In this document: in pieces, positions 1-64,000 of the stretch
Layout of the letters: each line of letters begins with the position of its first letter
How positions within the stretch are numbered: position 1 is the first letter of the stretch
Assembly (NCBI GenBank): GCA_013204105.1
Contig: JABMOM010000028.1
Location: forward strand, 1-64,000
DNA from: Flavobacteriales bacterium
GTDB taxonomy: Bacteria; Bacteroidota; Bacteroidia; Flavobacteriales_G; Salibacteraceae
Length of the DNA stretch: 64,000 bases
Reading direction: 5' to 3'
Position numbers and translations under genes: made by a program
The notes under the pieces: model-generated
Told to the model about the DNA's origin: nothing
Databases searched by the model: none
Seen by the model: only the letters and a program-made list of their open reading frames with translations

Positions 1-43
1 ACTTTTAATGTATGGGTCCTGGGTTCGAGCCCCAGCCGGGTCA
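1..43 (+). tRNA. tRNA-Lys (UUU), 3' part, cut by the window edge
   Basis: The window opens inside the anticodon arm. The loop reads CTTTTAA, with U33, anticodon TTT at 4-6 and A37, which is the usual lysine loop. It is followed by the 3' anticodon stem, a five-base variable loop, a perfect five-base-pair T stem (CTGGG/CCCAG) closing the loop TTCGAGC, and the acceptor strand CCGGGTC with discriminator A43. CCA is not encoded. The 5' half lies outside the window, so the D arm and acceptor pairing cannot be checked. Confidence 0.9.
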
Positions 44-56
44 CGAAGTGACATGA

Positions 57-83
57 AAACCTCAGCGTAAGCTGGGGTTTTTT
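57..83 (+). terminator. Rho-independent terminator after tRNA-Lys
   Basis: Stem AACCTCAGC pairs with GCTGGGGTT across a GTAA tetraloop and runs into six T residues. It lies 14 bases after the tRNA and ends its transcript. Confidence 0.8.
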
Positions 84-132
84 GCTTTTGAGCCCTGCGG
101 GAAAGCAAAGCAGCGAGAAGTGACATGAAATA

Positions 133-170
133 ATAAGCCCCGCCTTTAGAAGACGGGGCTTATCCTTTTT
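133..170 (+). terminator. Second hairpin terminator downstream of tRNA-Lys
   Basis: A perfect ten-base-pair stem (ATAAGCCCCG with CGGGGCTTAT) is followed by CCTTTTT. A 14-base sequence, GAAGTGACATGAAA, precedes both this hairpin and the previous one, so the two look like copies of one tRNA-tail unit. It could also stop minus-strand transcription arriving from around 238. Confidence 0.7.
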
Positions 171-237
171 AACTAAACCTACCCTTAAGATATATAACCT
201 ACTGTGTAGACGTGCACCTGAGGTAAAGGGTTGGTTG

Positions 238-393
238 TTAAGGGGAAATATTATTTAACCAGCTCGATGAAGCCGTTGAGTACTCTTCGTTGTCGTAGTC
301 TTTGACCTTGACTACGTAAGCATTGGTTTCCATTTGTTGCTGGGCGCAAAGAACCGCCGCGTTGAATTCCGCGTAACCGGAACCAAATTGCAA
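238..393 (-). CDS. possible small unrecognised protein, start uncertain
   Basis: I do not recognise this frame. The stretch not shadowed by smpB encodes about 51 residues that look protein-like: a segment reading GSGYAEFNAAVL, then a polar part rich in Gln, Tyr, Asp and Glu (VKVKDYDNEEY), ending SSSWLNNISP and TAA. There is no in-frame ATG outside the smpB antisense region. The start given is a TTG; an ATG about 15 bases upstream is in another frame, so the gene may be frameshifted or start at a rare codon. It is divergent from smpB and faces the tRNA hairpins. It may equally be chance coding-like sequence. Confidence 0.3.
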   Translation of the reverse strand: MQFGSGYAEFNAAVLCAQQQMETNAYVVKVKDYDNEEYSTASSSWLNNISP

Positions 394-441
394 ATACGTA
401 GCATGGAATGACCCGATTATTTTGAGAGCTTTGCAGTCGCC

Positions 442-897
442 ATGAAGGACGATATCTACATAAAGAACCGCAAAGCGAAATTTGAATTCGAACTCCTCGA
501 GGAGATGGTGGCGGGTATCGTACTTCAAGGCACCGAAATCAAAAGCATTCGCGAAGGACAAGCCAGCATCAACGAGGCCTTTTGTCAATTCATCAAGAAC
601 GAGTTGTACGTAGTGAACATGAACATCGCCGAGTACAAGTACGGAACGTATGCGAACCACGAACCCAAGCGTCAGCGCAAGCTATTGGTGCACGCAAACG
701 AGATCAAGAAGTGGAGCAAGAAAGTGAATGAAAAAGGCCTGACGATTGTTCCTACGGCGCTTTTCATCAATGAAAAAGGCTTGGCTAAGCTTAAGATTTC
801 CCTTGCGCAGGGTAAGAAACTCTATGACAAGCGAGACAACATCAAGGAAAAGGACAACAAACGCCAGTTGGATCGCCTGAAGAAGATGGGCCGCTAA
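442..897 (+). CDS. smpB: SsrA-binding protein SmpB
   Basis: SmpB binds tmRNA (SsrA) and brings it to stalled ribosomes, so that the nascent chain is tagged for proteolysis and the ribosome is released. The 151-residue length is normal for the family. Diagnostic segments are present: the N-terminal IKNRKAKFEFE, the GTEIKSIREG motif that contacts tmRNA, YKYGTYANHEPKRQRKLL, and the basic C-terminal tail (KLYDKRDNIKEKDNKRQLDR), which enters the mRNA channel. It is a single gene. GAGCTTTG a few bases before the ATG resembles the Bacteroidota -7 element, so its 5' leader may be short. The tmRNA gene itself is not visible here. Confidence 0.97.
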   Translation: MKDDIYIKNRKAKFEFELLEEMVAGIVLQGTEIKSIREGQASINEAFCQFIKNELYVVNMNIAEYKYGTYANHEPKRQRKLLVHANEIKKWSKKVNEKGLTIVPTALFINEKGLAKLKISLAQGKKLYDKRDNIKEKDNKRQLDRLKKMGR

Positions 898-901
898 GCC
901 T

Positions 902-1585
902 CTACTCGGCCATGACCGTCATCAATAAAGGTGAATCAAACACATCACCGGGACTGATCACTTGCTCTTTCATTGGAATAGCATCCCCGTAACGTTCCTT
1001 CAGTTTTTCCTGCACTGCAGGATGGCTCAAGTCCACGTCTCCAATCGTTGCCAACTCACCGATCTCCAGTCCCGTAGCCGATTTATACGCCTTCCAAGCC
1101 AGCTCCGAACAATAGATGCGCTCATCACTCCATCCGAAGGAAAAATCATACGGCAATCCATCCATTTTTTCAGCTGCTTTACGCAAGGCGGATAGTGTCT
1201 TTTCATCCAAAACCTCATCGGCATTGATCAGTCTCTTCACCACGTAGTGGTGTCCATCACCGTGTGTGATCCAGGTTTTTAAAGGAGTGTATTTTACAGG
1301 CCCAACCGCTTCATACACCATCCACTGCCCCTCTACTTTAAAAAGCATGCCCATGTGACTCCACTTAGACCCAGTGGCCAATTGAACGGCTAGACTTTGT
1401 CCAGATTTCGAAGATTGAAAGATTAAATCACCCTCACGAAAGTCAAGCGCTAGGTTATCGCCACTCGATGACTTGATGCTTTGTTGCCAAAGCCCCTGGT
1501 TTGGAATGATGCCATGCATAGCAGCTCCTCCCGAGAGGAGTACCAAGGTCACGACCGCAACGGCTAGGCTATTTTTTACGGTCAT
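902..1585 (-). CDS. YiiX/YebB-like papain-fold hydrolase (peptidase C92 family)
   Basis: This is a 227-residue exported or membrane-anchored protein with an N-terminal hydrophobic segment (about 5-25). The body matches the circularly permuted NlpC/P60-like YiiX/YebB family: GDLIF opens the domain at about 52, the predicted catalytic His lies in WSHMGM (H77), an acidic residue in YEAVGP (E92) and the nucleophile Cys in YCSEL (C159). Family members are thought to cut amide or ester bonds in peptidoglycan peptides or lipids, but the substrate is not defined here. Its ATG overlaps the stop of the upstream lipoprotein gene by four bases, implying translational coupling as last gene of a three-gene operon. 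Confidence 0.8.
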   Translation of the reverse strand: MTVKNSLAVAVVTLVLLSGGAAMHGIIPNQGLWQQSIKSSSGDNLALDFREGDLIFQSSKSGQSLAVQLATGSKWSHMGMLFKVEGQWMVYEAVGPVKYTPLKTWITHGDGHHYVVKRLINADEVLDEKTLSALRKAAEKMDGLPYDFSFGWSDERIYCSELAWKAYKSATGLEIGELATIGDVDLSHPAVQEKLKERYGDAIPMKEQVISPGDVFDSPLLMTVMAE

Positions 1586-2193
1586 TGCTTAACAAAGTGA
1601 ACGGTCAAGGAGTCTCTTTCTGCATAAAACGGATAGGAAGTTCGCGTGGAATAGCTCAACCAAAACTCCTTGTTTGACAACCTGTCGATCGAATAGACCT
1701 CGCCTTCAATAGGTCCAGAGATGGAAACAATATCAATGTTTGATCCTTGATCCGATCGTTCCCTTGTAATTTCTTCGTTCAAGAAGATGAGCTCCGATCG
1801 ATTTGGAACACCGTTGCCCCCTGTGAATTTCCACTCTCCTTTTTCAACGGTATTCAAGGTGTACGCAGTTCCTGTACTGCTCGAGTCAGCTGGGAAATTT
1901 TCACGCATTTCCGCAGTATAGCCTCCATCACCTTTGAAGGAAATGACCCATGAAAATGGACGAGCGAAGGATGTACTGTCCTCCCTTAAAAACACAAGTC
2001 CTGAATCTTTCACATAGCGAATACTGCGAATCGGACCGTAGTCAGAATACTTTTCATACTGCTCCACCTTCCAATCACCCGTCAATCGATTCTTGCGCGT
2101 ACGTAAGCTAAAAAAGGGATCCTCATCTCCTTTTTTACAAGCTGGAACGATCATTCCAAGCAGCAATATGGCAATGAGGGTCTTTCGAATCAT
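1582..2193 (-). CDS. lipocalin-like hypothetical lipoprotein
   Basis: The protein has 203 residues with a lipoprotein signal peptide ending in the lipobox VPAC (Cys19), followed by KKGDEDP. A segment LRTRKNRLTGDWKVEQYEK resembles the start of the lipocalin-like lipoproteins common in Bacteroidota, and the remainder is predicted beta-rich with repeated polar strands. It should sit on a membrane face of the envelope; no enzymatic motif is visible. It overlaps its neighbours on both sides by four bases (ATGA), between a beta-barrel gene and a papain-fold hydrolase gene, so the three products probably act together. Confidence 0.6.
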   Translation of the reverse strand: MIRKTLIAILLLGMIVPACKKGDEDPFFSLRTRKNRLTGDWKVEQYEKYSDYGPIRSIRYVKDSGLVFLREDSTSFARPFSWVISFKGDGGYTAEMRENFPADSSSTGTAYTLNTVEKGEWKFTGGNGVPNRSELIFLNEEITRERSDQGSNIDIVSISGPIEGEVYSIDRLSNKEFWLSYSTRTSYPFYAERDSLTVHFVKQ

Positions 2194-2975
2194 TGGGCAA
2201 AGAAATAGCCGAGGGTGATCTGCACCATGGGATCAAATTGGAAGTGGAGATCCGATGTGCGCGATGAACTTAGGTTCCGCAGGGTCGTATTGGTTCCAGA
2301 AACAGGCTCGATTTGGATGACCTCCTGTCGGTCGCCGCCGCTGACAATATTGGTCAACCCAAGGCCGTATTCCATTCCGACACAGAAACGCTCGGCAACG
2401 AAATAATTCATTCCCACGCTGAGCTTAGCGCCCACCGAAAAGCCTCCATCTTCAGTGATGGTTCTGGTCACCCGAGAAGTTCCGGTGGTGTCGGTTGTAT
2501 TGGTCACGCTGCCGATCTTCATTCCACCTACGATTCCAAACTCCCCATCTAAGGCGATGTATGGATCAAGTCTTCGGCTTCCTTTAAAGTGATATTCTAC
2601 GCCCGGACGAAAGGCAACATTTGATCGGCTGGCTGTAGAGTCGAATTCTACCAGGTCCTTGCCCACGCTGTCCGTTGTTGTCACATTGAATCGAAAAATT
2701 TGAGGCGAAAACCCTATTCGATACGTCCAACGATCGCTTTGTGCGTAGCGGATTAGTATTGAGTTGTTGTTCAACAAATCCGTCCTTGGGACGAGCTGTA
2801 TGTTGCTGATCAAACCCATCACATTCACCGTAACCCCCCAATCTTTTGCATTAGGAAGCAGGCTGGGCTTGGTTTCTTCTACCGCTACAGCAGTTGGTTC
2901 GGGCAGACTCTCCTGCGCACGAATACTCAAAAAGCTAGCAAGCATGATAAGGCCTAGTAGGAAGCTTTGTTTCAT
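2190..2975 (-). CDS. outer-membrane beta-barrel protein
   Basis: The 261-residue product starts with a clear signal peptide (MKQSFLLGLIMLASFLSIRAQ). An in-frame ATG 12 codons upstream would spoil that signal, so I use the internal Met. The mature part alternates polar and hydrophobic residues in strands, with tyrosine- and glycine-rich turns (RPGVEYHFKG, VGMEYGLGL), and ends with an aromatic residue near the C terminus (LGYFFAQ), as in small barrels of the OmpW/OprF-like class. The exact role is unknown. It is the first gene of a run with the lipoprotein and the C92 hydrolase, so all three probably share one mRNA. Confidence 0.7.
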   Translation of the reverse strand: MKQSFLLGLIMLASFLSIRAQESLPEPTAVAVEETKPSLLPNAKDWGVTVNVMGLISNIQLVPRTDLLNNNSILIRYAQSDRWTYRIGFSPQIFRFNVTTTDSVGKDLVEFDSTASRSNVAFRPGVEYHFKGSRRLDPYIALDGEFGIVGGMKIGSVTNTTDTTGTSRVTRTITEDGGFSVGAKLSVGMNYFVAERFCVGMEYGLGLTNIVSGGDRQEVIQIEPVSGTNTTLRNLSSSRTSDLHFQFDPMVQITLGYFFAQ

Positions 2976-3020
2976 GGTTTGAAAATAATGGAAGTTGAAC
3001 GAATGCGTCAAGATTTTATT

Positions 3021-3677
3021 TCAATCCGCATTATCCGTGCGCTCCAGCATTGGAACGAATTGAAAATCCCCGTGTTCTTCCGTAACGTATTCCGTCTCGC
3101 TGACTTTATCGATGGTCAGCATGTGTTGCACACCGTTCACCTCACCCACAGGAATAACCATGCGCCCACCCACCTTGAGTTGTTCCTTGAGCGCGTCCGG
3201 AATCTTTGGCGCACCACAGGTGACCAAAATCTTATCGAAAGGCGCAAAGGCGGTTTTCCCGGCATATCCGTCACCGTAGAAGCAACGAGCGGGAATGCGC
3301 ATCTCCTCAAGTAAGTCCCGGCTTTTGAGATGAAGAGCGTGCTGTCGTTCGATGGTAAACACCTTCATGCCCAACTTGGACAAGACGGCCGTTTGGTATC
3401 CACTGCCTGTTCCAATCTCCAATACCTTTTCACGCTTCTTTGGATTGAGCAGAGATGTCTGAAATGCGACAGTAAAGGGTTGAGAAATGGTCTGACCCGA
3501 GCCTATTGGAAAGGCTTTGTCTTCATATGCCAAGTGAAGAAAGGCGGTGTCGAAGAAAAAAAGGTGTCGAGGAATTTCATTGATCACATCCAGAACCATC
3601 TGATTATCAATCCCTTTGACGCGTAAAACTTCAATGAGTTTTTTGCGCATCCCCTTATGTTTCAACGTGTCCTGCAT
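3021..3677 (-). CDS. pcm: protein-L-isoaspartate O-methyltransferase
   Basis: This SAM-dependent enzyme methylates isoaspartyl residues in aged proteins so that they revert to aspartate. The 218 residues fit the family size. Visible motifs are the substrate segment GQTISQPFTVA, the SAM-binding motif VLEIGTGSGYQTAVLS, the acidic motif II region (FTIER), GDGYAG, and the post-motif FDKILVTCGAP. The frame stays open for another 80 codons upstream, but that part is antisense to the divergent oxidoreductase gene and has no family similarity, so I place the start at the Met of MQDTLKHKGMRKKL. Confidence 0.93.
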   Translation of the reverse strand: MQDTLKHKGMRKKLIEVLRVKGIDNQMVLDVINEIPRHLFFFDTAFLHLAYEDKAFPIGSGQTISQPFTVAFQTSLLNPKKREKVLEIGTGSGYQTAVLSKLGMKVFTIERQHALHLKSRDLLEEMRIPARCFYGDGYAGKTAFAPFDKILVTCGAPKIPDALKEQLKVGGRMVIPVGEVNGVQHMLTIDKVSETEYVTEEHGDFQFVPMLERTDNAD

Positions 3678-3774
3678 ACTGGGTTCGAAAATATCTATTT
3701 CGACAATGGGATGTTCAACGAATGTTCCCTTGTTTATCGACAACTGCTTATTTGAAAAGACCTTTGTTCGAGCA

Positions 3775-4770
3775 ATGAAGAAGATCAAACTTGGCATACT
3801 AGGAACAGGGCACTTAGGAAACATCCATATCAAGCTATCGCTAGAATTAAGCGATGCCTTTGAGGTAATCGGTTTCTTCGATCCAGATCCAGAGAAGACC
3901 GCCAAGGCTTTGGACACCTATGGATTGAAAGCCTACGACAGCATGGAGGCCTTGATCGATGCCTCAGAGGCGGTCAGCATCGTCACTCCAACCCTCTCCC
4001 ATTTCGAGTGTGCGATGTACGCCTTGAAAAACGGCAAGCACGTCTTCATCGAAAAGCCGGTTACCAATACTACGGAGGAAGCCAAGAAATTGGTAGACCT
4101 GGCACACGAGGCCAAAGTAAAGGTGCAAGTGGGGCACATCGAACGCTTCAATCCGGCTTTCGTTGCGGTGAAAGAACAGTTTGATCATGTCATGTTCGTG
4201 GAGACCCATCGCTTGGCAGAATTCAATCCAAGAGGTACGGATGTTTCAGTAGTACTGGACCTAATGATCCACGACATCGACATCGTTTTGAGTGTGGTCA
4301 AGGCCAATCTCCGAAAGACGAGTGCGAGTGGGGTTGCCGTAATCTCTGATACACCAGACATCTGTAATGCCCGCCTCGAATTCGACAACGGATGCGTTGC
4401 TAACCTCACCGCAAGCCGTATCTCGCTTAAGAACATGCGTAAATCCCGATTCTTTCAGAAGAACGCGTACATCAGCGTGGATTTTCTAGAGAAGAAATCA
4501 CAAGTGGTAAAATTGCAGGACGTTGACGACAGCAATCCGTTCGCGATGGTAATCGACCCTCAGAATGGAAAGGAAGCAAAGCAATTGCTGTTTGACAATC
4601 CCGATGTGGCACCGAGCAATGCCTTGAAAGAAGAACTGCGAAGCTTTGCCGAAAGCATTCATAACGACACCAAGCCCCAAGTAACGATCGAGGACGGATA
4701 CCAAGCCATCCATGTTGCTCACCAAATACTTGAGCAATTGAACTTTACGAATTCTATTTTCGCAGCTTAA
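3775..4770 (+). CDS. Gfo/Idh/MocA family NAD(P)-dependent oxidoreductase
   Basis: The product has 331 residues with an N-terminal Rossmann fold (LGILGTGHLGNIH; D at the end of beta 2 in FFDPDPEK) and the family signature HVFIEKPVTNT around residue 90, whose Lys is in the active site. The C-terminal alpha/beta domain contains GHIERFNPAF and the conserved LMIHDIDIV. Such enzymes oxidise or reduce sugars, often nucleotide sugars, and this subgroup in Bacteroidota is commonly near envelope-polysaccharide genes. A sugar transferase gene lies two genes downstream, in keeping with that role. The exact substrate is not determinable. The ATG chosen gives the canonical N terminus; upstream codons overlap the divergent pcm gene. 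Confidence 0.88.
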   Translation: MKKIKLGILGTGHLGNIHIKLSLELSDAFEVIGFFDPDPEKTAKALDTYGLKAYDSMEALIDASEAVSIVTPTLSHFECAMYALKNGKHVFIEKPVTNTTEEAKKLVDLAHEAKVKVQVGHIERFNPAFVAVKEQFDHVMFVETHRLAEFNPRGTDVSVVLDLMIHDIDIVLSVVKANLRKTSASGVAVISDTPDICNARLEFDNGCVANLTASRISLKNMRKSRFFQKNAYISVDFLEKKSQVVKLQDVDDSNPFAMVIDPQNGKEAKQLLFDNPDVAPSNALKEELRSFAESIHNDTKPQVTIEDGYQAIHVAHQILEQLNFTNSIFAA

Positions 4771-4789
4771 TTAAAACCCAAGGAAATAT

Positions 4790-4805
4790 CGAGGCTATAG
4801 CCTCG
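4790..4805. promoter_or_regulatory. perfect 16-base palindrome between two genes
   Basis: CGAGGCTATAGCCTCG is its own reverse complement and sits in the 53-base gap between the oxidoreductase and the lipoprotein gene. It has no loop and only TTT after it, so it is a poor terminator. It could be an operator for a dimeric repressor or an mRNA-processing hairpin. Confidence 0.35.
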
Positions 4806-4823
4806 TTTAACTCCTCTACTGAC

Positions 4824-5732
4824 TTGATTTTGCTGCAAGGGAATCGATATGTGATGTTGGTCGCGCTCCTCGCTTTGATAGCGGTGAGTTCCTGTGACCT
4901 GGTGGATCGTGATGAACCGAGTCCTGCGTGGATCACCATCGACAGCATGGCCATGGTCGACAATCCGAACGTTGATGAAGGCGCATTATCACAGGACATT
5001 TCAGACGCATGGGTGTTCATTGACGATGAATTGATTGGCATTTTCGAACTCCCTGCAGATATTCCTGTCCTCGATGAAGGAAAGCACAAACTCCTTGTAG
5101 GACCTGGTATCAAGGTCTCTACTGTGTCTACCCTCCGCGACAACTACTTGTTTTACAATGCGCATCAACAGGATGTAACGCTCACTCCAGGTGAGAAGGT
5201 CAGCATCACTCCTACCATCTCCTACCGTGACGAAGGAAACAACTTCAAGTACATCGTAGTAGAGGAATTCGAGGATGCTTTCATCGAACTCAATCCGAAC
5301 GATAACACGGACGCTGAGATCAAGAGAACTACCGATGGGGAATACGTGAAGTACGGCTTCGGCGCAGGGCTCATCGAAATCACAGACACCACGAAAGCTG
5401 CGTGGATAAGAACGTCCGAAGACTTTGTACTGCCTCAATTGGGCAAGATCGTCTACCTAGAAGTAGACTACTACACTCAATATGAGCTGGTCGTTGGAAT
5501 TCACATCAATCAGAATGTATTGGCCGATCAAAATGTCAATTACTTGGTATTAAAAGCCTCTCAAAGCGAAGAGGTAGAGTGGAAAAAAGCTTACGTTGCT
5601 TTGACTTCTGTACTTTCTGAACCAGCAGATATGGAGTCTGTATATCTGTACTTCTTACCCGATATTCAGTCCAGCAACAGGGAAAGTGGCATCGTGTTGT
5701 TGGATAACATTAAGATCTTGTACCAGCAGTGA
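4824..5732 (+). CDS. hypothetical lipoprotein with PEGA-like N-terminal region
   Basis: The product has up to 302 residues. The start is a TTG giving the basic stretch MILLQGNRYV, then a hydrophobic core and the lipobox AVSSC; a GTG (4851) or ATG (4854) would give a shorter signal. Residues about 55-110 (DAWVFIDDELIGIFELPADIPVL, DEGKHKLLVGPGIK) resemble a small beta domain of the PEGA or carboxypeptidase-regulatory type, and the rest is beta-rich with many Asp, Glu and Thr. It is likely exposed in the periplasm or on the cell surface. Its stop overlaps the GTG start of the sugar transferase gene, so the two are translationally coupled. No function assigned. Confidence 0.65.
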   Translation: MILLQGNRYVMLVALLALIAVSSCDLVDRDEPSPAWITIDSMAMVDNPNVDEGALSQDISDAWVFIDDELIGIFELPADIPVLDEGKHKLLVGPGIKVSTVSTLRDNYLFYNAHQQDVTLTPGEKVSITPTISYRDEGNNFKYIVVEEFEDAFIELNPNDNTDAEIKRTTDGEYVKYGFGAGLIEITDTTKAAWIRTSEDFVLPQLGKIVYLEVDYYTQYELVVGIHINQNVLADQNVNYLVLKASQSEEVEWKKAYVALTSVLSEPADMESVYLYFLPDIQSSNRESGIVLLDNIKILYQQ

Positions 5733-7144
5733 ACCGTAAACTACAAATACTCAAGTATGTACTCAGCGATAGCATCGCTGCCGCACTGGCGTATTTTGCG
5801 GTATTCACCTTCCGAAAGACATTGATCGAGACCAAGGTGTTCGGGGACAATGTGTTGGTTATTTACGATCAAAAGTTCTTTCTGAGCCTCAGCATCATTG
5901 TAGCCTTTTGGCTTGCATTATACGTTATAACGGGAGTGTACCGCAGCATCTACCGCAGGTCCCGTTTAAAGGAATTCACACAGACCTTTACATTGAGCTT
6001 GCTGGGGAACATCTTTCTCTTCTTTTCCATCCTACTCGACGACTTTATCGACTCTTACAAGAGTTACTATTTATCGTTCTCCATCCTGTTTGGCACGCAT
6101 TTCATACTTACAGCCTTTGGCCGATTGATGCTCTCAACCATTACAGCAAACCGAATACATGGTCGAAAGATCGGATTCAACACCTTGATTATTGGAAGCA
6201 ACGAGAACGCATTGAATCTCTATCGTGACCTTGAGTCACAACGCAAGTCCTCCGGGTTCTTCATCAAAGGGTTTGTACACATCAATGGTGGAAAGAACCA
6301 CGCCCTCGACGGCCAATTGACCCACCTCGGTCATTTTAGAGACATTGAGCAGATTGTTGATAGTCAAGCAATTGAAGACGTAATCATTGCATTGGAGACA
6401 AGCGAGCACGATAAAATTGGGCATATCTTAAATGTGCTGGACGGGACATCGATCAACATCAAGATCATCCCAAAAATGTACGACATCCTAAGCGGACAGG
6501 TCAAAATGTCTTCCATCTTAGGAGCTCCGCTGATTGACATCAATCAAGAGATCATGCCCGTTTGGCAGCAATCCGTCAAACGCATATTAGATGTGGTTGT
6601 TTCCACCTTTTGCCTGATACTGCTGCTGCCGTTGTTCTTGCTCATTGCCATTCTTGTCAAGACGGGATCAAAAGGCAGCGTAATCTATTCCCATCACCGG
6701 GTTGGACTCAATGGCAAAGCCTTTCGCATCTATAAGTTCCGCTCGATGTTCGAGAATGCCGAACAGGATGGGCCAGCCCTGTCCAGTGAGAACGATAGCC
6801 GTATTACGCCGATCGGAAAATTCCTTCGCCGGACGCGCATGGATGAGCTCCCTCAGTTTTACAACGTCCTGATCGCCGACATGAGTTTGGTAGGTCCTCG
6901 ACCGGAGCGCCAGTTCTTCATAGACCAAATTGTAGAGTGGGCACCCCACTACAAGCACCTTCACAAGGTACGTCCGGGCATAACGAGCTGGGGTCAGGTC
7001 AAGTACGGTTATGCCGAAAACGTCGATGAAATGGTAGAACGACTCAAATTTGACGTTCTCTACATCGAGAACATGTCGCTCATGGTAGACTTCAAGATCC
7101 TCATCCATACCGTGCTGATCGTCTTGCAAGGACGCGGCAAGTAA
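5729..7144 (+). CDS. polyprenyl-phosphate hexose-1-phosphate transferase (exopolysaccharide initiation)
   Basis: This 471-residue membrane protein belongs to the WbaP/WcaJ-type undecaprenyl-phosphate glucose/galactose phosphotransferases. It has about four N-terminal membrane helices, a central CoA-binding-like Rossmann segment (TLIIGSNENALNLYRDLE), a further hydrophobic segment (VVSTFCLILLLPLFLLIAI), and the catalytic sugar-transferase domain with KFRSMFENAEQDGP, RRTRMDELPQFYNVL and DMSLVGPRPE. It loads the first sugar phosphate onto the lipid carrier for a capsule, exopolysaccharide or O-antigen. It starts at GTG inside the stop of the upstream lipoprotein gene. No glycosyltransferase cluster follows in this window, so the downstream pathway must be encoded elsewhere. 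Confidence 0.92.
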   Translation: MNRKLQILKYVLSDSIAAALAYFAVFTFRKTLIETKVFGDNVLVIYDQKFFLSLSIIVAFWLALYVITGVYRSIYRRSRLKEFTQTFTLSLLGNIFLFFSILLDDFIDSYKSYYLSFSILFGTHFILTAFGRLMLSTITANRIHGRKIGFNTLIIGSNENALNLYRDLESQRKSSGFFIKGFVHINGGKNHALDGQLTHLGHFRDIEQIVDSQAIEDVIIALETSEHDKIGHILNVLDGTSINIKIIPKMYDILSGQVKMSSILGAPLIDINQEIMPVWQQSVKRILDVVVSTFCLILLLPLFLLIAILVKTGSKGSVIYSHHRVGLNGKAFRIYKFRSMFENAEQDGPALSSENDSRITPIGKFLRRTRMDELPQFYNVLIADMSLVGPRPERQFFIDQIVEWAPHYKHLHKVRPGITSWGQVKYGYAENVDEMVERLKFDVLYIENMSLMVDFKILIHTVLIVLQGRGK

Positions 7145-7229
7145 GCTTCCTCCCTCCCTTCTTTATCGAATAGCTCAGCTTTCAGCAAGAAATCAGTGAG
7201 GCCATTTCATTGCCACTGATGCCATAAAA

Positions 7230-7262
7230 AAAAGCCCATCGTCCTGAGACAAAGGGCCTTTT
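7230..7262. terminator. bidirectional hairpin between convergent genes
   Basis: AAAAGCCC pairs with GGGCCTTTT around an inner GTC-CTGA-GAC hairpin, with A residues on the left and T residues on the right. It can end transcription of the sugar transferase gene from the left and of the siaC gene from the right. Confidence 0.6.
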
Positions 7263-7305
7263 CAATTTCTATGGATCTAGAAAAAAAAGAAGTAGTAAGC
7301 GTGGC

Positions 7306-7686
7306 TTACATTTCTTCCATTTCGATCATCTTGAAAGGAATGTTGATGATGGCCTGGTAGTCTTCACCAGCCTCAAGCATGTCCTCGTCATCTTCTTCAT
7401 AATGCCAATTGATTGCGATATTGGTCTTTCCATTTACAGACTCCAGTTTCTTGAAAACATCGAGGATGCACTTCGAAGAGCTCGTATTGAAATACTCGAG
7501 CTGAATGTTCACTACGGTATCAGATTTTGCACTGTCACCATACGAACCGATCCAATCCACAAGTGGCTTGTAGAATTCTACGGCGTTCTCAGGAATCGAG
7601 CGTCCTTTGATCTCAAGCACACCAGATTCGGCATCGAAATTTACTGTTGGCGTTTTAGGTGTTCCTTCAATTTTAATTGGATCCAT
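7306..7686 (-). CDS. siaC: SiaC family regulatory phosphoprotein (DUF1987)
   Basis: The product is a 126-residue cytosolic protein with the DUF1987 pattern: IEGTPKTPTVNFDAESGVLEIKGRSIPENAVEFY and LEYFNTSSSKCILDVFKKLE. In Pseudomonas aeruginosa SiaC is phosphorylated by the kinase SiaB and dephosphorylated by SiaA, and unphosphorylated SiaC activates the diguanylate cyclase SiaD. The phospho-acceptor there is a Thr in this NTSS segment; here it is T68. The fold is like anti-sigma-factor antagonists. It follows siaB by 32 bases. SiaA and SiaD are not nearby, so the output partner is unknown. The tail ends in acidic residues (KMIEMEEM). Confidence 0.88.
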   Translation of the reverse strand: MDPIKIEGTPKTPTVNFDAESGVLEIKGRSIPENAVEFYKPLVDWIGSYGDSAKSDTVVNIQLEYFNTSSSKCILDVFKKLESVNGKTNIAINWHYEEDDEDMLEAGEDYQAIINIPFKMIEMEEM

Positions 7687-7718
7687 CTTGATTCTTTATT
7701 TAGGGATTACGGTTTAAT

Positions 7719-8276
7719 TTACACTTTGATTATAAGCACGTACAGGCCAAAGGTATCGCTTACATCGGAAAAATCGTAATCCAGCTTTTTTCCGGATTTA
7801 CGTGCGATATCGATTATTCCAAGTCCACCTCCCCCGTGTACGCTGTATTGTCCATTATCGAGGACTTCCTTATAGTAGCTGCGGAGACCTTCCTTGTCCA
7901 ATGAATTGATTTTATCAAGCTTGGCTTTTAGCGGTGCGATGTTATCGAGATCAATGTAGTTCGCGGCAAGGATGCTGTAGCCTTCACCTGACTTGGCAAG
8001 CATGAAGGTCACCACCTTTTGGCCGTCTGAAAAAGCATCGGTATGATGATAGAGGTTCTGTAGCGTTTCGACCAAAATGTTGTACACTTTGCGTTGCTTC
8101 TTGAAATCCTCTTCCGCCACTTCAAGCTTTTGTTCAACGTCACCCAAAATCTCGCTGATGCGCTCCTCGTGCACTTCTCCTTGAAAGTTCACCAGAACAG
8201 CACCCCCATTAAGATTCTCTGTAAACTGCTTGATCGCTTGGCTTTCCACTAATAGGAAGGGTAATGATTTTGACAA
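7719..8276 (-). CDS. siaB: SiaB family GHKL-type protein kinase (DUF6272)
   Basis: The 185-residue cytosolic protein has the features of an anti-sigma-factor-like ATPase/kinase: an N-box helix (YNILVETLQNLYHHTDAF), a central strand pair (YSILAANYIDLD) and a glycine-rich lid (HGGGGLGIIDIARKSGKKLDYDF). SiaB kinases phosphorylate the partner SiaC on Thr, in a switch that controls aggregation and biofilm formation in Pseudomonas. The partner gene is immediately downstream. The upstream gene is divergent and unrelated, so the locus is a two-gene unit. The nearby polysaccharide-initiating transferase makes a link to matrix production plausible, but that is inference. Confidence 0.85.
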   Translation of the reverse strand: MSKSLPFLLVESQAIKQFTENLNGGAVLVNFQGEVHEERISEILGDVEQKLEVAEEDFKKQRKVYNILVETLQNLYHHTDAFSDGQKVVTFMLAKSGEGYSILAANYIDLDNIAPLKAKLDKINSLDKEGLRSYYKEVLDNGQYSVHGGGGLGIIDIARKSGKKLDYDFSDVSDTFGLYVLIIKV

Positions 8277-8381
8277 ATATAACGGATAAGGAATAGGTTT
8301 TTTTATACTAGGTGTTCAAACGTTTCATCAATGGATTGTTAGTTGGTCAACATCCTGTGCAATTACACGGATTTGCTTTCT

Positions 8382-8389
8382 TAATTTTG
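8382..8389 (+). promoter_or_regulatory. putative -7 element for the S46 peptidase gene
   Basis: TAATTTTG fits the Bacteroidota -7 consensus TAnnTTTG and lies 24 bases before the ATG. I see no clear TTTG at the expected -33 distance, which lowers confidence. Confidence 0.4.
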
Positions 8390-8413
8390 GCGCCTCAAAC
8401 GAATACAACGAAA

Positions 8414-10657
8414 ATGAAGAAGTTACTAACCTTATTTATGGTCCTTTCCCTTCTGGCATCCACCAGCGTTAAGGCAGACGAAGGAATGTGGTTGCCGATG
8501 CTGATCAAGCGCCTCAACCATGCAGACATGCAAAAGCACGGACTAAAGCTCAGTGCAGAAGAAATCTACAGTGTGAATCAATCGAGCTTGAAAGACGCCA
8601 TTGTAGTACTAAACGGCGGTTCATGTACAGCAGAGATGATCAGCGGAAAAGGTTTATTCCTTACCAATCACCATTGTGCATATGGTGTGATCCAAGACAA
8701 TAGTTCTACCGATCACGACTACCTAACCGATGGATTTTGGGCCATGGCGATGAAGCAAGAACTTCCTGCGAATGGGATGACAGCTGGCTTCCTCATCGAA
8801 ATGCGTGATGTTACGGATGCCGTTCTGGGTGACGTAAGCATTTCTCTGAGTGGCAGCGAGCGCGATGGCGCAGTTCGAGAGGCCATCTCAACGGTGCAAG
8901 AATCGATTAAAGGAGAAGTAGAAGAGCATTACAACATTGTCATCCGCAGTTTCTTTGAAGGCAATGAGTATTACGCATTTGTTTACGAGACATTCCGCGA
9001 CGTTCGTTTGGTAGGAGCCCCGCCATCAGCCATTGGTAAGTATGGAGGAGATACGGACAATTGGATGTGGCCACGCCATACCGGTGACTTTTCCATGATG
9101 CGCGTTTACATGGGTGCAGATGGCAAGCCAGCAGACTATTCTGAGGACAACCTTCCTTACCAGCCCAAGCATTTCCTTCCCGTTTCACTAGACGGTGTTG
9201 AGAAAGGCGATTATGCCATGATCATGGGTTACCCAGGCAGTACCGATCGCTACCTCAGCTCTTATGGTGTTGAACAAGAGTTAACCGTTCGTCAACCGAA
9301 TACGGTAAAGGTCCGTGAAACACGTCTCGCCTTGATGAAAGAAGACATGAAGGCCAGCGATGAGGTGCGCATCAAGTACGCATCTAAGTACGCAGGTGTA
9401 AGCAATTACTGGAAGTACTTCATCGGTCAACAACGCGGACTGAAACGCTTGAAGGTGAAAGAGAAGAAGCAGATGGAAGAAGCTGCTTTTCAGAAGTGGG
9501 TGAATGAAAGCGATGAGCGTAAAGAGATTTATGGGAGCGTTTTAAACGATTGGAAAGAAGGATTTGAATCCTCGAATCAAACAGCCCTCTATCGAACCTA
9601 CATCAATGAATGCGTATTCGCGAGCGAAGCAGTAATCATGGCATGGAGAACTTCCCGCTTGTACGGTGCCCTTGCGGCAGAAACACCCGACCAAGCCCAG
9701 ATCGATGAACAAGTTGCAGAACTGCAGGATCGGGCAGAAAAATTCTACAAAGACTACAACATGTCTACCGACCGCAAGATCAGTGCGGCTTTGTTCCAGT
9801 TCTTTTCAGAAGACATTCCCAGCGATCTTCAACCTAGCTTTTTTAAGGATTACGTAGCCAAGTTTAAAGGTGACTTTTCGAAGATGACGGAGAAGATGTA
9901 CGCTAAGAGTATGTTTAGCTCAAAAGAAGCATATCTCGCCTTCCTTGCAGCTCCATCAACCAAGGCTTTGGACAAAGACATGGTCTATGAGTTCATGAAT
10001 GGTTTTCTTACGCATTATCGAGGCGAAGTGGCACCTCAAATGGAACCATCCAACGACTTGATCGACAACGCGAATCGTCTTTTCGTGCACGGCTTGCGCA
10101 AGATGAACAATGACAAGAACTACTATCCAAACGCAAACTCAACCATGCGGGTGACCTACGGCAACGTACTGGACTACTTCCCTGCGGATGCAGTGTACTT
10201 CAACTACTACACCACGTTGGAAGGTGTGATGGAGAAAGAGGATCCAAAAAACGATGAGTTCATCGTTCCAGCGAAGCTCAAGGAACTCTACGATGCGAAA
10301 GACTACGGTCCCTACGGTCAGGATGGCACTATCCGCGTATGCTTCCTCACCAATACTGACATCACTGGAGGTAATTCTGGAAGCCCTGTAATCAACGCCA
10401 ATGGTGAATTGATCGGATGTGCTTTTGACGGAAACTGGGAAGCGATGAGCGGCGATATCGCATTTGAAAAAGAACTTCAACGCACCATCGCAGTTGATAT
10501 TCGTTACGTTCTGTTTATCATTGACAAGTACGCAGGAGCAGACCACCTCATCAAGGAGATGAAGATCGTTCACAACAACATGAAGAAACCTTCTGTTGGA
10601 ACGGACGAAGCCTCTGGTGAAATGGCCCCTGCCAAAGAAGAGCAGAAAAAAGGATAA
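8414..10657 (+). CDS. S46 family dipeptidyl-peptidase, DPP7-like
   Basis: The 747-residue protein is a periplasmic serine peptidase that removes dipeptides from oligopeptides. The Met chosen gives a normal signal peptide (MKKLLTLFMVLSLLASTSVKA); the longer frame adds 34 non-conserved residues. The chymotrypsin-like triad is visible: His in TNHHCAYG (86-87), Asp in GGDTDNWMWPRHTGDF, and Ser in GGNSGSP (S655). The residue 18 positions after the Ser is Gly (FDGNWE). In this family Arg there gives Asp/Glu preference (DPP11) and Gly gives hydrophobic P1 preference (DPP7), so DPP7 activity is predicted. A Lys/Glu-rich tail follows the domain. A methyltransferase gene starts three bases downstream. 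Confidence 0.93.
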   Translation: MKKLLTLFMVLSLLASTSVKADEGMWLPMLIKRLNHADMQKHGLKLSAEEIYSVNQSSLKDAIVVLNGGSCTAEMISGKGLFLTNHHCAYGVIQDNSSTDHDYLTDGFWAMAMKQELPANGMTAGFLIEMRDVTDAVLGDVSISLSGSERDGAVREAISTVQESIKGEVEEHYNIVIRSFFEGNEYYAFVYETFRDVRLVGAPPSAIGKYGGDTDNWMWPRHTGDFSMMRVYMGADGKPADYSEDNLPYQPKHFLPVSLDGVEKGDYAMIMGYPGSTDRYLSSYGVEQELTVRQPNTVKVRETRLALMKEDMKASDEVRIKYASKYAGVSNYWKYFIGQQRGLKRLKVKEKKQMEEAAFQKWVNESDERKEIYGSVLNDWKEGFESSNQTALYRTYINECVFASEAVIMAWRTSRLYGALAAETPDQAQIDEQVAELQDRAEKFYKDYNMSTDRKISAALFQFFSEDIPSDLQPSFFKDYVAKFKGDFSKMTEKMYAKSMFSSKEAYLAFLAAPSTKALDKDMVYEFMNGFLTHYRGEVAPQMEPSNDLIDNANRLFVHGLRKMNNDKNYYPNANSTMRVTYGNVLDYFPADAVYFNYYTTLEGVMEKEDPKNDEFIVPAKLKELYDAKDYGPYGQDGTIRVCFLTNTDITGGNSGSPVINANGELIGCAFDGNWEAMSGDIAFEKELQRTIAVDIRYVLFIIDKYAGADHLIKEMKIVHNNMKKPSVGTDEASGEMAPAKEEQKKG

Positions 10658-10660
10658 TCA

Positions 10661-11398
10661 ATGAGCAAAGCGTGGTTTGAAACCTGGTTCAATACAGACT
10701 ATTACCACCTGCTTTATCGAAATAGGAATGAAGTGGAAGCGCGTCAATTTATTGATGCGCTTCTTCATTTCCTTCACCCGACAGAGCATGCGCGTTTCAT
10801 CGATGTAGCCTGCGGCAAAGGGCGCCATTCGAGGTACCTGCATAGCCTTGGATACGATGTTACCGGTATTGACTTGAGTAAGAACAGCATTGACGAGGCA
10901 AATGCTTGCGCAGCCGAAGAAGACGGACTTACCTTCATTCAACACGATATCCGCGCGATTTTTCCCGTTTCAAATATGGATGTAGCGGCTAATCTGTTCA
11001 CCAGCTTTGGCTATTTCGACAACGATGATGAGCATCAACAGGCCTTAGACAACATGCAATTGTGTTTAAAACCGGGAGGGAAATTGGTCATTGACTTTCT
11101 GAACACATCCCAGGTCCTTCACAATTTCAAGCAAGAAGACCTCAAGGTGATTGATGGAATTCAGTTCAAGGTTACCAGGAGCGTAGACGAAAAATGCATT
11201 GTCAAGCACATTGAGGTGACCGATGGAGAAGAAGTCAAAAAGTACGAAGAGAGGGTGCGGGCTTTTACAAAAGAAGACTTGGAGCACATCATCCTTCAAG
11301 CCGGCCTAACGATCGATCACATTTTTGGAAATTACCAGCTAGACGGCTATGACGAACGTAGCCCGCGTGTGGTTATAATTGCACAAAAGAAGGCATGA
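10661..11398 (+). CDS. class I SAM-dependent methyltransferase
   Basis: The 245-residue cytosolic protein has the Rossmann methyltransferase fold: motif I reads FIDVACGKGRHSRYL (about residue 46), motif II VTGIDLS, then FIQHDIR, and the motif IV/V region LKPGGKLVIDFLN. The C-terminal beta part (VKHIEVTDGEEVKKYEERVRAFTKEDLEHII) is typical of the Methyltransf_25 group. The substrate cannot be deduced. It sits three bases after the peptidase gene and overlaps the ZIP transporter start by four bases, so the three genes probably form one transcription unit even though their functions look unrelated. Confidence 0.82.
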   Translation: MSKAWFETWFNTDYYHLLYRNRNEVEARQFIDALLHFLHPTEHARFIDVACGKGRHSRYLHSLGYDVTGIDLSKNSIDEANACAAEEDGLTFIQHDIRAIFPVSNMDVAANLFTSFGYFDNDDEHQQALDNMQLCLKPGGKLVIDFLNTSQVLHNFKQEDLKVIDGIQFKVTRSVDEKCIVKHIEVTDGEEVKKYEERVRAFTKEDLEHIILQAGLTIDHIFGNYQLDGYDERSPRVVIIAQKKA

Positions 11399-12093
11399 CC
11401 ACCTACATCCTCGGACTCGTGATCTCATTCGCAGCCGGAGCCTGGTTCATTTACAAGGCTCCTGAAAAAAAGCAATGGATCTATCTCTTCTTGTCCGCTG
11501 GAGGCGCCTACCTTATTACGGTTCTATTTACGCATATCCTTCCTGAGCTGTTTGAGAACCTTGGGCATACAGCTGGCTATGTTCTCCTTGTCGGGTTCAT
11601 CGCTCAGATATTGTTGGAAAACTATTCCCATGGCATTGAACATGGACATGCGCACGCTTCATCTACCCGAACAGCCCTTCTGATTTCCTACGCAGCGCTT
11701 TGCCTGCACGCATTGATAGAAGGAATGCCCCTGGCTTCAGTGCTCTTCAATTCAGTAATTCAATTCGACCGAGAATTGACCTTAGGTATCATGTTGCATA
11801 AAATTCCTGTAGCCATCACATTGTCTACCCTACTCATCCGATCCGGATTGGGTAAGAACAGCGCAATGCTTTGGTTGCTCGGCTTTATTGCCTGTACTAT
11901 TGTTGGATCGTTCGTACAGCATTGGCTAGGCAATGATTCGGAACGACTCATGTTCATGAGTCTAGGATTGACCGTCGGCATCCTTCTTCACGTTTCTACG
12001 ACCATTCTCTTTGAAAGCAGCGATCACCATCGGCTATCCCCTAAGCGAATAGCGGTAATCGTGCTCGGAATTCTGCTTGGAATCGCGATCTGA
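11395..12093 (+). CDS. ZIP family divalent metal transporter
   Basis: This 232-residue inner-membrane protein has about seven to eight helices and imports Zn2+ or related divalent cations. Family hallmarks are a His-rich loop (HGIEHGHAHA) between helices three and four, the helix-four metal site LHALIEGMP and the helix-five site MLHKIPVA. It overlaps the methyltransferase gene by four bases, and its stop codon abuts the stop codon of the convergent mazG with no spacer, leaving no room for a dedicated terminator. Confidence 0.9.
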   Translation: MTTYILGLVISFAAGAWFIYKAPEKKQWIYLFLSAGGAYLITVLFTHILPELFENLGHTAGYVLLVGFIAQILLENYSHGIEHGHAHASSTRTALLISYAALCLHALIEGMPLASVLFNSVIQFDRELTLGIMLHKIPVAITLSTLLIRSGLGKNSAMLWLLGFIACTIVGSFVQHWLGNDSERLMFMSLGLTVGILLHVSTTILFESSDHHRLSPKRIAVIVLGILLGIAI

Positions 12094-12864
12094 TCAGCTC
12101 GCCGTCTTGGCTTCTTCCCAAATAGATTCCATCTCCCCTAAGGTCATATCAGCCAATTGCTTCCCTTGTTCATTCGCGCGCTGCTCCAAGTATTGAAAGC
12201 GCTTGATGAATTTTCTATTCGTTCGCTCCAGGGCATCTTCAGGGTTTACATCGATGAACCTGGAATAATTGATCATGCTGAACAAGACATCACCGAATTC
12301 ATCCTCTACTTTGGCCTTTGGTGCGCCGCTCTCTACCTCATCCTGTAATTCTTGGAGTTCCTCCTTTAGCTTATCCCACACTTGGGCCTGCTCATCCCAA
12401 TCAAAACCCACTCCCCTCGCCTTTTCCTGAATACGATTCGCTTTAACCATGGCTGGAAGGCTCTTCGGAACGCCTTGAAGAACGGATTTTTTTCCTTCCT
12501 TCAATTTGATCTGCTCCCAATTGCGCTTGACCTCTTCGGCGTCGCTCACATCAACATCACCGTATACATGCGGATGCCGATTAACCAACTTATCGCATAC
12601 GCCATTGAGTACATCCGTAATCGAAAAGGCGCCTCGCTCGAATCCGATTTGCGCGTAAAAGACTACATGCATGATCAAGTCACCCAATTCATTCTTCACC
12701 TCCTCGAGGTCATTATCGATGATGGCATCGCTCAACTCATAGGTCTCCTCGATGGTAAGATAGCGCAGCGACTCAATGGTTTGCTTTCGGTCCCACGGAC
12801 ATTCGGTGCGCAGTTCACTGATGATCGTGACAAGGCGTTCAAAGGCTTCGAGTTCTGGTCTCAT
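12094..12864 (-). CDS. mazG: nucleoside triphosphate pyrophosphohydrolase MazG
   Basis: MazG hydrolyses (d)NTPs to monophosphate and pyrophosphate, cleaning the nucleotide pool and modulating stress responses. The 256 residues hold the two tandem MazG domains: the first has ECPWDRKQT and the metal-binding EETYELSDAI with ELGDLIMHV; the second has KEELQELQDEV with EDEFGDVLFSMINYSRF. The Met of MRPELEAFERL matches the usual N terminus; 24 further in-frame codons run into the divergent promoter region and are not conserved-looking. Confidence 0.95.
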   Translation of the reverse strand: MRPELEAFERLVTIISELRTECPWDRKQTIESLRYLTIEETYELSDAIIDNDLEEVKNELGDLIMHVVFYAQIGFERGAFSITDVLNGVCDKLVNRHPHVYGDVDVSDAEEVKRNWEQIKLKEGKKSVLQGVPKSLPAMVKANRIQEKARGVGFDWDEQAQVWDKLKEELQELQDEVESGAPKAKVEDEFGDVLFSMINYSRFIDVNPEDALERTNRKFIKRFQYLEQRANEQGKQLADMTLGEMESIWEEAKTAS

Positions 12865-12938
12865 AGAAAAGGGTCGGTTATTGGAATTCGATGTGGGCAA
12901 CACGATGGATGAATGGGTCCGTTCTAATTCTTTCATCC

Positions 12939-12972
12939 TTTGCCCACCGCAAACTTATCATTCGCAACTTTG
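12939..12972 (+). promoter_or_regulatory. putative promoter of the PagL-like gene
   Basis: TTTG, 22 bases, then CAACTTTG matches the Bacteroidota form TTTG-N19-23-TAnnTTTG with one mismatch. Only seven bases separate it from the ATG, so the transcript would have little or no leader. Confidence 0.45.
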
Positions 12973-12979
12973 TGGGGCA

Positions 12980-14059
12980 ATGATTCCAAGACTCATTCTC
13001 TCTATCCTTCTTCTCTCCATTAGTTCTTCGCTTACGGCGCAATGGACTGCCCCCGGCTTTGAAGGAAATGTCGGTCGCGGTTTTCTATTGCCGCACCGGC
13101 AAAACATGAAGCACCTTCCACAAGGGCCTGCCCACTTCTTGGAGGGACGCGTTTACCATGCCGTCAATGGATCCAAACCTTGGCATAGCCTCTTTCCACA
13201 GGCAGAGGTTGGATTTGCGTTGCGCGTCTTTGACCTTGCCAATGTCGACGTACTGGGCTACGGCATTGGTGGCGCCTTTTACCTATCCGCGCCTGTGGTC
13301 ATCAAACCAAAATTTCAATGGAACTTGGAATTAGGTGCAGGACCAGGCATTGTCACCAAACCATTCAATCCAAGCAGCAACTATAAGAATGTAGCCATTG
13401 GAAGTTATGGCAATGTGTTCATTATGCTTGGGCAACGTTTCACCTACCACATCAACGAGCGACTTGATGTAAACCTAAACCTCTCCTTCAATCATTTTTC
13501 AAATGCTGCCTTCACCTTGCCCAACCTTGGGTTGAACTATCCCATGATTTCAAGCGGCATGGGTTATCGCTTACCCTCCAATCGACCGGATACCCTTTTC
13601 GAGGTGAAAGCAGCAGAAAAGGTCAAAAACTTTTGGACCGTGGGCATCAACAATGGACTCAAAGAATACGCCCGCCCCTACAAGGCAAAACACCCCGCGT
13701 TTGTGGCGCTTGCGGACTACAACGTTGGCCTGGGAAGGAAGAGCTCGCTTTCTCTAGGTGCAGACGTGATGTACAACCTCGCCCTCCTAAAATACCGAAG
13801 AGCGATTGGTCAAGAAGTGACAGCGTTAGAAAATACACAAATCGGGATTCGCGCAGGATACAACCTGCACGTGGAAGAGATGCTCATCTTCTTTCAAATA
13901 GGCGGATACGTGTTGGACACCTATGAGCGCGACGGGTGGATGTACAACCGTGTCGGTCTGCGCTATTTCTTCACCGACTCCTTCGGTGCGAACCTATCTC
14001 TCAAAACCCATAAATTCAAAGCTGATTATGCAGAGGCAGGCGTTTCATTTCGTTTCTAG
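12980..14059 (+). CDS. acyloxyacyl hydrolase / lipid A 3-O-deacylase-like (PagL family) outer-membrane protein
   Basis: The 359-residue protein begins with a signal peptide (MIPRLILSILLLSISSSLTAQ) and has beta-barrel sequence throughout, ending in an aromatic residue (GVSFRF). The family motif appears in LSFNHFSNAAF, with His172 and Ser174 as predicted catalytic residues; PagL removes the 3-O acyl chain of lipid A in the outer membrane and so changes surface charge and immune recognition. It is longer than classical PagL (about 150-190 residues), as is common in Bacteroidota. Its 3' end overlaps the GIN-domain lipoprotein gene by 32 bases in another frame. The activity is inferred from the motif only. 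Confidence 0.78.
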   Translation: MIPRLILSILLLSISSSLTAQWTAPGFEGNVGRGFLLPHRQNMKHLPQGPAHFLEGRVYHAVNGSKPWHSLFPQAEVGFALRVFDLANVDVLGYGIGGAFYLSAPVVIKPKFQWNLELGAGPGIVTKPFNPSSNYKNVAIGSYGNVFIMLGQRFTYHINERLDVNLNLSFNHFSNAAFTLPNLGLNYPMISSGMGYRLPSNRPDTLFEVKAAEKVKNFWTVGINNGLKEYARPYKAKHPAFVALADYNVGLGRKSSLSLGADVMYNLALLKYRRAIGQEVTALENTQIGIRAGYNLHVEEMLIFFQIGGYVLDTYERDGWMYNRVGLRYFFTDSFGANLSLKTHKFKADYAEAGVSFRF

Positions 14060-14777
14060 CTTGCTCCTCGCAGCCTCCCTCTTGACCTCTAGTTGTCAAA
14101 AAGAGGGTGCGGGTTGTGCGCAAGGTCGAGGCGAGCAATCCGAAGAAATCAGAACGCTGTCCACGTTTACGCACCTGTATGTAGAAGGGAGGGTGAACGT
14201 CCGTCTCTTCGCTGACAGCGTGGACTATGTTCGCGTTGCCTATGGCCAGAATGGATTGGCGGGTATCCAAACCATCGTTAGCAACGACACGCTGAGCATA
14301 GGTGAGGTAAATCAATGCGATTGGCTCAAGAAAATCGACCCGCTTCCTTTGGTAGAGATTCACTATTCGAGTCTCAATAGCATCTTCAGCCAATCGGCAG
14401 CAGAAGTGCGTTTCATGGATGCCTTCGTCGGAGATTCATTGCGCGTTGAGATCGAAGACGCAGCAGGGTCGTTACACGTTACGGCGGACTGTGAGCGATT
14501 GAACCTATTCGTTCATACCGGCGCCACGGATGTAACGCTCAAAGGATCCAGCATGCAGTTGTACATCTATAACTCGGGATATGGGCCCATCCATGCCGAA
14601 GAATTTGTGGCTCGCACAGCAATTGTCCACAATAATGGTACAGCTGACACCTATGTACGAGCCTGGGAGAATGTATTCACTCAAATTTATCACCTCGGCA
14701 ACATCTACGTCTCGGGCGATCCAGCTTTGACTCGATGGCACGAGGAAGGAGGTGGGCAAGTATTCTTCGTGGACTAG
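14028..14777 (+). CDS. GIN-domain (DUF2807) putative adhesin lipoprotein
   Basis: The 249-residue product has a signal peptide with lipobox TSSC followed by QKEG. The mature part is a repeated short beta pattern (FTHLYVEGRVNVRLF, LHVTADCERLNLFVHTGATDVTLKG, MQLYIYNSGYGPIHAEEF) typical of the GIN or head domain of putative auto-transporter adhesins, which folds as a beta helix. It is likely displayed on the outer membrane. The start lies within the end of the PagL-like gene, so the two are co-transcribed and probably translationally coupled. The frame extends upstream of the chosen Met, but that part lacks a signal peptide. Confidence 0.75.
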   Translation: MQRQAFHFVSSLLLAASLLTSSCQKEGAGCAQGRGEQSEEIRTLSTFTHLYVEGRVNVRLFADSVDYVRVAYGQNGLAGIQTIVSNDTLSIGEVNQCDWLKKIDPLPLVEIHYSSLNSIFSQSAAEVRFMDAFVGDSLRVEIEDAAGSLHVTADCERLNLFVHTGATDVTLKGSSMQLYIYNSGYGPIHAEEFVARTAIVHNNGTADTYVRAWENVFTQIYHLGNIYVSGDPALTRWHEEGGGQVFFVD

Positions 14778-14816
14778 ATCCTAGATCAATGTTCTAGCGC
14801 ATAGATCTCCCAGATA

Positions 14817-14850
14817 TTGGCTCGCTTCTTCCGTCTAATCCGTAGCTTTG
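14817..14850 (+). promoter_or_regulatory. promoter TTGG-N22-TAGCTTTG of the small membrane protein gene
   Basis: The -7 element TAGCTTTG is an exact TAnnTTTG match and TTGG stands 22 bases before it. The ATG follows only four bases after the -7 element, so initiation would occur at or just inside the start codon, implying a leaderless or nearly leaderless mRNA. Confidence 0.55.
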
Positions 14851-14854
14851 CACC

Positions 14855-15043
14855 ATGAAATTGATACTACTCTCAGTAGGATTATTAGGATTAGCCTTTG
14901 CAGGAATCGCCGTCAAGATTTGGGGTAAAAAAGGCGGTGAATTCGCAGGAACCTGCGCCAGCAATAACCCAATGCTGAAGAACGACGAAGGCAGCTGCAC
15001 AGTCTGCGGAGCAAGACCCACAGAGCAGTGTCAAAAGGCATAA
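14855..15043 (+). CDS. small single-span membrane protein with Cys-rich tail
   Basis: The 62-residue protein has one N-terminal membrane helix (LILLSVGLLGLAFAGIAV), a basic stretch (KIWGKKGGEF) and a tail with four cysteines (GTCAS, SCTVCG, EQCQ). Small proteins of this type occur next to apbE and nqr genes in many Bacteroidota, and apbE is the convergent neighbour here. The cysteines could bind a metal or an iron-sulfur cluster. An accessory role for Na+-NQR or its flavinylation is possible but unproven. Confidence 0.7.
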   Translation: MKLILLSVGLLGLAFAGIAVKIWGKKGGEFAGTCASNNPMLKNDEGSCTVCGARPTEQCQKA

Positions 15044-15107
15044 GCCTCAAACCCAAACTCTTTCGCCCAGATTGCAATTGAAGTTGAGGTTTCAATTACA
15101 GTCAAAC

Positions 15108-16193
15108 CTACTCCTCCAACATCCCCGTCAATTGTCGGCTTTGATAGGTGCTGAATCCGCCCTTTTGATCATCTGAGATCAAATAGATGTACGAGCCAAG
15201 GTACTTCCTCGCCTCTACGAATTGAATGGTTGAATCAGCACCCATCACCATGAAGGCTGTCGCGAGCGCATCTGCCTTTCCTGCTGATTCACTCACCACG
15301 GTGGCACTCAGCAGTTGATGTTGCACAGGATATCCAGTTTTCGGGTCGATGGTATGGGAATAACGTATGCCATCCTTCTCGTAGAATTTTCGATAATTCC
15401 CGCTGGTCGCCATGCCTTTGTTTCTCAATTTGATCACTGCCTGAAGGTCGCGTTCATAGTTTCCATCACTCGGTTGATCGATTCCAAAGCGCCATAGCTC
15501 GCCTCCTGGTTTTGGGTATCCTGCGACCAACTCACCTCCAATCTCCACAAAGAATACCTTCAGTTCTTTGTCCTTTAAGAAATCCACAACCCTATCGACG
15601 CTCCAACCCTGGCCAATGGCGTTGAAATCGAGTTGCATCTCAGGCATCGGTTTGTAGAGAAAATAATCCGCGCTCTTTTTGCCTGAGTGTTCGAATGAAG
15701 CCAAGTCAACAGCGCGATCGTTCTTTACCAACGTCAGTGTATCAAAATTGACTAGGTGAAGTAGGCTATCAATGGTCGCGGGGTCAATCTCTTCAGGGTG
15801 TGCTAGGCGCTCGGGGCCAAAGCCCCAAAAGGAAACCAAAGGCTTTACCGTCGGGTCAAAGGCGCCCTCTGTCAAGACATAAGCATCCCAGCTCTTCATC
15901 AATAAATCCAGAAACAGTGGATCGATGGTGGTCCCGGAATCACTTTTGTTCCAACCATCAATGGTAGAGCCCTCCAAATAGGTCGACACCGAAGCATCGA
16001 TGCGTTTGAGAATGCTGTCCACATCAGGCGTGAAATCTCGTTCCTGGAGATCGTAGTAGACAATACGCCAAGTCGTTCCTTGGGCTTCGCCGCTTATGGT
16101 CTGCCTAAACTCTTCTGATGAGGTCTTCTCCAACTCTGCATTGCACGATGTACACAACCAAATGACCCAAAGAAGGGCGCTAATCCTTTGCAT
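15108..16193 (-). CDS. apbE: FAD:protein FMN transferase ApbE
   Basis: ApbE cleaves FAD and attaches FMN through a phosphoester to a Thr or Ser of target proteins such as NqrB and NqrC. The 361-residue protein is a periplasm-facing lipoprotein (lipobox LCTSC). Conserved segments include GTTWRIVYYD, the region TEGAFDPTVKPLVSFWGFG, AIGQGWSVDRV, FVEIGGEL and SHTIDPKTGYPV, with the metal-binding acidic site near SAGKADALATAF. A segment at about 165-190 (VDLASFEHSGKKSADYF) looks inserted between the usual blocks. The nqr operon whose products it should modify starts about 3 kb further along the same strand orientation. Confidence 0.94.
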   Translation of the reverse strand: MQRISALLWVIWLCTSCNAELEKTSSEEFRQTISGEAQGTTWRIVYYDLQERDFTPDVDSILKRIDASVSTYLEGSTIDGWNKSDSGTTIDPLFLDLLMKSWDAYVLTEGAFDPTVKPLVSFWGFGPERLAHPEEIDPATIDSLLHLVNFDTLTLVKNDRAVDLASFEHSGKKSADYFLYKPMPEMQLDFNAIGQGWSVDRVVDFLKDKELKVFFVEIGGELVAGYPKPGGELWRFGIDQPSDGNYERDLQAVIKLRNKGMATSGNYRKFYEKDGIRYSHTIDPKTGYPVQHQLLSATVVSESAGKADALATAFMVMGADSTIQFVEARKYLGSYIYLISDDQKGGFSTYQSRQLTGMLEE

Positions 16194-16272
16194 TGGGCAA
16201 TGATAAGAAGCTTTCCTGAAGGAACGAGCACCTCTCTACTTCTAGAAGCTGCACTATAAAGCAACACTGAGA

Positions 16273-16881
16273 TCAAAGCGTTGAAATTAAACCGAGGACA
16301 AGAATTGCAGCAATCGCCCCAGCAATTGAGCCCACTATTTTGAAGACACCGGCCATTGGAAAATAGGCTTCTTCATAGAGGCTTGGATCACGGGCGATTC
16401 TAAAGGGTTCTTCTGTCGTAAGCTCTTCGATCTCCTCCGAGGCCTCGACTTCTACCGTCACTTGGTCCCCTGGCTCCTCTTTTGGTAAATCGAAAGACTG
16501 TTGGCCTTCGTCTCGTCCCGCGAATCCGTTCACTTCAAGTGTAGGCTCTACCTTGTCAACAACAATGGAATCGAGCGAAGGCTGTTCAATCACCTCAAGA
16601 GTTTCTATTGAGGCAGAGCCTGTAGGCCTTTTGCTTACGACGATCATTTGCCCTTTTTTGTCAAACTTGATCATGGAGCTATCGGTCTCAATGAACTCGA
16701 TTTCCCCCTTCTCAAGGTCGTGTAAACTCATGCGCCGCTCATACGTGATGTGTTGATCGTGCTCACTGAAGAGCTTGGCGTCATTGATGACTTTTCCGGA
16801 TACTAGTCGTATCCTCTCTTGCGCTGAGCAAGAGAGGATAGACATGATCGTAAACCAAACGAAAAAAGTTATGCGTATCAT
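16273..16881 (-). CDS. unrecognised membrane protein, paralogue A of the CsgG-like cassette
   Basis: The 202-residue protein has a signal peptide-like start (lipobox-like ILSC, then SAQ), a beta-rich domain of about 60 residues (RIRLVSGKVINDAKLFS, ITYERRMSLHDLEKGEIEFIETDSS), an acidic linker rich in Glu, Val and Pro (about 85-150), and a C-terminal hydrophobic helix (VFKIVGSIAGAIAAILVLGLI). The beta domain is closely similar to that of the protein encoded about 1.5 kb upstream, so the two are paralogues. It follows the CsgG-like barrel gene by 18 bases and is probably its operon partner. Function unknown; a small envelope-anchored sensor or scaffold is possible. Confidence 0.6.
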   Translation of the reverse strand: MIRITFFVWFTIMSILSCSAQERIRLVSGKVINDAKLFSEHDQHITYERRMSLHDLEKGEIEFIETDSSMIKFDKKGQMIVVSKRPTGSASIETLEVIEQPSLDSIVVDKVEPTLEVNGFAGRDEGQQSFDLPKEEPGDQVTVEVEASEEIEELTTEEPFRIARDPSLYEEAYFPMAGVFKIVGSIAGAIAAILVLGLISTL

Positions 16882-16899
16882 GGTTGAGGGGGTATTGGA

Positions 16900-18009
16900 T
16901 TATCGTTGACGACGAATGTTAAAACCAAAGGACGCTCCAATAACTCCCCCCTTATTGCCTGGGGAGTAGAAGATATTGATCGGAATATTCAAATGGCCAC
17001 TCTTGATGGTCTTACCCGCCGCTAGGGTAAAGGCATAGTCGAGCTTGAGATCACCATCTTTGTCTAAGTTTTCATGCAGCTCGGACTTATACTCATCTTT
17101 TGGACCAGCGTCATACGCCTCTTGGCCCGTGGTCCATTCATCGTTCTCATTGTAAAATCCTTTCGCCGTTTTTACTACGCGAAAGGTTGGCCCGAAGGCG
17201 AATTCAATCCCTGATCGGCTATGGCGAAATCCATTCATAAGCGTCAAGCTTGGAACGAACATGCCTTGATCCATTCCACCGATAAGGGGAATGACTTCAA
17301 CCAACGCTTGCAAATTACCCGCACTCAAATACTGCCACTCGAATTGGTAGCCGAACTGACTCATGATAGGAAGCGCTTCGTAGCCACCTTGCGATCTAGG
17401 ATCTTGTAATCGCCTGCCCCGTTCGCCATAGATAAAGGTCGCACCCATTCGCGGACCACTCAAGTTCAACTTTTCAACGACTTGATCCGTAAGGACGGTC
17501 TCTTTGCGTACTAAACCATTCACCAGCATAGCATCCGACTCGACGCCAAGAAGGTTGTTGACGGAAATTTCAATCATCCCCTCTATTTCCGAACCAATGT
17601 TGTAGTATTCATTGACATCAGAGGCAATGATCTGCTCTTGTTGAACGTCCACAATCACAAGATTGATCACGATACGCTCACCAAAACGCTCTGCAGACCC
17701 TGATAAAATCTGATCAGCTCCCAGTTCCTTACCAAGCGACACCATGCATTTGATACTGTAGCAATTCTCATAGCGCTCGATATCATCGGAAAATTGATCC
17801 AGAACGTCATGCTCTCTGTAAACTGAATAACGATCATCGCGCTGTACTTTCAACCTTGCAATTTTCCCAAGCAGCTCGGGGGTCTGAATAAGTTCAGTAG
17901 ATTCAATGTTGAGTACGGCCATTTTGATCTTGCCGTTCTCAGATTGTGCCATTAGCACTGAAAGTCCAGTGCTTAAAACGAACGTCAGTAGAACTAAATA
18001 CTTTTTCAT
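16900..18009 (-). CDS. exported CsgG/LpoB-like protein with C-terminal beta barrel
   Basis: The 369-residue product has a signal peptide (MKKYLVLLTFVLSTGLSVLMAQ). Residues about 28-155 resemble the CsgG/FlgT/LpoB alpha-beta fold: IKMAVLNIEST, a conserved Cys pair (ENCYSIKCMVSLGKELGADQILSGSAERFG) and LVIVDVQQEQIIASD. The remainder (from about 185) is beta-rich, with strands and turns as in an outer-membrane barrel, ending NIRRQR. The N-terminal fold in relatives assembles oligomeric envelope complexes or activates synthases. It is flanked by two paralogous small membrane proteins. Exact function not assigned. Confidence 0.65.
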   Translation of the reverse strand: MKKYLVLLTFVLSTGLSVLMAQSENGKIKMAVLNIESTELIQTPELLGKIARLKVQRDDRYSVYREHDVLDQFSDDIERYENCYSIKCMVSLGKELGADQILSGSAERFGERIVINLVIVDVQQEQIIASDVNEYYNIGSEIEGMIEISVNNLLGVESDAMLVNGLVRKETVLTDQVVEKLNLSGPRMGATFIYGERGRRLQDPRSQGGYEALPIMSQFGYQFEWQYLSAGNLQALVEVIPLIGGMDQGMFVPSLTLMNGFRHSRSGIEFAFGPTFRVVKTAKGFYNENDEWTTGQEAYDAGPKDEYKSELHENLDKDGDLKLDYAFTLAAGKTIKSGHLNIPINIFYSPGNKGGVIGASFGFNIRRQR

Positions 18010-18338
18010 TGTATTTCGATTTGGTTTGATTTAATTACAACACAAACATCTTGCGTTTATTGAATATTTCAACTTCATTTTTTGTTACTTAATCTTCAAT
18101 ATTTGCATTTATTGCATAAATGCGTAGATTAAATTGCCCTCCTTTCGAAATAATTTGGATAATACACTCATTTCACACCTCCTGCTCTAGAACTCACTCA
18201 AAATATTGGAATAAAAAATCCCTCAGCCTTTTCGACTGAGGGATGCTATTGTCTTAATGACTGAAGTACGACTAGCTCTTAGCGAGCCATTGAAAACCCT
18301 AGTTGTGCATTGCCACTGAGATTAGTGAGCGAGGCAAA
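18010..18338. other. AT-rich intergenic region with inverted repeat
   Basis: This 329-base gap holds no convincing gene. It contains the upstream region of the CsgG-like gene, a perfect inverted repeat (GCATTTA, five bases, TAAATGC at 18105-18123) that could be an operator, and a minus-strand terminator at its right-hand side. I could not place a clear TAnnTTTG promoter. Confidence 0.6.
18213..18244 (-). terminator. terminator of paralogue B gene
   Basis: Read on the minus strand, ATCCCTCAG pairs with CTGAGGGAT and is followed by a run of T residues (AAAAAA on the plus strand). It separates the upstream small membrane protein gene from the CsgG-like gene. Confidence 0.8.
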
Positions 18339-18806
18339 CTACATTGGAGAATACAAGATGAGTACAACAAGAAGAGCCGCGCCTACAGCGACATAGAATA
18401 TGACTATTCCTTTGATAGCACCTATAACTCCAGAAAATAATTTATTCAAGACGCTTGCATTCGGCATCTCGAGACCATCATCCAAAGCAATTGAATCACC
18501 CAAAGGCTCAGTTGCTACAGACACGTCTTCCACAGCTGTAGAATCATCGGCTTGCTTGTATTCAACGATCATTTCACCTTCTTGGCTAAATCGGATCAAA
18601 GATGTATCGGTCTCGACGACATCAATTTTCTCTTTCTTGAGCTCGTGCAAGGTCATGCGCCGCTGGTAGATGATGGAATGATCCTTCACGCTGTGCAGTT
18701 TGGCGTCTTGAATGACCTTACCAGACAAGAGGCGGATTCTCTCTTGTGCTTCGCAAGAGAAAACAGACAGGATGGAAAGCAAAATGAAAAATCCTAAGCG
18801 TAGCAT
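18339..18806 (-). CDS. unrecognised membrane protein, paralogue B of the CsgG-like cassette
   Basis: The 155-residue protein starts at the internal Met giving a good signal peptide (MLRLGFFILLSILSVFSCEAQ). The following domain (RIRLLSGKVIQDAKLHS, IIYQRRMTLHELKKEKIDVVETDTS) matches paralogue A nearly residue for residue. An acidic spacer of about 45 residues and a C-terminal hydrophobic helix (IKGIVIFYVAVGAALLVVLIL) follow; the spacer is shorter than in A. A terminator lies after it, so it is transcribed separately from the CsgG-like gene. The pair looks like a local duplication. Function unknown. Confidence 0.6.
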   Translation of the reverse strand: MLRLGFFILLSILSVFSCEAQERIRLLSGKVIQDAKLHSVKDHSIIYQRRMTLHELKKEKIDVVETDTSLIRFSQEGEMIVEYKQADDSTAVEDVSVATEPLGDSIALDDGLEMPNASVLNKLFSGVIGAIKGIVIFYVAVGAALLVVLILYSPM

Positions 18807-18998
18807 AGTAGATAGAGCATTAATGATGATTAATAGACAATGGTATAACCACAAGATGTCCCTAACTCACCTCCATGAACTATCACTGATTATCCGAAAA
18901 TAGACTACCGGAATCGATTTGCGAGATACATCACTACATGTTCAACCTTATAATTTAAAAGAGGTATGATCACCAATATAGCCTCAAGGCAAAAAAAA

Positions 18999-19025
18999 AT
19001 CCCCCAACCTTGACGGTTGAGGGAT
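18999..19025 (-). terminator. terminator of the nqr operon
   Basis: On the minus strand, ATCCCTCAACC pairs with GGTTGGGGGAT and runs into nine T residues (A residues on the plus strand). It lies 25 bases after the nqrF stop and closes the nqrABCDEF message. Confidence 0.85.
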
Positions 19026-19049
19026 CTATATTCTTTTACTAAAATCGAC

Positions 19050-20342
19050 TTATCCGCCGAAATCGTCGAAGGCAACATTCTCCGGAGGAACACCCCACTC
19101 GTCGCACATTTTGAGAATAGCCTGGTTCATCATAGGAGGGCCACAGAAGTAGAACTCGATATCCTCTGGGGAATCGTGCTTGCTGAGGTATTGATCGATC
19201 ACCGCTTGGTGCACGAAGCCTACAAAGCCATCGCCTTCATCTTCCATGTCTTTCATAACCGACCAATTGTCGACTTCGAGCGGCTCTGAAAGCACGAGGT
19301 AAAATTTAAAGTTCGGGAAGTCTTTCTCCAAGGCACGGAAGTGATCGATATAGAATAGCTCGCGCTTAGAACGACCTCCATACCAATAGGAAACTTTTCT
19401 GCCTGTCTTGATCGTGCGGAAAAGTTCGTATAAGTGGCTGCGCATAGGTGCCATACCGGCTCCACCGCCGATGTACAGCATTTCTGAATTCGAATCCTTG
19501 ATAAAGAACTCACCATAAGGTCCTGAGATCGTCACCTTATCTCCAGGCTTCTGCGCGAAGATGAACGAGGAAGCAATACCTGGATTCACATCCATCCATT
19601 TGTTATTGGCACGGTCCCATGGCGGCGTAGCGATACGCACGTTGAGCATAATCTCGCGTCCTTCAGCTGGGTAAGAGGCCATAGAATATGCCCGCTCCAC
19701 TAGCTCGTCGTTCTTCATGACCAATGGCCATAGGTTGAAGCCATCCCACTCTTGCTTGAACTTCTCAGGCTCGCCTGGGTGCTCAGTAGGGTGTGCAGTG
19801 ATGTCAAAGTCAGCATACTTGATCTCACATGGTGGAATTTCGATCTGGATGTATCCCCCAGCTCGGTAGCCCATATCCGCCGGAATCTCAACTACAAACT
19901 CCTTGATGAAGGATGCGACATTGTAATTCCGAACAACCGTTCCTTCCCACTTCTTAATACCAAAGACCTCTTCAGGAACTTCAATGTCCATGTCTTCTTT
20001 CACCTTGACCTGACATCCTAGACGCCAGTTTTCCGCCTGCTCCTTGCGAGAGAAGTGTGGCTCTTCCGTTGGAAGGATCGCTCCACCACCGCTGTGCACT
20101 TGGCACTTGCACTGAATGCACGTTCCACCTCCACCACAAGCCGATGGTAAGAAGATCTTGTTGTTTCCCAAGGTCGTGAGCAGCGTGCTTCCCGCTTCCA
20201 CTTCGATGGTTTTTTCTCCGTTGATCGTCAGCTTCACTTTACCGCTTGGCGAAAGCTTCGCCTTGGCGAAGAGAATGATCGACACCAAAAGCAGAATAAA
20301 GACAAGAAAGACGACGATACTGATGATAACTGTAGTTGCCAT
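19050..20342 (-). CDS. nqrF: Na+-translocating NADH:quinone reductase subunit F
   Basis: NqrF is the NADH-oxidising subunit. The 430 residues show an N-terminal membrane helix (about 4-26), a plant-type [2Fe-2S] ferredoxin domain with Cys69, Cys75, Cys78 and Cys110 ([12 protein letters not shown] and RLGC), an FAD-binding domain with RAYSMASYP, and an NADH-binding domain with [15 protein letters not shown] and [13 protein letters not shown], ending FDDFGG. Electrons pass from NADH to FAD and then through the iron-sulfur centre to the membrane subunits. It is the last gene of the operon, nine bases after nqrE. Confidence 0.98.
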
Positions 20343-20351
20343 AGCTGTTTC

Positions 20352-20969
20352 TTAAAGTTCGATTCCCATGAAGGCCATGAACGCGATGCCCATGAGACCT
20401 GTGATGATAAACGTGATGCCCAACCCACGCAGTGGCGCTGGAACATTTGAATACTTAATTTTCTCCCGTATCGCTGCAATGGCAACGATGGCGAGGAACC
20501 ACCCTACCCCAGACCCAAGTCCAAAGGAAGTAGCCTCTGCGATGGAAGAGTACTGACGCTCCTGCATGAAAAGAGCACCTCCGAGGATGGAGCAATTCAC
20601 AGCAATCAACGGAAGGAAAATGCCCAGTGCTCCATACAAGGCTGGCGCAAATTTTTCAACCGCCATTTCCACCAATTGCACCATCGACGCAATCACGGCG
20701 ATGAACATGATGAAACTTAGAAAACTGAGGTCAATGCTCGCAAAAGACGCATCCAACCAGATGAGCGCGCCCTCTTTCAATACATAATTCTCAATGAGGT
20801 AGTTCACCGGTACAGTGATGCCCAGTACAAAGATGACCGCGGCTCCCAGTCCGACACCGGTCTTCACTGTCTTGGAAACAGCCAAATAAGAGCACATTCC
20901 AAGGAAGTAGGCGAAAATCATGTTCTCAATGAAGATGCCCTTAACGAATATGTTTACGAGATCTAGCAT
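20352..20969 (-). CDS. nqrE: Na+-translocating NADH:quinone reductase subunit E
   Basis: This is a 205-residue integral membrane subunit with six predicted helices, forming with NqrD an inverted pair in the core of the complex. The cysteines in [13 protein letters not shown] (C26) and [13 protein letters not shown] (C126) correspond to those that hold the membrane [2Fe-2S] cluster with NqrD. Length and both half-helices match the family. Six bases follow nqrD. Confidence 0.97.
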
Positions 20970-20975
20970 AGCGGC

Positions 20976-21662
20976 TTAGTTTTCTTCGATTAATGCTGTG
21001 TTCTTCGACCGTTGGATCCAAATGATAATTCCTACCGTGATCAAGGCCATCGGAGGCAGAATCATCATGTTGTTGTTCATATACCCAAATCCAAACAAGG
21101 ACTCTGGAATGATGGTAAAGCCCATCAAAGTGCCTGAACCGAAAAGCTCACGAACAACGGCAACGGCAATAAGAATCCATGCGTAACCAGCGGCGTTACC
21201 GATGGCATCCAGGATGGAAGGCCAAGGCTTGTTTGCAAGCGCAAATGCCTCGAGACGCCCCATGATGATGCAGTTGGTAATGATCAAGCCAACAAAGACC
21301 GATAAGGCTTTGCTCACGTCGTAGACATAAGCTTTCAATACTTGGTCCACAAGGATCACCAGCGATGCTACAACTACAAGTTGAACGATGATTCGGATGC
21401 GACTTGGAATGATGTTTCGGATCAGGGAGATGATCAGGTTGCCTCCGATCATTACGGCGAGCACCGAAATCGACATTACCACCGCCTGCTTCACCTGAAC
21501 GGTGATTGCAAGGGCTGAACAGATTCCGAGTACCTGAACGGTGATCGGATTCGAATCGTTGAGCGGGTCGGTCAGCAACCGCTTGTTCTTCTTAGAAAAC
21601 AAAGGCTCGTTGGGCTCCTTGACCGCCACTTCAGCTGCTGCTGATATTACTTCTGTACTCAT
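20976..21662 (-). CDS. nqrD: Na+-translocating NADH:quinone reductase subunit D
   Basis: This is a 228-residue integral membrane subunit homologous to NqrE. Conserved cysteines lie in VLGICSALAIT (C48) and LIITNCIIMGRLEAFA (C131), the sites that share an iron-sulfur centre with NqrE. About 25 extra residues at the N terminus (acidic and basic, SAAAEVAVKEPNEPLFSKK) precede the first helix and are a typical Bacteroidota extension. Spacing to nqrC and nqrE is six bases on each side. Confidence 0.97.
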   Translation of the reverse strand: MSTEVISAAAEVAVKEPNEPLFSKKNKRLLTDPLNDSNPITVQVLGICSALAITVQVKQAVVMSISVLAVMIGGNLIISLIRNIIPSRIRIIVQLVVVASLVILVDQVLKAYVYDVSKALSVFVGLIITNCIIMGRLEAFALANKPWPSILDAIGNAAGYAWILIAVAVVRELFGSGTLMGFTIIPESLFGFGYMNNNMMILPPMALITVGIIIWIQRSKNTALIEEN

Positions 21663-21668
21663 AGTCTT

Positions 21669-22448
21669 TTAGATTGCTGCGATATCAGAATTCTTCTTGA
21701 AGTATGGAACGTACACTTTGAGCGTATTTTCCAACATGTTCGAAACGCCGTTGCTCGTGATCGTACCACCTGTGATGGCATCCACTCCGTGCTTGTCTTC
21801 CGGCGCTGCTCCTCCTTTGACCACATCGATGGACACGAAGGTTCCATTCTCATCGAAGATCTGATCTCCTACGAACGGTGACTCAAACCAACCTTGATTA
21901 ATCTCTGCTCCAAGTCCAGGGGTTTCGGTCTTGTGATCGAATGTGGCACCATAAACGGTATTCATGTCTTTCTCCAAGGCGAGGAAGCCCCAAATAGGTC
22001 CCCAAAGCCCCGTTCCAACCAAGGGAACAACATAGTAAGAGCTTCCATCTTTCTCGCAAATGAAGAGCGGATACTTGCGCTCGTCATCGCTCATGGTCCT
22101 GTCGCGGTATTGCTTCTTAACGTCGATGTTAAACGCGTCGCTTTCAAATTCCTCCTTTCCATCGGTAGAAAGGGACTTGACAGGACCGGAAACTTCGCTC
22201 ATTACCTCTCCTTTGGCGTTGAGTGTCAGTCGCTTGATGACGTACTGATCGAACTTAGCGCCAGCTTCCTCGCGCGTTGATTCAACCTGTATAGATCCAA
22301 GGATGTTTTGCATCCTTTCTTGTTTCATGTTCTCTTCCTGTGGCCCCTTAAGACCAAGTGCAGCAAGAGCAAGTACGGTGGCTACGATCACCACCATGAT
22401 GACCGAGAAGAGAAAAGTAAAGCCTTGTGATTCTTTATTGATTGCCAT
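21669..22448 (-). CDS. nqrC: Na+-translocating NADH:quinone reductase subunit C
   Basis: NqrC carries a covalently bound FMN on the periplasmic side. The 259 residues have one N-terminal membrane helix (FLFSVIMVVIVATVLALAALG) and the FMN-binding domain with LWGPIWGFLAL, GATFDHKTETPGLGAEI and the flavinylation motif DAITGGTITSNGV, in which Thr229 is the predicted FMN attachment site for ApbE. The apbE gene lies a few kilobases away. It takes electrons from the iron-sulfur centre and hands them to NqrB. Confidence 0.97.
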   Translation of the reverse strand: MAINKESQGFTFLFSVIMVVIVATVLALAALGLKGPQEENMKQERMQNILGSIQVESTREEAGAKFDQYVIKRLTLNAKGEVMSEVSGPVKSLSTDGKEEFESDAFNIDVKKQYRDRTMSDDERKYPLFICEKDGSSYYVVPLVGTGLWGPIWGFLALEKDMNTVYGATFDHKTETPGLGAEINQGWFESPFVGDQIFDENGTFVSIDVVKGGAAPEDKHGVDAITGGTITSNGVSNMLENTLKVYVPYFKKNSDIAAI

Positions 22449-22461
22449 GGTTCACTCTGTA

Positions 22462-23688
22462 TTATGCAGTCGCAACTTTTGCGCGCTTCATTCGACGGTT
22501 AATGTTCGCTTGTACCACGTAATGATCGATCAATGGTGCCATCACATTCATGAACAAGATGCCCATCATGATACCTTCCGGATAGGCCGGATTGAATACC
22601 CGGATCATGATGCCGAGAAATCCGGCAAAAAATCCATAGATCCATTTTCCAGTGCTCGTTTGGGCTGCGCTCACAGGGTCAGTGGCCATGAAGACCATTC
22701 CGAACATGAAGCCGCCCATGAGCAATTGCTGAACGGGATCAACGGCCATGAAGGCATTGGCACCCCAAGCGTTAAATAGCATTGACATACTCAAACCTCC
22801 TACGAGGAAGCTCAACATGATCCTCCAACTTCCGATTCCAGTGTACAATAAGAAGGCAGCTCCCAACAAGATGGCAAAGACAGATGTCTCCCCGATCGAA
22901 CCTGGAATCCATCCCCAGAAGGAGGCCCACATCGTATCGGCTAAACTTCCGAAGGGCTGACCCGCGGCGTTGTATGCAATGTCTCCAAAATTGGAACCCG
23001 CGCTTGAGTTGTAGGCCTGAGAAAGAAGTGTCTCTCCTGTGTATCCATCTACCGTCGCCATGCCTGTTTCCTGAGGAATCCAGACCATGTTTCCACTCAT
23101 CTTCGTAGGATAGGCAAAAAACAAAAAGGCTCGTGCCGTAAGGGCTGGGTTGAGGATGTTCATGCCCGTTCCTCCAAACACCTCCTTACCAATGACTACC
23201 GCAAATGCAGTGGCCACCGCGGCCATCCACAACGGAAGCTCAGAAGGAAGCACCAAGGGAATGAGCATTCCTGAAACCAGGTAACCTTCGTTTACCGAGT
23301 GATTCTTTACCACTGCGATGCCGAATTCGATGCCCAAGCCGACCACGTAACTAACGACCACTAAAGGAAGCACGCGAATGGCTCCGAAAATGAGCTTATC
23401 AACTAGGCCGTCAGCGAGTCCTGTGAATTCTCCAATCGAGAGATAGTATTGATGTCCTGTATTCCACATGCCGAAAAGCAAGGACGGAATCAAGGCGATG
23501 ACCACAAAGAACATGGTGCGCTTGAGGTCGATGGCATCTCGAATGTGCGCCCCCGTATGGGTAGCGTGTGGCGGTGTGAATGCGAATGTCTCCATCGCTT
23601 CATATGCCGGATAGTATTTTTCAAACTTGCCGCCCTTCTCAAAGTTGGGGCGAATCTTGTTGAACATTAGGTCTTGTAGAAACTTCAT
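22462..23688 (-). CDS. nqrB: Na+-translocating NADH:quinone reductase subunit B
   Basis: This is the large membrane subunit (408 residues, about ten helices) that couples electron transfer to sodium transport; it holds covalent FMN and riboflavin and is close to the quinone site. The segment VDGYTGETLLSQ corresponds to the flavinylation motif, with Thr220 the likely FMN site. Other family blocks include GKEVFGGTGMNILNPALTARAFLFFAYP and FMATDPVSAAQTSTGKWIYG. The cytosolic N-terminal segment KFEKYYPAYEAMETF is conserved. It begins nine bases after nqrA. Confidence 0.97.
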   Translation of the reverse strand: MKFLQDLMFNKIRPNFEKGGKFEKYYPAYEAMETFAFTPPHATHTGAHIRDAIDLKRTMFFVVIALIPSLLFGMWNTGHQYYLSIGEFTGLADGLVDKLIFGAIRVLPLVVVSYVVGLGIEFGIAVVKNHSVNEGYLVSGMLIPLVLPSELPLWMAAVATAFAVVIGKEVFGGTGMNILNPALTARAFLFFAYPTKMSGNMVWIPQETGMATVDGYTGETLLSQAYNSSAGSNFGDIAYNAAGQPFGSLADTMWASFWGWIPGSIGETSVFAILLGAAFLLYTGIGSWRIMLSFLVGGLSMSMLFNAWGANAFMAVDPVQQLLMGGFMFGMVFMATDPVSAAQTSTGKWIYGFFAGFLGIMIRVFNPAYPEGIMMGILFMNVMAPLIDHYVVQANINRRMKRAKVATA

Positions 23689-23697
23689 GATCCTGAT

Positions 23698-25044
23698 TTA
23701 TCCTAATTCCTTCTGAGCCAGGTCCAATCCACCGCGGAGGATCTCTTGAACTGGGGTTTTACTTGTACACGCATACTCGCAAAGCGCTAAATCCTCTGGA
23801 GCTACTTCGTAGATCCCAAGCACTTCCATCTTCTCAATGTCGTTGGTCATGATCGCCTTGATCAAGTGAACCGGATAGATGTCCATCGGCAATACGGATT
23901 CGTATTGACCTGACATAACGAACGCTCTGTCCTCTCCATTTTGATTCGTGTTGAGACGAAACTTCTTGCCTGGCATCATCCAACTGAAATACGCCCTCGA
24001 CAAGGAGAACTTGTTGAAGTTCATCGCGAGCCATCCTAAAAATTGAGGCTCCTTTCCTTCTGGAATCACGGTGACAGCATCATGGTAGTAACCGAGGTAA
24101 CCCTCCGCTCCCGCATTATCACCCGTCAAGACATTTCCGCTGATGATCCGATTATCGCCGGCGCTGATCTGTCCATCGGTGAGCGTCTTCATAGAAGCTC
24201 CAATGATGGTAGTCATGTATCGTGGCTTCTCAACTTCGGAACCGGCTAATGCGATGGTCTTGCTGAAATCAGCCTTACCTGTCATCAGGAATCGACCAAT
24301 CATCGCTACGCTTTGCGCGTTGACCGTCCAAACCAGTTCGCCCTTGTTAATCGGATCGATGTGATGAATCTGAATACCTGTATTTCCAGCAGGGTGTGGA
24401 CCGCTGATGGTATTCTTCTCAACGCCATTGGCAGCCGCGAATACAGTATCCGCTGAGGCGCCTGGGCGCGAATTAAGGTGGACCTTGCCATCCGTTAATT
24501 TACCCAAAGCATTGAGTCCTGTTTGGAAGGCCTCTTTATCGCCGTGAAGAATAAAATCGTAATCTGGCGCCAAAGGGGCACTGTCGAACGCTGAAACGAA
24601 GATTGACTTAGGCTTGCTTTCCGGATTCGCGATGACGTCATAAGGACGCTGTTTGATCATCGGCCAAAATCCTGAGCTCATCAACAACTGCTTTACCTTT
24701 TCAGCTGAACTGGTATCGCTGACATCGAACGACTCGAACTTTTGATCCTTGTCTGGAACGATCCGAACTTCAAGAATTCGTCGCTTGGCGCCACGAACGA
24801 TCTCTGCAATCTCGCCGCTTACCGGTGAAGTAAACTTCACGCGCTCGTTGTACTTATCGTGAAAGATCTCTTGACCCGCCTTCACTTCGGCTCCTTCCTT
24901 TAACACCATCTTGGGTGTTAAGCCGTGGAAGTCAGTAGGTTTGATCGCAAATGAGGAGGGAAATGCAATATCTCCTTTGATCCTCTCGGCCGCACCATCA
25001 AGTTTGATGTCGGCACCTCTGCGAATTTTAACGTTCTTAGGCAT
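23698..25044 (-). CDS. nqrA: Na+-translocating NADH:quinone reductase subunit A
   Basis: This is the cytosolic subunit (448 residues) that docks on NqrB and contributes to quinone binding. The N-terminal barrel-sandwich part (IKPTDFHGLTPKMVLKEGAEVKAGQEIFHDK, then VKFTSPVSGEIAEIVRGAKRRIL) and the C-terminal EYACTSKTPVQEILRGGLDLAQKELG are family signatures. It is the first gene of the nqr operon; the promoter should lie in the roughly 190-base divergent gap to the T9SS plug gene. The Na+-pump makes the organism likely marine or salt-adapted. Confidence 0.97.
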   Translation of the reverse strand: MPKNVKIRRGADIKLDGAAERIKGDIAFPSSFAIKPTDFHGLTPKMVLKEGAEVKAGQEIFHDKYNERVKFTSPVSGEIAEIVRGAKRRILEVRIVPDKDQKFESFDVSDTSSAEKVKQLLMSSGFWPMIKQRPYDVIANPESKPKSIFVSAFDSAPLAPDYDFILHGDKEAFQTGLNALGKLTDGKVHLNSRPGASADTVFAAANGVEKNTISGPHPAGNTGIQIHHIDPINKGELVWTVNAQSVAMIGRFLMTGKADFSKTIALAGSEVEKPRYMTTIIGASMKTLTDGQISAGDNRIISGNVLTGDNAGAEGYLGYYHDAVTVIPEGKEPQFLGWLAMNFNKFSLSRAYFSWMMPGKKFRLNTNQNGEDRAFVMSGQYESVLPMDIYPVHLIKAIMTNDIEKMEVLGIYEVAPEDLALCEYACTSKTPVQEILRGGLDLAQKELG

Positions 25045-25237
25045 TGGTTTCTGTTAAAATTGACGCTTCAAAAACGGGCGCAAACCTACGTGATTTTTTA
25101 ATCATAAGTCGATTAATTGCGACGAAAATCATGCATGTTGCAGAAGGATGCAATCTTGTTCCAAACGACGCAGCGTTAACCTTCATAATTCATTCGCACA
25201 ACATTCGTTTCTTTACCAATCGAAAGTCTTCCCCTTC

Positions 25238-26605
25238 ATGGCCAAAGCATTTGCTGTACTCCTTCGACTTACTTCATTGATTCCCAAACGAAAGGATCTC
25301 CTTTTGGCCGCATTCTTGTCAGCGTCGATTCCATTGTTCGCGCAGTTCAACATTGATGAAGCACAGGATGAAGACAATTACTACGACGATTCGTTCATCC
25401 GCCTAGAAAATTTTATCTACTACCCAAATGTTCGCACGGTAATGCTTCATCCGAAGGGTTGGCCCCTCTCGCCTCCTTTCATTCAACTCGACGACCCAGA
25501 AAGTTTCCTGGAATTACACTTCGACATCCTGGATTCCAGTTTGGGCAATTTCATGTACAGCCTGATCCACTGCGATCACGACTGGCAACAGAGTGAATTA
25601 GACCCCCAGGAGTACATAAACGGCCCTCCGGAAGATTTCCTCAACGAGTATGACTACTCGCGCAATACCTATCAGAAGTACATTCATTACACCTTGCAGA
25701 TCCCGAATTTTAATATGCGGATTACGCGCTCAGGGAACTACGTGCTCAAGGTTTTCGATTCGGATACCAAAGCCCTCGTCTTGACGCGCAGGTTTTGCGT
25801 CACCGAAGACATCCTCAACGTAGACGTAAAGGTCAAACAGGCCACCATGGTGAAACAGCGATACAGCCATCAAGAAATTGACTTCACCATTGCCAGCAAT
25901 GGATATGATCTAACTAACCCCTACCAAGACTTGCACGTAGTGATCCTTCAAAATCATTCATGGGCAAACCCTTTAACGGGACTGGATCCTAGGTTTGTAA
26001 AGCAAAATGTGCTGGACTACGACTACGATGGGCCCAACGCAATGGAAGGAGGGAATGAATTTAGAATACTCGACATCAAGAACACCCGATTCACCGGAAT
26101 GGGTGTTGAAAAGGTAACCTACGGCGGCGGCGAGAATCACGCCTATCTGGAGGCAGACAAAAGTCGACTTAGCCAAGCGTATCTGCAAAATCGCGACATC
26201 AACGGCTGGTTTTTCATCCAAAACGACCTTTTCGGGGGTGAAGGACATGTATCCGCGGATTACGTGACCGCTCATTTTAGTCTACGTCAGCAGCAAGCGC
26301 TCCGCGATGGTGACGTTTATGTCTATGGAGCACTGACCGATTGGAAGATCAAGCAGGAGGCGAAAATGACCTTTAACCAAGTTGCCTTGCAGTACGAATC
26401 ATCCCTTTACATCAAGCAAGGAATCTACAACTACATCTACGCTTTTGTCAAGGATGGACAAATAGAACCTGACTTTACACGTTTCGAAGGTTCACACTTC
26501 CAGACCGAGAATGAATACTCTGTGTTGGTTTATCACCGACAATTGGGGTGGGATTATGACCGATTGCTTCGCATCACTACCGTCACTTTTCCGCAGCGCG
26601 ATTAG
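25238..26605 (+). CDS. type IX secretion system plug-domain protein (DUF5103)
   Basis: The 455-residue protein has an N-terminal signal (about 20-30 residues ending PLFAQ) and the full DUF5103 pattern: FIYYPNVRTVMLHPKGWPLSPPFIQLDDPESFLELHFDIL, YSLIHCDHDWQQSELDPQEYINGPPEDFLNEYDYSRNTYQKYIHYTLQIPN in separate blocks, and a second Ig-like half with DVYVYGALTDW. In Flavobacterium the related Plug protein closes the periplasmic end of the SprA translocon, so it belongs to the T9SS machinery. The Met chosen starts a plausible signal peptide; 30 upstream codons are not conserved-looking. It is divergent from nqrA and tail-to-tail with the FKBP genes. Confidence 0.85.
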   Translation: MAKAFAVLLRLTSLIPKRKDLLLAAFLSASIPLFAQFNIDEAQDEDNYYDDSFIRLENFIYYPNVRTVMLHPKGWPLSPPFIQLDDPESFLELHFDILDSSLGNFMYSLIHCDHDWQQSELDPQEYINGPPEDFLNEYDYSRNTYQKYIHYTLQIPNFNMRITRSGNYVLKVFDSDTKALVLTRRFCVTEDILNVDVKVKQATMVKQRYSHQEIDFTIASNGYDLTNPYQDLHVVILQNHSWANPLTGLDPRFVKQNVLDYDYDGPNAMEGGNEFRILDIKNTRFTGMGVEKVTYGGGENHAYLEADKSRLSQAYLQNRDINGWFFIQNDLFGGEGHVSADYVTAHFSLRQQQALRDGDVYVYGALTDWKIKQEAKMTFNQVALQYESSLYIKQGIYNYIYAFVKDGQIEPDFTRFEGSHFQTENEYSVLVYHRQLGWDYDRLLRITTVTFPQRD

Positions 26606-26609
26606 GCAC

Positions 26610-27452
26610 TTACTTAACCGCCACCAACTCAACGTCGAAGATCAACGTTGCATTTGGAGGGATTGCACCACCTGCTCCTTGATCACCGTAGGCTAGATAA
26701 GGAGGAATCACGAGTTGAGCCTTCGCACCTACCTTCAAAAGAGCAATTCCCTCTTCCCATCCAGGAATAACACGTCCTGAACCAAGTTGAAATTCGATCG
26801 GCTCGCCACGCATGAAGGATTCGTCGAATTTGGTACCGTCTTCGAGTACGCCATAATAGTGCACTTGAACGGTTCTACCCGCGGCAGCCTGCTCGCCTGT
26901 ACCTTCTTCGATGATGTAGTACTCGAGTCCACTATTGGTGGTCATTTTTTCAAGGCCTTCAGCACTCCACAATTCGTGTGCGATCGCCTGTGGTGCTTCT
27001 TTAACGTCTAAGACCTCGACTTCAAAGGTCAAAATTTCGTTCGGTGGAATCAGGTTGCCCAATCCTTCCACGCCAAATCCTTGCTCTGATGGAATCGTGA
27101 TCGTAGCGATCGCTCCTTTTGAAAGCTCGGCCATTCCCTCATGCCATCCCGGCATACCTTGACCCGAACCTAAAACAAATTCCATTGGCTGTTCAGGTGC
27201 ACTTTGATCAAACACCTGTCCGTCTGACAACATGCCCGTGTACGCACATACTATCTTTTGTCCAAACTGTGGACGAATTCCATCCCCTGCCGTGGTAATA
27301 TCGACTTCGATGCCATTCGGTGTTGTCACCATTCCAATACTGGAAATAGCATTTTGGGTTGAATCAGAAGCTCCTCCTTCCCCATCTGCAGATGGATTGG
27401 AACAAGCGGAAATAGCCACACAAGCAGCCAGTAGAATTGAATAAGATCTCAT
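26610..27452 (-). CDS. FKBP-type peptidyl-prolyl isomerase lipoprotein with two FKBP domains
   Basis: The 280-residue protein has a lipoprotein signal (lipobox ISAC, then SNPSADGEGG). Two FKBP domains follow, at about 60-150 and 180-280. The second keeps the canonical active-site residues: HYYGVLEDGTKFDESF with the Phe-Asp pair, RVIPGWEEG with Trp, and LAYGDQGAGG with Tyr. The first has VFDQS and MPGWHEG but GFG in place of AYG. It should fold exported proteins at the outer membrane. It has its own promoter (TTGG-N23-TAGCTTTG) inside the end of the upstream gene. Related FKBP lipoproteins follow upstream, forming a tandem set. Confidence 0.9.
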   Translation of the reverse strand: MRSYSILLAACVAISACSNPSADGEGGASDSTQNAISSIGMVTTPNGIEVDITTAGDGIRPQFGQKIVCAYTGMLSDGQVFDQSAPEQPMEFVLGSGQGMPGWHEGMAELSKGAIATITIPSEQGFGVEGLGNLIPPNEILTFEVEVLDVKEAPQAIAHELWSAEGLEKMTTNSGLEYYIIEEGTGEQAAAGRTVQVHYYGVLEDGTKFDESFMRGEPIEFQLGSGRVIPGWEEGIALLKVGAKAQLVIPPYLAYGDQGAGGAIPPNATLIFDVELVAVK

Positions 27453-27472
27453 GTTTTTCTTCTATTTGGCGG

Positions 27473-27507
27473 CAAAGCTAGCAGAATTACTGTTTGACTT
27501 TAACCAA
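27473..27507 (-). promoter_or_regulatory. promoter TTGG-N23-TAGCTTTG of the FKBP gene
   Basis: On the minus strand TTGG (27507-27504) and TAGCTTTG (27480-27473) are separated by 23 bases, the same form as the promoter at 14817-14850. It starts within the last codons of the upstream FKBP-like gene and lies 20 bases before the ATG. Confidence 0.6.
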
Positions 27508-28347
27508 TTCTACCTCATAGATCAATGAAGCATAGGGCGGAACGATTCCAGAAGAAGAACCGCAGCTTCCATACGCTTGATCTGCAGGAAGAATGACCAA
27601 GGCCTTGGCTCCGACCCTCATGCGTGCTATGGCTTTGGAGAATCCAAGCAGTACTTGATCTGGTTTTCCGATGGTGTACTCCAAGGCTTCTCCTTGAAAT
27701 GTATCATCGATGAGTTGCCCATCGGCCAACCATGTTTTGTAGCGCACAAGCACCTCATTTCCAGATGAAGTACGAGAAGATCCAAGGCCTGGACGAAGGG
27801 TGCGAAAGAAGATGCCTTCCTGGAGATCCTCGTCTTTGAAACCCAATGAATCTACAGCGTGCTTTAACAGCGCAAGTTCGTTCAACTCACGGTCGTTCGC
27901 AGAGCGTTCCTCAGCCCTTGATTGCAAGACCTCTTCCGCGGTCAAGACTTCAACGACGGAAACTTGCAGGGATAAAAGGTCAGAATCAGCTCCCATCTCA
28001 ATGGGTTCAAACCAAGTGTTGGCATCAAGCTCTTTCACGCTGCCAATCACATCCAAGCTATCGCCTTGGGCAGCTTCCAACAACAATCGTTTCAACCGAT
28101 TTGGCCAAACTGCATTTCCAAAGGCAATCCGAAGCACTCGCTTTTGCGCCAAAGGCTGACCCGTTTGTGAAAAGGCCTTGACCTCCATGGAGACATAGCT
28201 GTCTTCTGTAACCGGCCGATCATCGTCTCCTAGCGCGATAAGTCGATAATGTACGGTACCTTCTAACCGCTTGAACCCGGGATGATCTGTTGTGTCACAC
28301 GATGTGAGTCCTCCTACGAGGAGGGCGAGAAAAAGAAAACGATTCAT
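27487..28347 (-). CDS. FKBP-like lipoprotein with degenerate active site
   Basis: The 286-residue lipoprotein (lipobox TSC after MNRFLFLALLVGGL) has a C-terminal FKBP domain (about 195-285) whose scaffold is intact (VRYKTWLADGQLI, PADQAYG, LIYEVELVKVK), while the usual Phe-Asp pair is replaced (IDDTF) and the core Trp is Phe (LLGFSKAIARM). A beta-rich N-terminal half (TVHYRLIALGDDDRPVTEDS onward) may be a further eroded FKBP domain. Isomerase activity is therefore doubtful and a chaperone-like role more likely. Its ATG overlaps the stop of the GldI-like gene by four bases, indicating coupling. Confidence 0.8.
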   Translation of the reverse strand: MNRFLFLALLVGGLTSCDTTDHPGFKRLEGTVHYRLIALGDDDRPVTEDSYVSMEVKAFSQTGQPLAQKRVLRIAFGNAVWPNRLKRLLLEAAQGDSLDVIGSVKELDANTWFEPIEMGADSDLLSLQVSVVEVLTAEEVLQSRAEERSANDRELNELALLKHAVDSLGFKDEDLQEGIFFRTLRPGLGSSRTSSGNEVLVRYKTWLADGQLIDDTFQGEALEYTIGKPDQVLLGFSKAIARMRVGAKALVILPADQAYGSCGSSSGIVPPYASLIYEVELVKVKQ

Positions 28348-28871
28348 CTGAGTGAAAGCAATTCAAGATCGTAAATAACCGTAGAACGCGGCGGGATCTT
28401 GTCGTTGTCGCCCGTGAGGCCATGCGCGAGGTGAGAGGGGAGAATGACCCGTGCCTTATCCCCCACTTTCAGGTATTGAATCGCCTCGTGGATGCCCGAC
28501 TCTACATTGTCTTGTCCAATCAAAAAGGATCGAGCCCCTTGTTCACTGGATGCATAGACGGTAATGCCATCGGTCAAACTCACCTCGTAATGGACCGTTG
28601 CAACTTGCCCCTCCAGCGCATTCGGCCCCTCCGGCCCACTTTCATAAATCATGTATCGCAACCCCGTTCCGGTCTTGGTCATATCCCAACCGCGTTGTTG
28701 AGCATAGTCCTCAATGGCTGCATCTTCCTCTTGGGCCATTTGCCGGTTGATGTCTTCCATGCTCTTGTTTACCTCACGCTGCGTAGGTAGGCCATCGCCT
28801 TGGGGTGTTTCATTTTCCTGACAAGCGTGCATGGTTGCCGTCACCAGTAAGATTGCCATGATCGTCTTCAA
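28344..28871 (-). CDS. GldI-like FKBP-type lipoprotein
   Basis: The product is about 175 residues. A TTG one base after the stop of the upstream gene gives a proper lipoprotein signal (MKTIMAILLVTATMHAC); an ATG ten codons upstream would overlap nrnA and an ATG four codons downstream removes the basic residue. The FKBP domain (VATVHYEVSLTDGITVYASSEQG, then FLIGQDNVESGIHEAIQYL and LPSHLAHG) lacks the canonical Phe-Asp and Trp, as in GldI, the gliding-motility lipoprotein of Flavobacterium. The GldI-type domain next to a DHH phosphoesterase gene is a recurring arrangement in Flavobacteriia. It would act in the envelope, in gliding or T9SS. Confidence 0.78.
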   Translation of the reverse strand: MKTIMAILLVTATMHACQENETPQGDGLPTQREVNKSMEDINRQMAQEEDAAIEDYAQQRGWDMTKTGTGLRYMIYESGPEGPNALEGQVATVHYEVSLTDGITVYASSEQGARSFLIGQDNVESGIHEAIQYLKVGDKARVILPSHLAHGLTGDNDKIPPRSTVIYDLELLSLR

Positions 28872-28872
28872 A

Positions 28873-29868
28873 TCAATGGCGTAATTTATGCTCGATAACA
28901 TCTTTCAAATAACTTAGAGCAGGTTCCAATTTCATATCCAATCGTCCGCCTGCTGCGTTTTTATGACCTCCTCCATTGAACCAAGTACGCGCGATCACAT
29001 TTACATCTACATCCCCTTTGGAGCGAAACGAACACTTGGTAATATTCAACTCCTCCGAGAGAAACACCGCCATCTTCGTGCCTTGAATAGAAAGCCCATA
29101 GTTGACCAGGCCTTCTGTATCTCCTTTTTTGTAGTGGAATCTATTCTTTTCAGAGAGGCTCAAACTGATGATACTCACGCCTCGCTCGGCATCGTACTCA
29201 AGTTTCTTGGTTAGGGCATGGCCAAGGAGCTGCAATCGATCATAGGTGTTGGTATCGAAGATCGCGCTGTGCACTTTCTCGGGAACCAATCCCGCATCCA
29301 TGAGATGGGCGGCTATGCGATGCGTATCTGCAGACGTAGATGAAAATTTGAACGATCCTGTATCGGTCATAATACCCGTGTACAAACACTCGGCGATCGC
29401 TTTGTCAAGATGGCCCAACCAGCCTTGTGCTTCGGAAAAACGGTAGATCAATTCGGAGGTAGATGAGGCCTTCGTATCACTCAAGGCGAAATCGAAATAA
29501 TCCGCCGGATCGATGTGATGATCGATGAGGATCTTGATCGCCCCAGAGGCCATCACGTGCTCCCCTAAAGAGGCAATGCGCTCCAATCGATTGTAGTCCA
29601 AACTGAATATGACTTCGGCGTGCTCAACGGCCTCTATACAGGCTTCCGGAAGCAGTTCGAAATTCAACATACTGTCTGAGCCTTCCATCCAATGCAAAAA
29701 GTCAGGAGCCGCATCAGGAATAACAAGCCTTACATCGTGGCCCTCCTTCATCAGAAAGCTGGACAAGGCCAAGGAAGATCCTATGGCATCTCCATCAGGT
29801 GATCTATGGGTAGTAATAACGATGCGTTTCTTCTGAGCGAAGAGTTCCAAAAGTGCGCTTTGATCCAA
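28873..29868 (-). CDS. nrnA: DHH/DHHA1 phosphoesterase, NrnA-type
   Basis: The 331-residue cytosolic enzyme degrades nano-RNA and/or dephosphorylates pAp (3'-phosphoadenosine 5'-phosphate). It has the DHH domain metal motifs ITTHRSPDGDAIGSSLAL, FSLDYNR, IDHHIDPADYFDFA and a TDTGSFKFSST block, followed by a DHHA1 domain with the substrate-binding glycine motif WFNGGGHKNAAGG near the C terminus. The gene precedes the GldI-like gene with only a base between stop and start. TAGCTTTG about 15 bases upstream of the ATG resembles a -7 promoter element. Confidence 0.94.
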   Translation of the reverse strand: MDQSALLELFAQKKRIVITTHRSPDGDAIGSSLALSSFLMKEGHDVRLVIPDAAPDFLHWMEGSDSMLNFELLPEACIEAVEHAEVIFSLDYNRLERIASLGEHVMASGAIKILIDHHIDPADYFDFALSDTKASSTSELIYRFSEAQGWLGHLDKAIAECLYTGIMTDTGSFKFSSTSADTHRIAAHLMDAGLVPEKVHSAIFDTNTYDRLQLLGHALTKKLEYDAERGVSIISLSLSEKNRFHYKKGDTEGLVNYGLSIQGTKMAVFLSEELNITKCSFRSKGDVDVNVIARTWFNGGGHKNAAGGRLDMKLEPALSYLKDVIEHKLRH

Positions 29869-29883
29869 GTCTTAAAATTTGTC

Positions 29884-29891
29884 CAAAGCTA
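29884..29891 (-). promoter_or_regulatory. putative -7 element of the nrnA operon
   Basis: TAGCTTTG on the minus strand is an exact TAnnTTTG match 15 bases before the ATG. No clear -33 TTTG is present at the expected spacing. Confidence 0.4.
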
Positions 29892-29947
29892 TTTGTTCTG
29901 TGCTTTTTTGCATTGGATTATTCTGAAAGCTTCACTTTCGTGGATGT

Positions 29948-30895
29948 ATGGATCGCATGCTTCTAGACATCCTTCACCTACCCACTTGCGCCGAAAACCT
30001 TGCGTATGAGGAATGGTATTTCACCCAATTTGAGCAAGAATCCTTGCGGCTTTGGGTAAATCCCCATGCTGTCGTGGTTGGAAAGCACCAAAACGCCTTA
30101 TCCGAGTGTAATTTTCATTTCTGCCACGAGCATCGTATCCCTATCGTGCGCAGGATAAGCGGAGGAGGCACGGTATATCACGACCCTGGAAACGTGAATT
30201 TTAGCTTCTTTCGCTGGGTGCAAAAGGAGAAGATGATCGATTACGACCGAAGCCTCAACATGATCCACAAGGCACTGCAAACCCTTGGCTATCCCGTAGA
30301 AATGAATGAGCGCCACGACCTCTTCCTAGAAGGGAAAAAGATATCGGGCAACGCACAACATTTGAAAAAAGGTCGCTCATTGCACCACGGAACGCTTCTA
30401 TACGACGCCGATCTCAACCTGCTGCGCTCGTCGATAAAACGAACAAGCGGGGTTTTCGAAGACAAAGCCGTCCGATCCGTTCGCAGCCCGATCAGCAACT
30501 TAAGGGCGTACAAGGACCTCGGTGACACACCCGCATTTCTTCAAAAACTGCATGCTGCACTCATCGACCTCGATTTCGAAGAAGGAGCGCTGCCCTTGGA
30601 AAGGGAATTACTCGACGTTGCAATCGATGAACGATACGACTCAGATGATTGGAATTTTGGCTACAGTCCACATTACGTGTTCCGGAATGAACACAAAACG
30701 TTCACCGTAGCACTAGAGGTAGAAAGAGGAGGAATCATTCAAAATGCCGAGATTCGACATACGGGAGAAAGCATGGAGAGCATCGAGCGGCAACTCCTCG
30801 GTCAAAAACATCACTACGCTGTGGTTGAAGCCGTGCTATCGGCAGCTGAACTGGCGCCAGAAGATACACGCTCGCTATTGACCGCATTATTTTGA
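29948..30895 (+). CDS. lplA: lipoate--protein ligase
   Basis: This cytosolic enzyme (315 residues) activates lipoate with ATP and attaches it to the lipoyl domains of 2-oxoacid dehydrogenases and GcvH. Key family blocks are VVVGKHQNALSE, RRISGGGTVYHDPGNVNFSF (the lipoate-binding glycine motif), and the catalytic Lys in GKKISGNAQHLKKG. The C-terminal lid domain (about 240-315) is present, as in LplA. Four bases separate it from the potassium channel gene, so the two probably share a transcript, although no functional link is known. Confidence 0.93.
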   Translation: MDRMLLDILHLPTCAENLAYEEWYFTQFEQESLRLWVNPHAVVVGKHQNALSECNFHFCHEHRIPIVRRISGGGTVYHDPGNVNFSFFRWVQKEKMIDYDRSLNMIHKALQTLGYPVEMNERHDLFLEGKKISGNAQHLKKGRSLHHGTLLYDADLNLLRSSIKRTSGVFEDKAVRSVRSPISNLRAYKDLGDTPAFLQKLHAALIDLDFEEGALPLERELLDVAIDERYDSDDWNFGYSPHYVFRNEHKTFTVALEVERGGIIQNAEIRHTGESMESIERQLLGQKHHYAVVEAVLSAAELAPEDTRSLLTALF

Positions 30896-30899
30896 AACG

Positions 30900-31832
30900 A
30901 TGAGCAGAGCAAAGGACAGAAACAATGGCTATGACCCCGGAATCGGAACACGGTTCAAGCGACGCACGAAGAGGATCATCAACAAGGATGGATCCTTCAA
31001 CGTGGTCAAAGAGGGAGCGCGTTTTCGGCTGAATGATGCCTACTTATTCTTCATTAACCTGACCTGGCTTCAATTCATCTTACTCGTTTTAGCGGGATAC
31101 ATCACGGTCAATCTGCTCTTCGCTTGCCTCTATGTTTCGCTTGGTGAGGGTGCGTTTAACACCGGATCGGAAGGCGCCTTCACGGATCGTTTTCTCGAGG
31201 CGTACTACTTCTCTACACAAACCTTCACAACAGTTGGATACGGTGCCATTTCACCCAGCTCACACCTCGCGTCCATCATCGCCTCCTTCGAAGCCTTGGT
31301 AGGCTTTCTCTCCTTCTCTTTGGCCACGGGACTTCTCTTTGGACGCTTCAGCAAAGCAAGGGCTAAGCTGCTCTACAGCGATCATGCATTGATCCAAAAC
31401 ATAGAAGGCGTGCGTTCGGTTATGTTTCGGATCGTCAATGAGCGACCGAATCAGCTCATGGAAATGTCGGCGACCGTGATATTGAACATGACCACTCACC
31501 TCAATGATGGCACACAGCGGACATACAAGCGCCTGAACCTGCAAATCAATCACATCGAATTTTTTCCATTGAATTGGACCATCGTGCACCCCATCGATGA
31601 GGAAAGTCCACTCAAAGAATTGAGCAATGACCAGATCATCAAGACCCAGGGCGAGTTGCTGATTCACATCAAAGGCTTTGATGAAATGTTTTCGCAGGAA
31701 CTGCACAGCCGCTTCAGCTATGAGTTGAGTGAAATCGTTCCAAATGCGCGCTTCTTGCCGATGTTCGAAACGAATGAAGAAGGGGAAATCCTACTGGACT
31801 TGGATCGATTAAACGACTACGAAAAACAATAA
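30900..31832 (+). CDS. inward-rectifier potassium channel (KirBac family)
   Basis: The 310-residue inner-membrane protein has a slide-helix region (ARFRLNDAYLFFINLTW), TM1 (about 57-80), a pore helix, the selectivity filter TVGYG at 111-115, TM2 (about 122-146), and a cytosolic immunoglobulin-like Kir domain (FRIVNERPNQLMEMSATV, LNLQINHIEFFPLNWTIVHPIDEESPL). It conducts K+ as a tetramer and could be gated by lipids, pH or ligands. A basic N-terminal stretch (FKRRTKRIINKDG) precedes the slide helix. It shares a transcription unit with lplA and ends ten bases before the convergent barrel gene. Confidence 0.93.
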   Translation: MSRAKDRNNGYDPGIGTRFKRRTKRIINKDGSFNVVKEGARFRLNDAYLFFINLTWLQFILLVLAGYITVNLLFACLYVSLGEGAFNTGSEGAFTDRFLEAYYFSTQTFTTVGYGAISPSSHLASIIASFEALVGFLSFSLATGLLFGRFSKARAKLLYSDHALIQNIEGVRSVMFRIVNERPNQLMEMSATVILNMTTHLNDGTQRTYKRLNLQINHIEFFPLNWTIVHPIDEESPLKELSNDQIIKTQGELLIHIKGFDEMFSQELHSRFSYELSEIVPNARFLPMFETNEEGEILLDLDRLNDYEKQ

Positions 31833-31842
31833 TGGGAAATGC

Positions 31843-32718
31843 TTAGGACTTAAGGCGGTACGCCAACGTGAGGAAGCCAAAGAAATAACTGCGCCGTCCG
31901 CTGTCACTGGAAAGATCCGCAATCGGTGCCTCCTCCTTAGCGAAAGTGATCAACCCGAAATATTGGGTGTCGGGAGAAAATGGGTCGGGATTTTCAAAAT
32001 CGTCCGCTGCATAAACTCCGCTAACATTATTTACATAATCCCGGAATCCAATGCGATAGCCAAATTCAATGCCTGCTCGCCAGTTCTCGTTGATCAGCAC
32101 CCGTGCATTGATGCCGACTGGAACATGCAAGTGAAGGCGCTTGTAACGATCGTCGTTCGGAACGGTCAAAGGGGATGTGATGGGTTTGAACTCCATTTTT
32201 CTACCCTGCAATTCTCCAAATGGTCGCAGATAGCTGAGTCCAATTCCGGTGAACGCGCTAAGTCCCATGTTGAGCCCTTTTGACATTCCTCCTCTGGAAC
32301 GTCTGACCTTCCCTCTCTTTCCCTTGGTAGTTTCGTCGATCAAGTGATACTCACCCATCGCGGCAAACTCTGTTACCGTGCTGATGTAATCCAATCGTGC
32401 ATTCTGGCGTTCACCAAAATTCAGCGTCTTATCGTTTTTTCTAGAATATCCATGACTGATGCTTCCTCGTGCAGCAAAGTGCTTCATGAAATAGTATCGG
32501 TACGTGCCATTGAAGGTGGATCGTTGCATTGCATACCCCACGCCCAAGCCGTCTCGCTCGCCCAAGTTCGCAAATACACTATTGATCCCCACGCCAATGG
32601 CAGCTTCGTGCTGATACTTTTTCCACGAAGTGTTTCCTCCACGCTGTGCGAAAGAGACACCGCTCATCCATGCGAAGAAAAGCAGCGTAAGTAGCGTTCT
32701 GGTTAGCCTATAGTCCAT
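31843..32718 (-). CDS. outer-membrane beta-barrel protein
   Basis: The 291-residue protein starts with a signal peptide (MDYRLTRTLLTLLFFAWMSGVSFAQ); a Met seven codons upstream is less suitable. The mature sequence is strand-rich with Tyr and Gly (NGTYRYYFMKHFAARGSISHGYS, MGEYHLID, AGIEFGYRIGFRDYVNNVSG) and ends with a strand (FFGFLTLAYRLKS), a pattern of small outer-membrane barrels. No specific family is recognisable. It is divergent from the LytS-type kinase gene and shares about 78 bases of upstream DNA with it. Confidence 0.7.
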   Translation of the reverse strand: MDYRLTRTLLTLLFFAWMSGVSFAQRGGNTSWKKYQHEAAIGVGINSVFANLGERDGLGVGYAMQRSTFNGTYRYYFMKHFAARGSISHGYSRKNDKTLNFGERQNARLDYISTVTEFAAMGEYHLIDETTKGKRGKVRRSRGGMSKGLNMGLSAFTGIGLSYLRPFGELQGRKMEFKPITSPLTVPNDDRYKRLHLHVPVGINARVLINENWRAGIEFGYRIGFRDYVNNVSGVYAADDFENPDPFSPDTQYFGLITFAKEEAPIADLSSDSGRRSYFFGFLTLAYRLKS

Positions 32719-32796
32719 TGAGTATGCAAATGTAACCATTTACTCAAAGGCGATTTAAGCCCTTTATAAAAGGCATAACTTTACCGGTCATACGCA

Positions 32797-35793
32797 GTGA
32801 AACGCAGTAGCCACATATCTTGTTTACTTTTCTTTTTGCTTGGCTTCACGTCCATCCAAGCACAACGACACTATTTCATTTCTTATAGTGTCAACGAGGG
32901 ACTAGCACAATCTCAAGTGCGCGACATCGTTCAATCGGACGATGGATTCTTATGGGTCGCGACGGTGGGAGGCATCAGTCGCTTTGATGGAATCAATTTT
33001 GAGACCTTCAATAAATCCAATGGACTGATCAGCAACCTCACAAACGCATTGTACCCAGGAAACGGTGGGACGATGGTTGCATCGTGCCCGGGCGGATTGG
33101 TGTCGTTTAACGGCTCAGATATTGAAGACCACCGCTTCGAAGCCCCCTTTGACAATGTACTGGTCAATGACTTGCTGCTGGACGAGGGCCAATACATACT
33201 TGGCAGCAATGGAAATGGCCTGCTGTATTTCAGCAACGACAGCATCTTCAAACGGCTGGATTTAGGAAGCAACAACCGCAATTTCATTCGATGCCTCAGT
33301 TGGTATGGTAGTCAGATTTTGGCCGGCACAAAAGACGGGCTCATCTTGATCGATGAAAATGGCAATTCCTCCTTACTCAATGATTCAATCAGCGTCAATG
33401 AAATTGTGGTTTCGGACGCGGGACATTGGATTGCGACGAACGGAGATGGGTTGTTCTTGTTCGCGAATGACTCTCTTCGCCAGTTCACCAAGGCTGACGG
33501 ATTGCTGAATCGATATGTGCGTGACGTAACGATCGACCATAAAGGCAATCCTTGGATCCTGAGTAAAAACATCATTCAGGTGCTGGACCAAAAAACCCTT
33601 TCGTTTAGCACGATTAAAGCCTTCGAACCGGAGCAAACTTCGAACATGAAGGTGATATACGCCGACAGCGAGCACAACATTTGGGTTGGTACGGACGGTT
33701 ATGGCATTCTACGATTCACAGGAGATCGCTTCGAGCTTTTCAGCACGGAGGATGGGCTAAGTTCCAACATCGTCATGGCCATCGAACAGGATCAAAACGG
33801 ATCCTACTATTTTGCCACGTACGGATATGGTGTCGTTAGGAAAAATGGAAATGAAATTGGTACCATTCAGAATGAACAAGGACTACCCAACCTGACCGTT
33901 TGGAGCATACTCCCAATGGACGATGAAGTGTGGTTAGGCACTTCTGACGGGATTCAAATCCTGCGTGGAGACAAAGTGCATCCTTTTGAGGCGAACGATG
34001 CCCTTCCCTTTCCCCGGGTGTCGAATCTATCCATCGATGCACAAGGCAGAATCTGGATTGCCACGCGAGATGGTGTAGCCATTTGGCACCAGGGTGTATT
34101 GTCTCTTCCACCGGCGCTCGCGCAACTGGAATTGCGCGACAGTAAGGGAATCTTTGAGCAGGACGGCGTCGTCTGGATCACCTCCAATGCGGGCCTTGTA
34201 CGATTCACTCCAGATGGACTAGCCGAGCGATTTAACGGAGACCAAGGCTTGCCAGAAAACTATATCACGTGCATTGCAGGAGGCGCAGAGCGAGATCTAT
34301 GGCTAGGATCGGAAGAGGGCTTGATCCATTTCAACATCGAGACGGGCATTTTCAGTCAATTTGCGCTCTCCGACAAAGTGAGCAGCAACATCATCAATTT
34401 TATAGAAAACGAAGGGGATGAGCGCCTTTGGCTGGGAACGGACAACGGGCTGTTTCAGGTTGACCTGCGCCAGTTCTATGCAGACGGCAGCTTTCGTTTG
34501 AAAAGCTTCAACAAGTACGACGGCATTATCAGCAACGAGTGCAACCAAAATGCCTCCTTCGTAGACCAAAAAGGCAATGTTTGGTTTGGCACGAATGGGG
34601 GCCTACTCAAGTATGATCACGCGAATGGAACCGAACGAACGAACAGTGTAATTGGGGTACATGTCACGGACATTCAACAAAATTTCGAATCGGTTTTTAG
34701 TAAGCTGGAGAGGAACAGTGCGTCGCACGAAGCGAACACATTCAAGTACAACGAAAGTCGCTTGACCTTTCGCTTTTCCGCCATTCACTTTACCAATCCC
34801 GACAAAGTCGTATACAGCTATCGCCTGAATGGGCTCGACAAGGACTGGTCACCTGCAACAAAGGAAAACTACATCACTTATTCAAGTCTTTCATCGGGAG
34901 AATATACGTTCGAAGTCAGAGCCCGCGTCAGTGACGGACAATGGGTTCAATCTCAAGCACCTTTCCGCTTCTATGTCAGCCCACCCTTCTACTTGCGTTG
35001 GTGGTTCATCCTGGGTGGTCTGAGCACATTGGTCTCGCTCGGATGGCTTGTCTTCGCTCAATTTCGCCGCCAGGAGCAGAGCAAACGACAGCTGTTCGAA
35101 ATCAAAAACAAAGCACAGGTTCTTGGCCTTGAACAACAAACTTTGAATGCACACATGAACCGGCATTTCATCTTCAACGCGCTCAATTCCATACAGTACT
35201 ATATCAATACTCAAGATCGGAAACAAGCGAATCAATACTTGACCAATTTCGCATCACTTGTTCGGAAGAACCTTGACAGTGCCCAAGTTGATTCTATCTA
35301 TTTGAAGGATGAGCTCGAACGGTTAGAGCTGTACATCAACTTGGAACAAATGCGATTTAAGGACAGGTTTTCATTTGAAATCAAAATCGAGGAAGGTCTC
35401 GAGCTTGAAAGCATCCAAGTCCCTTCTATGATCCTGCAGCCTTTTGTTGAAAACAGCATCATGCACGGTATTCTCCCTTCCGATGAAAAGGGAACGATCT
35501 GCATCGAAATCAAATCCCACCCAGCCGGTATTCAAGTCATCGTGGATGACAACGGCATTGGAATAGAAACGAGCGTGGGTAGCAAGAATGGCACATCTCA
35601 GCACGTTTCCAATGGAATGAAAATCACCAAGCAACGCATTGAAATCATTGCCAAGGCCTTCAACAATGCTTATGGCGTCCACGGCCCTTTCGAATTGAAG
35701 GACGAAAAGGGAAATAGCTTGGGGACACGAGTAGAAATCACACTGCCCGCCAACTTCCAAAAATTCAAGCAGTTATACGAGGTAAAAACTTGA
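32797..35793 (+). CDS. LytS/YehU-type sensor histidine kinase with two-component regulator propellers
   Basis: The 998-residue hybrid sensor starts at GTG with a signal peptide (MKRSSHISCLLFFLLGFTSIQA). Residues about 25-620 form repeated two-component-regulator propeller blades (DGFLWVATVGGISRFDG, HNIWVGTDGYGILRF, RIWIATRDGVAIW, NVWFGTNGGLLKYD). A Y_Y_Y domain (about 640-725; YSYRLNGLDKDWSPAT) and one membrane helix (WWFILGGLSTLVSLGWLVFA) follow. The cytosolic part is a His_kinase domain with predicted phospho-His790 in NRHFIFNALNSIQ and an ATPase domain (QPFVENSIMHG, DDNGIGI). It lacks a response regulator nearby and has no receiver domain. The ligand is unknown; relatives often sense polysaccharides. 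Confidence 0.93.
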   Translation: MKRSSHISCLLFFLLGFTSIQAQRHYFISYSVNEGLAQSQVRDIVQSDDGFLWVATVGGISRFDGINFETFNKSNGLISNLTNALYPGNGGTMVASCPGGLVSFNGSDIEDHRFEAPFDNVLVNDLLLDEGQYILGSNGNGLLYFSNDSIFKRLDLGSNNRNFIRCLSWYGSQILAGTKDGLILIDENGNSSLLNDSISVNEIVVSDAGHWIATNGDGLFLFANDSLRQFTKADGLLNRYVRDVTIDHKGNPWILSKNIIQVLDQKTLSFSTIKAFEPEQTSNMKVIYADSEHNIWVGTDGYGILRFTGDRFELFSTEDGLSSNIVMAIEQDQNGSYYFATYGYGVVRKNGNEIGTIQNEQGLPNLTVWSILPMDDEVWLGTSDGIQILRGDKVHPFEANDALPFPRVSNLSIDAQGRIWIATRDGVAIWHQGVLSLPPALAQLELRDSKGIFEQDGVVWITSNAGLVRFTPDGLAERFNGDQGLPENYITCIAGGAERDLWLGSEEGLIHFNIETGIFSQFALSDKVSSNIINFIENEGDERLWLGTDNGLFQVDLRQFYADGSFRLKSFNKYDGIISNECNQNASFVDQKGNVWFGTNGGLLKYDHANGTERTNSVIGVHVTDIQQNFESVFSKLERNSASHEANTFKYNESRLTFRFSAIHFTNPDKVVYSYRLNGLDKDWSPATKENYITYSSLSSGEYTFEVRARVSDGQWVQSQAPFRFYVSPPFYLRWWFILGGLSTLVSLGWLVFAQFRRQEQSKRQLFEIKNKAQVLGLEQQTLNAHMNRHFIFNALNSIQYYINTQDRKQANQYLTNFASLVRKNLDSAQVDSIYLKDELERLELYINLEQMRFKDRFSFEIKIEEGLELESIQVPSMILQPFVENSIMHGILPSDEKGTICIEIKSHPAGIQVIVDDNGIGIETSVGSKNGTSQHVSNGMKITKQRIEIIAKAFNNAYGVHGPFELKDEKGNSLGTRVEITLPANFQKFKQLYEVKT

Positions 35794-35819
35794 TTATTAA
35801 GTCGGTTTGATTATATTTG
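35789..35819 (+). promoter_or_regulatory. putative promoter of the acidic lipoprotein gene
   Basis: CTTG, 19 bases, then TATATTTG (an exact TAnnTTTG) overlaps the stop of the kinase gene and stands 13 bases before the ATG. Confidence 0.5.
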
Positions 35820-35832
35820 ATAGATTGTACTC

Positions 35833-36117
35833 ATGAACATTAAGTACCACATAGCATCCCTAGCCATCATTGGTTTACTGTTTACCGGTTGTCAAAAGAC
35901 CGAATTCAGTGAGTTGATGGAAGAAGATCTTGTCCAGCAGGAATCTAGGCAATCGGAAGATGTATTGTTCGATAACGTCACGTTGGAGGGAACTTCACTT
36001 TTTGACGATGCGGGCCTTATTGATGATGAAAACCCTAAAAAAGACGACTCCGGTGTCGTGAAGGAAGTTTCGGACGGTGATGAGGAGTCAGACGACGATG
36101 AAAACACAGATAACTGA
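35833..36117 (+). CDS. small acidic lipoprotein
   Basis: The 94-residue product has a lipoprotein signal (MNIKYHIASLAIIGLLFTGC). The mature part is almost wholly polar and strongly acidic, ending in runs of Asp and Glu (SDGDEESDDDENTDN), with no cysteine or catalytic motif. It is probably disordered and anchored to a membrane by its lipid. It has its own putative promoter and a strong terminator after it. Its position just after the sensor kinase could mean co-regulation, but nothing in the sequence shows this. Function unknown. Confidence 0.6.
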   Translation: MNIKYHIASLAIIGLLFTGCQKTEFSELMEEDLVQQESRQSEDVLFDNVTLEGTSLFDDAGLIDDENPKKDDSGVVKEVSDGDEESDDDENTDN

Positions 36118-36140
36118 TCGCTGATCGGTAACAACATACG

Positions 36141-36168
36141 AAAGGCCTCCATGTGAGGCCTTTTTCTT
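36141..36168. terminator. bidirectional terminator between convergent genes
   Basis: AAAGGCCTC pairs with GAGGCCTTT around CATGT, with flanking A and T runs, and lies between the acidic lipoprotein gene and the large repeat gene. Confidence 0.8.
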
Positions 36169-36186
36169 TGCGCTAATATCCCGTCA

Positions 36187-39100
36187 TTATTGCGACTCGT
36201 GCTCCCAGAAACGCTGGTTGGTCGCTTTACCATCTACGAAGAAGTACACCCCTCCCCAATTGTGTACCACTTTCTTATAAGTCGTGATAAATTCACCGCT
36301 GTTGATGTATACCCAGGTGATCTCGCTATTTCCAACCTTCTCGGTCTCCTCAGAACGTCTATCAGGATATTTAGCCATCAAGGCTTTCATCTCTTCGCTT
36401 GCCTGAAACTCAACCACTTGGTCTTCGGTACGCTTCACCATACCGTCATACTTATCATCCTCGGTCATTTGCCCCGTTTTTGTTTGTCGAGCTGCTTCAC
36501 CCACCTTATCATCCGAAATGATGATCGGGCCGGTGGGGGCTCCTGGCCGCACTTCCTGTTCCATCACCGCTTGCGCCGTTGTGAAGGACGCTGGATCGCT
36601 TACGGACGGTGAAAGGACTTGAGACTCCACTTGGTCTTCAGCGATCGGATCGGGTGTGTTCTGCACGGGGGGCGGATTCACTTCGGCTTTGATTTCCTCT
36701 TCTTCTATGATGTCAGCCAGCTGTTCGCTTTCCCTTCCCCTTTGATCGGCAATTGCGAGCGCAGCCTCCTCATTGGCCGCCTTCTCTGCAGCTAGTTTTT
36801 GCTTGATCTCTTGAATCTGACTGATTTTCTTTTGTGCGTCGGGATCGTTCGGAACCAGTGTCAACAGTTCATTGTACGCCCTTAACGCGGGGTCCAGCCG
36901 GTTAGCACCGAATAGGCCATCCGCTTCACTCCGTTTGGCCGCAATTTGTTCCTGCAACTTACCGGCGGCTTCACTGGCATTTTTAGCCGCTTCCACTTCC
37001 GCGGCTTTTCTTGCAGCCTCTTCGGCAGCCTTTCTCGCAGCTTCCTCAGCAGCCGAATCATCATTGGCCCCTGCGCTTGCCGCAGCCAATTCTTCCGCCT
37101 TTCTTGCCGCTTCTTCTGCAGCCAATTTCGCAGCTTCCTCAGCCGCTCGAGCAGCCTCCTGTTCGGATGCGACTCTTGTGGCTTCTTCTTCTGACGCTTT
37201 TTGAGCCGCCGCCGCATCGGCTGATTGTGCTGCCGCTTGCTCTTCTGCTAAACGCTTTGCTGTTGCAATTGCCGCTGCCTCCTCTTCTGCTGCTTTTCTC
37301 GCTGCTTCTTCCGCCGCCGCTTTAGCTGCCTCCTCTTCTGCTGCTTCGCGATCCGACGCTTCCATTGCCGCTAATTCGGCCGCTCGGGCTGCTGCGATTT
37401 CGCCTAATTTTTGATCGATGGAGGCGATTTGTTGAACCGCACGATCATTCTGTTCGATCGCCAGTGCATCGCTGTACAATGCCTTTGCCTCGTCCCAACT
37501 CTCCTTTTCAAATGCTTTATCCGCCTTTGCCAAGGCGTCTTCGAGTTGCTTTTTCTGTTCCGCTGCCGCAGCTGCATCAGCCGCAGCGGCTTCTTGTTCA
37601 CGCTGCAGGGAGGACAACTCCGACCTCATCTGCTCTACCGACGCCAGGCCATCCACCGCTTCTTTCGGATCATCGGATAGAGCCTTTGCATCATTGAAAG
37701 CCTTCTCCGCCTTTGTCAGTTCTTTGGCAGACAACGCTGCGCCGCCGTCGGCGATTAGTTTATCGTACTTGGCCTTCGCTTCCTCTTTGGCCTTTTTAGC
37801 CGCTTCTTCAGCCGCTAACGCGTCGACTTGCGCTTTCTCCTGATCGGCAATTTGTTTTTCAAGTTCCGCGATGCGAGGATCTGAACCCAAAGCTCCCGCA
37901 GCCTGAAGGGCCGATCTCGCTCCAGCAAGATCTCCTGCGGCAAGTGCACTCTTAGCAGCGGCAATTTTATCATCCATCTGCGCTTTCTGAGTCGCTTCTG
38001 CTTCATCAGCCGCTGCTTCTTCCGCTGCTAAAGCATCACGCTGAGACTTGATCTTATTTAAAATCGCTTCTACCAGCGCAACATCTGCTCCTTGCGTTTT
38101 AGCTTCGTTCGCTTTCTTTTCTGCTCCTTCAAGAGTTCCCGCGGCTAGCAGGTCATTCGCTTCCTTGAGCAAGCCGTCAATCGCCGCCTGCTTTTCTTGT
38201 GCTGCGGAAGCTTCGTTGGCCAAGCGTTTCTCTTCCGCCTCAATAGAAGCAGCTATGGCTTTGATTCGTTCGTCACTCCCTAGCTCGCCGGCGGCTGATA
38301 ATTTGGCCTTGGCACCTGCCAAATCGCCGTTCGCCAAGAGCTTTTCCGCTTCATCCAACACACCCGCCAATTGAGCCTTGGCCTGTTCTCCCTTTTTCTT
38401 CTCTTCTTCTAATTGAGCAACCGCCTGCTTCACCGATTGGATCTCTTGATCTATCGTAGGGTCAGCTTTGAGCTGTTTCGCTTCTTCAAGTTTTGCCAGT
38501 GCTGTCTCTAAGTCCCCTTTACTTTTTGCTTTTTGCGCCTCAGCGATCAGGTCAGCTACCTTACCATCTAACTCTGCAGCGGCATTTGAAACAGCTTCAG
38601 CATCCGCCTTTGCCTTTGTCGCTTGCGCCAATATCTGTTCTGCTTTTGGGTCGGATTTGATCTTAAGTGCTTCGGAGGCCTTAGCGATGGCTTGGTCAGC
38701 GTTACCTGAACTCAAGGCGGCTTCGGCGGCCTTGACAGCAGAATCAAACGCCTGTGCTTGCTGAGTTTGTGCTTTCTTGTCCTCTTCGATCTGAGCAAGG
38801 GCCTTCTGAACCCTGGCATCGCCCGCCATCACACCATTGGCTTGTTCATACAACCGCTTGGCTTCATCCAGATCTCCGGCAGCCATTGCCTGTTCTGCCT
38901 TATCCAGTATACCTTCTAATTGCTGCTGCTGTTTCTGACCTTCTACTTCCTTCTTCAATTCATCGATTCGATTTTGGATAGCAGGATCTTTCTTCAATTT
39001 CTGGGCTTCTTCGTATGCCTTAATCGCATCTTCAAAATTTCCTGATTTAGCGCTAGACTCAGCAGTCTTACTGAGTTGGGCCACTTCTTTTTCAGCCTCA

Positions 39101-39606
39101 ACCGCTTGGTCTGCCTTTTTTTCCTTCGCCTCTTCCACTTCATCCATCGCTTGATCGATCTGGGCCTGAATGGACTTCGTATAGTCTGTATCGTAATCAA
39201 ATTCGTCGATCAACTCGCTATAGGATATGCGCCCTACCGGCTGATTAAAAACGACCATGTTGATATCGTCATATTGCTCAAATATCTCCACCGTAAACGG
39301 AAAGAGCTCAAAACCATACTCAATCCGATCCTCCGGTACATTCGTGTCAAACCGAAGTCGCTTCGTCACGAATCCTTCTTTCTGAAAAGACACCACATAA
39401 ATCGCTTGGAAGTCCAAGCTAATCTCGGAACGCGACTCCCCTTCTAACTGCTTAACTTGCTTACCGTTCTTCTCCACCACGATCTTCGCACCATTGTTGG
39501 TGCCACCATCAACCTTGAACTTACCAGAAATGATGAAGTCATTCTGCGCAAATAGCTCTACCGAGAGCACCAATACCAAAGCCGTCAGAACGAAACGCAC
39601 GTTCAA
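36187..39606 (-). CDS. very large alanine-rich exported protein with TPR-like coiled-coil repeats
   Basis: The product has about 1139 residues. I place the start at a TTG giving MNVRFVLTALVLVLSVELFAQ, a good signal peptide; an ATG 32 codons upstream gives no sensible signal. A short N-terminal beta domain (about 20-120, FIISGKFKVDGGTNNGAKIVVEKNG) precedes roughly nine helical-hairpin repeats built on the pattern G[DN]LxxAxxxxxxAxxL (for example GNFEDAIKAYEEAQKLKKD, GDLDEAKRLYEQANGV, GDLAGARSALQAAGALGSD). A highly charged Glu/Ala/Lys coiled coil (about 720-900) and a last TPR-like unit follow. The C-terminal 90 residues (SEITWVYINSGEFITTYKKVVHNWGGVYFFVDG) look like a conserved domain. Probably a periplasmic scaffold. 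Function unknown. Confidence 0.75.
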   Translation of the reverse strand: MNVRFVLTALVLVLSVELFAQNDFIISGKFKVDGGTNNGAKIVVEKNGKQVKQLEGESRSEISLDFQAIYVVSFQKEGFVTKRLRFDTNVPEDRIEYGFELFPFTVEIFEQYDDINMVVFNQPVGRISYSELIDEFDYDTDYTKSIQAQIDQAMDEVEEAKEKKADQAVEAEKEVAQLSKTAESSAKSGNFEDAIKAYEEAQKLKKDPAIQNRIDELKKEVEGQKQQQQLEGILDKAEQAMAAGDLDEAKRLYEQANGVMAGDARVQKALAQIEEDKKAQTQQAQAFDSAVKAAEAALSSGNADQAIAKASEALKIKSDPKAEQILAQATKAKADAEAVSNAAAELDGKVADLIAEAQKAKSKGDLETALAKLEEAKQLKADPTIDQEIQSVKQAVAQLEEEKKKGEQAKAQLAGVLDEAEKLLANGDLAGAKAKLSAAGELGSDERIKAIAASIEAEEKRLANEASAAQEKQAAIDGLLKEANDLLAAGTLEGAEKKANEAKTQGADVALVEAILNKIKSQRDALAAEEAAADEAEATQKAQMDDKIAAAKSALAAGDLAGARSALQAAGALGSDPRIAELEKQIADQEKAQVDALAAEEAAKKAKEEAKAKYDKLIADGGAALSAKELTKAEKAFNDAKALSDDPKEAVDGLASVEQMRSELSSLQREQEAAAADAAAAAEQKKQLEDALAKADKAFEKESWDEAKALYSDALAIEQNDRAVQQIASIDQKLGEIAAARAAELAAMEASDREAAEEEAAKAAAEEAARKAAEEEAAAIATAKRLAEEQAAAQSADAAAAQKASEEEATRVASEQEAARAAEEAAKLAAEEAARKAEELAAASAGANDDSAAEEAARKAAEEAARKAAEVEAAKNASEAAGKLQEQIAAKRSEADGLFGANRLDPALRAYNELLTLVPNDPDAQKKISQIQEIKQKLAAEKAANEEAALAIADQRGRESEQLADIIEEEEIKAEVNPPPVQNTPDPIAEDQVESQVLSPSVSDPASFTTAQAVMEQEVRPGAPTGPIIISDDKVGEAARQTKTGQMTEDDKYDGMVKRTEDQVVEFQASEEMKALMAKYPDRRSEETEKVGNSEITWVYINSGEFITTYKKVVHNWGGVYFFVDGKATNQRFWEHESQ

Positions 39607-39661
39607 GGCTCTAATGTTGAAGATTCGATGCTGTATCTCAATGCTGCTTGTGATAGTATGA

Positions 39662-39669
39662 TAACTTTG
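39662..39669 (+). promoter_or_regulatory. putative -7 element of the three-gene exported operon
   Basis: TAACTTTG matches TAnnTTTG on the plus strand, about 60 bases before the first ATG of the operon at 39729. The -33 box is not clear. Confidence 0.4.
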
Positions 39670-39699
39670 GTTCAGAAATTGGTATACGACTAACGCCCG

Positions 39700-39707
39700 C
39701 AAAAGTA
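39700..39707 (-). promoter_or_regulatory. putative -7 element of the large repeat gene
   Basis: TACTTTTG on the minus strand matches TAnnTTTG and lies about 95 bases before the TTG start proposed for the repeat protein, which argues for that start over the upstream ATG. Confidence 0.4.
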
Positions 39708-39728
39708 TAAGGACAAACGTTTTATTGA

Positions 39729-40211
39729 ATGAATATACATATGAGATTATTTAACCCTAAAGCCCTCTCCTCTTTTCTTCTTGTTTTCACCCTGTCATTT
39801 TCTGCGCTAAATGCAAGCGCACAAGACTATGACGTGGATTACACCGTGGACTACATCAATGGAAAATTGGACAACAAATGCAAGGTGTTCTCTGAGAAGA
39901 AGAACCTACGTGTTGAATTCTACCACAACGGAGAACCTGTACGCATCGACTACCTCTTTCCAGAATCGATCGATTTTGACGAGGGTATTTACTATTCTGA
40001 AAGCGAAGGTGCCGTGATCGTAGCTTGCTACGAAAAGGCGGGAAAATGCATCGAACGCGACATCATCAAGCGCGACACAAAGATTCTATATGACCGTACG
40101 AATCTAACTACAGGTTGCAGCGACGACTGCGATGGTCTTGCTGAGGCGATGAAACACTTGATCAAGCTTTACGTATTGGATGATGTAGAACGAACAGAAC
40201 CTTTCGAATAG
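39729..40211 (+). CDS. secreted hypothetical protein
   Basis: The 160-residue product has a signal peptide (LSSFLLVFTLSFSALNASAQ). The mature part is small and beta-rich, with conserved-looking Tyr and Asp (DYDVDYTVDYINGKLDNKC, RIDYLFPESIDFDEGIYYSESEG) and five cysteines (including AKYEKAGKC and TGCSDDCDG), which could form disulfides. It is the first gene of a run with a TPR protein and another Cys-containing exported protein. No family recognised. Confidence 0.55.
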   Translation: MNIHMRLFNPKALSSFLLVFTLSFSALNASAQDYDVDYTVDYINGKLDNKCKVFSEKKNLRVEFYHNGEPVRIDYLFPESIDFDEGIYYSESEGAVIVACYEKAGKCIERDIIKRDTKILYDRTNLTTGCSDDCDGLAEAMKHLIKLYVLDDVERTEPFE

Positions 40212-40220
40212 GAACATATC

Positions 40221-40727
40221 ATGCGCTCCCTTCTCACAACCCTCTTTGTGCTGTCGATCAGCACATTCCATGTACTTGGACAAGACGCCCAAGCCCATGT
40301 CGATAATGTCCAGCAATTAATTCAGGACGGAAAATATGAAGATGCCTTAGAGCAATTCAACATGGCCATCATTCTAGACCCTGAATCTCAGGCTGCTTTT
40401 ATCCAACGCGCCTTTACATATAGCGTTTTAAAAGACTATGAATCAGCCTTATCTGATTATTCCCACGTTTTACAGTTGAATCCTGCATTGATTTCTGCTT
40501 ATCTTAGCCGCGGAAGTGCTTTCAACAAACTCGAACGTTTCGAAGAGGCACTTCTAGACTTTAATAAGGTAATTGAGCTCGATCCCAATAACTCCGAAGC
40601 CTATAACAACCGCGGTTGGTCAAAAAAAGGCATGGGTGATAAGGATGGTGCTTGCAACGATTGGAAGACCTCTAAAAAAATGGGAAACCAGGAGGCTAAG
40701 ATCATTTTGAAGAACAACCAATGTTAA
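40221..40727 (+). CDS. exported TPR-repeat protein
   Basis: The 168-residue protein has a signal peptide (MRSLLTTLFVLSISTFHVLG) and about four tetratricopeptide repeats (YEDALEQFNMAIILDPESQAAFIQRAF, YESALSDYSHVLQLNPALISAYLSRGSA, FEEALLDFNKVIELDPNNSEAYNNRGW), followed by a GACNDW segment seen in Sel1/TPR-type proteins. It should mediate protein-protein contacts in the periplasm. It begins nine bases after the previous gene and ends 11 bases before the next start. Confidence 0.8.
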   Translation: MRSLLTTLFVLSISTFHVLGQDAQAHVDNVQQLIQDGKYEDALEQFNMAIILDPESQAAFIQRAFTYSVLKDYESALSDYSHVLQLNPALISAYLSRGSAFNKLERFEEALLDFNKVIELDPNNSEAYNNRGWSKKGMGDKDGACNDWKTSKKMGNQEAKIILKNNQC

Positions 40728-40738
40728 CTAACCCTACT

Positions 40739-41179
40739 ATGAAGCAAAAATTGCTTCTAGGAACGCTGTTTACAGCGTTGATCATGATCACTTTCGCATT
40801 CACCGCTTCTCCTGAAGCCAAGTCATTTGAAGACGTAAGCGATACCTATGTTACCGAAGCCCTGGACCAACAAGATTGGAACAGCTGCATCCAGAAAGTG
40901 GGCAGTAAGTGGGGAGGCACTTGTTTGAATTATGGATTCAGCGAAGCAAAGTACACCGTCGACTTGATGAATTCCTGCAATGAAAAGGTAGACTTGATGT
41001 CATGTGTGCAACGAGAAAACGATCGTTGGCAATGCTTTTACCGGATGGATATGAATCAGAATGACACCCTTCATGCCTATGCGTGCCGAGGAAACGGAAA
41101 GTACTTGAAGTGGGTGCGTAAGGCCGGTGACTTTACCACGAAATTTCCAACGAGACAAGAAGTGAACGATCAGTATTGA
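40739..41179 (+). CDS. secreted Cys-containing hypothetical protein
   Basis: The 146-residue product has a signal peptide (MKQKLLLGTLFTALIMITFAFTASPEA). The mature part has seven cysteines (WNSCIQKVGSKWGGTCLNYG, MNSCNEKVDLMSCVQ, WQCFYRMD, YACRGNG), evenly spaced and probably disulfide-linked, with several Trp and Asp. I recognise no family. Six codons upstream of the chosen Met are in frame but precede the natural signal. It is the last gene of the operon and is followed by a clear terminator. Confidence 0.55.
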   Translation: MKQKLLLGTLFTALIMITFAFTASPEAKSFEDVSDTYVTEALDQQDWNSCIQKVGSKWGGTCLNYGFSEAKYTVDLMNSCNEKVDLMSCVQRENDRWQCFYRMDMNQNDTLHAYACRGNGKYLKWVRKAGDFTTKFPTRQEVNDQY

Positions 41180-41193
41180 TCGCCTGAATAGAT

Positions 41194-41232
41194 AAAAAAA
41201 GCCCCGGACTTTGACGTTCGGGGCTTTCTTAT
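41194..41232 (+). terminator. terminator of the exported-protein operon
   Basis: AAAGCCCCG pairs with CGGGGCTTT across a 12-base loop, followed by CTTATTT. It lies 15 bases after the last stop codon of the run. Confidence 0.75.
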
Positions 41233-41513
41233 TTAATGTTGTTTGCCTAGCCTGATGAGACCTCTTTAGAAGGTTTGGGGCAGATGGTACATTCCGGTCA
41301 TCCGATGTCTCATATAACCAAGAACCACAAGGGTTTCGGTCCGACCTCGAAGTAGCAATACTGCTTGACTAGCATATCTATGTTAAGCTACCAGACGAAA
41401 CAAACTCGATCAAAGAACTTCGTACGAAAGGTAATACCAGATTCCCGATAATACCAATTTGCGTACCCCTACTGTGTACAATTCGAACAAACCTGTTGAT
41501 AAAGCATAAAAAA

Positions 41514-41533
41514 ACCGAAGAAATATCTTCGGT
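41514..41533 (-). terminator. terminator of the DUF1883 gene
   Basis: On the minus strand, ACCGAAGA pairs with TCTTCGGT around four bases, followed by T residues (AAAAAAAA on the plus strand). Confidence 0.75.
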
Positions 41534-41565
41534 CTTAAAATATCGTTCGGACTTACACAAACATT

Positions 41566-41952
41566 CTATGCGTCGTCGTCCTCCTCTTCTGGAGTTTGCG
41601 TTGCTACTTCATGCTGTTCATCGAGTTTCGCATCTGCCTCATCCAGCGTTGTCGCCAACGAACGTGGAACGGAGTGGGTCTTTGCAACCCCTTTTTCAAC
41701 TTCGATAGAAACCTTAATATCAATTGGTCTAGCGTACGACCCCTTTTCTACCACAACGTTATAAATGTTGGTGGAAGGCACATTGAATTCATACAGACCT
41801 TCCTTCGCTCCCCCGTAATAGGTGAAGGTCTGATTGTTCTTGTATCGCCGGTAGTTGCGGTCATTCATAATGAGCACGCGCGTCGGACTCGAAATCGATA
41901 CTTTGATCTTTCCGCCCTTGTTGGCCTTTACCTTTCCATGGAGAAACCTCAT
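41566..41952 (-). CDS. DUF1883 domain-containing protein
   Basis: The 128-residue cytosolic-looking protein has the DUF1883 pattern in the first two thirds (KVKANKGGKIKVSISSPTRVLIMNDRNYRRYKNNQTFTYYGG) with a second beta segment (YNVVVEKGSYARPIDIKVSIEVE), and an acidic tail (ADAKLDEQHEVATQTPEEEDDDA) that is not part of the domain. DUF1883 domains in some proteins sit next to TIR or phage-defence domains, but here the protein stands alone, so its role is not known. It has no signal peptide. Confidence 0.78.
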   Translation of the reverse strand: MRFLHGKVKANKGGKIKVSISSPTRVLIMNDRNYRRYKNNQTFTYYGGAKEGLYEFNVPSTNIYNVVVEKGSYARPIDIKVSIEVEKGVAKTHSVPRSLATTLDEADAKLDEQHEVATQTPEEEDDDA

Positions 41953-42064
41953 GATTTTGTGGTTTTAGTGTAACCAAAGAAATTAAAATTTTCTTTCCCT
42001 ACCAACTTGCAGAACTTCATACGCCCATCTTTGTTGTCCTAATTGAATTTTAGTCCTTTGGACC

Positions 42065-43294
42065 ATGAAGCAGTTTGACATCCCAAGCTTTTACCGAAGC
42101 GATTTTATCGGCCCTATTAAGAACTTCCGTAGAAAGGAAGATCCCCGCAAGAAAGACTTCGCGCCGACCATCGTGGATTTTGGAGGAATTGAAATCGTCC
42201 TAGCCCGACATTTCGGCTTCTGCTATGGTGTAGAAAACGCCATAGAAATTGCCTACAAGGCACTTGAAGAAAACCCGGATAAGCGCATCTTTATGCTCTC
42301 ACAGATGATCCACAACCCCGTGGTGAATCAAGATCTTCAAGATCGTGGAATGGGATTTATCCTAGACACAGAAGGAAATCAGCTCACGTCTTGGGATGAA
42401 GTCACATCTGAAGACCTGGTCATCATTCCCGCCTTCGGTACTACCTTGGAAATTGAGCAGTCTTTGGCCGAAAAAGGCATTGAAACCGAATCTTACAACA
42501 CGACCTGCCCATTCGTGGAAAAAGTGTGGAAGATGGCAGGCAAATTGGGAAAGGATGATTACACCATCATCATCCATGGTAAGTTCAAGCACGAGGAAAC
42601 CCGCGCCACCTTCTCGCACAGCACCGCTGAATCACCTTCTGTGGTCATCAAAGACATAGATGAAGCACGGATCATCGGTAACATCATCCTCGGAAAGCGA
42701 CCATTGACTGATTTTGAGCTACACTTCAAAGGCCGCTATTCATCGCATTTTGACCCCTCGAAGCACCTATCAAAGCTAGGGGTGATCAACCAGACGACTA
42801 TGCTCGCAAGCGAAACGCACGAGATCTCAGAATACTTCCAAAGCGTAATGATAGAGGCGCACGGGGAGGGAAATATCAAGGAGCATTTCGCAGATACAAG
42901 GGACACCTTGTGCTATGCGACAAATGACAACCAGCAGTCAACGTATGAACTCTTGAAGTTGGATGCAGACTTGGCCCTCGTCGTTGGCGGATACAATAGC
43001 TCCAATACCAGTCACCTAGCTGACCTATGCGAGTCACGCTTCAAAACTTACTTCGTCAATGGAGCCAAGGAACTTGAAAGCGCAAATGCTATCCACCACT
43101 TTGATTACCACAACAAAGAACACATCAGCACCCAAGGCTACTTGCCGATGAAGGACAAACTGCGCGTGGTTGTGACGAGTGGAGCCTCCTGTCCCGATAG
43201 TGTGGTTGAAGCAGTGATCGATCGGCTATTGAGTTTCTATCCCAACATCAAATCCAAGCAAGTTGCCCTTCAGGGCGCTGGCATCACTGAATAA
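42065..43294 (+). CDS. ispH: 4-hydroxy-3-methylbut-2-enyl diphosphate reductase
   Basis: IspH makes IPP and DMAPP from HMBPP in the last step of the methylerythritol phosphate pathway. The 409-residue protein has the three conserved cysteines of the [4Fe-4S] cluster: Cys53 in FGFCYGVENA, Cys148 in TTCPFVEKVW and Cys376 in SGASCPDSVVE, together with catalytic-site blocks HNPVVNQDL, HGKFKHEETRAT and SSNTSHLADLCE. It is about 90 residues longer than the E. coli enzyme, as is common in the longer IspH subgroup. Its last 11 bases overlap the stop of the convergent cmk. Confidence 0.95.
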   Translation: MKQFDIPSFYRSDFIGPIKNFRRKEDPRKKDFAPTIVDFGGIEIVLARHFGFCYGVENAIEIAYKALEENPDKRIFMLSQMIHNPVVNQDLQDRGMGFILDTEGNQLTSWDEVTSEDLVIIPAFGTTLEIEQSLAEKGIETESYNTTCPFVEKVWKMAGKLGKDDYTIIIHGKFKHEETRATFSHSTAESPSVVIKDIDEARIIGNIILGKRPLTDFELHFKGRYSSHFDPSKHLSKLGVINQTTMLASETHEISEYFQSVMIEAHGEGNIKEHFADTRDTLCYATNDNQQSTYELLKLDADLALVVGGYNSSNTSHLADLCESRFKTYFVNGAKELESANAIHHFDYHNKEHISTQGYLPMKDKLRVVVTSGASCPDSVVEAVIDRLLSFYPNIKSKQVALQGAGITE

Positions 43295-43982
43295 AAGGAA
43301 GAAGCGCCTCAGGATCGATGAGCGGTCGTGCCATGGCTAAGGCGGCGCTCAGTTGACCGGGTCGATCAAAATGCGTAGAATCGAACGCCACCGCATCCTC
43401 TGCCTTACGCAGAGGTGCTTCAGCCCGGGTGGCATCTTTCCGATCGCGTTCTTGCAAATTGCTTCGAATGGCCTCATCATCCACCGATTTCCCACGTTCA
43501 AAGAGATCGTTAGACCTCCTTTTGACGCGTTCTTCGATAGAGGCTGTTATGAATAGTTTAAGCTCCGCAGCAGGCATGATGACGGTTCCGATGTCGCGCC
43601 CCTCCATCACTACTCCCTTTTGTGCAACGAATGCCTCTTGTTGGACTTTCAGGTAATCTCTCACTGCGGGGAGTGCGGCAACGTCGCTTACCTTATTGGC
43701 CACTGCTTGATCCCCTCGAATCAAGCCCTCCACCTCTCGTCCTGAAAGAAAGAGGTGATTGTTTCCTTTCGCAAAGGTCAGTTCGGGACGCTCAGACAAG
43801 GCAGCGGCGACCGCCTCTCCGTTGCTGATATCCACCGCTTTCTCCAACAGGAAAAGTGTAATCCCTCTGTACATCGCTCCGCTGTCGACGAAGATGTAAT
43901 TTAAAGCTTTGGCTAAGTCCTTAGCGAGCGTGCTTTTACCGCAACCTGCATAACCGTCTATGGCGATGTTGATCCTGGTCAT
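43284..43982 (-). CDS. cmk: cytidylate kinase
   Basis: The 232-residue kinase phosphorylates CMP and dCMP with ATP. It has the Walker A motif GYAGCGKSTLA, the CMP-binding YIFVDSGAMYRG, the MEGRDIGTVIMP motif, and a lid segment with Arg residues (SNDLFERGKSVDDEAIRSNLQERDRKD ATR spanning the C-terminal third). The internal Met next to the porQ stop (four-base ATGA overlap) is the natural start. The order lon-porQ-cmk is a recurrent synteny of Flavobacteriia. The 3' end overlaps ispH by 11 bases tail to tail. Confidence 0.95.
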   Translation of the reverse strand: MTRINIAIDGYAGCGKSTLAKDLAKALNYIFVDSGAMYRGITLFLLEKAVDISNGEAVAAALSERPELTFAKGNNHLFLSGREVEGLIRGDQAVANKVSDVAALPAVRDYLKVQQEAFVAQKGVVMEGRDIGTVIMPAAELKLFITASIEERVKRRSNDLFERGKSVDDEAIRSNLQERDRKDATRAEAPLRKAEDAVAFDSTHFDRPGQLSAALAMARPLIDPEALLPFIQ

Positions 43983-45025
43983 CCTGCTTTGCGTTTTGAA
44001 TACCATTCATTCAAGTTCGTGGTAATTCCAAAATGATTCGAGGTTCCGCTTAGGTGATAGCTGGTGATGCAATACTGAATCCCGAATCTCTTAACCTTGA
44101 CCTGCGCTCCAAAGGAAAATCCGACCAGAGCGGGACGTTCACTGGTTGCCAATTCAAGTCGACGCCTAAAATTGTAGCCTAAGATGAGGTTGAATTTTTC
44201 ATTGGGCACGAAAAGCATAGAGGCAGCGAGGTGCCGTGCGAAATTGTCGAGCGTGAACACCGGACGTTCTTCATTTCCGGTAAGAGGATCTGTTTTCACA
44301 TTATCAATCGCATCTTGATCTACGGCTCCAAGGTCCCATTGCTGAATGTCGCTGTACTGGAAAGCAAATACCAACGGCGCTTTCGCAAATTTCTTGGTCA
44401 CGCCGATGTTCAGGGAGTAAGGAAACCACTCGTGGTGTCCTGAGGTGTAATCGATGAGTTTCAAACCGATATCATCGGCGGTCAAGCCGAGCATTAAGTT
44501 TCCATTTTTAGAGGTGTAATGAGCTCCCAAGTCGATTGCAGCTCCGTAAGCGAAGTAGCGGTACATGTTTGAAAAGACCTGTTTGAAGGTCGCACCATAC
44601 GTTATACCATGTTTATAGGATCGCGCAAAACTCACTCCCAATTCGTAATCAACGGCTTTGAATTGACCGAGATCTATTCCGGTTTCATCTATTTCTTGAA
44701 AGGTACCATAGTCGAAATAGCGCAGATATGCTGACCCAAAACCCAGGCTATCAAAGCGATGGGCGTATGCTAAGGATGCTTGATTGATCGTGCTGAGGTA
44801 ATTGAGGTAGCTCAAGCTCGCACCTCCGTGCATTGCACTGTCTATAAAGGCAGGATTATCAACCGTCTGCGCAACATCGCCTAAGTACGTGGCCACCTGC
44901 GATCCACTCAAGGCTGACGCCAAAGGAGATATAGGAACTTGGGTGAAAGAGAATGCAGATCGTCCAGGCTGTGCCAGAACAATCCAAGGAAGAAATACAA
45001 ATACGGCTAGCAGCAATCTCTTCAT
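43979..45025 (-). CDS. porQ: type IX secretion system protein PorQ
   Basis: PorQ is an outer-membrane beta-barrel needed for T9SS attachment of exported proteins, acting near PorU and PorV. The 348-residue protein starts with a signal peptide (MKRLLLAVFVFLPWIVLA), followed by FSFTQVPISPLASALSGSQVATYLGDVAQTVDNPAFID, the recognisable N-terminal block of PorQ. Barrel strands fill the rest (HRFDSLGFGSAYLRYFDYGTFQEID, NFRRRLELAT). A Met 15 codons upstream is an alternative start with a poorer signal. It lies between lon and cmk, the usual arrangement. Confidence 0.92.
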   Translation of the reverse strand: MKRLLLAVFVFLPWIVLAQPGRSAFSFTQVPISPLASALSGSQVATYLGDVAQTVDNPAFIDSAMHGGASLSYLNYLSTINQASLAYAHRFDSLGFGSAYLRYFDYGTFQEIDETGIDLGQFKAVDYELGVSFARSYKHGITYGATFKQVFSNMYRYFAYGAAIDLGAHYTSKNGNLMLGLTADDIGLKLIDYTSGHHEWFPYSLNIGVTKKFAKAPLVFAFQYSDIQQWDLGAVDQDAIDNVKTDPLTGNEERPVFTLDNFARHLAASMLFVPNEKFNLILGYNFRRRLELATSERPALVGFSFGAQVKVKRFGIQYCITSYHLSGTSNHFGITTNLNEWYSKRKAG

Positions 45026-45086
45026 GGATACATCAAAGGTAAATGCCCTAGAAGTACGTTCTCCAAGCAATTTTATTTCATCCGAA

Positions 45087-47540
45087 TCAGGCCACCTTCA
45101 AAGCATTCTTAACCCTTCTCCCTTCCAATGCATAGTCGAGCACATCGATCATGCGGTCCACAAAATGGAAGGTTAATCCTTTGAGGTATTGTTCTTCAAT
45201 GTCTTTTAAGTCACGCTCATTCTGAGAAGACAGCACAATTTCATTCAATCCCATTCGCTTAGCGGCCAGGATTTTCTCCTTGATTCCACCCACTGGCAAG
45301 ACTCTGCCACGCAAGGTGATTTCGCCTGTCATGGCCACATTTCTCCGGAACTTGCGTTGGGTGAATATGGACGCCAATGCGCTCAGCATGGTAATGCCGG
45401 CTGAAGGACCATCCTTTGGAGTAGCGCCTTCAGGCACATGCATGTGTACATTGTAATTGTTGAACACCTCCTGATCCAAATCGATCATTTCGGCGTGCGC
45501 CTTGAGGTATTCCATAGCGATGACCGCGGATTCCTTCATCACATCTCCTAGGTTTCCGGTCAACGTTAACTTTCCTTTTCCCTTAGTGATGCTCGTTTCA
45601 ATGTAGAGTACCTCCCCACCCACTGATGTCCACGCGAGGCCATTGGCTACTCCAGGAACTTCATGCTTTATGTCCTTTTCCTTGATGTAACCCGGACCGA
45701 GCATATTCTCCAATGCGCTGACTTCAATGTTCTGATGGTCTACGGTCTCATTCATCGCCAACTTCTTCGCCATCTTTCGGATAACCGCAGCGATTCTTTT
45801 GTCGAGTTGGCGCACCCCTGACTCACGGGTATAGCCTTCGATGATCGCCTGAAGTGTTTTTTTGGAGAGTTTGACGTCTCCTTTCTTCATGCCGTGTTCC
45901 TTGAGTTGCTTAGGAAGCAAATGCTTAGTAGCGATGGAAACTTTCTCCTCTACGGTATAACCACTCAGGTCGATCACTTCGAGTCGATCCCGCAAGGCTG
46001 GGTGCACGGCACCCAGGTTATTCGTCGTGGCGATGAAGAGGACTTTGGAAAGGTCAAACTCCTGCTCTAGGAAATTGTCGTAAAACGAATCGTTCTGTTC
46101 CGGATCCAGCACTTCCAAAAGCGCTGAAGATGGATCTCCATGTCCATCCCTTCCCACCTTGTCCAATTCGTCAAGGATGAATACAGGGTTGGACGTACCT
46201 GCCTTCTTGATGTTCTGAATGATGCGACCTGGGAGTGCTCCGATGTACGTTTTTCTGTGGCCTCGGATCTCGGCTTCATCTCGAAGACCTCCGAGCGACA
46301 TGCGCACATATTCTCGTCCCAGTGCCTCGGCGATGCTCTTACCCAATGATGTCTTTCCAACACCGGGAGGTCCGTTGAAACAGAGGATCGGCGACTTCAT
46401 ATCGCCTTTCAACTTCAATACTGCCAAGTGTTCCAGGATGCGTTCTTTCACCTTGATCAACCCGTAGTGATCTCGATCCAGTATGCGCATGGCGCGATTG
46501 AGATCGAATTTATCCTTGCTGAACTCATCCCAAGGAAGTTCAACGAATGTGTCGAGGTAATTCAGCTGCACGGAATACTCCATCCCATTGGGATTCATGC
46601 GTTCCAACTTCGCAAGTTCTTTGTCAAAGGTCTTAGAAACCTTGGCGTTCCACTTCTTCTTGGCGCCTTTCATCCTGAGTTCCTCCACCTCTTGCTCGGA
46701 AGGATTTCCACCGAGTTCTTCTTGAATGGTCTTCATCTGTTGACTCAGAAAATACTCCCGCTGCTGTTGATCAATGTCGTTGCGCACCTTGCTCTGGATG
46801 TCATTTTTGATCTCGAGCATTTGCAAATCTTTGGTCAGGTGGGCCAGCAACTTGTTGGCCCGCTCTTCCAAGTCAGAGATCTCTAGCAAGGCTTGTTTTT
46901 CTTTCACCGGACTCTGCATGTTCGCAGAAATGAAATTGATCAGGAATACGGGACTGTCGATGTTTTTAATCGCAATGCTCGCTTCTGATGGAATGTGCGG
47001 TGATTCGTTGATGATCTGCAACGCCAGGTCCTTAATCGATCCAACAACGGCACCAAAACGTTCTTCGGCAGGCTTCGCTTCTTCTTGGGTGAATGATTCT
47101 ACTTTGGCCTTAAAGTAGGGGTCTTCCTGGGTGATTTCCCGAACGCGCACCCTGCGCATGCCTTGGATGATGATGGTAGAACTACCATCGGGCATCTTGA
47201 GCATCTTGAGGATCTTAGCGATGGTTCCAATCTCGTAAAGGTGTTCCGGACGCGGTTCTTCTTGGGTCTGATCCAGCTGAGCAATCACACCGATCATCTT
47301 ATCGCCTGCGTAGGCATCCTTGATCAGCTTGATCGATTTGTCGCGACCAACCGTAATCGGAATGACAACTCCTGGAAAGAGCACTGTGTTTCGAACAGGC
47401 AATAATGGCAGTTCATCTGGAGTTTCCTCCTTGTACATCCGCTCTTCGTCCTCTGAACTCATCAGTGGAATGAACTCCGAATTCTCATCCGAGCCACGAG
47501 AGAGTTCGAGCATTGATAGTTTAAATCCTTCGTCAGTCAT
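45087..47540 (-). CDS. lon: ATP-dependent protease Lon
   Basis: Lon degrades damaged and regulatory proteins in the cytosol as a hexamer. The 817-residue protein has the N-terminal substrate-binding LonN domain (about 42-240), the AAA+ domain with Walker [10 protein letters not shown] (390-398) and Walker [10 protein letters not shown], and the C-terminal serine-lysine protease domain with catalytic Ser713 in [10 protein letters not shown] and Lys754 in [10 protein letters not shown]. It is transcribed upstream of porQ and cmk with a 61-base gap. The first 40 residues (acidic, RGSDENSEF) form an unusual extension typical of Bacteroidota. Confidence 0.98.
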
Positions 47541-47652
47541 AGCTTACAGCGCAATTATCTTTCCTTCTAAGAGGGATGAATTCCCTCCTCCGTTCACTGA
47601 GTCTAGGGCAAGCGATGTGCCATTGAAGAGAACCTGCTTTTTTGTCCGATTC

Positions 47653-48813
47653 CTAGCGTTCGAACGGATAGCGCTCATTGATGTGGGTGTAGACCTCAAT
47701 CCACTCTTCTGTAAGCGCAATGTCCCGTCTACTCATCACCTTTTCAGCTACCTCGAGTGCATCCTTCAATCGGTAGGCTTTAAAACCCGCTGCACCGCCC
47801 CAAGCAAAATCCGGAATTTTCCTGTGGGGGAAGTCGCCGCCAAAGACATTGGCGAATACACCGCAGACTGTTCCTGTATTGAACATGGTATTGATGCCCG
47901 CTTTGGCATGATCACCCATGATCAGTCCACAAAACTGCCCACCGGTACTCTCGCTTCTTCCCAAGGCGTAGTTATAGATCTTGACGTCAGCGTAGTTGTT
48001 CTTCAAATTGGAAGTATTGGTGTCTGCTCCAAGGTTGCACCATTCGCCAATCACGGAGTTGCCGATAAATCCATCGTGCCCTTTATTGGAAAAACCAAAA
48101 ATCACGCAGTTGTTCACCTCACCACCTACCTTGGAGTGCGGCCCAATCGTCGTAGGACCGTAGATCTTGGCTCCCATTTTCAATTGGGCGTGCTCCATCA
48201 GTGCTAAGCTTCCTCGCACGAGGGAACCCTCCATGATGAGCGCATCCTTTCCGAGATAAACAGCACCTTCATCAGTGTTGATAATGGAAGGCATGATCTG
48301 GGCACCCTCTTCTAGGAAGATGTTATCACCGATTAAAGTAACACCTGACGGCACGTCCTGACTGCTAGCATTTTTTCGCAACCAAGCCATGTCCGCTTCA
48401 ATAGCCCATCCATTCCACTGGAAAATATGCCAAGGCCGTTGAATGATTCGAATCTCTCCTGAAGCTTCTTTCCCAGCATTGGGCACATCGGTCAATGCCT
48501 CGGCTGATCTCGTAGCAAGCCACCTCCCCTCTGAACCGAGCGACTCTCCTTCCTTAAGGCCCAAGATCTGATCCACCACCGATGCAGTCGGAAACAAGGC
48601 GCCATTGACGTAGAAGTTGTCTTCCGTCCGTTTTACTGGAAAAACCTTGGCCAGAAAATCTTGGGTTTGGAATGAAACATCACAAGCCCAGCAACGCTCC
48701 CAACGCTCAGCCATGGTCCATAGTCCCATCCGAATACCGGCAACAGGCCTGGTATGGGTTAAAGGAAGCAGGTGATCGCGCTCTTGGTGGTCTGTGAGGA
48801 TGACGTTGGCCAT
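47653..48813 (-). CDS. GlmU-like sugar-nucleotide transferase (alternate GlmU family)
   Basis: The 386-residue protein has a reduced nucleotidyltransferase-like N-terminal half (MANVILTDHQERDHLLPLTHTRPVAGIRMG, lacking the canonical LxxGxGxR loop) and a left-handed beta-helix C-terminal half of hexapeptide repeats (IMPSIINTDEGAVYLGKDALIMEGSLV, IYGPTTIGPHSKVGGEVNNCVIFGFSNKGHDGFIGNSVIGEWCNLGADT). This is the Bacteroidota GlmU-like family, presumed to act in UDP-GlcNAc synthesis by acetylating glucosamine-1-phosphate. The uridylyl transfer role is less certain for lack of the motif. It is about 110 bases from the lon start. Confidence 0.85.
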   Translation of the reverse strand: MANVILTDHQERDHLLPLTHTRPVAGIRMGLWTMAERWERCWACDVSFQTQDFLAKVFPVKRTEDNFYVNGALFPTASVVDQILGLKEGESLGSEGRWLATRSAEALTDVPNAGKEASGEIRIIQRPWHIFQWNGWAIEADMAWLRKNASSQDVPSGVTLIGDNIFLEEGAQIMPSIINTDEGAVYLGKDALIMEGSLVRGSLALMEHAQLKMGAKIYGPTTIGPHSKVGGEVNNCVIFGFSNKGHDGFIGNSVIGEWCNLGADTNTSNLKNNYADVKIYNYALGRSESTGGQFCGLIMGDHAKAGINTMFNTGTVCGVFANVFGGDFPHRKIPDFAWGGAAGFKAYRLKDALEVAEKVMSRRDIALTEEWIEVYTHINERYPFER

Positions 48814-48864
48814 AGTGGATGATTAAAGTACCTCAAATGTAAACGACAAGAAAGGGCCAAAAAA

Positions 48865-48896
48865 CAAAAAAGCCCTTCGACGGATCGAAAGGCTTT
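48865..48896 (-). terminator. terminator of rpmE2
   Basis: On the minus strand AAAGCCTTTCGA pairs with TCGAAGGGCTTT (one mismatch) and is followed by T residues. Confidence 0.75.
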
Positions 48897-48919
48897 CAAT
48901 ATCTAGAGAAGAAGGACAG

Positions 48920-49195
48920 TTAATCTTCCTTCTTTGCTTCTTCTGTGATGTGTCGCTTGTAACGGTTGCGGAACTTGTCTATGCGACCTGCAGTGTCTAC
49001 CAACTGAAGTTTTCCAGTATAGAATGGGTGCGACTTATAAGAGATCTCAAGCTTTACCAACGGATACTCATTTCCGTCTTCAAACTTAGTTGTGTCCTTG
49101 GTCTCAGTGCAAGAACGACACAAGAACTCATAGCCGTTACTCATGTCCTTGAACACGACCATTCTGTAATTCTCTGGATGGATATCCTTCTTCAT
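48920..49195 (-). CDS. rpmE2: 50S ribosomal protein L31, type B
   Basis: The 91-residue protein of the large ribosomal subunit matches the type B form (no zinc-ribbon set of four cysteines): [29 protein letters not shown], then [16 protein letters not shown] and [16 protein letters not shown] in blocks. Only one CxxC pair is present (CRSC), which is fewer than in zinc-binding type A L31. It is a single gene with its own terminator and a -7-like TATATTTG upstream of the ATG. Confidence 0.97.
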
Positions 49196-49215
49196 ACCTA
49201 CCTCTTTTGGGGCGG

Positions 49216-49223
49216 CAAATATA
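49216..49223 (-). promoter_or_regulatory. putative -7 element of rpmE2
   Basis: TATATTTG on the minus strand is an exact TAnnTTTG match 20 bases before the ATG. The -33 box is not clear. Confidence 0.4.
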
Positions 49224-49289
49224 TGAAGCTTTTACAAGAAATCATTTGAATCAGCAATATTTTAATAAAATGACGGTTAATTTGCATCC

Positions 49290-50729
49290 ATGCGCAAGGC
49301 ACTCCTACTTTTCATCGCATTCGCGGCTGTTTTCTCAGCTTGTCGCAGAGACCGCGTCTTTGAAGGAAAGGCCACCTTGGAATTCTCCAGCGATACCGTA
49401 TTCTTCGACACTGTATTTACTACGATTGGCAGCATTACGGAGCGTATTAAAGTGTACAACCCCTACGACAAAACGCTGGAAATCAACCACATTTACGTTG
49501 AAAATGGCGCTGGATCTAACTTCAAACTGAACGTAGATGGCGTGAAGGGCCAAGAAGTAAGAGATGTCCAAATCGCTCCTTTTGACAGCATCTTCGTTTT
49601 CGTTGAAGTCACGGTCGACCCCAATGGCGGCAACACGCCGATGATTCTGGAAGAGGACCTCGTCTTTGTCACGGATCAGAATACCCAGCAAGTGAAAATG
49701 GTCGCCTGGGGTCAAGACGCCTACTTCTACCCTTCCATTTCATTCGGTGATGCCAACGGCGACGGATTTGGCGACCCTTGGGAACTTCCAACCGACAAGC
49801 CGATTGTATTTTATGGCTACTCCATCGTAGATACCGGTGCTGTGTTGACGATCCCGTGTGGCGCGCAGGTGCACTTTCACGCGAACAGTGGATTGATCGT
49901 TGGTCATCAGGCGTCCCTGCAGATCATCGGTTGTCAAGAGGATCCTGTCGTGATTCAAGGGGATCGATTGGAAGACTTCTTCGAAGAGGGAGCAGGTCAA
50001 TGGGGGCAACTGTACGGAGGCATCTACCTGACGCAGACCAGCATCGATAATTACATCAATCACGCGATCATCAAGAACGGGACAGTGGGGATCATCGTGG
50101 ATTCCAATACAAATGAGAATCCTACGCTCACCATTGAGAACACCCAAATACTAAACATGAGTTATTCGGGAATCATCGGGCAGGATGCCCGCATCGAAGG
50201 CAACAACCTTGTGGTAGCAAACTGTGGGGATCACGCGGTAGCACTTCGGTACGGTGGTCGCTACGACTTTAACCACTGCACCTTTGCCAATTACTGGTCG
50301 GGCAATCCACGCAGCCGATCCGTCTTGTTGGTCAACAATTACTTTGAAGTGGGAGGCAAGACCTATGTGCGCGACCTTGTGGCAAATTTTGAGAATACCA
50401 TCGTATATGGCAATTTGGATGAGGAGGTCAACATTGACATGGATGATTCGGAAGCCTTTGATTACTTTTTCGATCACTGCGTACTCAAACGAGATACTAC
50501 CGTGGATGACCCGTTGTACTTTTCATCCATCGTACTGAACCCGACCTCACCGATTGTGGATGGACAACAGGTCGACCCGCTGTTCAAGGATGTCTCTGAA
50601 GATTTCAAGCTATCAGAAGTAAGCAGAGCAAAGGATGTGGGAAAAGTAACTGCCTTGATGATCGACATCGAAGGCAATGCGAGGGATGCTTCTCCCGATA
50701 TCGGCGCTTACGAGTACGTTCCTGAATAA
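49290..50729 (+). CDS. beta-helix lipoprotein (right-handed parallel beta-helix)
   Basis: The 479-residue lipoprotein has a signal with lipobox FSAC, then RRDRVF. Residues about 25-145 form a beta-sandwich-like part (VFFDTVFTTIGSITERIKVYNPYDKTLEINHIYVENG). From about 165 a right-handed beta helix repeats the coil pattern (VHFHANSGLIVGHQASLQIIG, AIIKNGTVGIIVDSNTNENPTLTIENTQILNMSYSGIIG, VVANCGDHAVALRYGGRYDFNHCTFANYW), and the C-terminal part ends PDIGAYEYVPE, the usual end of DUF/choice-of-anchor beta-helix proteins. Probably surface-exposed, with a binding or adhesive role. Function not assigned. Confidence 0.82.
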   Translation: MRKALLLFIAFAAVFSACRRDRVFEGKATLEFSSDTVFFDTVFTTIGSITERIKVYNPYDKTLEINHIYVENGAGSNFKLNVDGVKGQEVRDVQIAPFDSIFVFVEVTVDPNGGNTPMILEEDLVFVTDQNTQQVKMVAWGQDAYFYPSISFGDANGDGFGDPWELPTDKPIVFYGYSIVDTGAVLTIPCGAQVHFHANSGLIVGHQASLQIIGCQEDPVVIQGDRLEDFFEEGAGQWGQLYGGIYLTQTSIDNYINHAIIKNGTVGIIVDSNTNENPTLTIENTQILNMSYSGIIGQDARIEGNNLVVANCGDHAVALRYGGRYDFNHCTFANYWSGNPRSRSVLLVNNYFEVGGKTYVRDLVANFENTIVYGNLDEEVNIDMDDSEAFDYFFDHCVLKRDTTVDDPLYFSSIVLNPTSPIVDGQQVDPLFKDVSEDFKLSEVSRAKDVGKVTALMIDIEGNARDASPDIGAYEYVPE

Positions 50730-50733
50730 GGGA

Positions 50734-51099
50734 TCAGAACTGCCCCGTTCGGAGCATTACCAATGTGCAAGCTTCTTCCGTCTGCACCCCTTTCGATTCG
50801 GCCAATTTTCTGAATTCATTGTTCTCGGTACCAGGATTAAAAATGATCCTTTTAGGCTTTAATCCGAGTACATAGTCGTACAGTTCCGGCTGGCGCTTGG
50901 GGCCAATGTACAAGGTAACCGTATCAAGCCCTTCGATGACATCGGGCCATTTGGTGATGATCTCTGTTCCTCCGATATTTCCTTCACGAATTCCCAGTGG
51001 CACAACAGCGTGATCATATTCCTTCAGCATATTGGTCGCCAAGAAACTGTAGCGCGCAGGATTATCGCTCGCTCCGATGATTGCCGTCTTTTTAGCCAT
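50734..51099 (-). CDS. CoA-binding domain protein
   Basis: The 121-residue cytosolic protein has the Rossmann-type CoA-binding fold seen in YccU-like proteins: TAIIGASDNPARYSFLATNMLKEYDHAVVPLG at the N terminus, VTLYIGPKRQPELYDYVLGLKPKRIIFNPGTEN in the middle and EEACTLVMLRTGQF at the end, with a conserved Cys. Members bind CoA or nucleotides, but the role of stand-alone ones is unknown. Its start codon shares a base with the stop of the acidic protein gene upstream, so they are coupled. Confidence 0.88.
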   Translation of the reverse strand: MAKKTAIIGASDNPARYSFLATNMLKEYDHAVVPLGIREGNIGGTEIITKWPDVIEGLDTVTLYIGPKRQPELYDYVLGLKPKRIIFNPGTENNEFRKLAESKGVQTEEACTLVMLRTGQF

Positions 51100-51449
51100 T
51101 AATATTCTTCCTCATCGCCTGAATCTTCATCTGGAGTGTCGTCTTTAGACTCCTCTTCCTCCGAATCTTCTGAGTCCGCCTCCTCGGCAAAGTCCTCCCG
51201 TAAATTACCTTCGTCATTGTAGTCAGCATCCTCTTCGATGATCTTTTGTGCTTCTGCTTTGGTCATCCTGACTAAGTAGTATACTTCCTCTGACTCAAAA
51301 GGTAGGGCGCTGATCTTATTGCCTTTGGCATCCTTATAGGAAATCAGATTCTCTTCAAATCCAAATGGGTATTCCAATTTAATCTGATTGATCAGCTCTT
51401 CTGTGAGCTTGTCGTAGTCCTTAGCAATCCTTGGTTTTCCTGATGACAT
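51099..51449 (-). CDS. conserved acidic hypothetical protein
   Basis: The 116-residue cytosolic protein has an ordered-looking N-terminal two thirds (KPRIAKDYDKLTEELINQIKLEYPFGFEENLISY; then a strand YYLVRMTKAEAQKII) and a strongly acidic, probably disordered tail (EEADSEDSEEEESKDDTPDED). No enzymatic motif. It is coupled to the CoA-binding protein gene (stop and start share a base). A nucleic-acid mimic or chaperone-like role is conceivable but speculative. Confidence 0.7.
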   Translation of the reverse strand: MSSGKPRIAKDYDKLTEELINQIKLEYPFGFEENLISYKDAKGNKISALPFESEEVYYLVRMTKAEAQKIIEEDADYNDEGNLREDFAEEADSEDSEEEESKDDTPDEDSGDEEEY

Positions 51450-51511
51450 AGTGGTATTGTTTCCTCAGAACAAAGTAATGGGAAAGGACTGCCACTTCCG
51501 CAAATTTTAGC

Positions 51512-53044
51512 CTAAGATTTTTTTAGACTGACTTCGTAGAGATCTGTGCGGCGATCATGCAGGTTTCGCACGCTTCCTTTGGTGTTCAATTCTCTTAGGA
51601 GATCAAGGTCTACGTCTACGATGAGCGTCATTTCATTGTTAGGTGTCGCTTGTGCTTTTACAGCATTCTCTGGAAAGGCAAAATCAGCAGGGGTGAACAC
51701 AGCGCTTTGCGCATACTGGATGTCCATGTTGCTCACTTTCGGCAGGTTGCCTACACAACCTGCGATTGCCACATAGCATTCGTTTTCAATGGCCCTTGCT
51801 TGCGCACAACGTCGAACCCGGTGGTATCCATTTTGGGTATCGGTGAGAAAGGGGACAAAGAGTATCTGTACCCCCTGATCGGCGTATAACCTTCCCAATT
51901 CAGGGAACTCAACGTCATAGCAAATCACCACCCCAATCTTACCACAATCGGTATCAAAGATTCCCAACTCATTCCCACCTGCAATGCCCCAAGCGCTAAC
52001 CTCACTTGGCGTTATATGGATCTTTCGATATTCTTCGCTGCTTCCGTCTCGCCTGCATAGATGAGAAACGTTGTACAGTTTCTCTCCATCCAAGACAGGA
52101 TAACTTCCTGTAATGATGTTCACATTATACGCTACTGCTAATTCCTTGAAGTAGCTGAGCAATGGACCTGAAAAACTCGCCAACTCTCGCATCGCCTTGG
52201 CTTCAACCATGTCGTTGTATTTGGCGAGCAGTGGAGCATTGAAGAGCTCGGGGAACAACACGAAATCGCTGTTATAACCGGCAACCGCATCCACGAAGAA
52301 CTCGATCTGTTCTTTGAGGGTGTCTAGGTCTGGCGTAGGGCGCATCTGCCATTGCACCAAACCCAATCGAACCACCGATTTCTGGCGATTGATCAATTTT
52401 GGCTTGGCTTCGTAATAGAGGTTGTTCCATTCGATGAGGGTGGCATATTCCTTTGACTGGATGTCTCCTTCAAGGTAATTGTTGAGCACCCTTCGCACGT
52501 GGAAGGTATTGCCCAACTGGAATGAGAGGATGGGATCGTAGAGCTCGTTGACCCGAACCTTTTCGATGTACTCTCCCGGTGTCATTTGATCGGCCTGCTT
52601 CGCGTAACCGGGTATCCTACCTCCTGCAACTATGCTCCGGAGATTTAGGTTTTCACATAGTTCTTTCCGTGCATCGTATAGTCGACGTGCCAGTCGCAAC
52701 CCTCTGTACTCGGGATGCACAAAGATCTCTATACCATATAAGACATCACCTGCCAGATCATGGGTTGAAAAGGTATAGTCGCCGGTCATCTCCTTGTAGG
52801 TGTGATCGTCCCCGTATTTACTGTAATCAACGATCAATGAGAGCGCAGCTGCTACAACGGTGCCATTCATCTCGACGCAAATCTGTCCTTCTGGAAAGAT
52901 TTTCAGAATATCCGAGATGTTCTCGTGCCCCCAATAGCTCATTCGGCTACCACTGTACGCCTGAATCATCGCATCCTTCAAGTCATTATAATCCTCCAAG
53001 GTCAAATGCCGAAGCACGACCGTACGCTCATCCGTTTGACTCAT
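51512..53044 (-). CDS. GNAT N-acetyltransferase/carbon-nitrogen hydrolase (nitrilase) fusion
   Basis: The 510-residue bifunctional protein has an N-terminal GNAT domain (about 8-190; acetyl-CoA loop EIFVHPEYRGLRLARRLY) and a C-terminal nitrilase-superfamily domain (about 225-500). Catalytic Glu266 (LFPELF), Lys341 (YRKIHITPSEV) and Cys375 (VVICYDVEFPEL) form the expected triad. Such fusions hydrolyse amides or nitriles and may also acetylate an amine, but the substrate is unknown. It begins four bases after the end of the upstream S24 regulator gene, so the pair may be an operon or the regulator may control it. Confidence 0.92.
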   Translation of the reverse strand: MSQTDERTVVLRHLTLEDYNDLKDAMIQAYSGSRMSYWGHENISDILKIFPEGQICVEMNGTVVAAALSLIVDYSKYGDDHTYKEMTGDYTFSTHDLAGDVLYGIEIFVHPEYRGLRLARRLYDARKELCENLNLRSIVAGGRIPGYAKQADQMTPGEYIEKVRVNELYDPILSFQLGNTFHVRRVLNNYLEGDIQSKEYATLIEWNNLYYEAKPKLINRQKSVVRLGLVQWQMRPTPDLDTLKEQIEFFVDAVAGYNSDFVLFPELFNAPLLAKYNDMVEAKAMRELASFSGPLLSYFKELAVAYNVNIITGSYPVLDGEKLYNVSHLCRRDGSSEEYRKIHITPSEVSAWGIAGGNELGIFDTDCGKIGVVICYDVEFPELGRLYADQGVQILFVPFLTDTQNGYHRVRRCAQARAIENECYVAIAGCVGNLPKVSNMDIQYAQSAVFTPADFAFPENAVKAQATPNNEMTLIVDVDLDLLRELNTKGSVRNLHDRRTDLYEVSLKKS

Positions 53045-53048
53045 TGTC

Positions 53049-53831
53049 TCAGTTATTTTGTTGTGTAAACGCGTCCAGTTTTCGCTGGATGGACTTCAAT
53101 TCCTCCATCAGTTCCGAGTGGCCACCGTGGCTGCTTTGATCGAACCCAAATGTAGTAACGCCTTCCGCCTTCCATATTTCCGCAATATCATTTGCTTCAA
53201 TGTCGAATGAATCATAGGCTGGATTATCGCTTTTCAATGTCAGGAAGCCGTCTTTGAGGTTATTCAGTAGCCGTTTGAAGACGATGCCTTCGGATTTACT
53301 GATCACGAGGTAAGGTTCATCGTTTCGGACACTCCTCCAATCCATGACATAGCTTCCGAGTATATATGCCCCAGAAGGAATGGGTAACATGCTGTCTCCT
53401 TTGATCTGAAATACGCGGTAGGTCTTCCCCTTGGATACTTCCGGAAAGGGCAGGTCAAACATGGGCAAGGACTCGATGAACTCTACATCACCAAAGCCAT
53501 TAAGGTAGCCGGCTGCTGCTTGCACTGGAACCAAGGAGACTCGTTCTTTATTCTCTTCCCGATCAATGGTAATCGGTAAGATGCGCAGATTGCTACCGCT
53601 GTATCGGTCATTCGGCGTAGTTTGATCGTCGAGCGATTTACCCACCCACTGGTCCATGGAATAACCGAATTTTTGACACAGGTGCATGAGGAATGAGATC
53701 CGAGGGTCTGCTCTGCCCTCCTCGTATGCGCCGATCAACGAACGCTTAACGCCCAATTGGCGGGCCAACTGGTCCTGCGTCCATCCGTTTTTCTTCCGAA
53801 TGAACTTAAGATTATCTGCGATGAAATGCAC
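53049..53831 (-). CDS. XRE-family regulator with S24-type peptidase domain
   Basis: The 260-residue protein has an N-terminal helix-turn-helix (NLKFIRKKNGWTQDQLARQLGVKRSLIGAYEEGRADP) and a C-terminal LexA/cI-type domain with Ser147 (IKGDSMLP) and Lys186 (GIVFKRLL) as the predicted dyad. A possible self-cleavage Ala-Gly lies in VQAAAGYLNGF (107-108). Such regulators may respond to DNA damage or to another signal that triggers self-cleavage. It is unlike a phage repressor in having no phage genes around it, and its nearest downstream gene is the GNAT-nitrilase fusion. Confidence 0.88.
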   Translation of the reverse strand: MHFIADNLKFIRKKNGWTQDQLARQLGVKRSLIGAYEEGRADPRISFLMHLCQKFGYSMDQWVGKSLDDQTTPNDRYSGSNLRILPITIDREENKERVSLVPVQAAAGYLNGFGDVEFIESLPMFDLPFPEVSKGKTYRVFQIKGDSMLPIPSGAYILGSYVMDWRSVRNDEPYLVISKSEGIVFKRLLNNLKDGFLTLKSDNPAYDSFDIEANDIAEIWKAEGVTTFGFDQSSHGGHSELMEELKSIQRKLDAFTQQNN

Positions 53832-53860
53832 GTGCTAAAAATAACAACATGCTGAATATA

Positions 53861-54160
53861 TTATCCTTGTTGCTTCAATAAGTTTTCCAGCGCAGCGATG
53901 TGATGTTCGAATGCCGTTCTTCCCTCTTGGCTGATGCGAAAAGAAGTATTGGGTTTTTTCCCGACGAAGCGCTTGCGCACTTCCACAAAGCCTTTCTTTT
54001 CGAGCGCAGAAATATGACTGGCTAGGTTGCCATCTGTGACATCAAGAAGTTGCTTGAGTTCATTGAATTCCACCCACTCGTTCACCATCAGCACAGACAT
54101 GATGCCGAGACGAATACGGCTCTCAAAAGCCTTATCGAGTTGATGGATGATTCCTTTCAT
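53861..54160 (-). CDS. winged-helix transcriptional regulator (HTH_34-like)
   Basis: The 99-residue DNA-binding protein has a winged helix (ESRIRLGIMSVLMVNEWVEFNELKQLLDVTDGNLASHISALEKKGFVEVRKRF) and a wing strand (FRISQEGRTAFEHHIAALENLL), typical of MarR/ArsR-like small regulators in Bacteroidota. The Met chosen overlaps the stop of the upstream membrane protein gene by four bases (ATGA); earlier codons are in frame but run through that gene. The pair is a known arrangement in the phylum, suggesting that the membrane protein modulates the regulator. Signal unknown. Confidence 0.82.
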   Translation of the reverse strand: MKGIIHQLDKAFESRIRLGIMSVLMVNEWVEFNELKQLLDVTDGNLASHISALEKKGFVEVRKRFVGKKPNTSFRISQEGRTAFEHHIAALENLLKQQG

Positions 54161-54801
54161 CGATCGTGACGGACGTACATTAAGATGCCATAAACAATAT
54201 GCAATAGGCCGAATCCTAAGGCCCAAAAGATCAATCCATAACCTAGAAAAAATAGGCAGACTAAGCCCAGAATGACGTCCGATAATCCGAGGTAACTGAT
54301 CTCCTCAAGGCTGAACCTTCCCGCATTCATCAAAGCCAAACCATAAAAAACAAGCGTAGCAGGAGCAATCAAACCGATCAATCCATGGTAAAAGAGGATG
54401 AGGCAAAAAAGTCCCCCTGTAAGCAAGGGTACGCTCAGGTTCATGAGCATGTGTCTGCTGTACGCCCCCCAAAGAGGTTGCTGCTTGCGTTTCGCTTTTC
54501 GTTTGGTGAAGATGTACGAAACCGCAAGGCTCGCGAGGAGCACAAGGATGGCATCTACCGCTAAGAACCTGGCGACATCCGTGTCGATGTGCACAATGCG
54601 GCCCGTACCAAAGGGTGTATCATCGCTTCGCACGGCCCATGGGGCTATGTTGACGCGCCAATAAGCCGCCGCCGCACCCACCAGTGCGAAGATTCCACTG
54701 AAGACACCTGCCAGGCCGCTCAGGGATATAAAACGCGAACTGCGCTCCATCAAGGCCTTGATATCCTTGAGCGCGTCGAGTGGTTGTTCGTTTGATTCCA
54801 T
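54157..54801 (-). CDS. integral membrane protein paired with the winged-helix regulator
   Basis: The 214-residue protein has about six predicted helices (for example ISLSGLAGVFSGIFALVGAAAAYW, FLAVDAILVLLASLAVSYIF, LLTGGLFCLILFYHGLIGLIAPATLVF, VILGLVCLFFLGYGLIFWALG) with a short cytosolic N terminus (MESNEQPLDALKDIKALMERSSRF). A GTG three codons earlier is an alternative start. No family name recognised. It overlaps the regulator gene by four bases and should be co-translated with it. Confidence 0.72.
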   Translation of the reverse strand: MESNEQPLDALKDIKALMERSSRFISLSGLAGVFSGIFALVGAAAAYWRVNIAPWAVRSDDTPFGTGRIVHIDTDVARFLAVDAILVLLASLAVSYIFTKRKAKRKQQPLWGAYSRHMLMNLSVPLLTGGLFCLILFYHGLIGLIAPATLVFYGLALMNAGRFSLEEISYLGLSDVILGLVCLFFLGYGLIFWALGFGLLHIVYGILMYVRHDR

Positions 54802-54899
54802 GGATTTCACTTTGAGTTACAAAGTAAATGGAAATGAGCGTACAACCGACCCTTCAAGCGCCGAGGCCCGTTGTTCCCTTCTTTTTCATCAGGCCAACC

Positions 54900-54929
54900 T
54901 TTCGCGCTGGATTTAGTCTTTTATCTTTA
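54900..54929 (+). promoter_or_regulatory. putative promoter of the T9SS adhesin operon
   Basis: TTTC, 18 bases, then TATCTTTA (one mismatch to TAnnTTTG) precedes the ATG by 11 bases. Confidence 0.35.
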
Positions 54930-54940
54930 CCAGTTCTGTT

Positions 54941-57900
54941 ATGCGAATGAGATATTTCCTTTCCATCTTGACCTTTCTTTTCATGGCGATTTCGGCCCGT
55001 GCAGATGGGTTTGTGCGCAACCTTGGTCAATGGGACGACCCCTTCGTATTTCGAGCTGGAATCCCAGCTGGCGCGGTATTTTTAGAGCAAGGAACCATCA
55101 CTTTTCACTTGATCGATCCGGAGAAATTGGAAGCCTTCCACGATCGAAAACTGGATTCGAGCGACGTGATGCGTCACCACGCCTTCAAACTTCACTTCGT
55201 CAATGCCAACACAGACGTGCTCTTCGACGTGGAGAATCCATCCGATGCGTATGAGAATTTCTACCTGGGAAATGACCCAACGAAATGGAAACACTCCATA
55301 CACCCCGTCCAGACGGTAATCTATCGAGACCTATACGACGGAATCGATTTGCATGTGATGCACAATGGCCAATCGCTGAAGTACGAATTTCACGTCGATG
55401 CGGGGGTAGATGCATCCGTGATTCAGATCGAAACCGAAGGCCTAGACGCGCTTTACCTCGACCGTGAAGAGAACGTCATCATGCGGACCTCCTTGCAAGA
55501 CATCGTTGAGCTTGCGCCGTATGTCTATCAGTACAATGCCAAGCGTGAATTCGAGATCGAAGGTCATTTTTCCCTCGAAAACGGAAGGCTTTCGTACGTC
55601 CTAGGCAAAGTCGATCCCTTTCTTCCTCTGGTCATCGATCCTGTGGTTATCTTCTCGACCTTTTCGGGGAGCACTTCTGACAATTGGGGATTTACAGCCG
55701 CTCCAGACAACAACGGCTTCCTCTACGCTGGAGGAATTGTCTTTGGCACGGGGTATCCTTATACCACTGGCGCCTTTGATCAATCCTTCAATTTTGGAAC
55801 ATGCGACATAGCCATTACCAAATACGACACATCGGGCACCCAACTGATCTATTCCACCTACCTCGGTGGCAACGGATACGATCACCCACATAGTTTAATC
55901 GTCAATAGCTCCGGCAACTTGTATGTGATGGGTTCAACGGGTTCCGAAAACTTCCCTACCTCTACTTCCGCATTCGATCGCGTTTTCGCAGGAGGACCTT
56001 CCGTAAACATCTTCGGAAATATTTCAGATGGAGTGGACATCTTTATTACGGCCTTCAACTCTTCTGGGTCCTCACTTCTCGGGTCGACCTACCTTGGAGG
56101 GACGAGTACGGATGGCCTAAACCTAAGTCCTGATCTCGCCTATAATTACTCTGATGAGTTTCGCGGTGAGATCAACCTTGACGATGACGAGAATGTCTAT
56201 GTTTCTTCTTGTACGTATAGTGTCGACTTCCCCGTGCTGAACGGATTTGATCTTTCGCACAACGGAGGTCAGGATGCCATCGTCACGAAACTGACTCCTG
56301 CGCTCACCGATATCCTCTGGTCTACCTTCATAGGGGGAGAAAATGACGAAGCCGCTTATGGTGTGGATGTGGCCACTGATGGAACCGTTTACGTTGGCGG
56401 CGGCACGAGTTCATCGAACTTTCCAACTACCCAAGGAGCTTACAATACGAGTTACCGCGGAGGGCGCGCCGATGGCTTCATCTCTGAATTAAGCGCCGGT
56501 GGCGACTCAATGATGCATTCTACTTATTACGGTTCTGCGGCGTATGACCAGATCTACATCATGCAGCTCGACCGGAGGGACCATCCTCACTTCTTCGGGC
56601 AGACAGAGCACACGGGAAGTCAAATGATCTTCAATGCGAATTGGAACAATCCAGGAGGCGGGCAAATCCTCGGTGTTCTGAAACCTGATCTCAGTGAGCG
56701 TGAATGGACGACCCAGTTCGGAAGTACAACGGGACAACCCAATATATCACCTACCGCTTTCTTAGTAGATGTGTGCAATTCAGTCTACATCAGTGGATGG
56801 GGAGGCCCGTTGAATTCAAATTCAACCAGCAATAATGCGAGTAACGTGGATGGCCTACAAACGACCTTTGATGCTTTTCGCGCCAACCCAGACAACGATG
56901 GATCGGATTTTTACTTGGCTGTTGTTGCAGCGGATGGCAATTCCTTGGTCTTCGGATCCTTCTACGGCGGTTTGCTCTCTGACGATCACGTGGATGGAGG
57001 AACCAGTCGCTTTGACCGAGGCGGACAGATCTATCACAGTGTTTGCGCCAGTTGCGGGGGCTTCGACGACTTCCCCATCGTACCTGACCCCGGAGCGTGG
57101 TCCGAGACCAACAACAGTTTCAATTGCAACAATGCCGTGTTCAAGATTGACTTTGAGTTGCCGATTGTCGTTGCAGATTTTACTATCCCTCCCTTTGCTT
57201 GTGCGCCTTTCACGCTGAATCTTCAGAACAACAGTGTAACCCAAAGCAGCACTTCCTTTGTGTGGGATTTTGGAAATGGTCAGACTTCAACGCAAACAAA
57301 TCCTTCGATCACCTATAACTCCAAGGGAACCTATGATGTGCGCCTCATCGTAAACGACCCAACGAGTTGCAACCTTTCGGACACCTTGATCCGTCAGATT
57401 ACGATTGCACAAGACACGAACTTTACTTTACCAGACATCGAACGATGCATAGGAGAATCTGCCATTTTAGGTCCAGACCCAAACGAATATCAAGACCTCA
57501 ACAATGCGACGCTTTCCTGGCTTCCCATTACCAATTTGGACGACCCGAACAGCTTGAACCCCACCGCTACGGTCACCAGTTCAACCTTGTACCGATTGGT
57601 CATTGACTACGGAGGATGCCAGGAACGTATTCTGCAGCAGATCAACATCGACGCCTACCCGATCCAATCTTCGAGCGACACGATTGTGTGCAGTTCATTT
57701 ACGCCGTTTTTCATCAGTGGCAGCGCCGTAAATGATTCGGCCACCTACGAATGGAGCGACGATCCTTCTTTCACTTCCATTCTGAGCACGGACAGCGTTT
57801 ATTTTATTGATGCCCTACCCGATCCACTGAATTTCTTCTATTTCCGAACGACCAAAATCAATGGCTGCCAAATGATCGACACGGTGTTGATCACCGTTTC

Positions 57901-58711
57901 GGATTTAGACATCGAATTGACGGCCGACACCACCATTTGTAAAAATGATCCTACGATTATCCGGGCGATTTCTGAAAATCCACTGAATACTTTCATCTAT
58001 TACTGGAGTTTGGACGCATTTACCAGCGACCCCAACGAAACGATAGCTCCGACTGATCAGAACTTCATTGAAGTAGTCTTGGATTCGGCACAGACCTATT
58101 ATTTGCGCGCAGTGGGCATAGCAGCTGATGGTTGCACGGCAGAAGACACCGTGCATTTGAATGTATCATCGCTCGATGCCTCCATGGTTGAAGCCTATGC
58201 CGAGGTAGACACGTTCTACCGCGGTCAGATCGTTCAGCTCCATGGGTCGCCTTCTGGGGCAGGCCTTGAATTCTACTGGACACCGGACAGGTACATCAGT
58301 GATCCACAGTCCGCCGACCCCACGGTTCAACCTAAGGAAGAGATGATGTACATCTGGGTGGTGAGCGATTCAACTGCCAAGGGATGCACCTTCCGAGATA
58401 CGGTAATTATCAAACCCTTTGAAATCCTTTGTGACACACCCGAGGTCTTCGTTCCTTCTGCCTTTTCACCCGATGGAGATGGCGTCAACGATAAATTATT
58501 TGTGCGTGGGCGCAACATCAAGGAAATGGAGTTCTCTGTTTTTGATCGCTGGGGCAATGAGGTATTCTCTACCGAAGACCCTGATGAAGGTTGGGACGGA
58601 TTATACAAAGGAAAACCGGCTGATCATGCCGTATATGTCTATCAATTGCGGGCCGTGTGTATTACCAATGAGGAATACTACACGAAAGGAAACGTTACCG
58701 TACTCCAATGA
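54941..58711 (+). CDS. very large T9SS type B adhesin with SBBP repeats, PKD domain and CHU_C tail
   Basis: The 1256-residue protein has a signal peptide (RMRYFLSILTFLFMAISARA). The first about 230 residues form a DUF7948-like beta domain (FVRNLGQWDDPFVFRAGIPAG). A run of SBBP-type beta-propeller repeats follows (IYSTYLGGNGYDHPHSLIVNSSGNLYVMGSTGS, STYLGGTSTDG, WSTFIGGENDEAAYGVDVATDGTVYVGGG). A PKD domain lies at about 743-825 (VWDFGNGQTSTQTNPSITYNSKGTYDVRLIV), then three more Ig-like domains, and a C-terminal gliding-motility CHU_C domain (SPDGDGVNDKLFVRG, DRWGNEVFSTEDPDEGWDGLYKG, YTKGNVTVLQ). It is exported by T9SS and probably attached to the surface. Its stop overlaps the PorP/SprF gene. 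Confidence 0.92.
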   Translation: MRMRYFLSILTFLFMAISARADGFVRNLGQWDDPFVFRAGIPAGAVFLEQGTITFHLIDPEKLEAFHDRKLDSSDVMRHHAFKLHFVNANTDVLFDVENPSDAYENFYLGNDPTKWKHSIHPVQTVIYRDLYDGIDLHVMHNGQSLKYEFHVDAGVDASVIQIETEGLDALYLDREENVIMRTSLQDIVELAPYVYQYNAKREFEIEGHFSLENGRLSYVLGKVDPFLPLVIDPVVIFSTFSGSTSDNWGFTAAPDNNGFLYAGGIVFGTGYPYTTGAFDQSFNFGTCDIAITKYDTSGTQLIYSTYLGGNGYDHPHSLIVNSSGNLYVMGSTGSENFPTSTSAFDRVFAGGPSVNIFGNISDGVDIFITAFNSSGSSLLGSTYLGGTSTDGLNLSPDLAYNYSDEFRGEINLDDDENVYVSSCTYSVDFPVLNGFDLSHNGGQDAIVTKLTPALTDILWSTFIGGENDEAAYGVDVATDGTVYVGGGTSSSNFPTTQGAYNTSYRGGRADGFISELSAGGDSMMHSTYYGSAAYDQIYIMQLDRRDHPHFFGQTEHTGSQMIFNANWNNPGGGQILGVLKPDLSEREWTTQFGSTTGQPNISPTAFLVDVCNSVYISGWGGPLNSNSTSNNASNVDGLQTTFDAFRANPDNDGSDFYLAVVAADGNSLVFGSFYGGLLSDDHVDGGTSRFDRGGQIYHSVCASCGGFDDFPIVPDPGAWSETNNSFNCNNAVFKIDFELPIVVADFTIPPFACAPFTLNLQNNSVTQSSTSFVWDFGNGQTSTQTNPSITYNSKGTYDVRLIVNDPTSCNLSDTLIRQITIAQDTNFTLPDIERCIGESAILGPDPNEYQDLNNATLSWLPITNLDDPNSLNPTATVTSSTLYRLVIDYGGCQERILQQINIDAYPIQSSSDTIVCSSFTPFFISGSAVNDSATYEWSDDPSFTSILSTDSVYFIDALPDPLNFFYFRTTKINGCQMIDTVLITVSDLDIELTADTTICKNDPTIIRAISENPLNTFIYYWSLDAFTSDPNETIAPTDQNFIEVVLDSAQTYYLRAVGIAADGCTAEDTVHLNVSSLDASMVEAYAEVDTFYRGQIVQLHGSPSGAGLEFYWTPDRYISDPQSADPTVQPKEEMMYIWVVSDSTAKGCTFRDTVIIKPFEILCDTPEVFVPSAFSPDGDGVNDKLFVRGRNIKEMEFSVFDRWGNEVFSTEDPDEGWDGLYKGKPADHAVYVYQLRAVCITNEEYYTKGNVTVLQ

Positions 58712-59718
58712 GAAAGCTGCTCTGGACCATAGCACTCGTTTCCATGGGAATGATTTCCCAAGCTCAGGACATTCACTTCAGTCAGTTCTTCGCAGCCCCT
58801 ACATTTACAAACCCAGCGTTGACTGGACATTTCGAAGGGACTTATCGACTGCACGGAATTACTCGGAACCAATGGTGGTCGGTGTCGGCCCAACCTTTTC
58901 AAACATTCGGGGGCGCATTTGACGTCAATTCTCCTTTCAACCTTAAGAATACCGGTGCTGGATTGCGATTTTCCCACGACTTTGCTGGACTTTCCAGTCT
59001 GTCGACCACCCAGGTCTATGGTATGCTCTCAAAACGCTTTCCCATCATCGGCGACCGGAACCTATCCCTTCACGTCGGTGCACAAGGGGGATTCTGGATG
59101 CAGAGCATTGACTTCAGCAAACTGACATTTGACGACCAATTCAACGGCATTCGCTTTGATCCCAATCTCGCTACGCAACAGTCGTTCGGGAATGGAAGCA
59201 CAAACGTTTTCAATTTCGGTGCTGGCGCCTATCTCGAGCAGCGTTTCTCAGAACGCAACCGTTGGGGAATTGGGTTCAGTTCCATGAACCTGACACAGCC
59301 TGACCGTAGTTTCTTCAAAAGCACAGAAGCTCGCTTGGCACGAAGAAATGATGTACATGTCCTCACGTCATTTCCTATTGGAGGCGTGTGGGATATCATG
59401 CCCGCTGCGCGTTATCAATGGCAAGGTCCGCATGCCGAACTTCAAGGCGGGACAGCAATTCGTTACCACTTGAGTACCGGCCCGATGAACCCGCGTTCGC
59501 TTCAAATGGGCTTTTGGTATCGCTTGAACGATGCCGCCTATACTTCCATAGGCATTCAATTGAACAACTTGTACGTTGGCGGGGCGTATGACATTAATAT
59601 CTCAAGACTCCAGCCAGCCACCAACTACCGCGGGGGTTGGGAAGCAACGGTGATTTACATCATCCCCACGGTTCGAGAAAAAGTCAAGCGCTTGCGGCAA
59701 TGCCCAGATTACCTCTGA
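58708..59718 (+). CDS. PorP/SprF family type IX secretion membrane protein
   Basis: The 336-residue outer-membrane beta-barrel begins with a signal peptide (MRKLLWTIALVSMGMISQA) followed by QDIHFSQFFAAPTFTNPALTGHFEG, a hallmark of the PorP/SprF family. SprF helps deliver CHU_C-tailed adhesins such as SprB to the surface in Flavobacterium, so this copy likely serves the large adhesin encoded just upstream. Its start overlaps the adhesin stop by four bases (ATGA), and it ends within the start of the next gene. Confidence 0.93.
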   Translation: MRKLLWTIALVSMGMISQAQDIHFSQFFAAPTFTNPALTGHFEGTYRLHGITRNQWWSVSAQPFQTFGGAFDVNSPFNLKNTGAGLRFSHDFAGLSSLSTTQVYGMLSKRFPIIGDRNLSLHVGAQGGFWMQSIDFSKLTFDDQFNGIRFDPNLATQQSFGNGSTNVFNFGAGAYLEQRFSERNRWGIGFSSMNLTQPDRSFFKSTEARLARRNDVHVLTSFPIGGVWDIMPAARYQWQGPHAELQGGTAIRYHLSTGPMNPRSLQMGFWYRLNDAAYTSIGIQLNNLYVGGAYDINISRLQPATNYRGGWEATVIYIIPTVREKVKRLRQCPDYL

Positions 59719-61688
59719 TCCAGACATATCTCCTCCTAGCAATTGGGCTGTTTATCTCGGTAGAGGCCACAGCACAATCGGCTGCACAATACATTGCCAA
59801 AGGAGACAAAGAGCTTGAACTCGGGTATTACCAGACCGCTATCGCCTACTACAAGAAAGCCCTTCATTTAGACACCAATATCCTAGAAGCAAACTTTCAG
59901 ACCGCCAATGCCTACCGCATGTTGCGCAACTATCGGCGGGCAAGAGATTTCTATGATGCAACGATCGACTTCGACGGGCAAGATCAATATCCGGAAGCCC
60001 ATTTCTACAAGGGACTTATGTTGAAGCAACTCGGCAATTACAAGCCTGCCATGTTGAGTTTTCAAACTTTCCTGAGTATGTATCGAGCTAGGGATGATAT
60101 CTACCGATGGGCGCGTGACGAGGAAGTGAGTTGTTACTGGGCTATGGAGCATGAATTCGACACCGCTTTCTTCGAGGTTCAACGACCCGACAGCGGACTG
60201 AATTCAGTCCACGCCGAAATGAGTCCCTTCTTTATCGATGCACAGAGCATCTACTTCAGCACCATGCGCTATGCAAGCGACGAAGTCAAAAAGAGCAAGC
60301 CTGTTTTCATTGAGATCAAAAAGGCCGAAAGGGACAATGACGTTTGGCATTTAGTAGATATAGACCTTCCGATTGCAGCGAAGGATGTACACATTGGCAA
60401 CGGCATTTTCAACCGAGACAGCACTCAATTCTATTATTCACGTTGCGAAGAACTTTCCAGTTGCCAAATCTGGAGGACGGTTAAAGAAAATGGTATTTGG
60501 CAGGATCCTCAACCCCTTCCCGACCCGGTAAATGTTCTCAATGCTTCTAGTACACAGCCTAGCCTCGCCATCGTTGGAGAGGATGAGTACCTCATTTTCG
60601 CTTCAAATCGAGAGCGAGGAAAAGGGGGCATGGACCTTTGGTTTGTGCCCATGAAGCAAGGAAATCCCACGACGCGTTTGCGCAACATGGGTTCCACTAT
60701 CAACTCGAAGGGGGACGACATCACCCCATACTTTGACAACGGCGATACTGCTTTGTATTACAGTTCCAACCGTCTTCCAGGGTTTGGAGGCTTCGATGTC
60801 TTTAAGGCCAAGGGCATCCCTGGAAACAGCTCGCTCCCGGAGAACTTGGGGCCAGGAATCAACTCTCCGGCGGACGATTATTACACGCATTTACACACGA
60901 CCGACAGTTTAGGGTATTTCGCATCGAACCGAGCCAGTGGGCTCAAGAAAAGTGGCAATGAAACCTGCTGCAATGATTTCTATCGCATCAAAGTCCTCCC
61001 TCCACCCGTAATTGCCGATACGTTACCCGCAGACAGTTTAGCATCTGACACTTTGCTGGCGGATGAACCCGAGGTCATCGAAATTGAGAATCCTCAGAAC
61101 CTCGAAGAATTGCAGACGCTGCTACCGATCAGTCTTTACTTCCACAACGACCGGCCTGATCCGCGCACAACCGCTCGTACGACGGAACGAACCTATTCTG
61201 AGACCATCACCGAGTACCTTGCCATGCGATTTGACTACATCGACGCTGTGAATGGAAGTGCTTTTGATGGAACCACCAAGATGGAATTGGGCAATGTGAT
61301 GGAGTCCTTCTTTGAGCAAGACTTGAAGCGGAGTTTGAGCAAGTTAAACAAGGCTTTGAATGTGTTATTGAGGGAGTTGAACAAGGGGGCATCGATCACT
61401 TTGGGCGTGAAAGGATATGCCTCTCCCCTTGCAGATAGCGACTATAACCTTAACTTGACCTACCGTAGAATCGCCTCCATGGAGAACTATATCGTGCAAT
61501 ACGACACCGGGTCTTTCGTGCCCTTTATCAATAGTGGCCAGCTCACCATTGACAAAATTCCCTATGGTGAAAGCCAAGCGGCTGTGAATGTATCTGACGA
61601 CCTGAGCGATCAGCTGGGAGCAATCTACAGTCCCACTGCTGCACGGGAGAGACGCATCGAAATTCTTCGCATCGAACGAAACGAATGA
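59700..61688 (+). CDS. TPR/PD40/OmpA-type envelope protein (PorE-like)
   Basis: The 662-residue protein starts with a signal peptide (MPRLPLIQTYLLLAIGLFISVEATAQ) and has TPR repeats (about 30-130; YYQTAIAYYKKALHLDTNILEANFQTANAYRML), a PD40-type beta-propeller (about 190-420; SPFFIDAQSIYFSTMRYAS, EDEYLIFASNRERGKGGMDLWFVP, DDITPYFDNGDTALYYSSNRLPGFGGFDVF), and a C-terminal OmpA-like peptidoglycan-binding domain (about 530-660; GVKGYASPLADSDYNLNLTYRR). PorE-type proteins tie the T9SS to peptidoglycan. Its start overlaps the PorP gene by 19 bases and its stop the next gene by four. Confidence 0.9.
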   Translation: MPRLPLIQTYLLLAIGLFISVEATAQSAAQYIAKGDKELELGYYQTAIAYYKKALHLDTNILEANFQTANAYRMLRNYRRARDFYDATIDFDGQDQYPEAHFYKGLMLKQLGNYKPAMLSFQTFLSMYRARDDIYRWARDEEVSCYWAMEHEFDTAFFEVQRPDSGLNSVHAEMSPFFIDAQSIYFSTMRYASDEVKKSKPVFIEIKKAERDNDVWHLVDIDLPIAAKDVHIGNGIFNRDSTQFYYSRCEELSSCQIWRTVKENGIWQDPQPLPDPVNVLNASSTQPSLAIVGEDEYLIFASNRERGKGGMDLWFVPMKQGNPTTRLRNMGSTINSKGDDITPYFDNGDTALYYSSNRLPGFGGFDVFKAKGIPGNSSLPENLGPGINSPADDYYTHLHTTDSLGYFASNRASGLKKSGNETCCNDFYRIKVLPPPVIADTLPADSLASDTLLADEPEVIEIENPQNLEELQTLLPISLYFHNDRPDPRTTARTTERTYSETITEYLAMRFDYIDAVNGSAFDGTTKMELGNVMESFFEQDLKRSLSKLNKALNVLLRELNKGASITLGVKGYASPLADSDYNLNLTYRRIASMENYIVQYDTGSFVPFINSGQLTIDKIPYGESQAAVNVSDDLSDQLGAIYSPTAARERRIEILRIERNE

Positions 61689-63010
61689 GTTGGGCGAGGA
61701 TCAATAGCATTGCGGTCGTCGCAGTCGTGCTTTATCTCTTCGCCGAAATCGCCTTACTTTTCATGACCCCGCGGGATGAAACGGTTCAACTGTTGACCGT
61801 CTACTTTGCCATGTGTGGCGCCTACCTCGTTCTTTATCAAGAAGTCCGAAGCATACGGTCTGCCGCGTTTCTCGGCGTCCTATTCCGTGGAATCGCATGG
61901 CTCGCCTTTCCGACCTTAAGCGAAGATCTCTATCGCTTCATCTGGGATGGAACGGTGATACTGGAGGGCGTCAATCCTTTCGCTTTTACTCCGATAGAAT
62001 TTTTCAAGGAGAACTTACACGCTCCGTTTGAACAGATCTTCCCGCTGATCAATTCAACTTCCTACTACTCGGTTTATCCCACCGTGATCCAAGTGATCAG
62101 CGCATTTGGAGCCTTGGCTTCTAACGACCTCTACCTCTCCTCGTTGATCATCAAGCTTCCTCTGCTGTTGGCGGAGATTGCCACCATCTGGATGCTACCC
62201 CAAGTGCTTTTGAAATTCAATATAAGTCCAAAGTATAGCGTCCTCTACATGCTGAATCCTTTGCTGATTATAGATGTCTTAGGCAATGCTCATTTTGAGG
62301 CTTTGATGATCTTTTTCGTAGTACTCACCTTGCACCAAATCCAGGAGAAAAACTTTGCACTCGCTGGCGGGGCATTGGCGCTGAGCGTAGCAACCAAGTT
62401 GTTCCCATTGCTGATGATTCCCTTTCTCTGGAAAGCATTCAAGGGAAAGGATCGTCTCCAATTCTTCGCGGCCTTTATCTGCTCCAGTTTGATCCTCTTC
62501 CTCCCGATCTATTACAAATGGGACTACCTCATGCACTTTTTGGAGAGCATCAATCTCTACTTCCTGCAATTCGAATTCAACGCTAGCATCTATTACGTGG
62601 TTAGCAGACTTGGCGAGTCACTGGTGGGCTATAATCCTATTACCGTTGTCGGTCCGATGCTGGGAATGCTCACCGCGCTGGTTGGACTCTACCTTTGGTG
62701 GCGACAACCGTGGGGAAGGCTATCTGCGGCGCTTCGCTCTACCTTGTGGCTCTCCCTAGCTTACTATTTACTCGGGACCACGGTGCATCCGTGGTATATC
62801 TCCTTTTTGATCATCATCGGGATCTTTTCACGACGACCTTTTGCGGTCATCTGGAGCGTCGTTGTTTTCGTGAGCTACAGTGCTTATGAAACGAGCATTT
62901 ACGAGGAAAACATGATTCTCATCGCCTTGGAGTACCTCGTATTGGCCTTGGCAATTTTCTATCCCAAATTCACTCGGAAGCTGATCACATCACCGATTCG
63001 AAACCTGTGA
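61685..63010 (+). CDS. GT-C fold glycosyltransferase (GT87/DUF2029-like mannosyltransferase)
   Basis: The 441-residue inner-membrane enzyme has about ten to twelve helices and transfers sugars from a polyprenyl-phosphate donor on the outer face. The first loop carries SEDLYRFIWDGTVILEGVNPFAFTPIEF, a GT-C signature with Asp-Asp-type catalytic acidic residues (SED, WDG), and later helices include GNAHFEALMIFFVVLTLHQIQEKNFALAG. It resembles mannosyltransferases that act in protein or lipid glycosylation. It overlaps the OmpA-like gene by four bases and may glycosylate the adhesin or be co-regulated with it, which is inference. Confidence 0.8.
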   Translation: MSWARINSIAVVAVVLYLFAEIALLFMTPRDETVQLLTVYFAMCGAYLVLYQEVRSIRSAAFLGVLFRGIAWLAFPTLSEDLYRFIWDGTVILEGVNPFAFTPIEFFKENLHAPFEQIFPLINSTSYYSVYPTVIQVISAFGALASNDLYLSSLIIKLPLLLAEIATIWMLPQVLLKFNISPKYSVLYMLNPLLIIDVLGNAHFEALMIFFVVLTLHQIQEKNFALAGGALALSVATKLFPLLMIPFLWKAFKGKDRLQFFAAFICSSLILFLPIYYKWDYLMHFLESINLYFLQFEFNASIYYVVSRLGESLVGYNPITVVGPMLGMLTALVGLYLWWRQPWGRLSAALRSTLWLSLAYYLLGTTVHPWYISFLIIIGIFSRRPFAVIWSVVVFVSYSAYETSIYEENMILIALEYLVLALAIFYPKFTRKLITSPIRNL

Positions 63011-63014
63011 TGCT

Positions 63015-63995
63015 TTAGGCTTGAGCCTGCTTCATCAGTTCTTCGATGATGTGTTCTGTTGCCACTCCTTCTGCTTCCGCTTTGTAATTCCGGACGATTC
63101 GGTGGCGCAATACATTGGTCGCGACCGCGCGCACATCTTCATTGTCTGGCGTATACCGTCCATTCATCAGGGCGTGACATTTCGCACCCAAGACGAGGTA
63201 TTGACTTGCTCGAGGACCTGCTCCCCAATTCACAAATTCATTCGTGATCTGGGGTGAATATTCTTTTCCAGGGCGCGTAGAATTGGCCAGTTTTACGGCA
63301 AAGTCTATTACGCCATCTGGAACAGGCACTTGCCTTACTAAACTTTGAAAAAAGAGTATCTCTTCAGAAGACATGACCTTATTCAATTGCGCCACATGCG
63401 TTCCTGTAGTAGACTTCACAATTTCCACTTCCTCCTCAAACGAGGGGTAGTCCACCCAAATGTTGAACATAAATCGGTCCAGCTGGGCTTCGGGTAAGGG
63501 GTAGGTTCCCTCCTGTTCGATAGGGTTTTGCGTGGCAAGCACAAAAAAGGGTGGTTCAAGTGGATAACGATGTCCGGCCGTAGTTACAACCCGCTCCTGC
63601 ATGGCTTCGAGCAATGCACTTTGGGTTTTAGGAGGCGTACGGTTGATCTCATCTGCTAGGATGATGTTGGCGAAGATGGGGCCTTTGATGAACTTAAAAT
63701 TTCTGTGCTCATCCAAAATCTCAGAACCGATGATGTCTGATGGCATCAAGTCTGGCGTAAATTGGATCCGGCTGAAATCGAGGCCTAAGGCTTCGCTGAT
63801 CGTGCTGACAAGCAATGTCTTGGCAAGTCCTGGAACTCCGACAAGCAGGCAGTGACCATTGCTGAAGATTGAAGTCAACAGTGCATTCAATACATCCTCT
63901 TGTCCAACAATCACCTTGTTCACTTCAGCCTTTAAGGCCTTCACTTTCACTCCAAAATCATCTGCTGCTTCTACTTCGTCCTTGTATTCTTTCAT
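63015..63995 (-). CDS. MoxR family AAA+ ATPase
   Basis: The 326-residue cytosolic chaperone-like ATPase has Walker A GVPGLAKT, Walker B IILADEINR, sensor 1 (LATQNPIEQEGTYPLPEAQLDRFM) and sensor 2 (the C-terminal Arg segment). MoxR proteins usually work with a von Willebrand factor A protein and a DUF58 protein encoded downstream, in metal insertion or complex assembly; no such gene lies after it here, because the window ends. The gene is complete in the window, its ATG five bases from the right edge. It faces the glycosyltransferase gene tail to tail with four bases between. Confidence 0.93.
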   Translation of the reverse strand: MKEYKDEVEAADDFGVKVKALKAEVNKVIVGQEDVLNALLTSIFSNGHCLLVGVPGLAKTLLVSTISEALGLDFSRIQFTPDLMPSDIIGSEILDEHRNFKFIKGPIFANIILADEINRTPPKTQSALLEAMQERVVTTAGHRYPLEPPFFVLATQNPIEQEGTYPLPEAQLDRFMFNIWVDYPSFEEEVEIVKSTTGTHVAQLNKVMSSEEILFFQSLVRQVPVPDGVIDFAVKLANSTRPGKEYSPQITNEFVNWGAGPRASQYLVLGAKCHALMNGRYTPDNEDVRAVATNVLRHRIVRNYKAEAEGVATEHIIEELMKQAQA

Positions 63996-64000
63996 ATCCG

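Follow-up and report, generated by a model that had tools for sequence, protein, structure and literature searches.

Three neighbouring genes, here called C, B and A, lie on the minus strand of the window (the whole 64,000-nucleotide stretch of DNA that was analysed), and all three open reading frames of the original prediction were recovered. The features of the locus are as follows:

16236..18986, unstranded: cassette interval holding C, B and A, without counterpart in the sister genome G009
16262..16283, minus strand: weak terminator-like hairpin after A (7 pairs; near chance)
16273..16881, minus strand: protein A (202 aa), with a signal segment, an apparently LSm/SH3-like domain (22-83), an acidic disordered linker and a C-terminal helix (176-201)
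16900..18009, minus strand: protein B (369 aa), with a signal segment, a CsgG/LpoB/TolB-N-like domain (28-166) containing a Cys pair (83/88), and a predicted 8-stranded outer-membrane barrel (185-362)
18218..18244, minus strand: terminator-like hairpin with a T tail after C, between C and B (11 pairs)
18339..18806, minus strand: protein C (155 aa), a paralogue of A with a shorter linker and a hydrophobic C-terminus
18997..19027, minus strand: terminator-like hairpin with a T tail after nqrF (13 pairs; the longest stem listed)

The start of C was placed at the ATG at 18806, an extension to a TTG at 18854 being possible. The six terminator-like sites found compare with 4.6 +/- 2.5 in shuffles, a count not above chance.

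The C-B-A cassette was probably acquired by insertion between nqrF and apbE. On blastn comparison with the sister genome, matches end at window position 16235 and resume at 18987, the flanking matches being separated by 176 bp in the sister genome versus 2,751 in the window. Moreover, nqrF directly adjoins apbE in 11 of 11 other genomes of the genus that have apbE; the proposal that the cassette has no link to nqr or apbE holds, and is explained by its splitting a neighbourhood that is intact in these genomes. The GC content of the insert (0.439 versus 0.479 for the window) and the GC3 of A, B and C (0.47-0.51 versus 0.56-0.59 for apbE, nqrF and two further nqr genes) are compatible with a foreign origin, of which they are not proof. 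No direct or inverted repeats of at least 8 bp were found between 140 bases at one junction and 160 at the other, and we therefore claim no mechanism of integration.

Proteins A and C had been predicted to be paralogues with shared segments, an acidic linker and a C-terminal membrane helix, and these features were recovered, the C-terminal one as a hydrophobic stretch at the end of both proteins. They are 50% identical and 74% similar over 109 residues (E 6e-39, far above chance), and the segments they have in common can be picked out in the translations. Acidic residues outnumber basic ones (D/E versus K/R) by 24 to 5 in the 89-residue linker of A and by 9 to 1 in the 36-residue linker of C, and within the last 40 residues the best 17-residue hydropathy reaches 2.5 in A and 3.1 in C. 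Searching the same genome with A at E 10 or better listed only two places, A and C themselves. Domain against domain, A and C share 58% identity; against the five other A-domains of the alignment the maximum is 33% for A and 28% for C. Judged from these sequences, the pair in the window seems to stem from a local duplication and differs from the short-plus-long A pair that occurs in several relatives. Neither A nor C matched a Pfam family at E 1. In the predicted models the domain looks LSm/SH3-like, on weak structural matches (best Foldseek E 0.049; best Z 5.9).

The model of B is confident (pLDDT 91) and consists of two domains. The predicted C-terminal barrel was confirmed in this high-confidence model, which places eight strands within residues 185-362, and its structural matches are the N-terminal barrel of OprF (Z 15.6, 3.6 A, 129 residues), OmpW (Z 14.7), OmpA (1bxw, Z 13.9, 4.0 A, 148 residues) and OmpX (Z 11.8). 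The Cys pair C83/C88 likewise proved genuine, and 55 of the 61 B proteins in the alignment retain both residues. The N-terminal domain had been called CsgG-like: the fold is indeed predicted with high confidence for residues 28-166, but its form is the compact one of LpoB, TolB-N and PelC, with matches to the TolB N-domain (Z about 13), LpoB (Z 11.7, 2.6 A, 111 residues), FlgT (11.5) and PelC (11.1). No Pfam or NCBIfam model names the window B. Among the 61 B proteins, Pfam at E 0.01 matched DUF3280 in 10, TolB_N in 8, CsgG in 5, FlgO in 3 and LpoB in 2.

These matches raise the question of whether B is a CsgG curli-type export pore for which A and C serve as gating or secretion partners. In the CsgG pore, membrane hairpins within the CsgG domain form a shared large barrel, and CsgG carries a lipoprotein signal with an acylated Cys. 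Besides the five Pfam hits, one B homologue (L027) scores 23.1 against the CsgG model, above the curated cut-off of 20.8; the window B itself has no match to that model. However, strands of the CsgG-pore hairpin type are absent from the modelled residues 28-166, B has its own barrel of eight strands, which is too narrow for protein export, and its N-terminus reads ...LSVLMAQSENG, a signal segment without a lipobox Cys. The model thus disfavours the pore, which we regard as extremely improbable. A role for B and A in cell-wall synthesis, with B as an LpoB-like activator and A as its inner-membrane partner, draws on the LpoB C-domain being among the best matches of the N-domain and on the two Pfam LpoB hits. 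But TolB ranks above LpoB, and FlgT and PelC score nearly as high, so LpoB is not set apart by the fold, and we consider this role unlikely.

Conservation of B was read from an alignment (A2) of the window protein with 60 of the 64 proteins passing a filter (345-400 aa, no X, two domain-barrel fusions left out). All 28 invariant residues of its 61 rows lie in the barrel half, including R187, Q222, E224, E238, R262, E269 and N341, although the search pattern used to retrieve the aligned proteins included residues around 219-225, and hence Q222 and E224. The location of the invariants does not favour docking on the N-domain. When 12 B proteins of wider range are compared, the N-domain too has invariant residues (R52, C83, C88 and G104), and the two halves are similar in mean conservation (0.58 for the N-domain, 0.64 for the barrel). 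The accompanying tree is a quick version and contains long branches.

Are A and B partners or coincidental neighbours? Among 395 genomes, whose counts are not independent of kinship, an A-domain was found in 22 and B in 113, with both in 19 (Fisher 1e-8); the domains that seeded the A profile came from beside B, so that it may favour B-linked forms. Without the seed genomes G000, G047 and G064, B occurs in 16 of 19 genomes with A versus 94 of 373 others (Fisher 3e-7). A adjoins B in 19 of 19 genomes holding both, 16 of them outside the profile seeds, and coincidence is therefore rejected. Each of the 29 A genes near B has the same strand as B, 27 of them lying within 450 bp, and at one locus (L146) A lies downstream of B with an overlap of 4 bases. 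Genes of the A type stand side by side with B in genomes of 13 families. Neither outcome that would have refuted the original proposal, a prediction lacking a CsgG-like fold or a set of genomes in which the genes never stand together, was observed. The original prediction of a duplicated partner set for one envelope complex stood as regards the fold, the barrel, the co-occurrence and the independence from nqr and apbE. Its flanking of B by paralogues, by contrast, is not the general arrangement, since it is seen in only two of the 19 genomes (the window and G212); elsewhere A follows B.

We surveyed 101 B loci, excluding that of G111, whose B contains stops, and taking one of two strong B places each in G216 and G341. 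The profile found A at 19 of these loci, or at 26 when a related domain is counted; at the nearest relative, the B of G008, neither A nor the regulator described below is encoded in the neighbouring open reading frames. Some proteins are fusions in which an LSm-like domain is joined to a B-type barrel. A profile of 17 related domains, 11 of them barrel-fused, scored 28.4 against the A-domain profile, where the best of 30 column shuffles reached 13.1. Set against the related domain of other loci, the A-domain scored a probability of 6 with shallow alignments and of 80 (E 1.5e-5, one comparison) with deeper ones. One A protein carries the related domain. Across 59 relatives, single-sequence searching with A listed one weak match (G047:C31:20000, E 0.004), which on inspection looks like an unrelated membrane protein, and it failed to pick up the A genes adjoining B in G047 and G041.

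The hydrophobic tail was counted in 31 A proteins, with the members of G363 and G400 that have no B nearby, and with L160 (G385) left out. It is present in 10 of the 16 A proteins of at least 150 aa, versus 59 of 294 other proteins of the loci with a hydrophobic N-terminus, and in 0 of the 15 short forms (<150 aa). An inner-membrane tether is thus not required everywhere.

A BetR-like HTH regulator is encoded within four open reading frames of B at 57 of the 101 loci, on the opposite strand in 52, and probably controls B in many relatives. It occurs in 92 of the 101 strong-B genomes (the 113 less 12 with partial or weak B matches) versus 57 of 294 others, and in 98 of the 113 genomes with any B match; the regulator alignment (A6) holds 29 proteins from loci picked for adjoining B and the locus model was built mostly from B-linked proteins, yet without the 29 seed genomes the regulator is still found in 63 of 72 strong-B genomes. 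Pfam at E 0.01 recognises BetR in 20 and HTH_3 in 11 of the 29 members, one of which (L017) falls below the curated cut-offs of both. In the window no regulator stands beside B, and one homologue was found on another contig.

The regulator opens a different explanation, in which B serves in the outer membrane as a sensor or as a ligand-binding barrel under HTH control and A and C are accessory periplasmic binding or folding factors, not a tether. Linkage to the regulator is wider than linkage to A (57 versus 19 of 101 loci), short A proteins have no tail, and by strand parity the barrel invariants named above may cluster inside the barrel, Q222 and E224 again belonging to the fetching pattern. 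Such a sensor would leave the hydrophobic tail of the long A proteins unexplained, and the closeness of mean conservation in the two halves of B does not single out the barrel. We regard it as possible but doubtful.

Patchy distribution and probable insertion between two housekeeping genes would also suit a defence or competition island, apart from envelope structure. PADLOC, however, left A, B and the regulator unmatched, and the weak match it gave for C (IetS, E 0.002, 14.4 bits) was taken as chance. No B homologue at E 1e-5 was present in the phage and plasmid records searched, and B is spread over more than a hundred of the sampled genomes with mostly the same regulator. A defence system is unsupported by these searches, and we consider it very unlikely.

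We favour, at somewhat less than an even chance, a reading of C-B-A as a probably acquired envelope-module cassette in which an outer-membrane B is docked by inner-membrane-tethered A and C. B would reside in the outer membrane, its N-terminal domain lying immediately beneath; A and C would be exported and held in the inner membrane by their tail helix; and the flexible linker would span the periplasm so that A and C could dock on B. Such docking would yield a trans-envelope tether or a signalling connection that resembles the OmpA-, LpoB- or TolB-type links without belonging to those families. A broader claim, which we hold more tentatively and think rather improbable as it stands, is that of a new mobile trans-envelope module of Bacteroidota, in which a B made of a TolB-N/CsgG-like domain and an 8-stranded barrel is tethered by tail-anchored LSm-like partners, the partner domain being exchangeable as a barrel fusion. 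If the reading is right, B would be an outer-membrane family widespread in this bacterial class (present in 113 of the 395 genomes sampled), accompanied by exported partners and a linked regulator, and built from two familiar envelope folds joined in a novel order. A defined gene pair, together with a sister genome lacking it, would permit a direct functional test.

How, then, does the cassette compare with described systems? In the titles and abstract openings listed, with subscription papers mostly outside coverage, no description of a fusion of a CsgG domain to an outer-membrane barrel was found, which leaves novelty unproven; in passages of PMC12611786, CsgG appears only as a reference entry. 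The HTH region of the regulator is like that of BetR and HTH_3 regulators, and beyond it no Pfam family occurs in more than one of the 29 members. The predicted fold of A and C looks like the small barrels of Hfq/LSm (Hfq Z 5.9) and the SH3-like YgdR (3fif, Z 5.3), a weak likeness that may reflect a common fold only, and to this A and C add a signal segment, a linker and a hydrophobic tail.

For B, the relatives LpoB, TolB, PelC, FlgT and CsgG are typified by anchoring through a lipid, by a beta-propeller or by the membrane hairpins of CsgG; residues 28-166 of B are alike in fold, yet fused to an outer-membrane barrel of their own. LpoB is lipid-anchored and activates a penicillin-binding protein, and the modelled likeness of B to it is a fold match only. 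TolB consists of an N-terminal alpha/beta domain and a beta-propeller: B matches the former, whereas its C-terminal part matches 8-stranded barrels instead, and whole-chain Foldseek alignments of B with TolB have an rmsd of >20 A. Proteins of the OmpA family carry a peptidoglycan-binding domain C-terminal of the barrel. With OmpA, OprF, OmpW and OmpX, B has the 8-stranded barrel in common, but the order is reversed, the periplasmic domain preceding a barrel whose last strand runs to residue 362 of 369 with no domain after it. As modelled, B and A would thus combine known folds in a new way.

The three genes had been placed correctly by the original prediction. C lies at 18339-18806, B at 16900-18009 and A at 16273-16881, all on the minus strand and in the order C-B-A between nqrF and apbE. 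Proteins A and C, of 202 and 155 aa, are indeed paralogous, sharing 50% identity across 109 residues (E 6e-39). When A was searched against the genome of the window (3.1 Mb, 46 contigs), its own gene and that of C were the only places listed, at a limit of E 10. Because the A-type domains of the window are closer to each other (58% identity) than to five other aligned A-domains (best identity 33% for A and 28% for C), their sequences look like products of a local duplication. Three places carry terminator-like hairpins, although such sites are no more numerous here than in shuffled sequences:

19027-18997, minus strand, hairpin after nqrF (13 pairs, T tail)
18244-18218, minus strand, hairpin after C (11 pairs, T tail)
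16283-16262, minus strand, weaker hairpin after A

Together with the 18-bp spacing between B and A, these hairpins suggest that C would be a separate transcription unit and B-A an operon. Beyond the TAG stop of C, a further 19 codons can be read in frame (18282-18338, minus strand), giving FASLTNLSGNAQLGFSMAR before a TAA; this stretch is either the remnant of a longer C-terminus or due to chance.

Comparison within the genus agrees with the proposal that the cassette is unconnected with the flanking genes: apbE is present in 12 of 13 genomes, and in all 11 other genus genomes with apbE, nqrF directly adjoins it with none of A, B or C between. In the sister genome G009, whose NqrF and ApbE are 98% and 88% identical to those of the window, the flanks align up to 16235 and again from 18987; the interval between them measures 2,751 bp in the window and 176 bp in G009. 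The insert has a GC content of 0.439 (vs 0.479 for the window), the GC3 of its genes lies below that of nqr and apbE, and a search for end repeats of the insert found none. The simplest reading is that the cassette was gained in the lineage of the window, which accounts for the missing link to nqr and apbE.

None of A, B or C reached Pfam or NCBIfam cut-offs. At E 0.01, Pfam matches among 61 members of the B family were to DUF3280 (10), TolB_N (8), CsgG (5), FlgO (3) and LpoB (2), and the homologue at locus L027 scored above the Pfam CsgG cut-off (23.1 vs 20.8 bits). An AlphaFold2 model of B built from the 61 sequences (mean pLDDT 91, pTM 0.59) predicts an alpha/beta domain at residues 28-166 and then eight barrel strands within 185-362, bearing out the CsgG-like domain and barrel envisaged for the middle protein. 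The Cys pair C83/C88 is conserved in 55 of the 61. All 28 invariant residues of the 61-row alignment fall in the barrel half, in an alignment for which stretch 219-225 belonged to the pattern used to fetch the proteins; a 12-row alignment fetched without that pattern has 30 invariant columns, and these include four N-domain positions (R52, C83, C88 and G104).

Searching with the single sequence of B gave homologues in 10 of 59 relatives, searching by profile gave them in 113 of 395 genomes sampled across the class, and a profile of 7 sequences found the A-domain in 22 of the same 395. Both occur in 19 genomes from 13 families (Fisher 1e-8), and A adjoins B in each of the 19, the co-occurrence in other genomes that the original prediction had called for. 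The profile seeds were domains adjoining B, three of them from sampled genomes (G000, G047 and G064); without these three genomes, B is present in 16 of 19 A genomes vs 94 of 373 non-A genomes (Fisher 3e-7). The A genomes without B (G079, G206 and G385) have weak matches (E 0.0009 to 0.005), and G363 and G400 each carry one extra A on a contig without B. At the fetched loci, 29 A genes lie near B, all on its strand, 27 of them within 450 bp and two of these overlapping B by 4 bases; an A-type gene is upstream of B in two of the 29 (C of the window and one in G212). A short A (104-140 aa) precedes a long A in G064, G106 (two long), G257, G098 and G253, and in G107 a long A lies 4 kb from the short one. 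Locus L155 (G363:C7:142600-155400) has a tandem B-A-B-A, each A immediately behind its own B.

A model of A from 5 sequences predicts seven short strands in a run at residues 22-83 (pLDDT near 90), a mostly low-confidence linker and a helix at residues 176-201. We tentatively label the modelled domain LSm/SH3-like, since its top structural matches are weak: Z is 5.9 over 54 residues for Hfq proteins and 5.3 for YgdR, and the lowest Foldseek E was 0.049. Among A proteins of at least 150 aa, 10 of 16 end in a hydrophobic tail, both window proteins included; the corresponding counts are 0 of 15 for short A proteins and 59 of 294 for other proteins of the same loci with a hydrophobic N-terminus.

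An LSm-like domain is also fused ahead of a B-homologous barrel at L056 and L073, and also at 11 of 20 additional loci that had been retrieved because they match B in part (among them those of G270, G294, G313, G334 and G392), in proteins of 245-371 aa with a domain of the form, by eye, QDxIxLKNGxExxxKVxEITxxEIKYK. A profile of 17 such related domains (11 barrel fusions, 5 small proteins just upstream of B and 1 other) matched the A-domain profile with probability 80, E 1.5e-5 in a single comparison and a score of 28.4, the top score among 30 column-shuffled controls being 13.1. The 223-aa A protein of G212 carries an A-domain (49-118) and then the related domain (166-203, E 3e-5); a second two-domain candidate, the 525-aa protein of G106, shows weak pieces only. 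Either domain type lies within two ORFs of B at 26 of 101 loci. That partner domain and barrel also occur fused favours, rather than proves, a physical partnership. The folds, gene linkage, fusion and insertion are established at the level of prediction and genome comparison. B would sit in the outer membrane, and A and C would be exported, held in the inner membrane by their tail helix and dock with B; we regard this tether as possible, at somewhat below an even chance.

Its main rival holds that a regulated barrel acts through its conserved interior, with the A partners as accessories, for which speak the short A forms and a linkage of B to its regulator that is broader than that to A. This regulator family (~337 aa) has an HTH_3/BetR-type N-terminus (BetR in 20 and HTH_3 in 11 of 29 members), and the HTH protein would regulate B. 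It lies within four ORFs of B at 57 of 101 loci, on the opposite strand in 52, and occurs in 149 of 395 genomes: 92 of 101 strong-B genomes (63 of 72 without the 29 seed genomes) vs 57 of 294 others. As A and the regulator both lie within four ORFs of B at only 8 loci, B has two partnerships that overlap rather than a fixed three-gene operon. No regulator lies beside the window B; the one homologue in its genome is on a different contig (C23:5031-6053). That homologue (L107 5028-6077) shares its contig with genes that are rnf-like by eye, and the cassette adjoins nqr, probably a coincidence.

In a tree of 104 B proteins made by a quick method, all 20 A-linked proteins fall within one half (50 rows, SH-aLRT 98), and the A label changes 4 times vs a mean of 18.6 in shuffles (0 of 500 as low). 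The two B proteins of G254 belong to different halves; one is accompanied by A and the other by the regulator. The closest B to that of the window (46% identity) belongs to G008, a genome of this genus, and has a different neighbourhood whose displayed ORFs include no A and no regulator.

Several further B-like arrangements were observed. At L263-L277, a second protein set has a B-type barrel with an LSm-like domain replacing the CsgG-like one; at L263, L269 and L272 the barrel stands nearly alone, adjoining the HTH regulator in L263. Two 506-aa proteins (L280 1734-3254 in G063; L282 1113-2633 in G141) combine a CsgG/TolB-N-like N-terminus matching the B profile with a C-terminal half that is caspase-like by eye (YYALIIGIDQY..., YYSGHGE). 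In one family (L220, L221 and L236, from G193, G222 and G131), a protein of ~1,462-1,467 aa precedes B and four same-strand genes follow (82, 457-462, 319-327 and 632 aa); in G051 (L023), the protein preceding B has 941 aa and a tail that by eye is T9SS-like.

A literature search of titles and abstract openings returned no description of such a system. The alpha/beta domain of B resembles the TolB N-domain (Z ~13), LpoB (11.7), FlgT (11.5) and PelC (11.1), and its barrel the OprF N-domain (Z 15.6), OmpW (14.7), NspA (14.6) and OmpA (13.9). The folds are thus familiar ones, joined in a new order and accompanied by a conserved partner.
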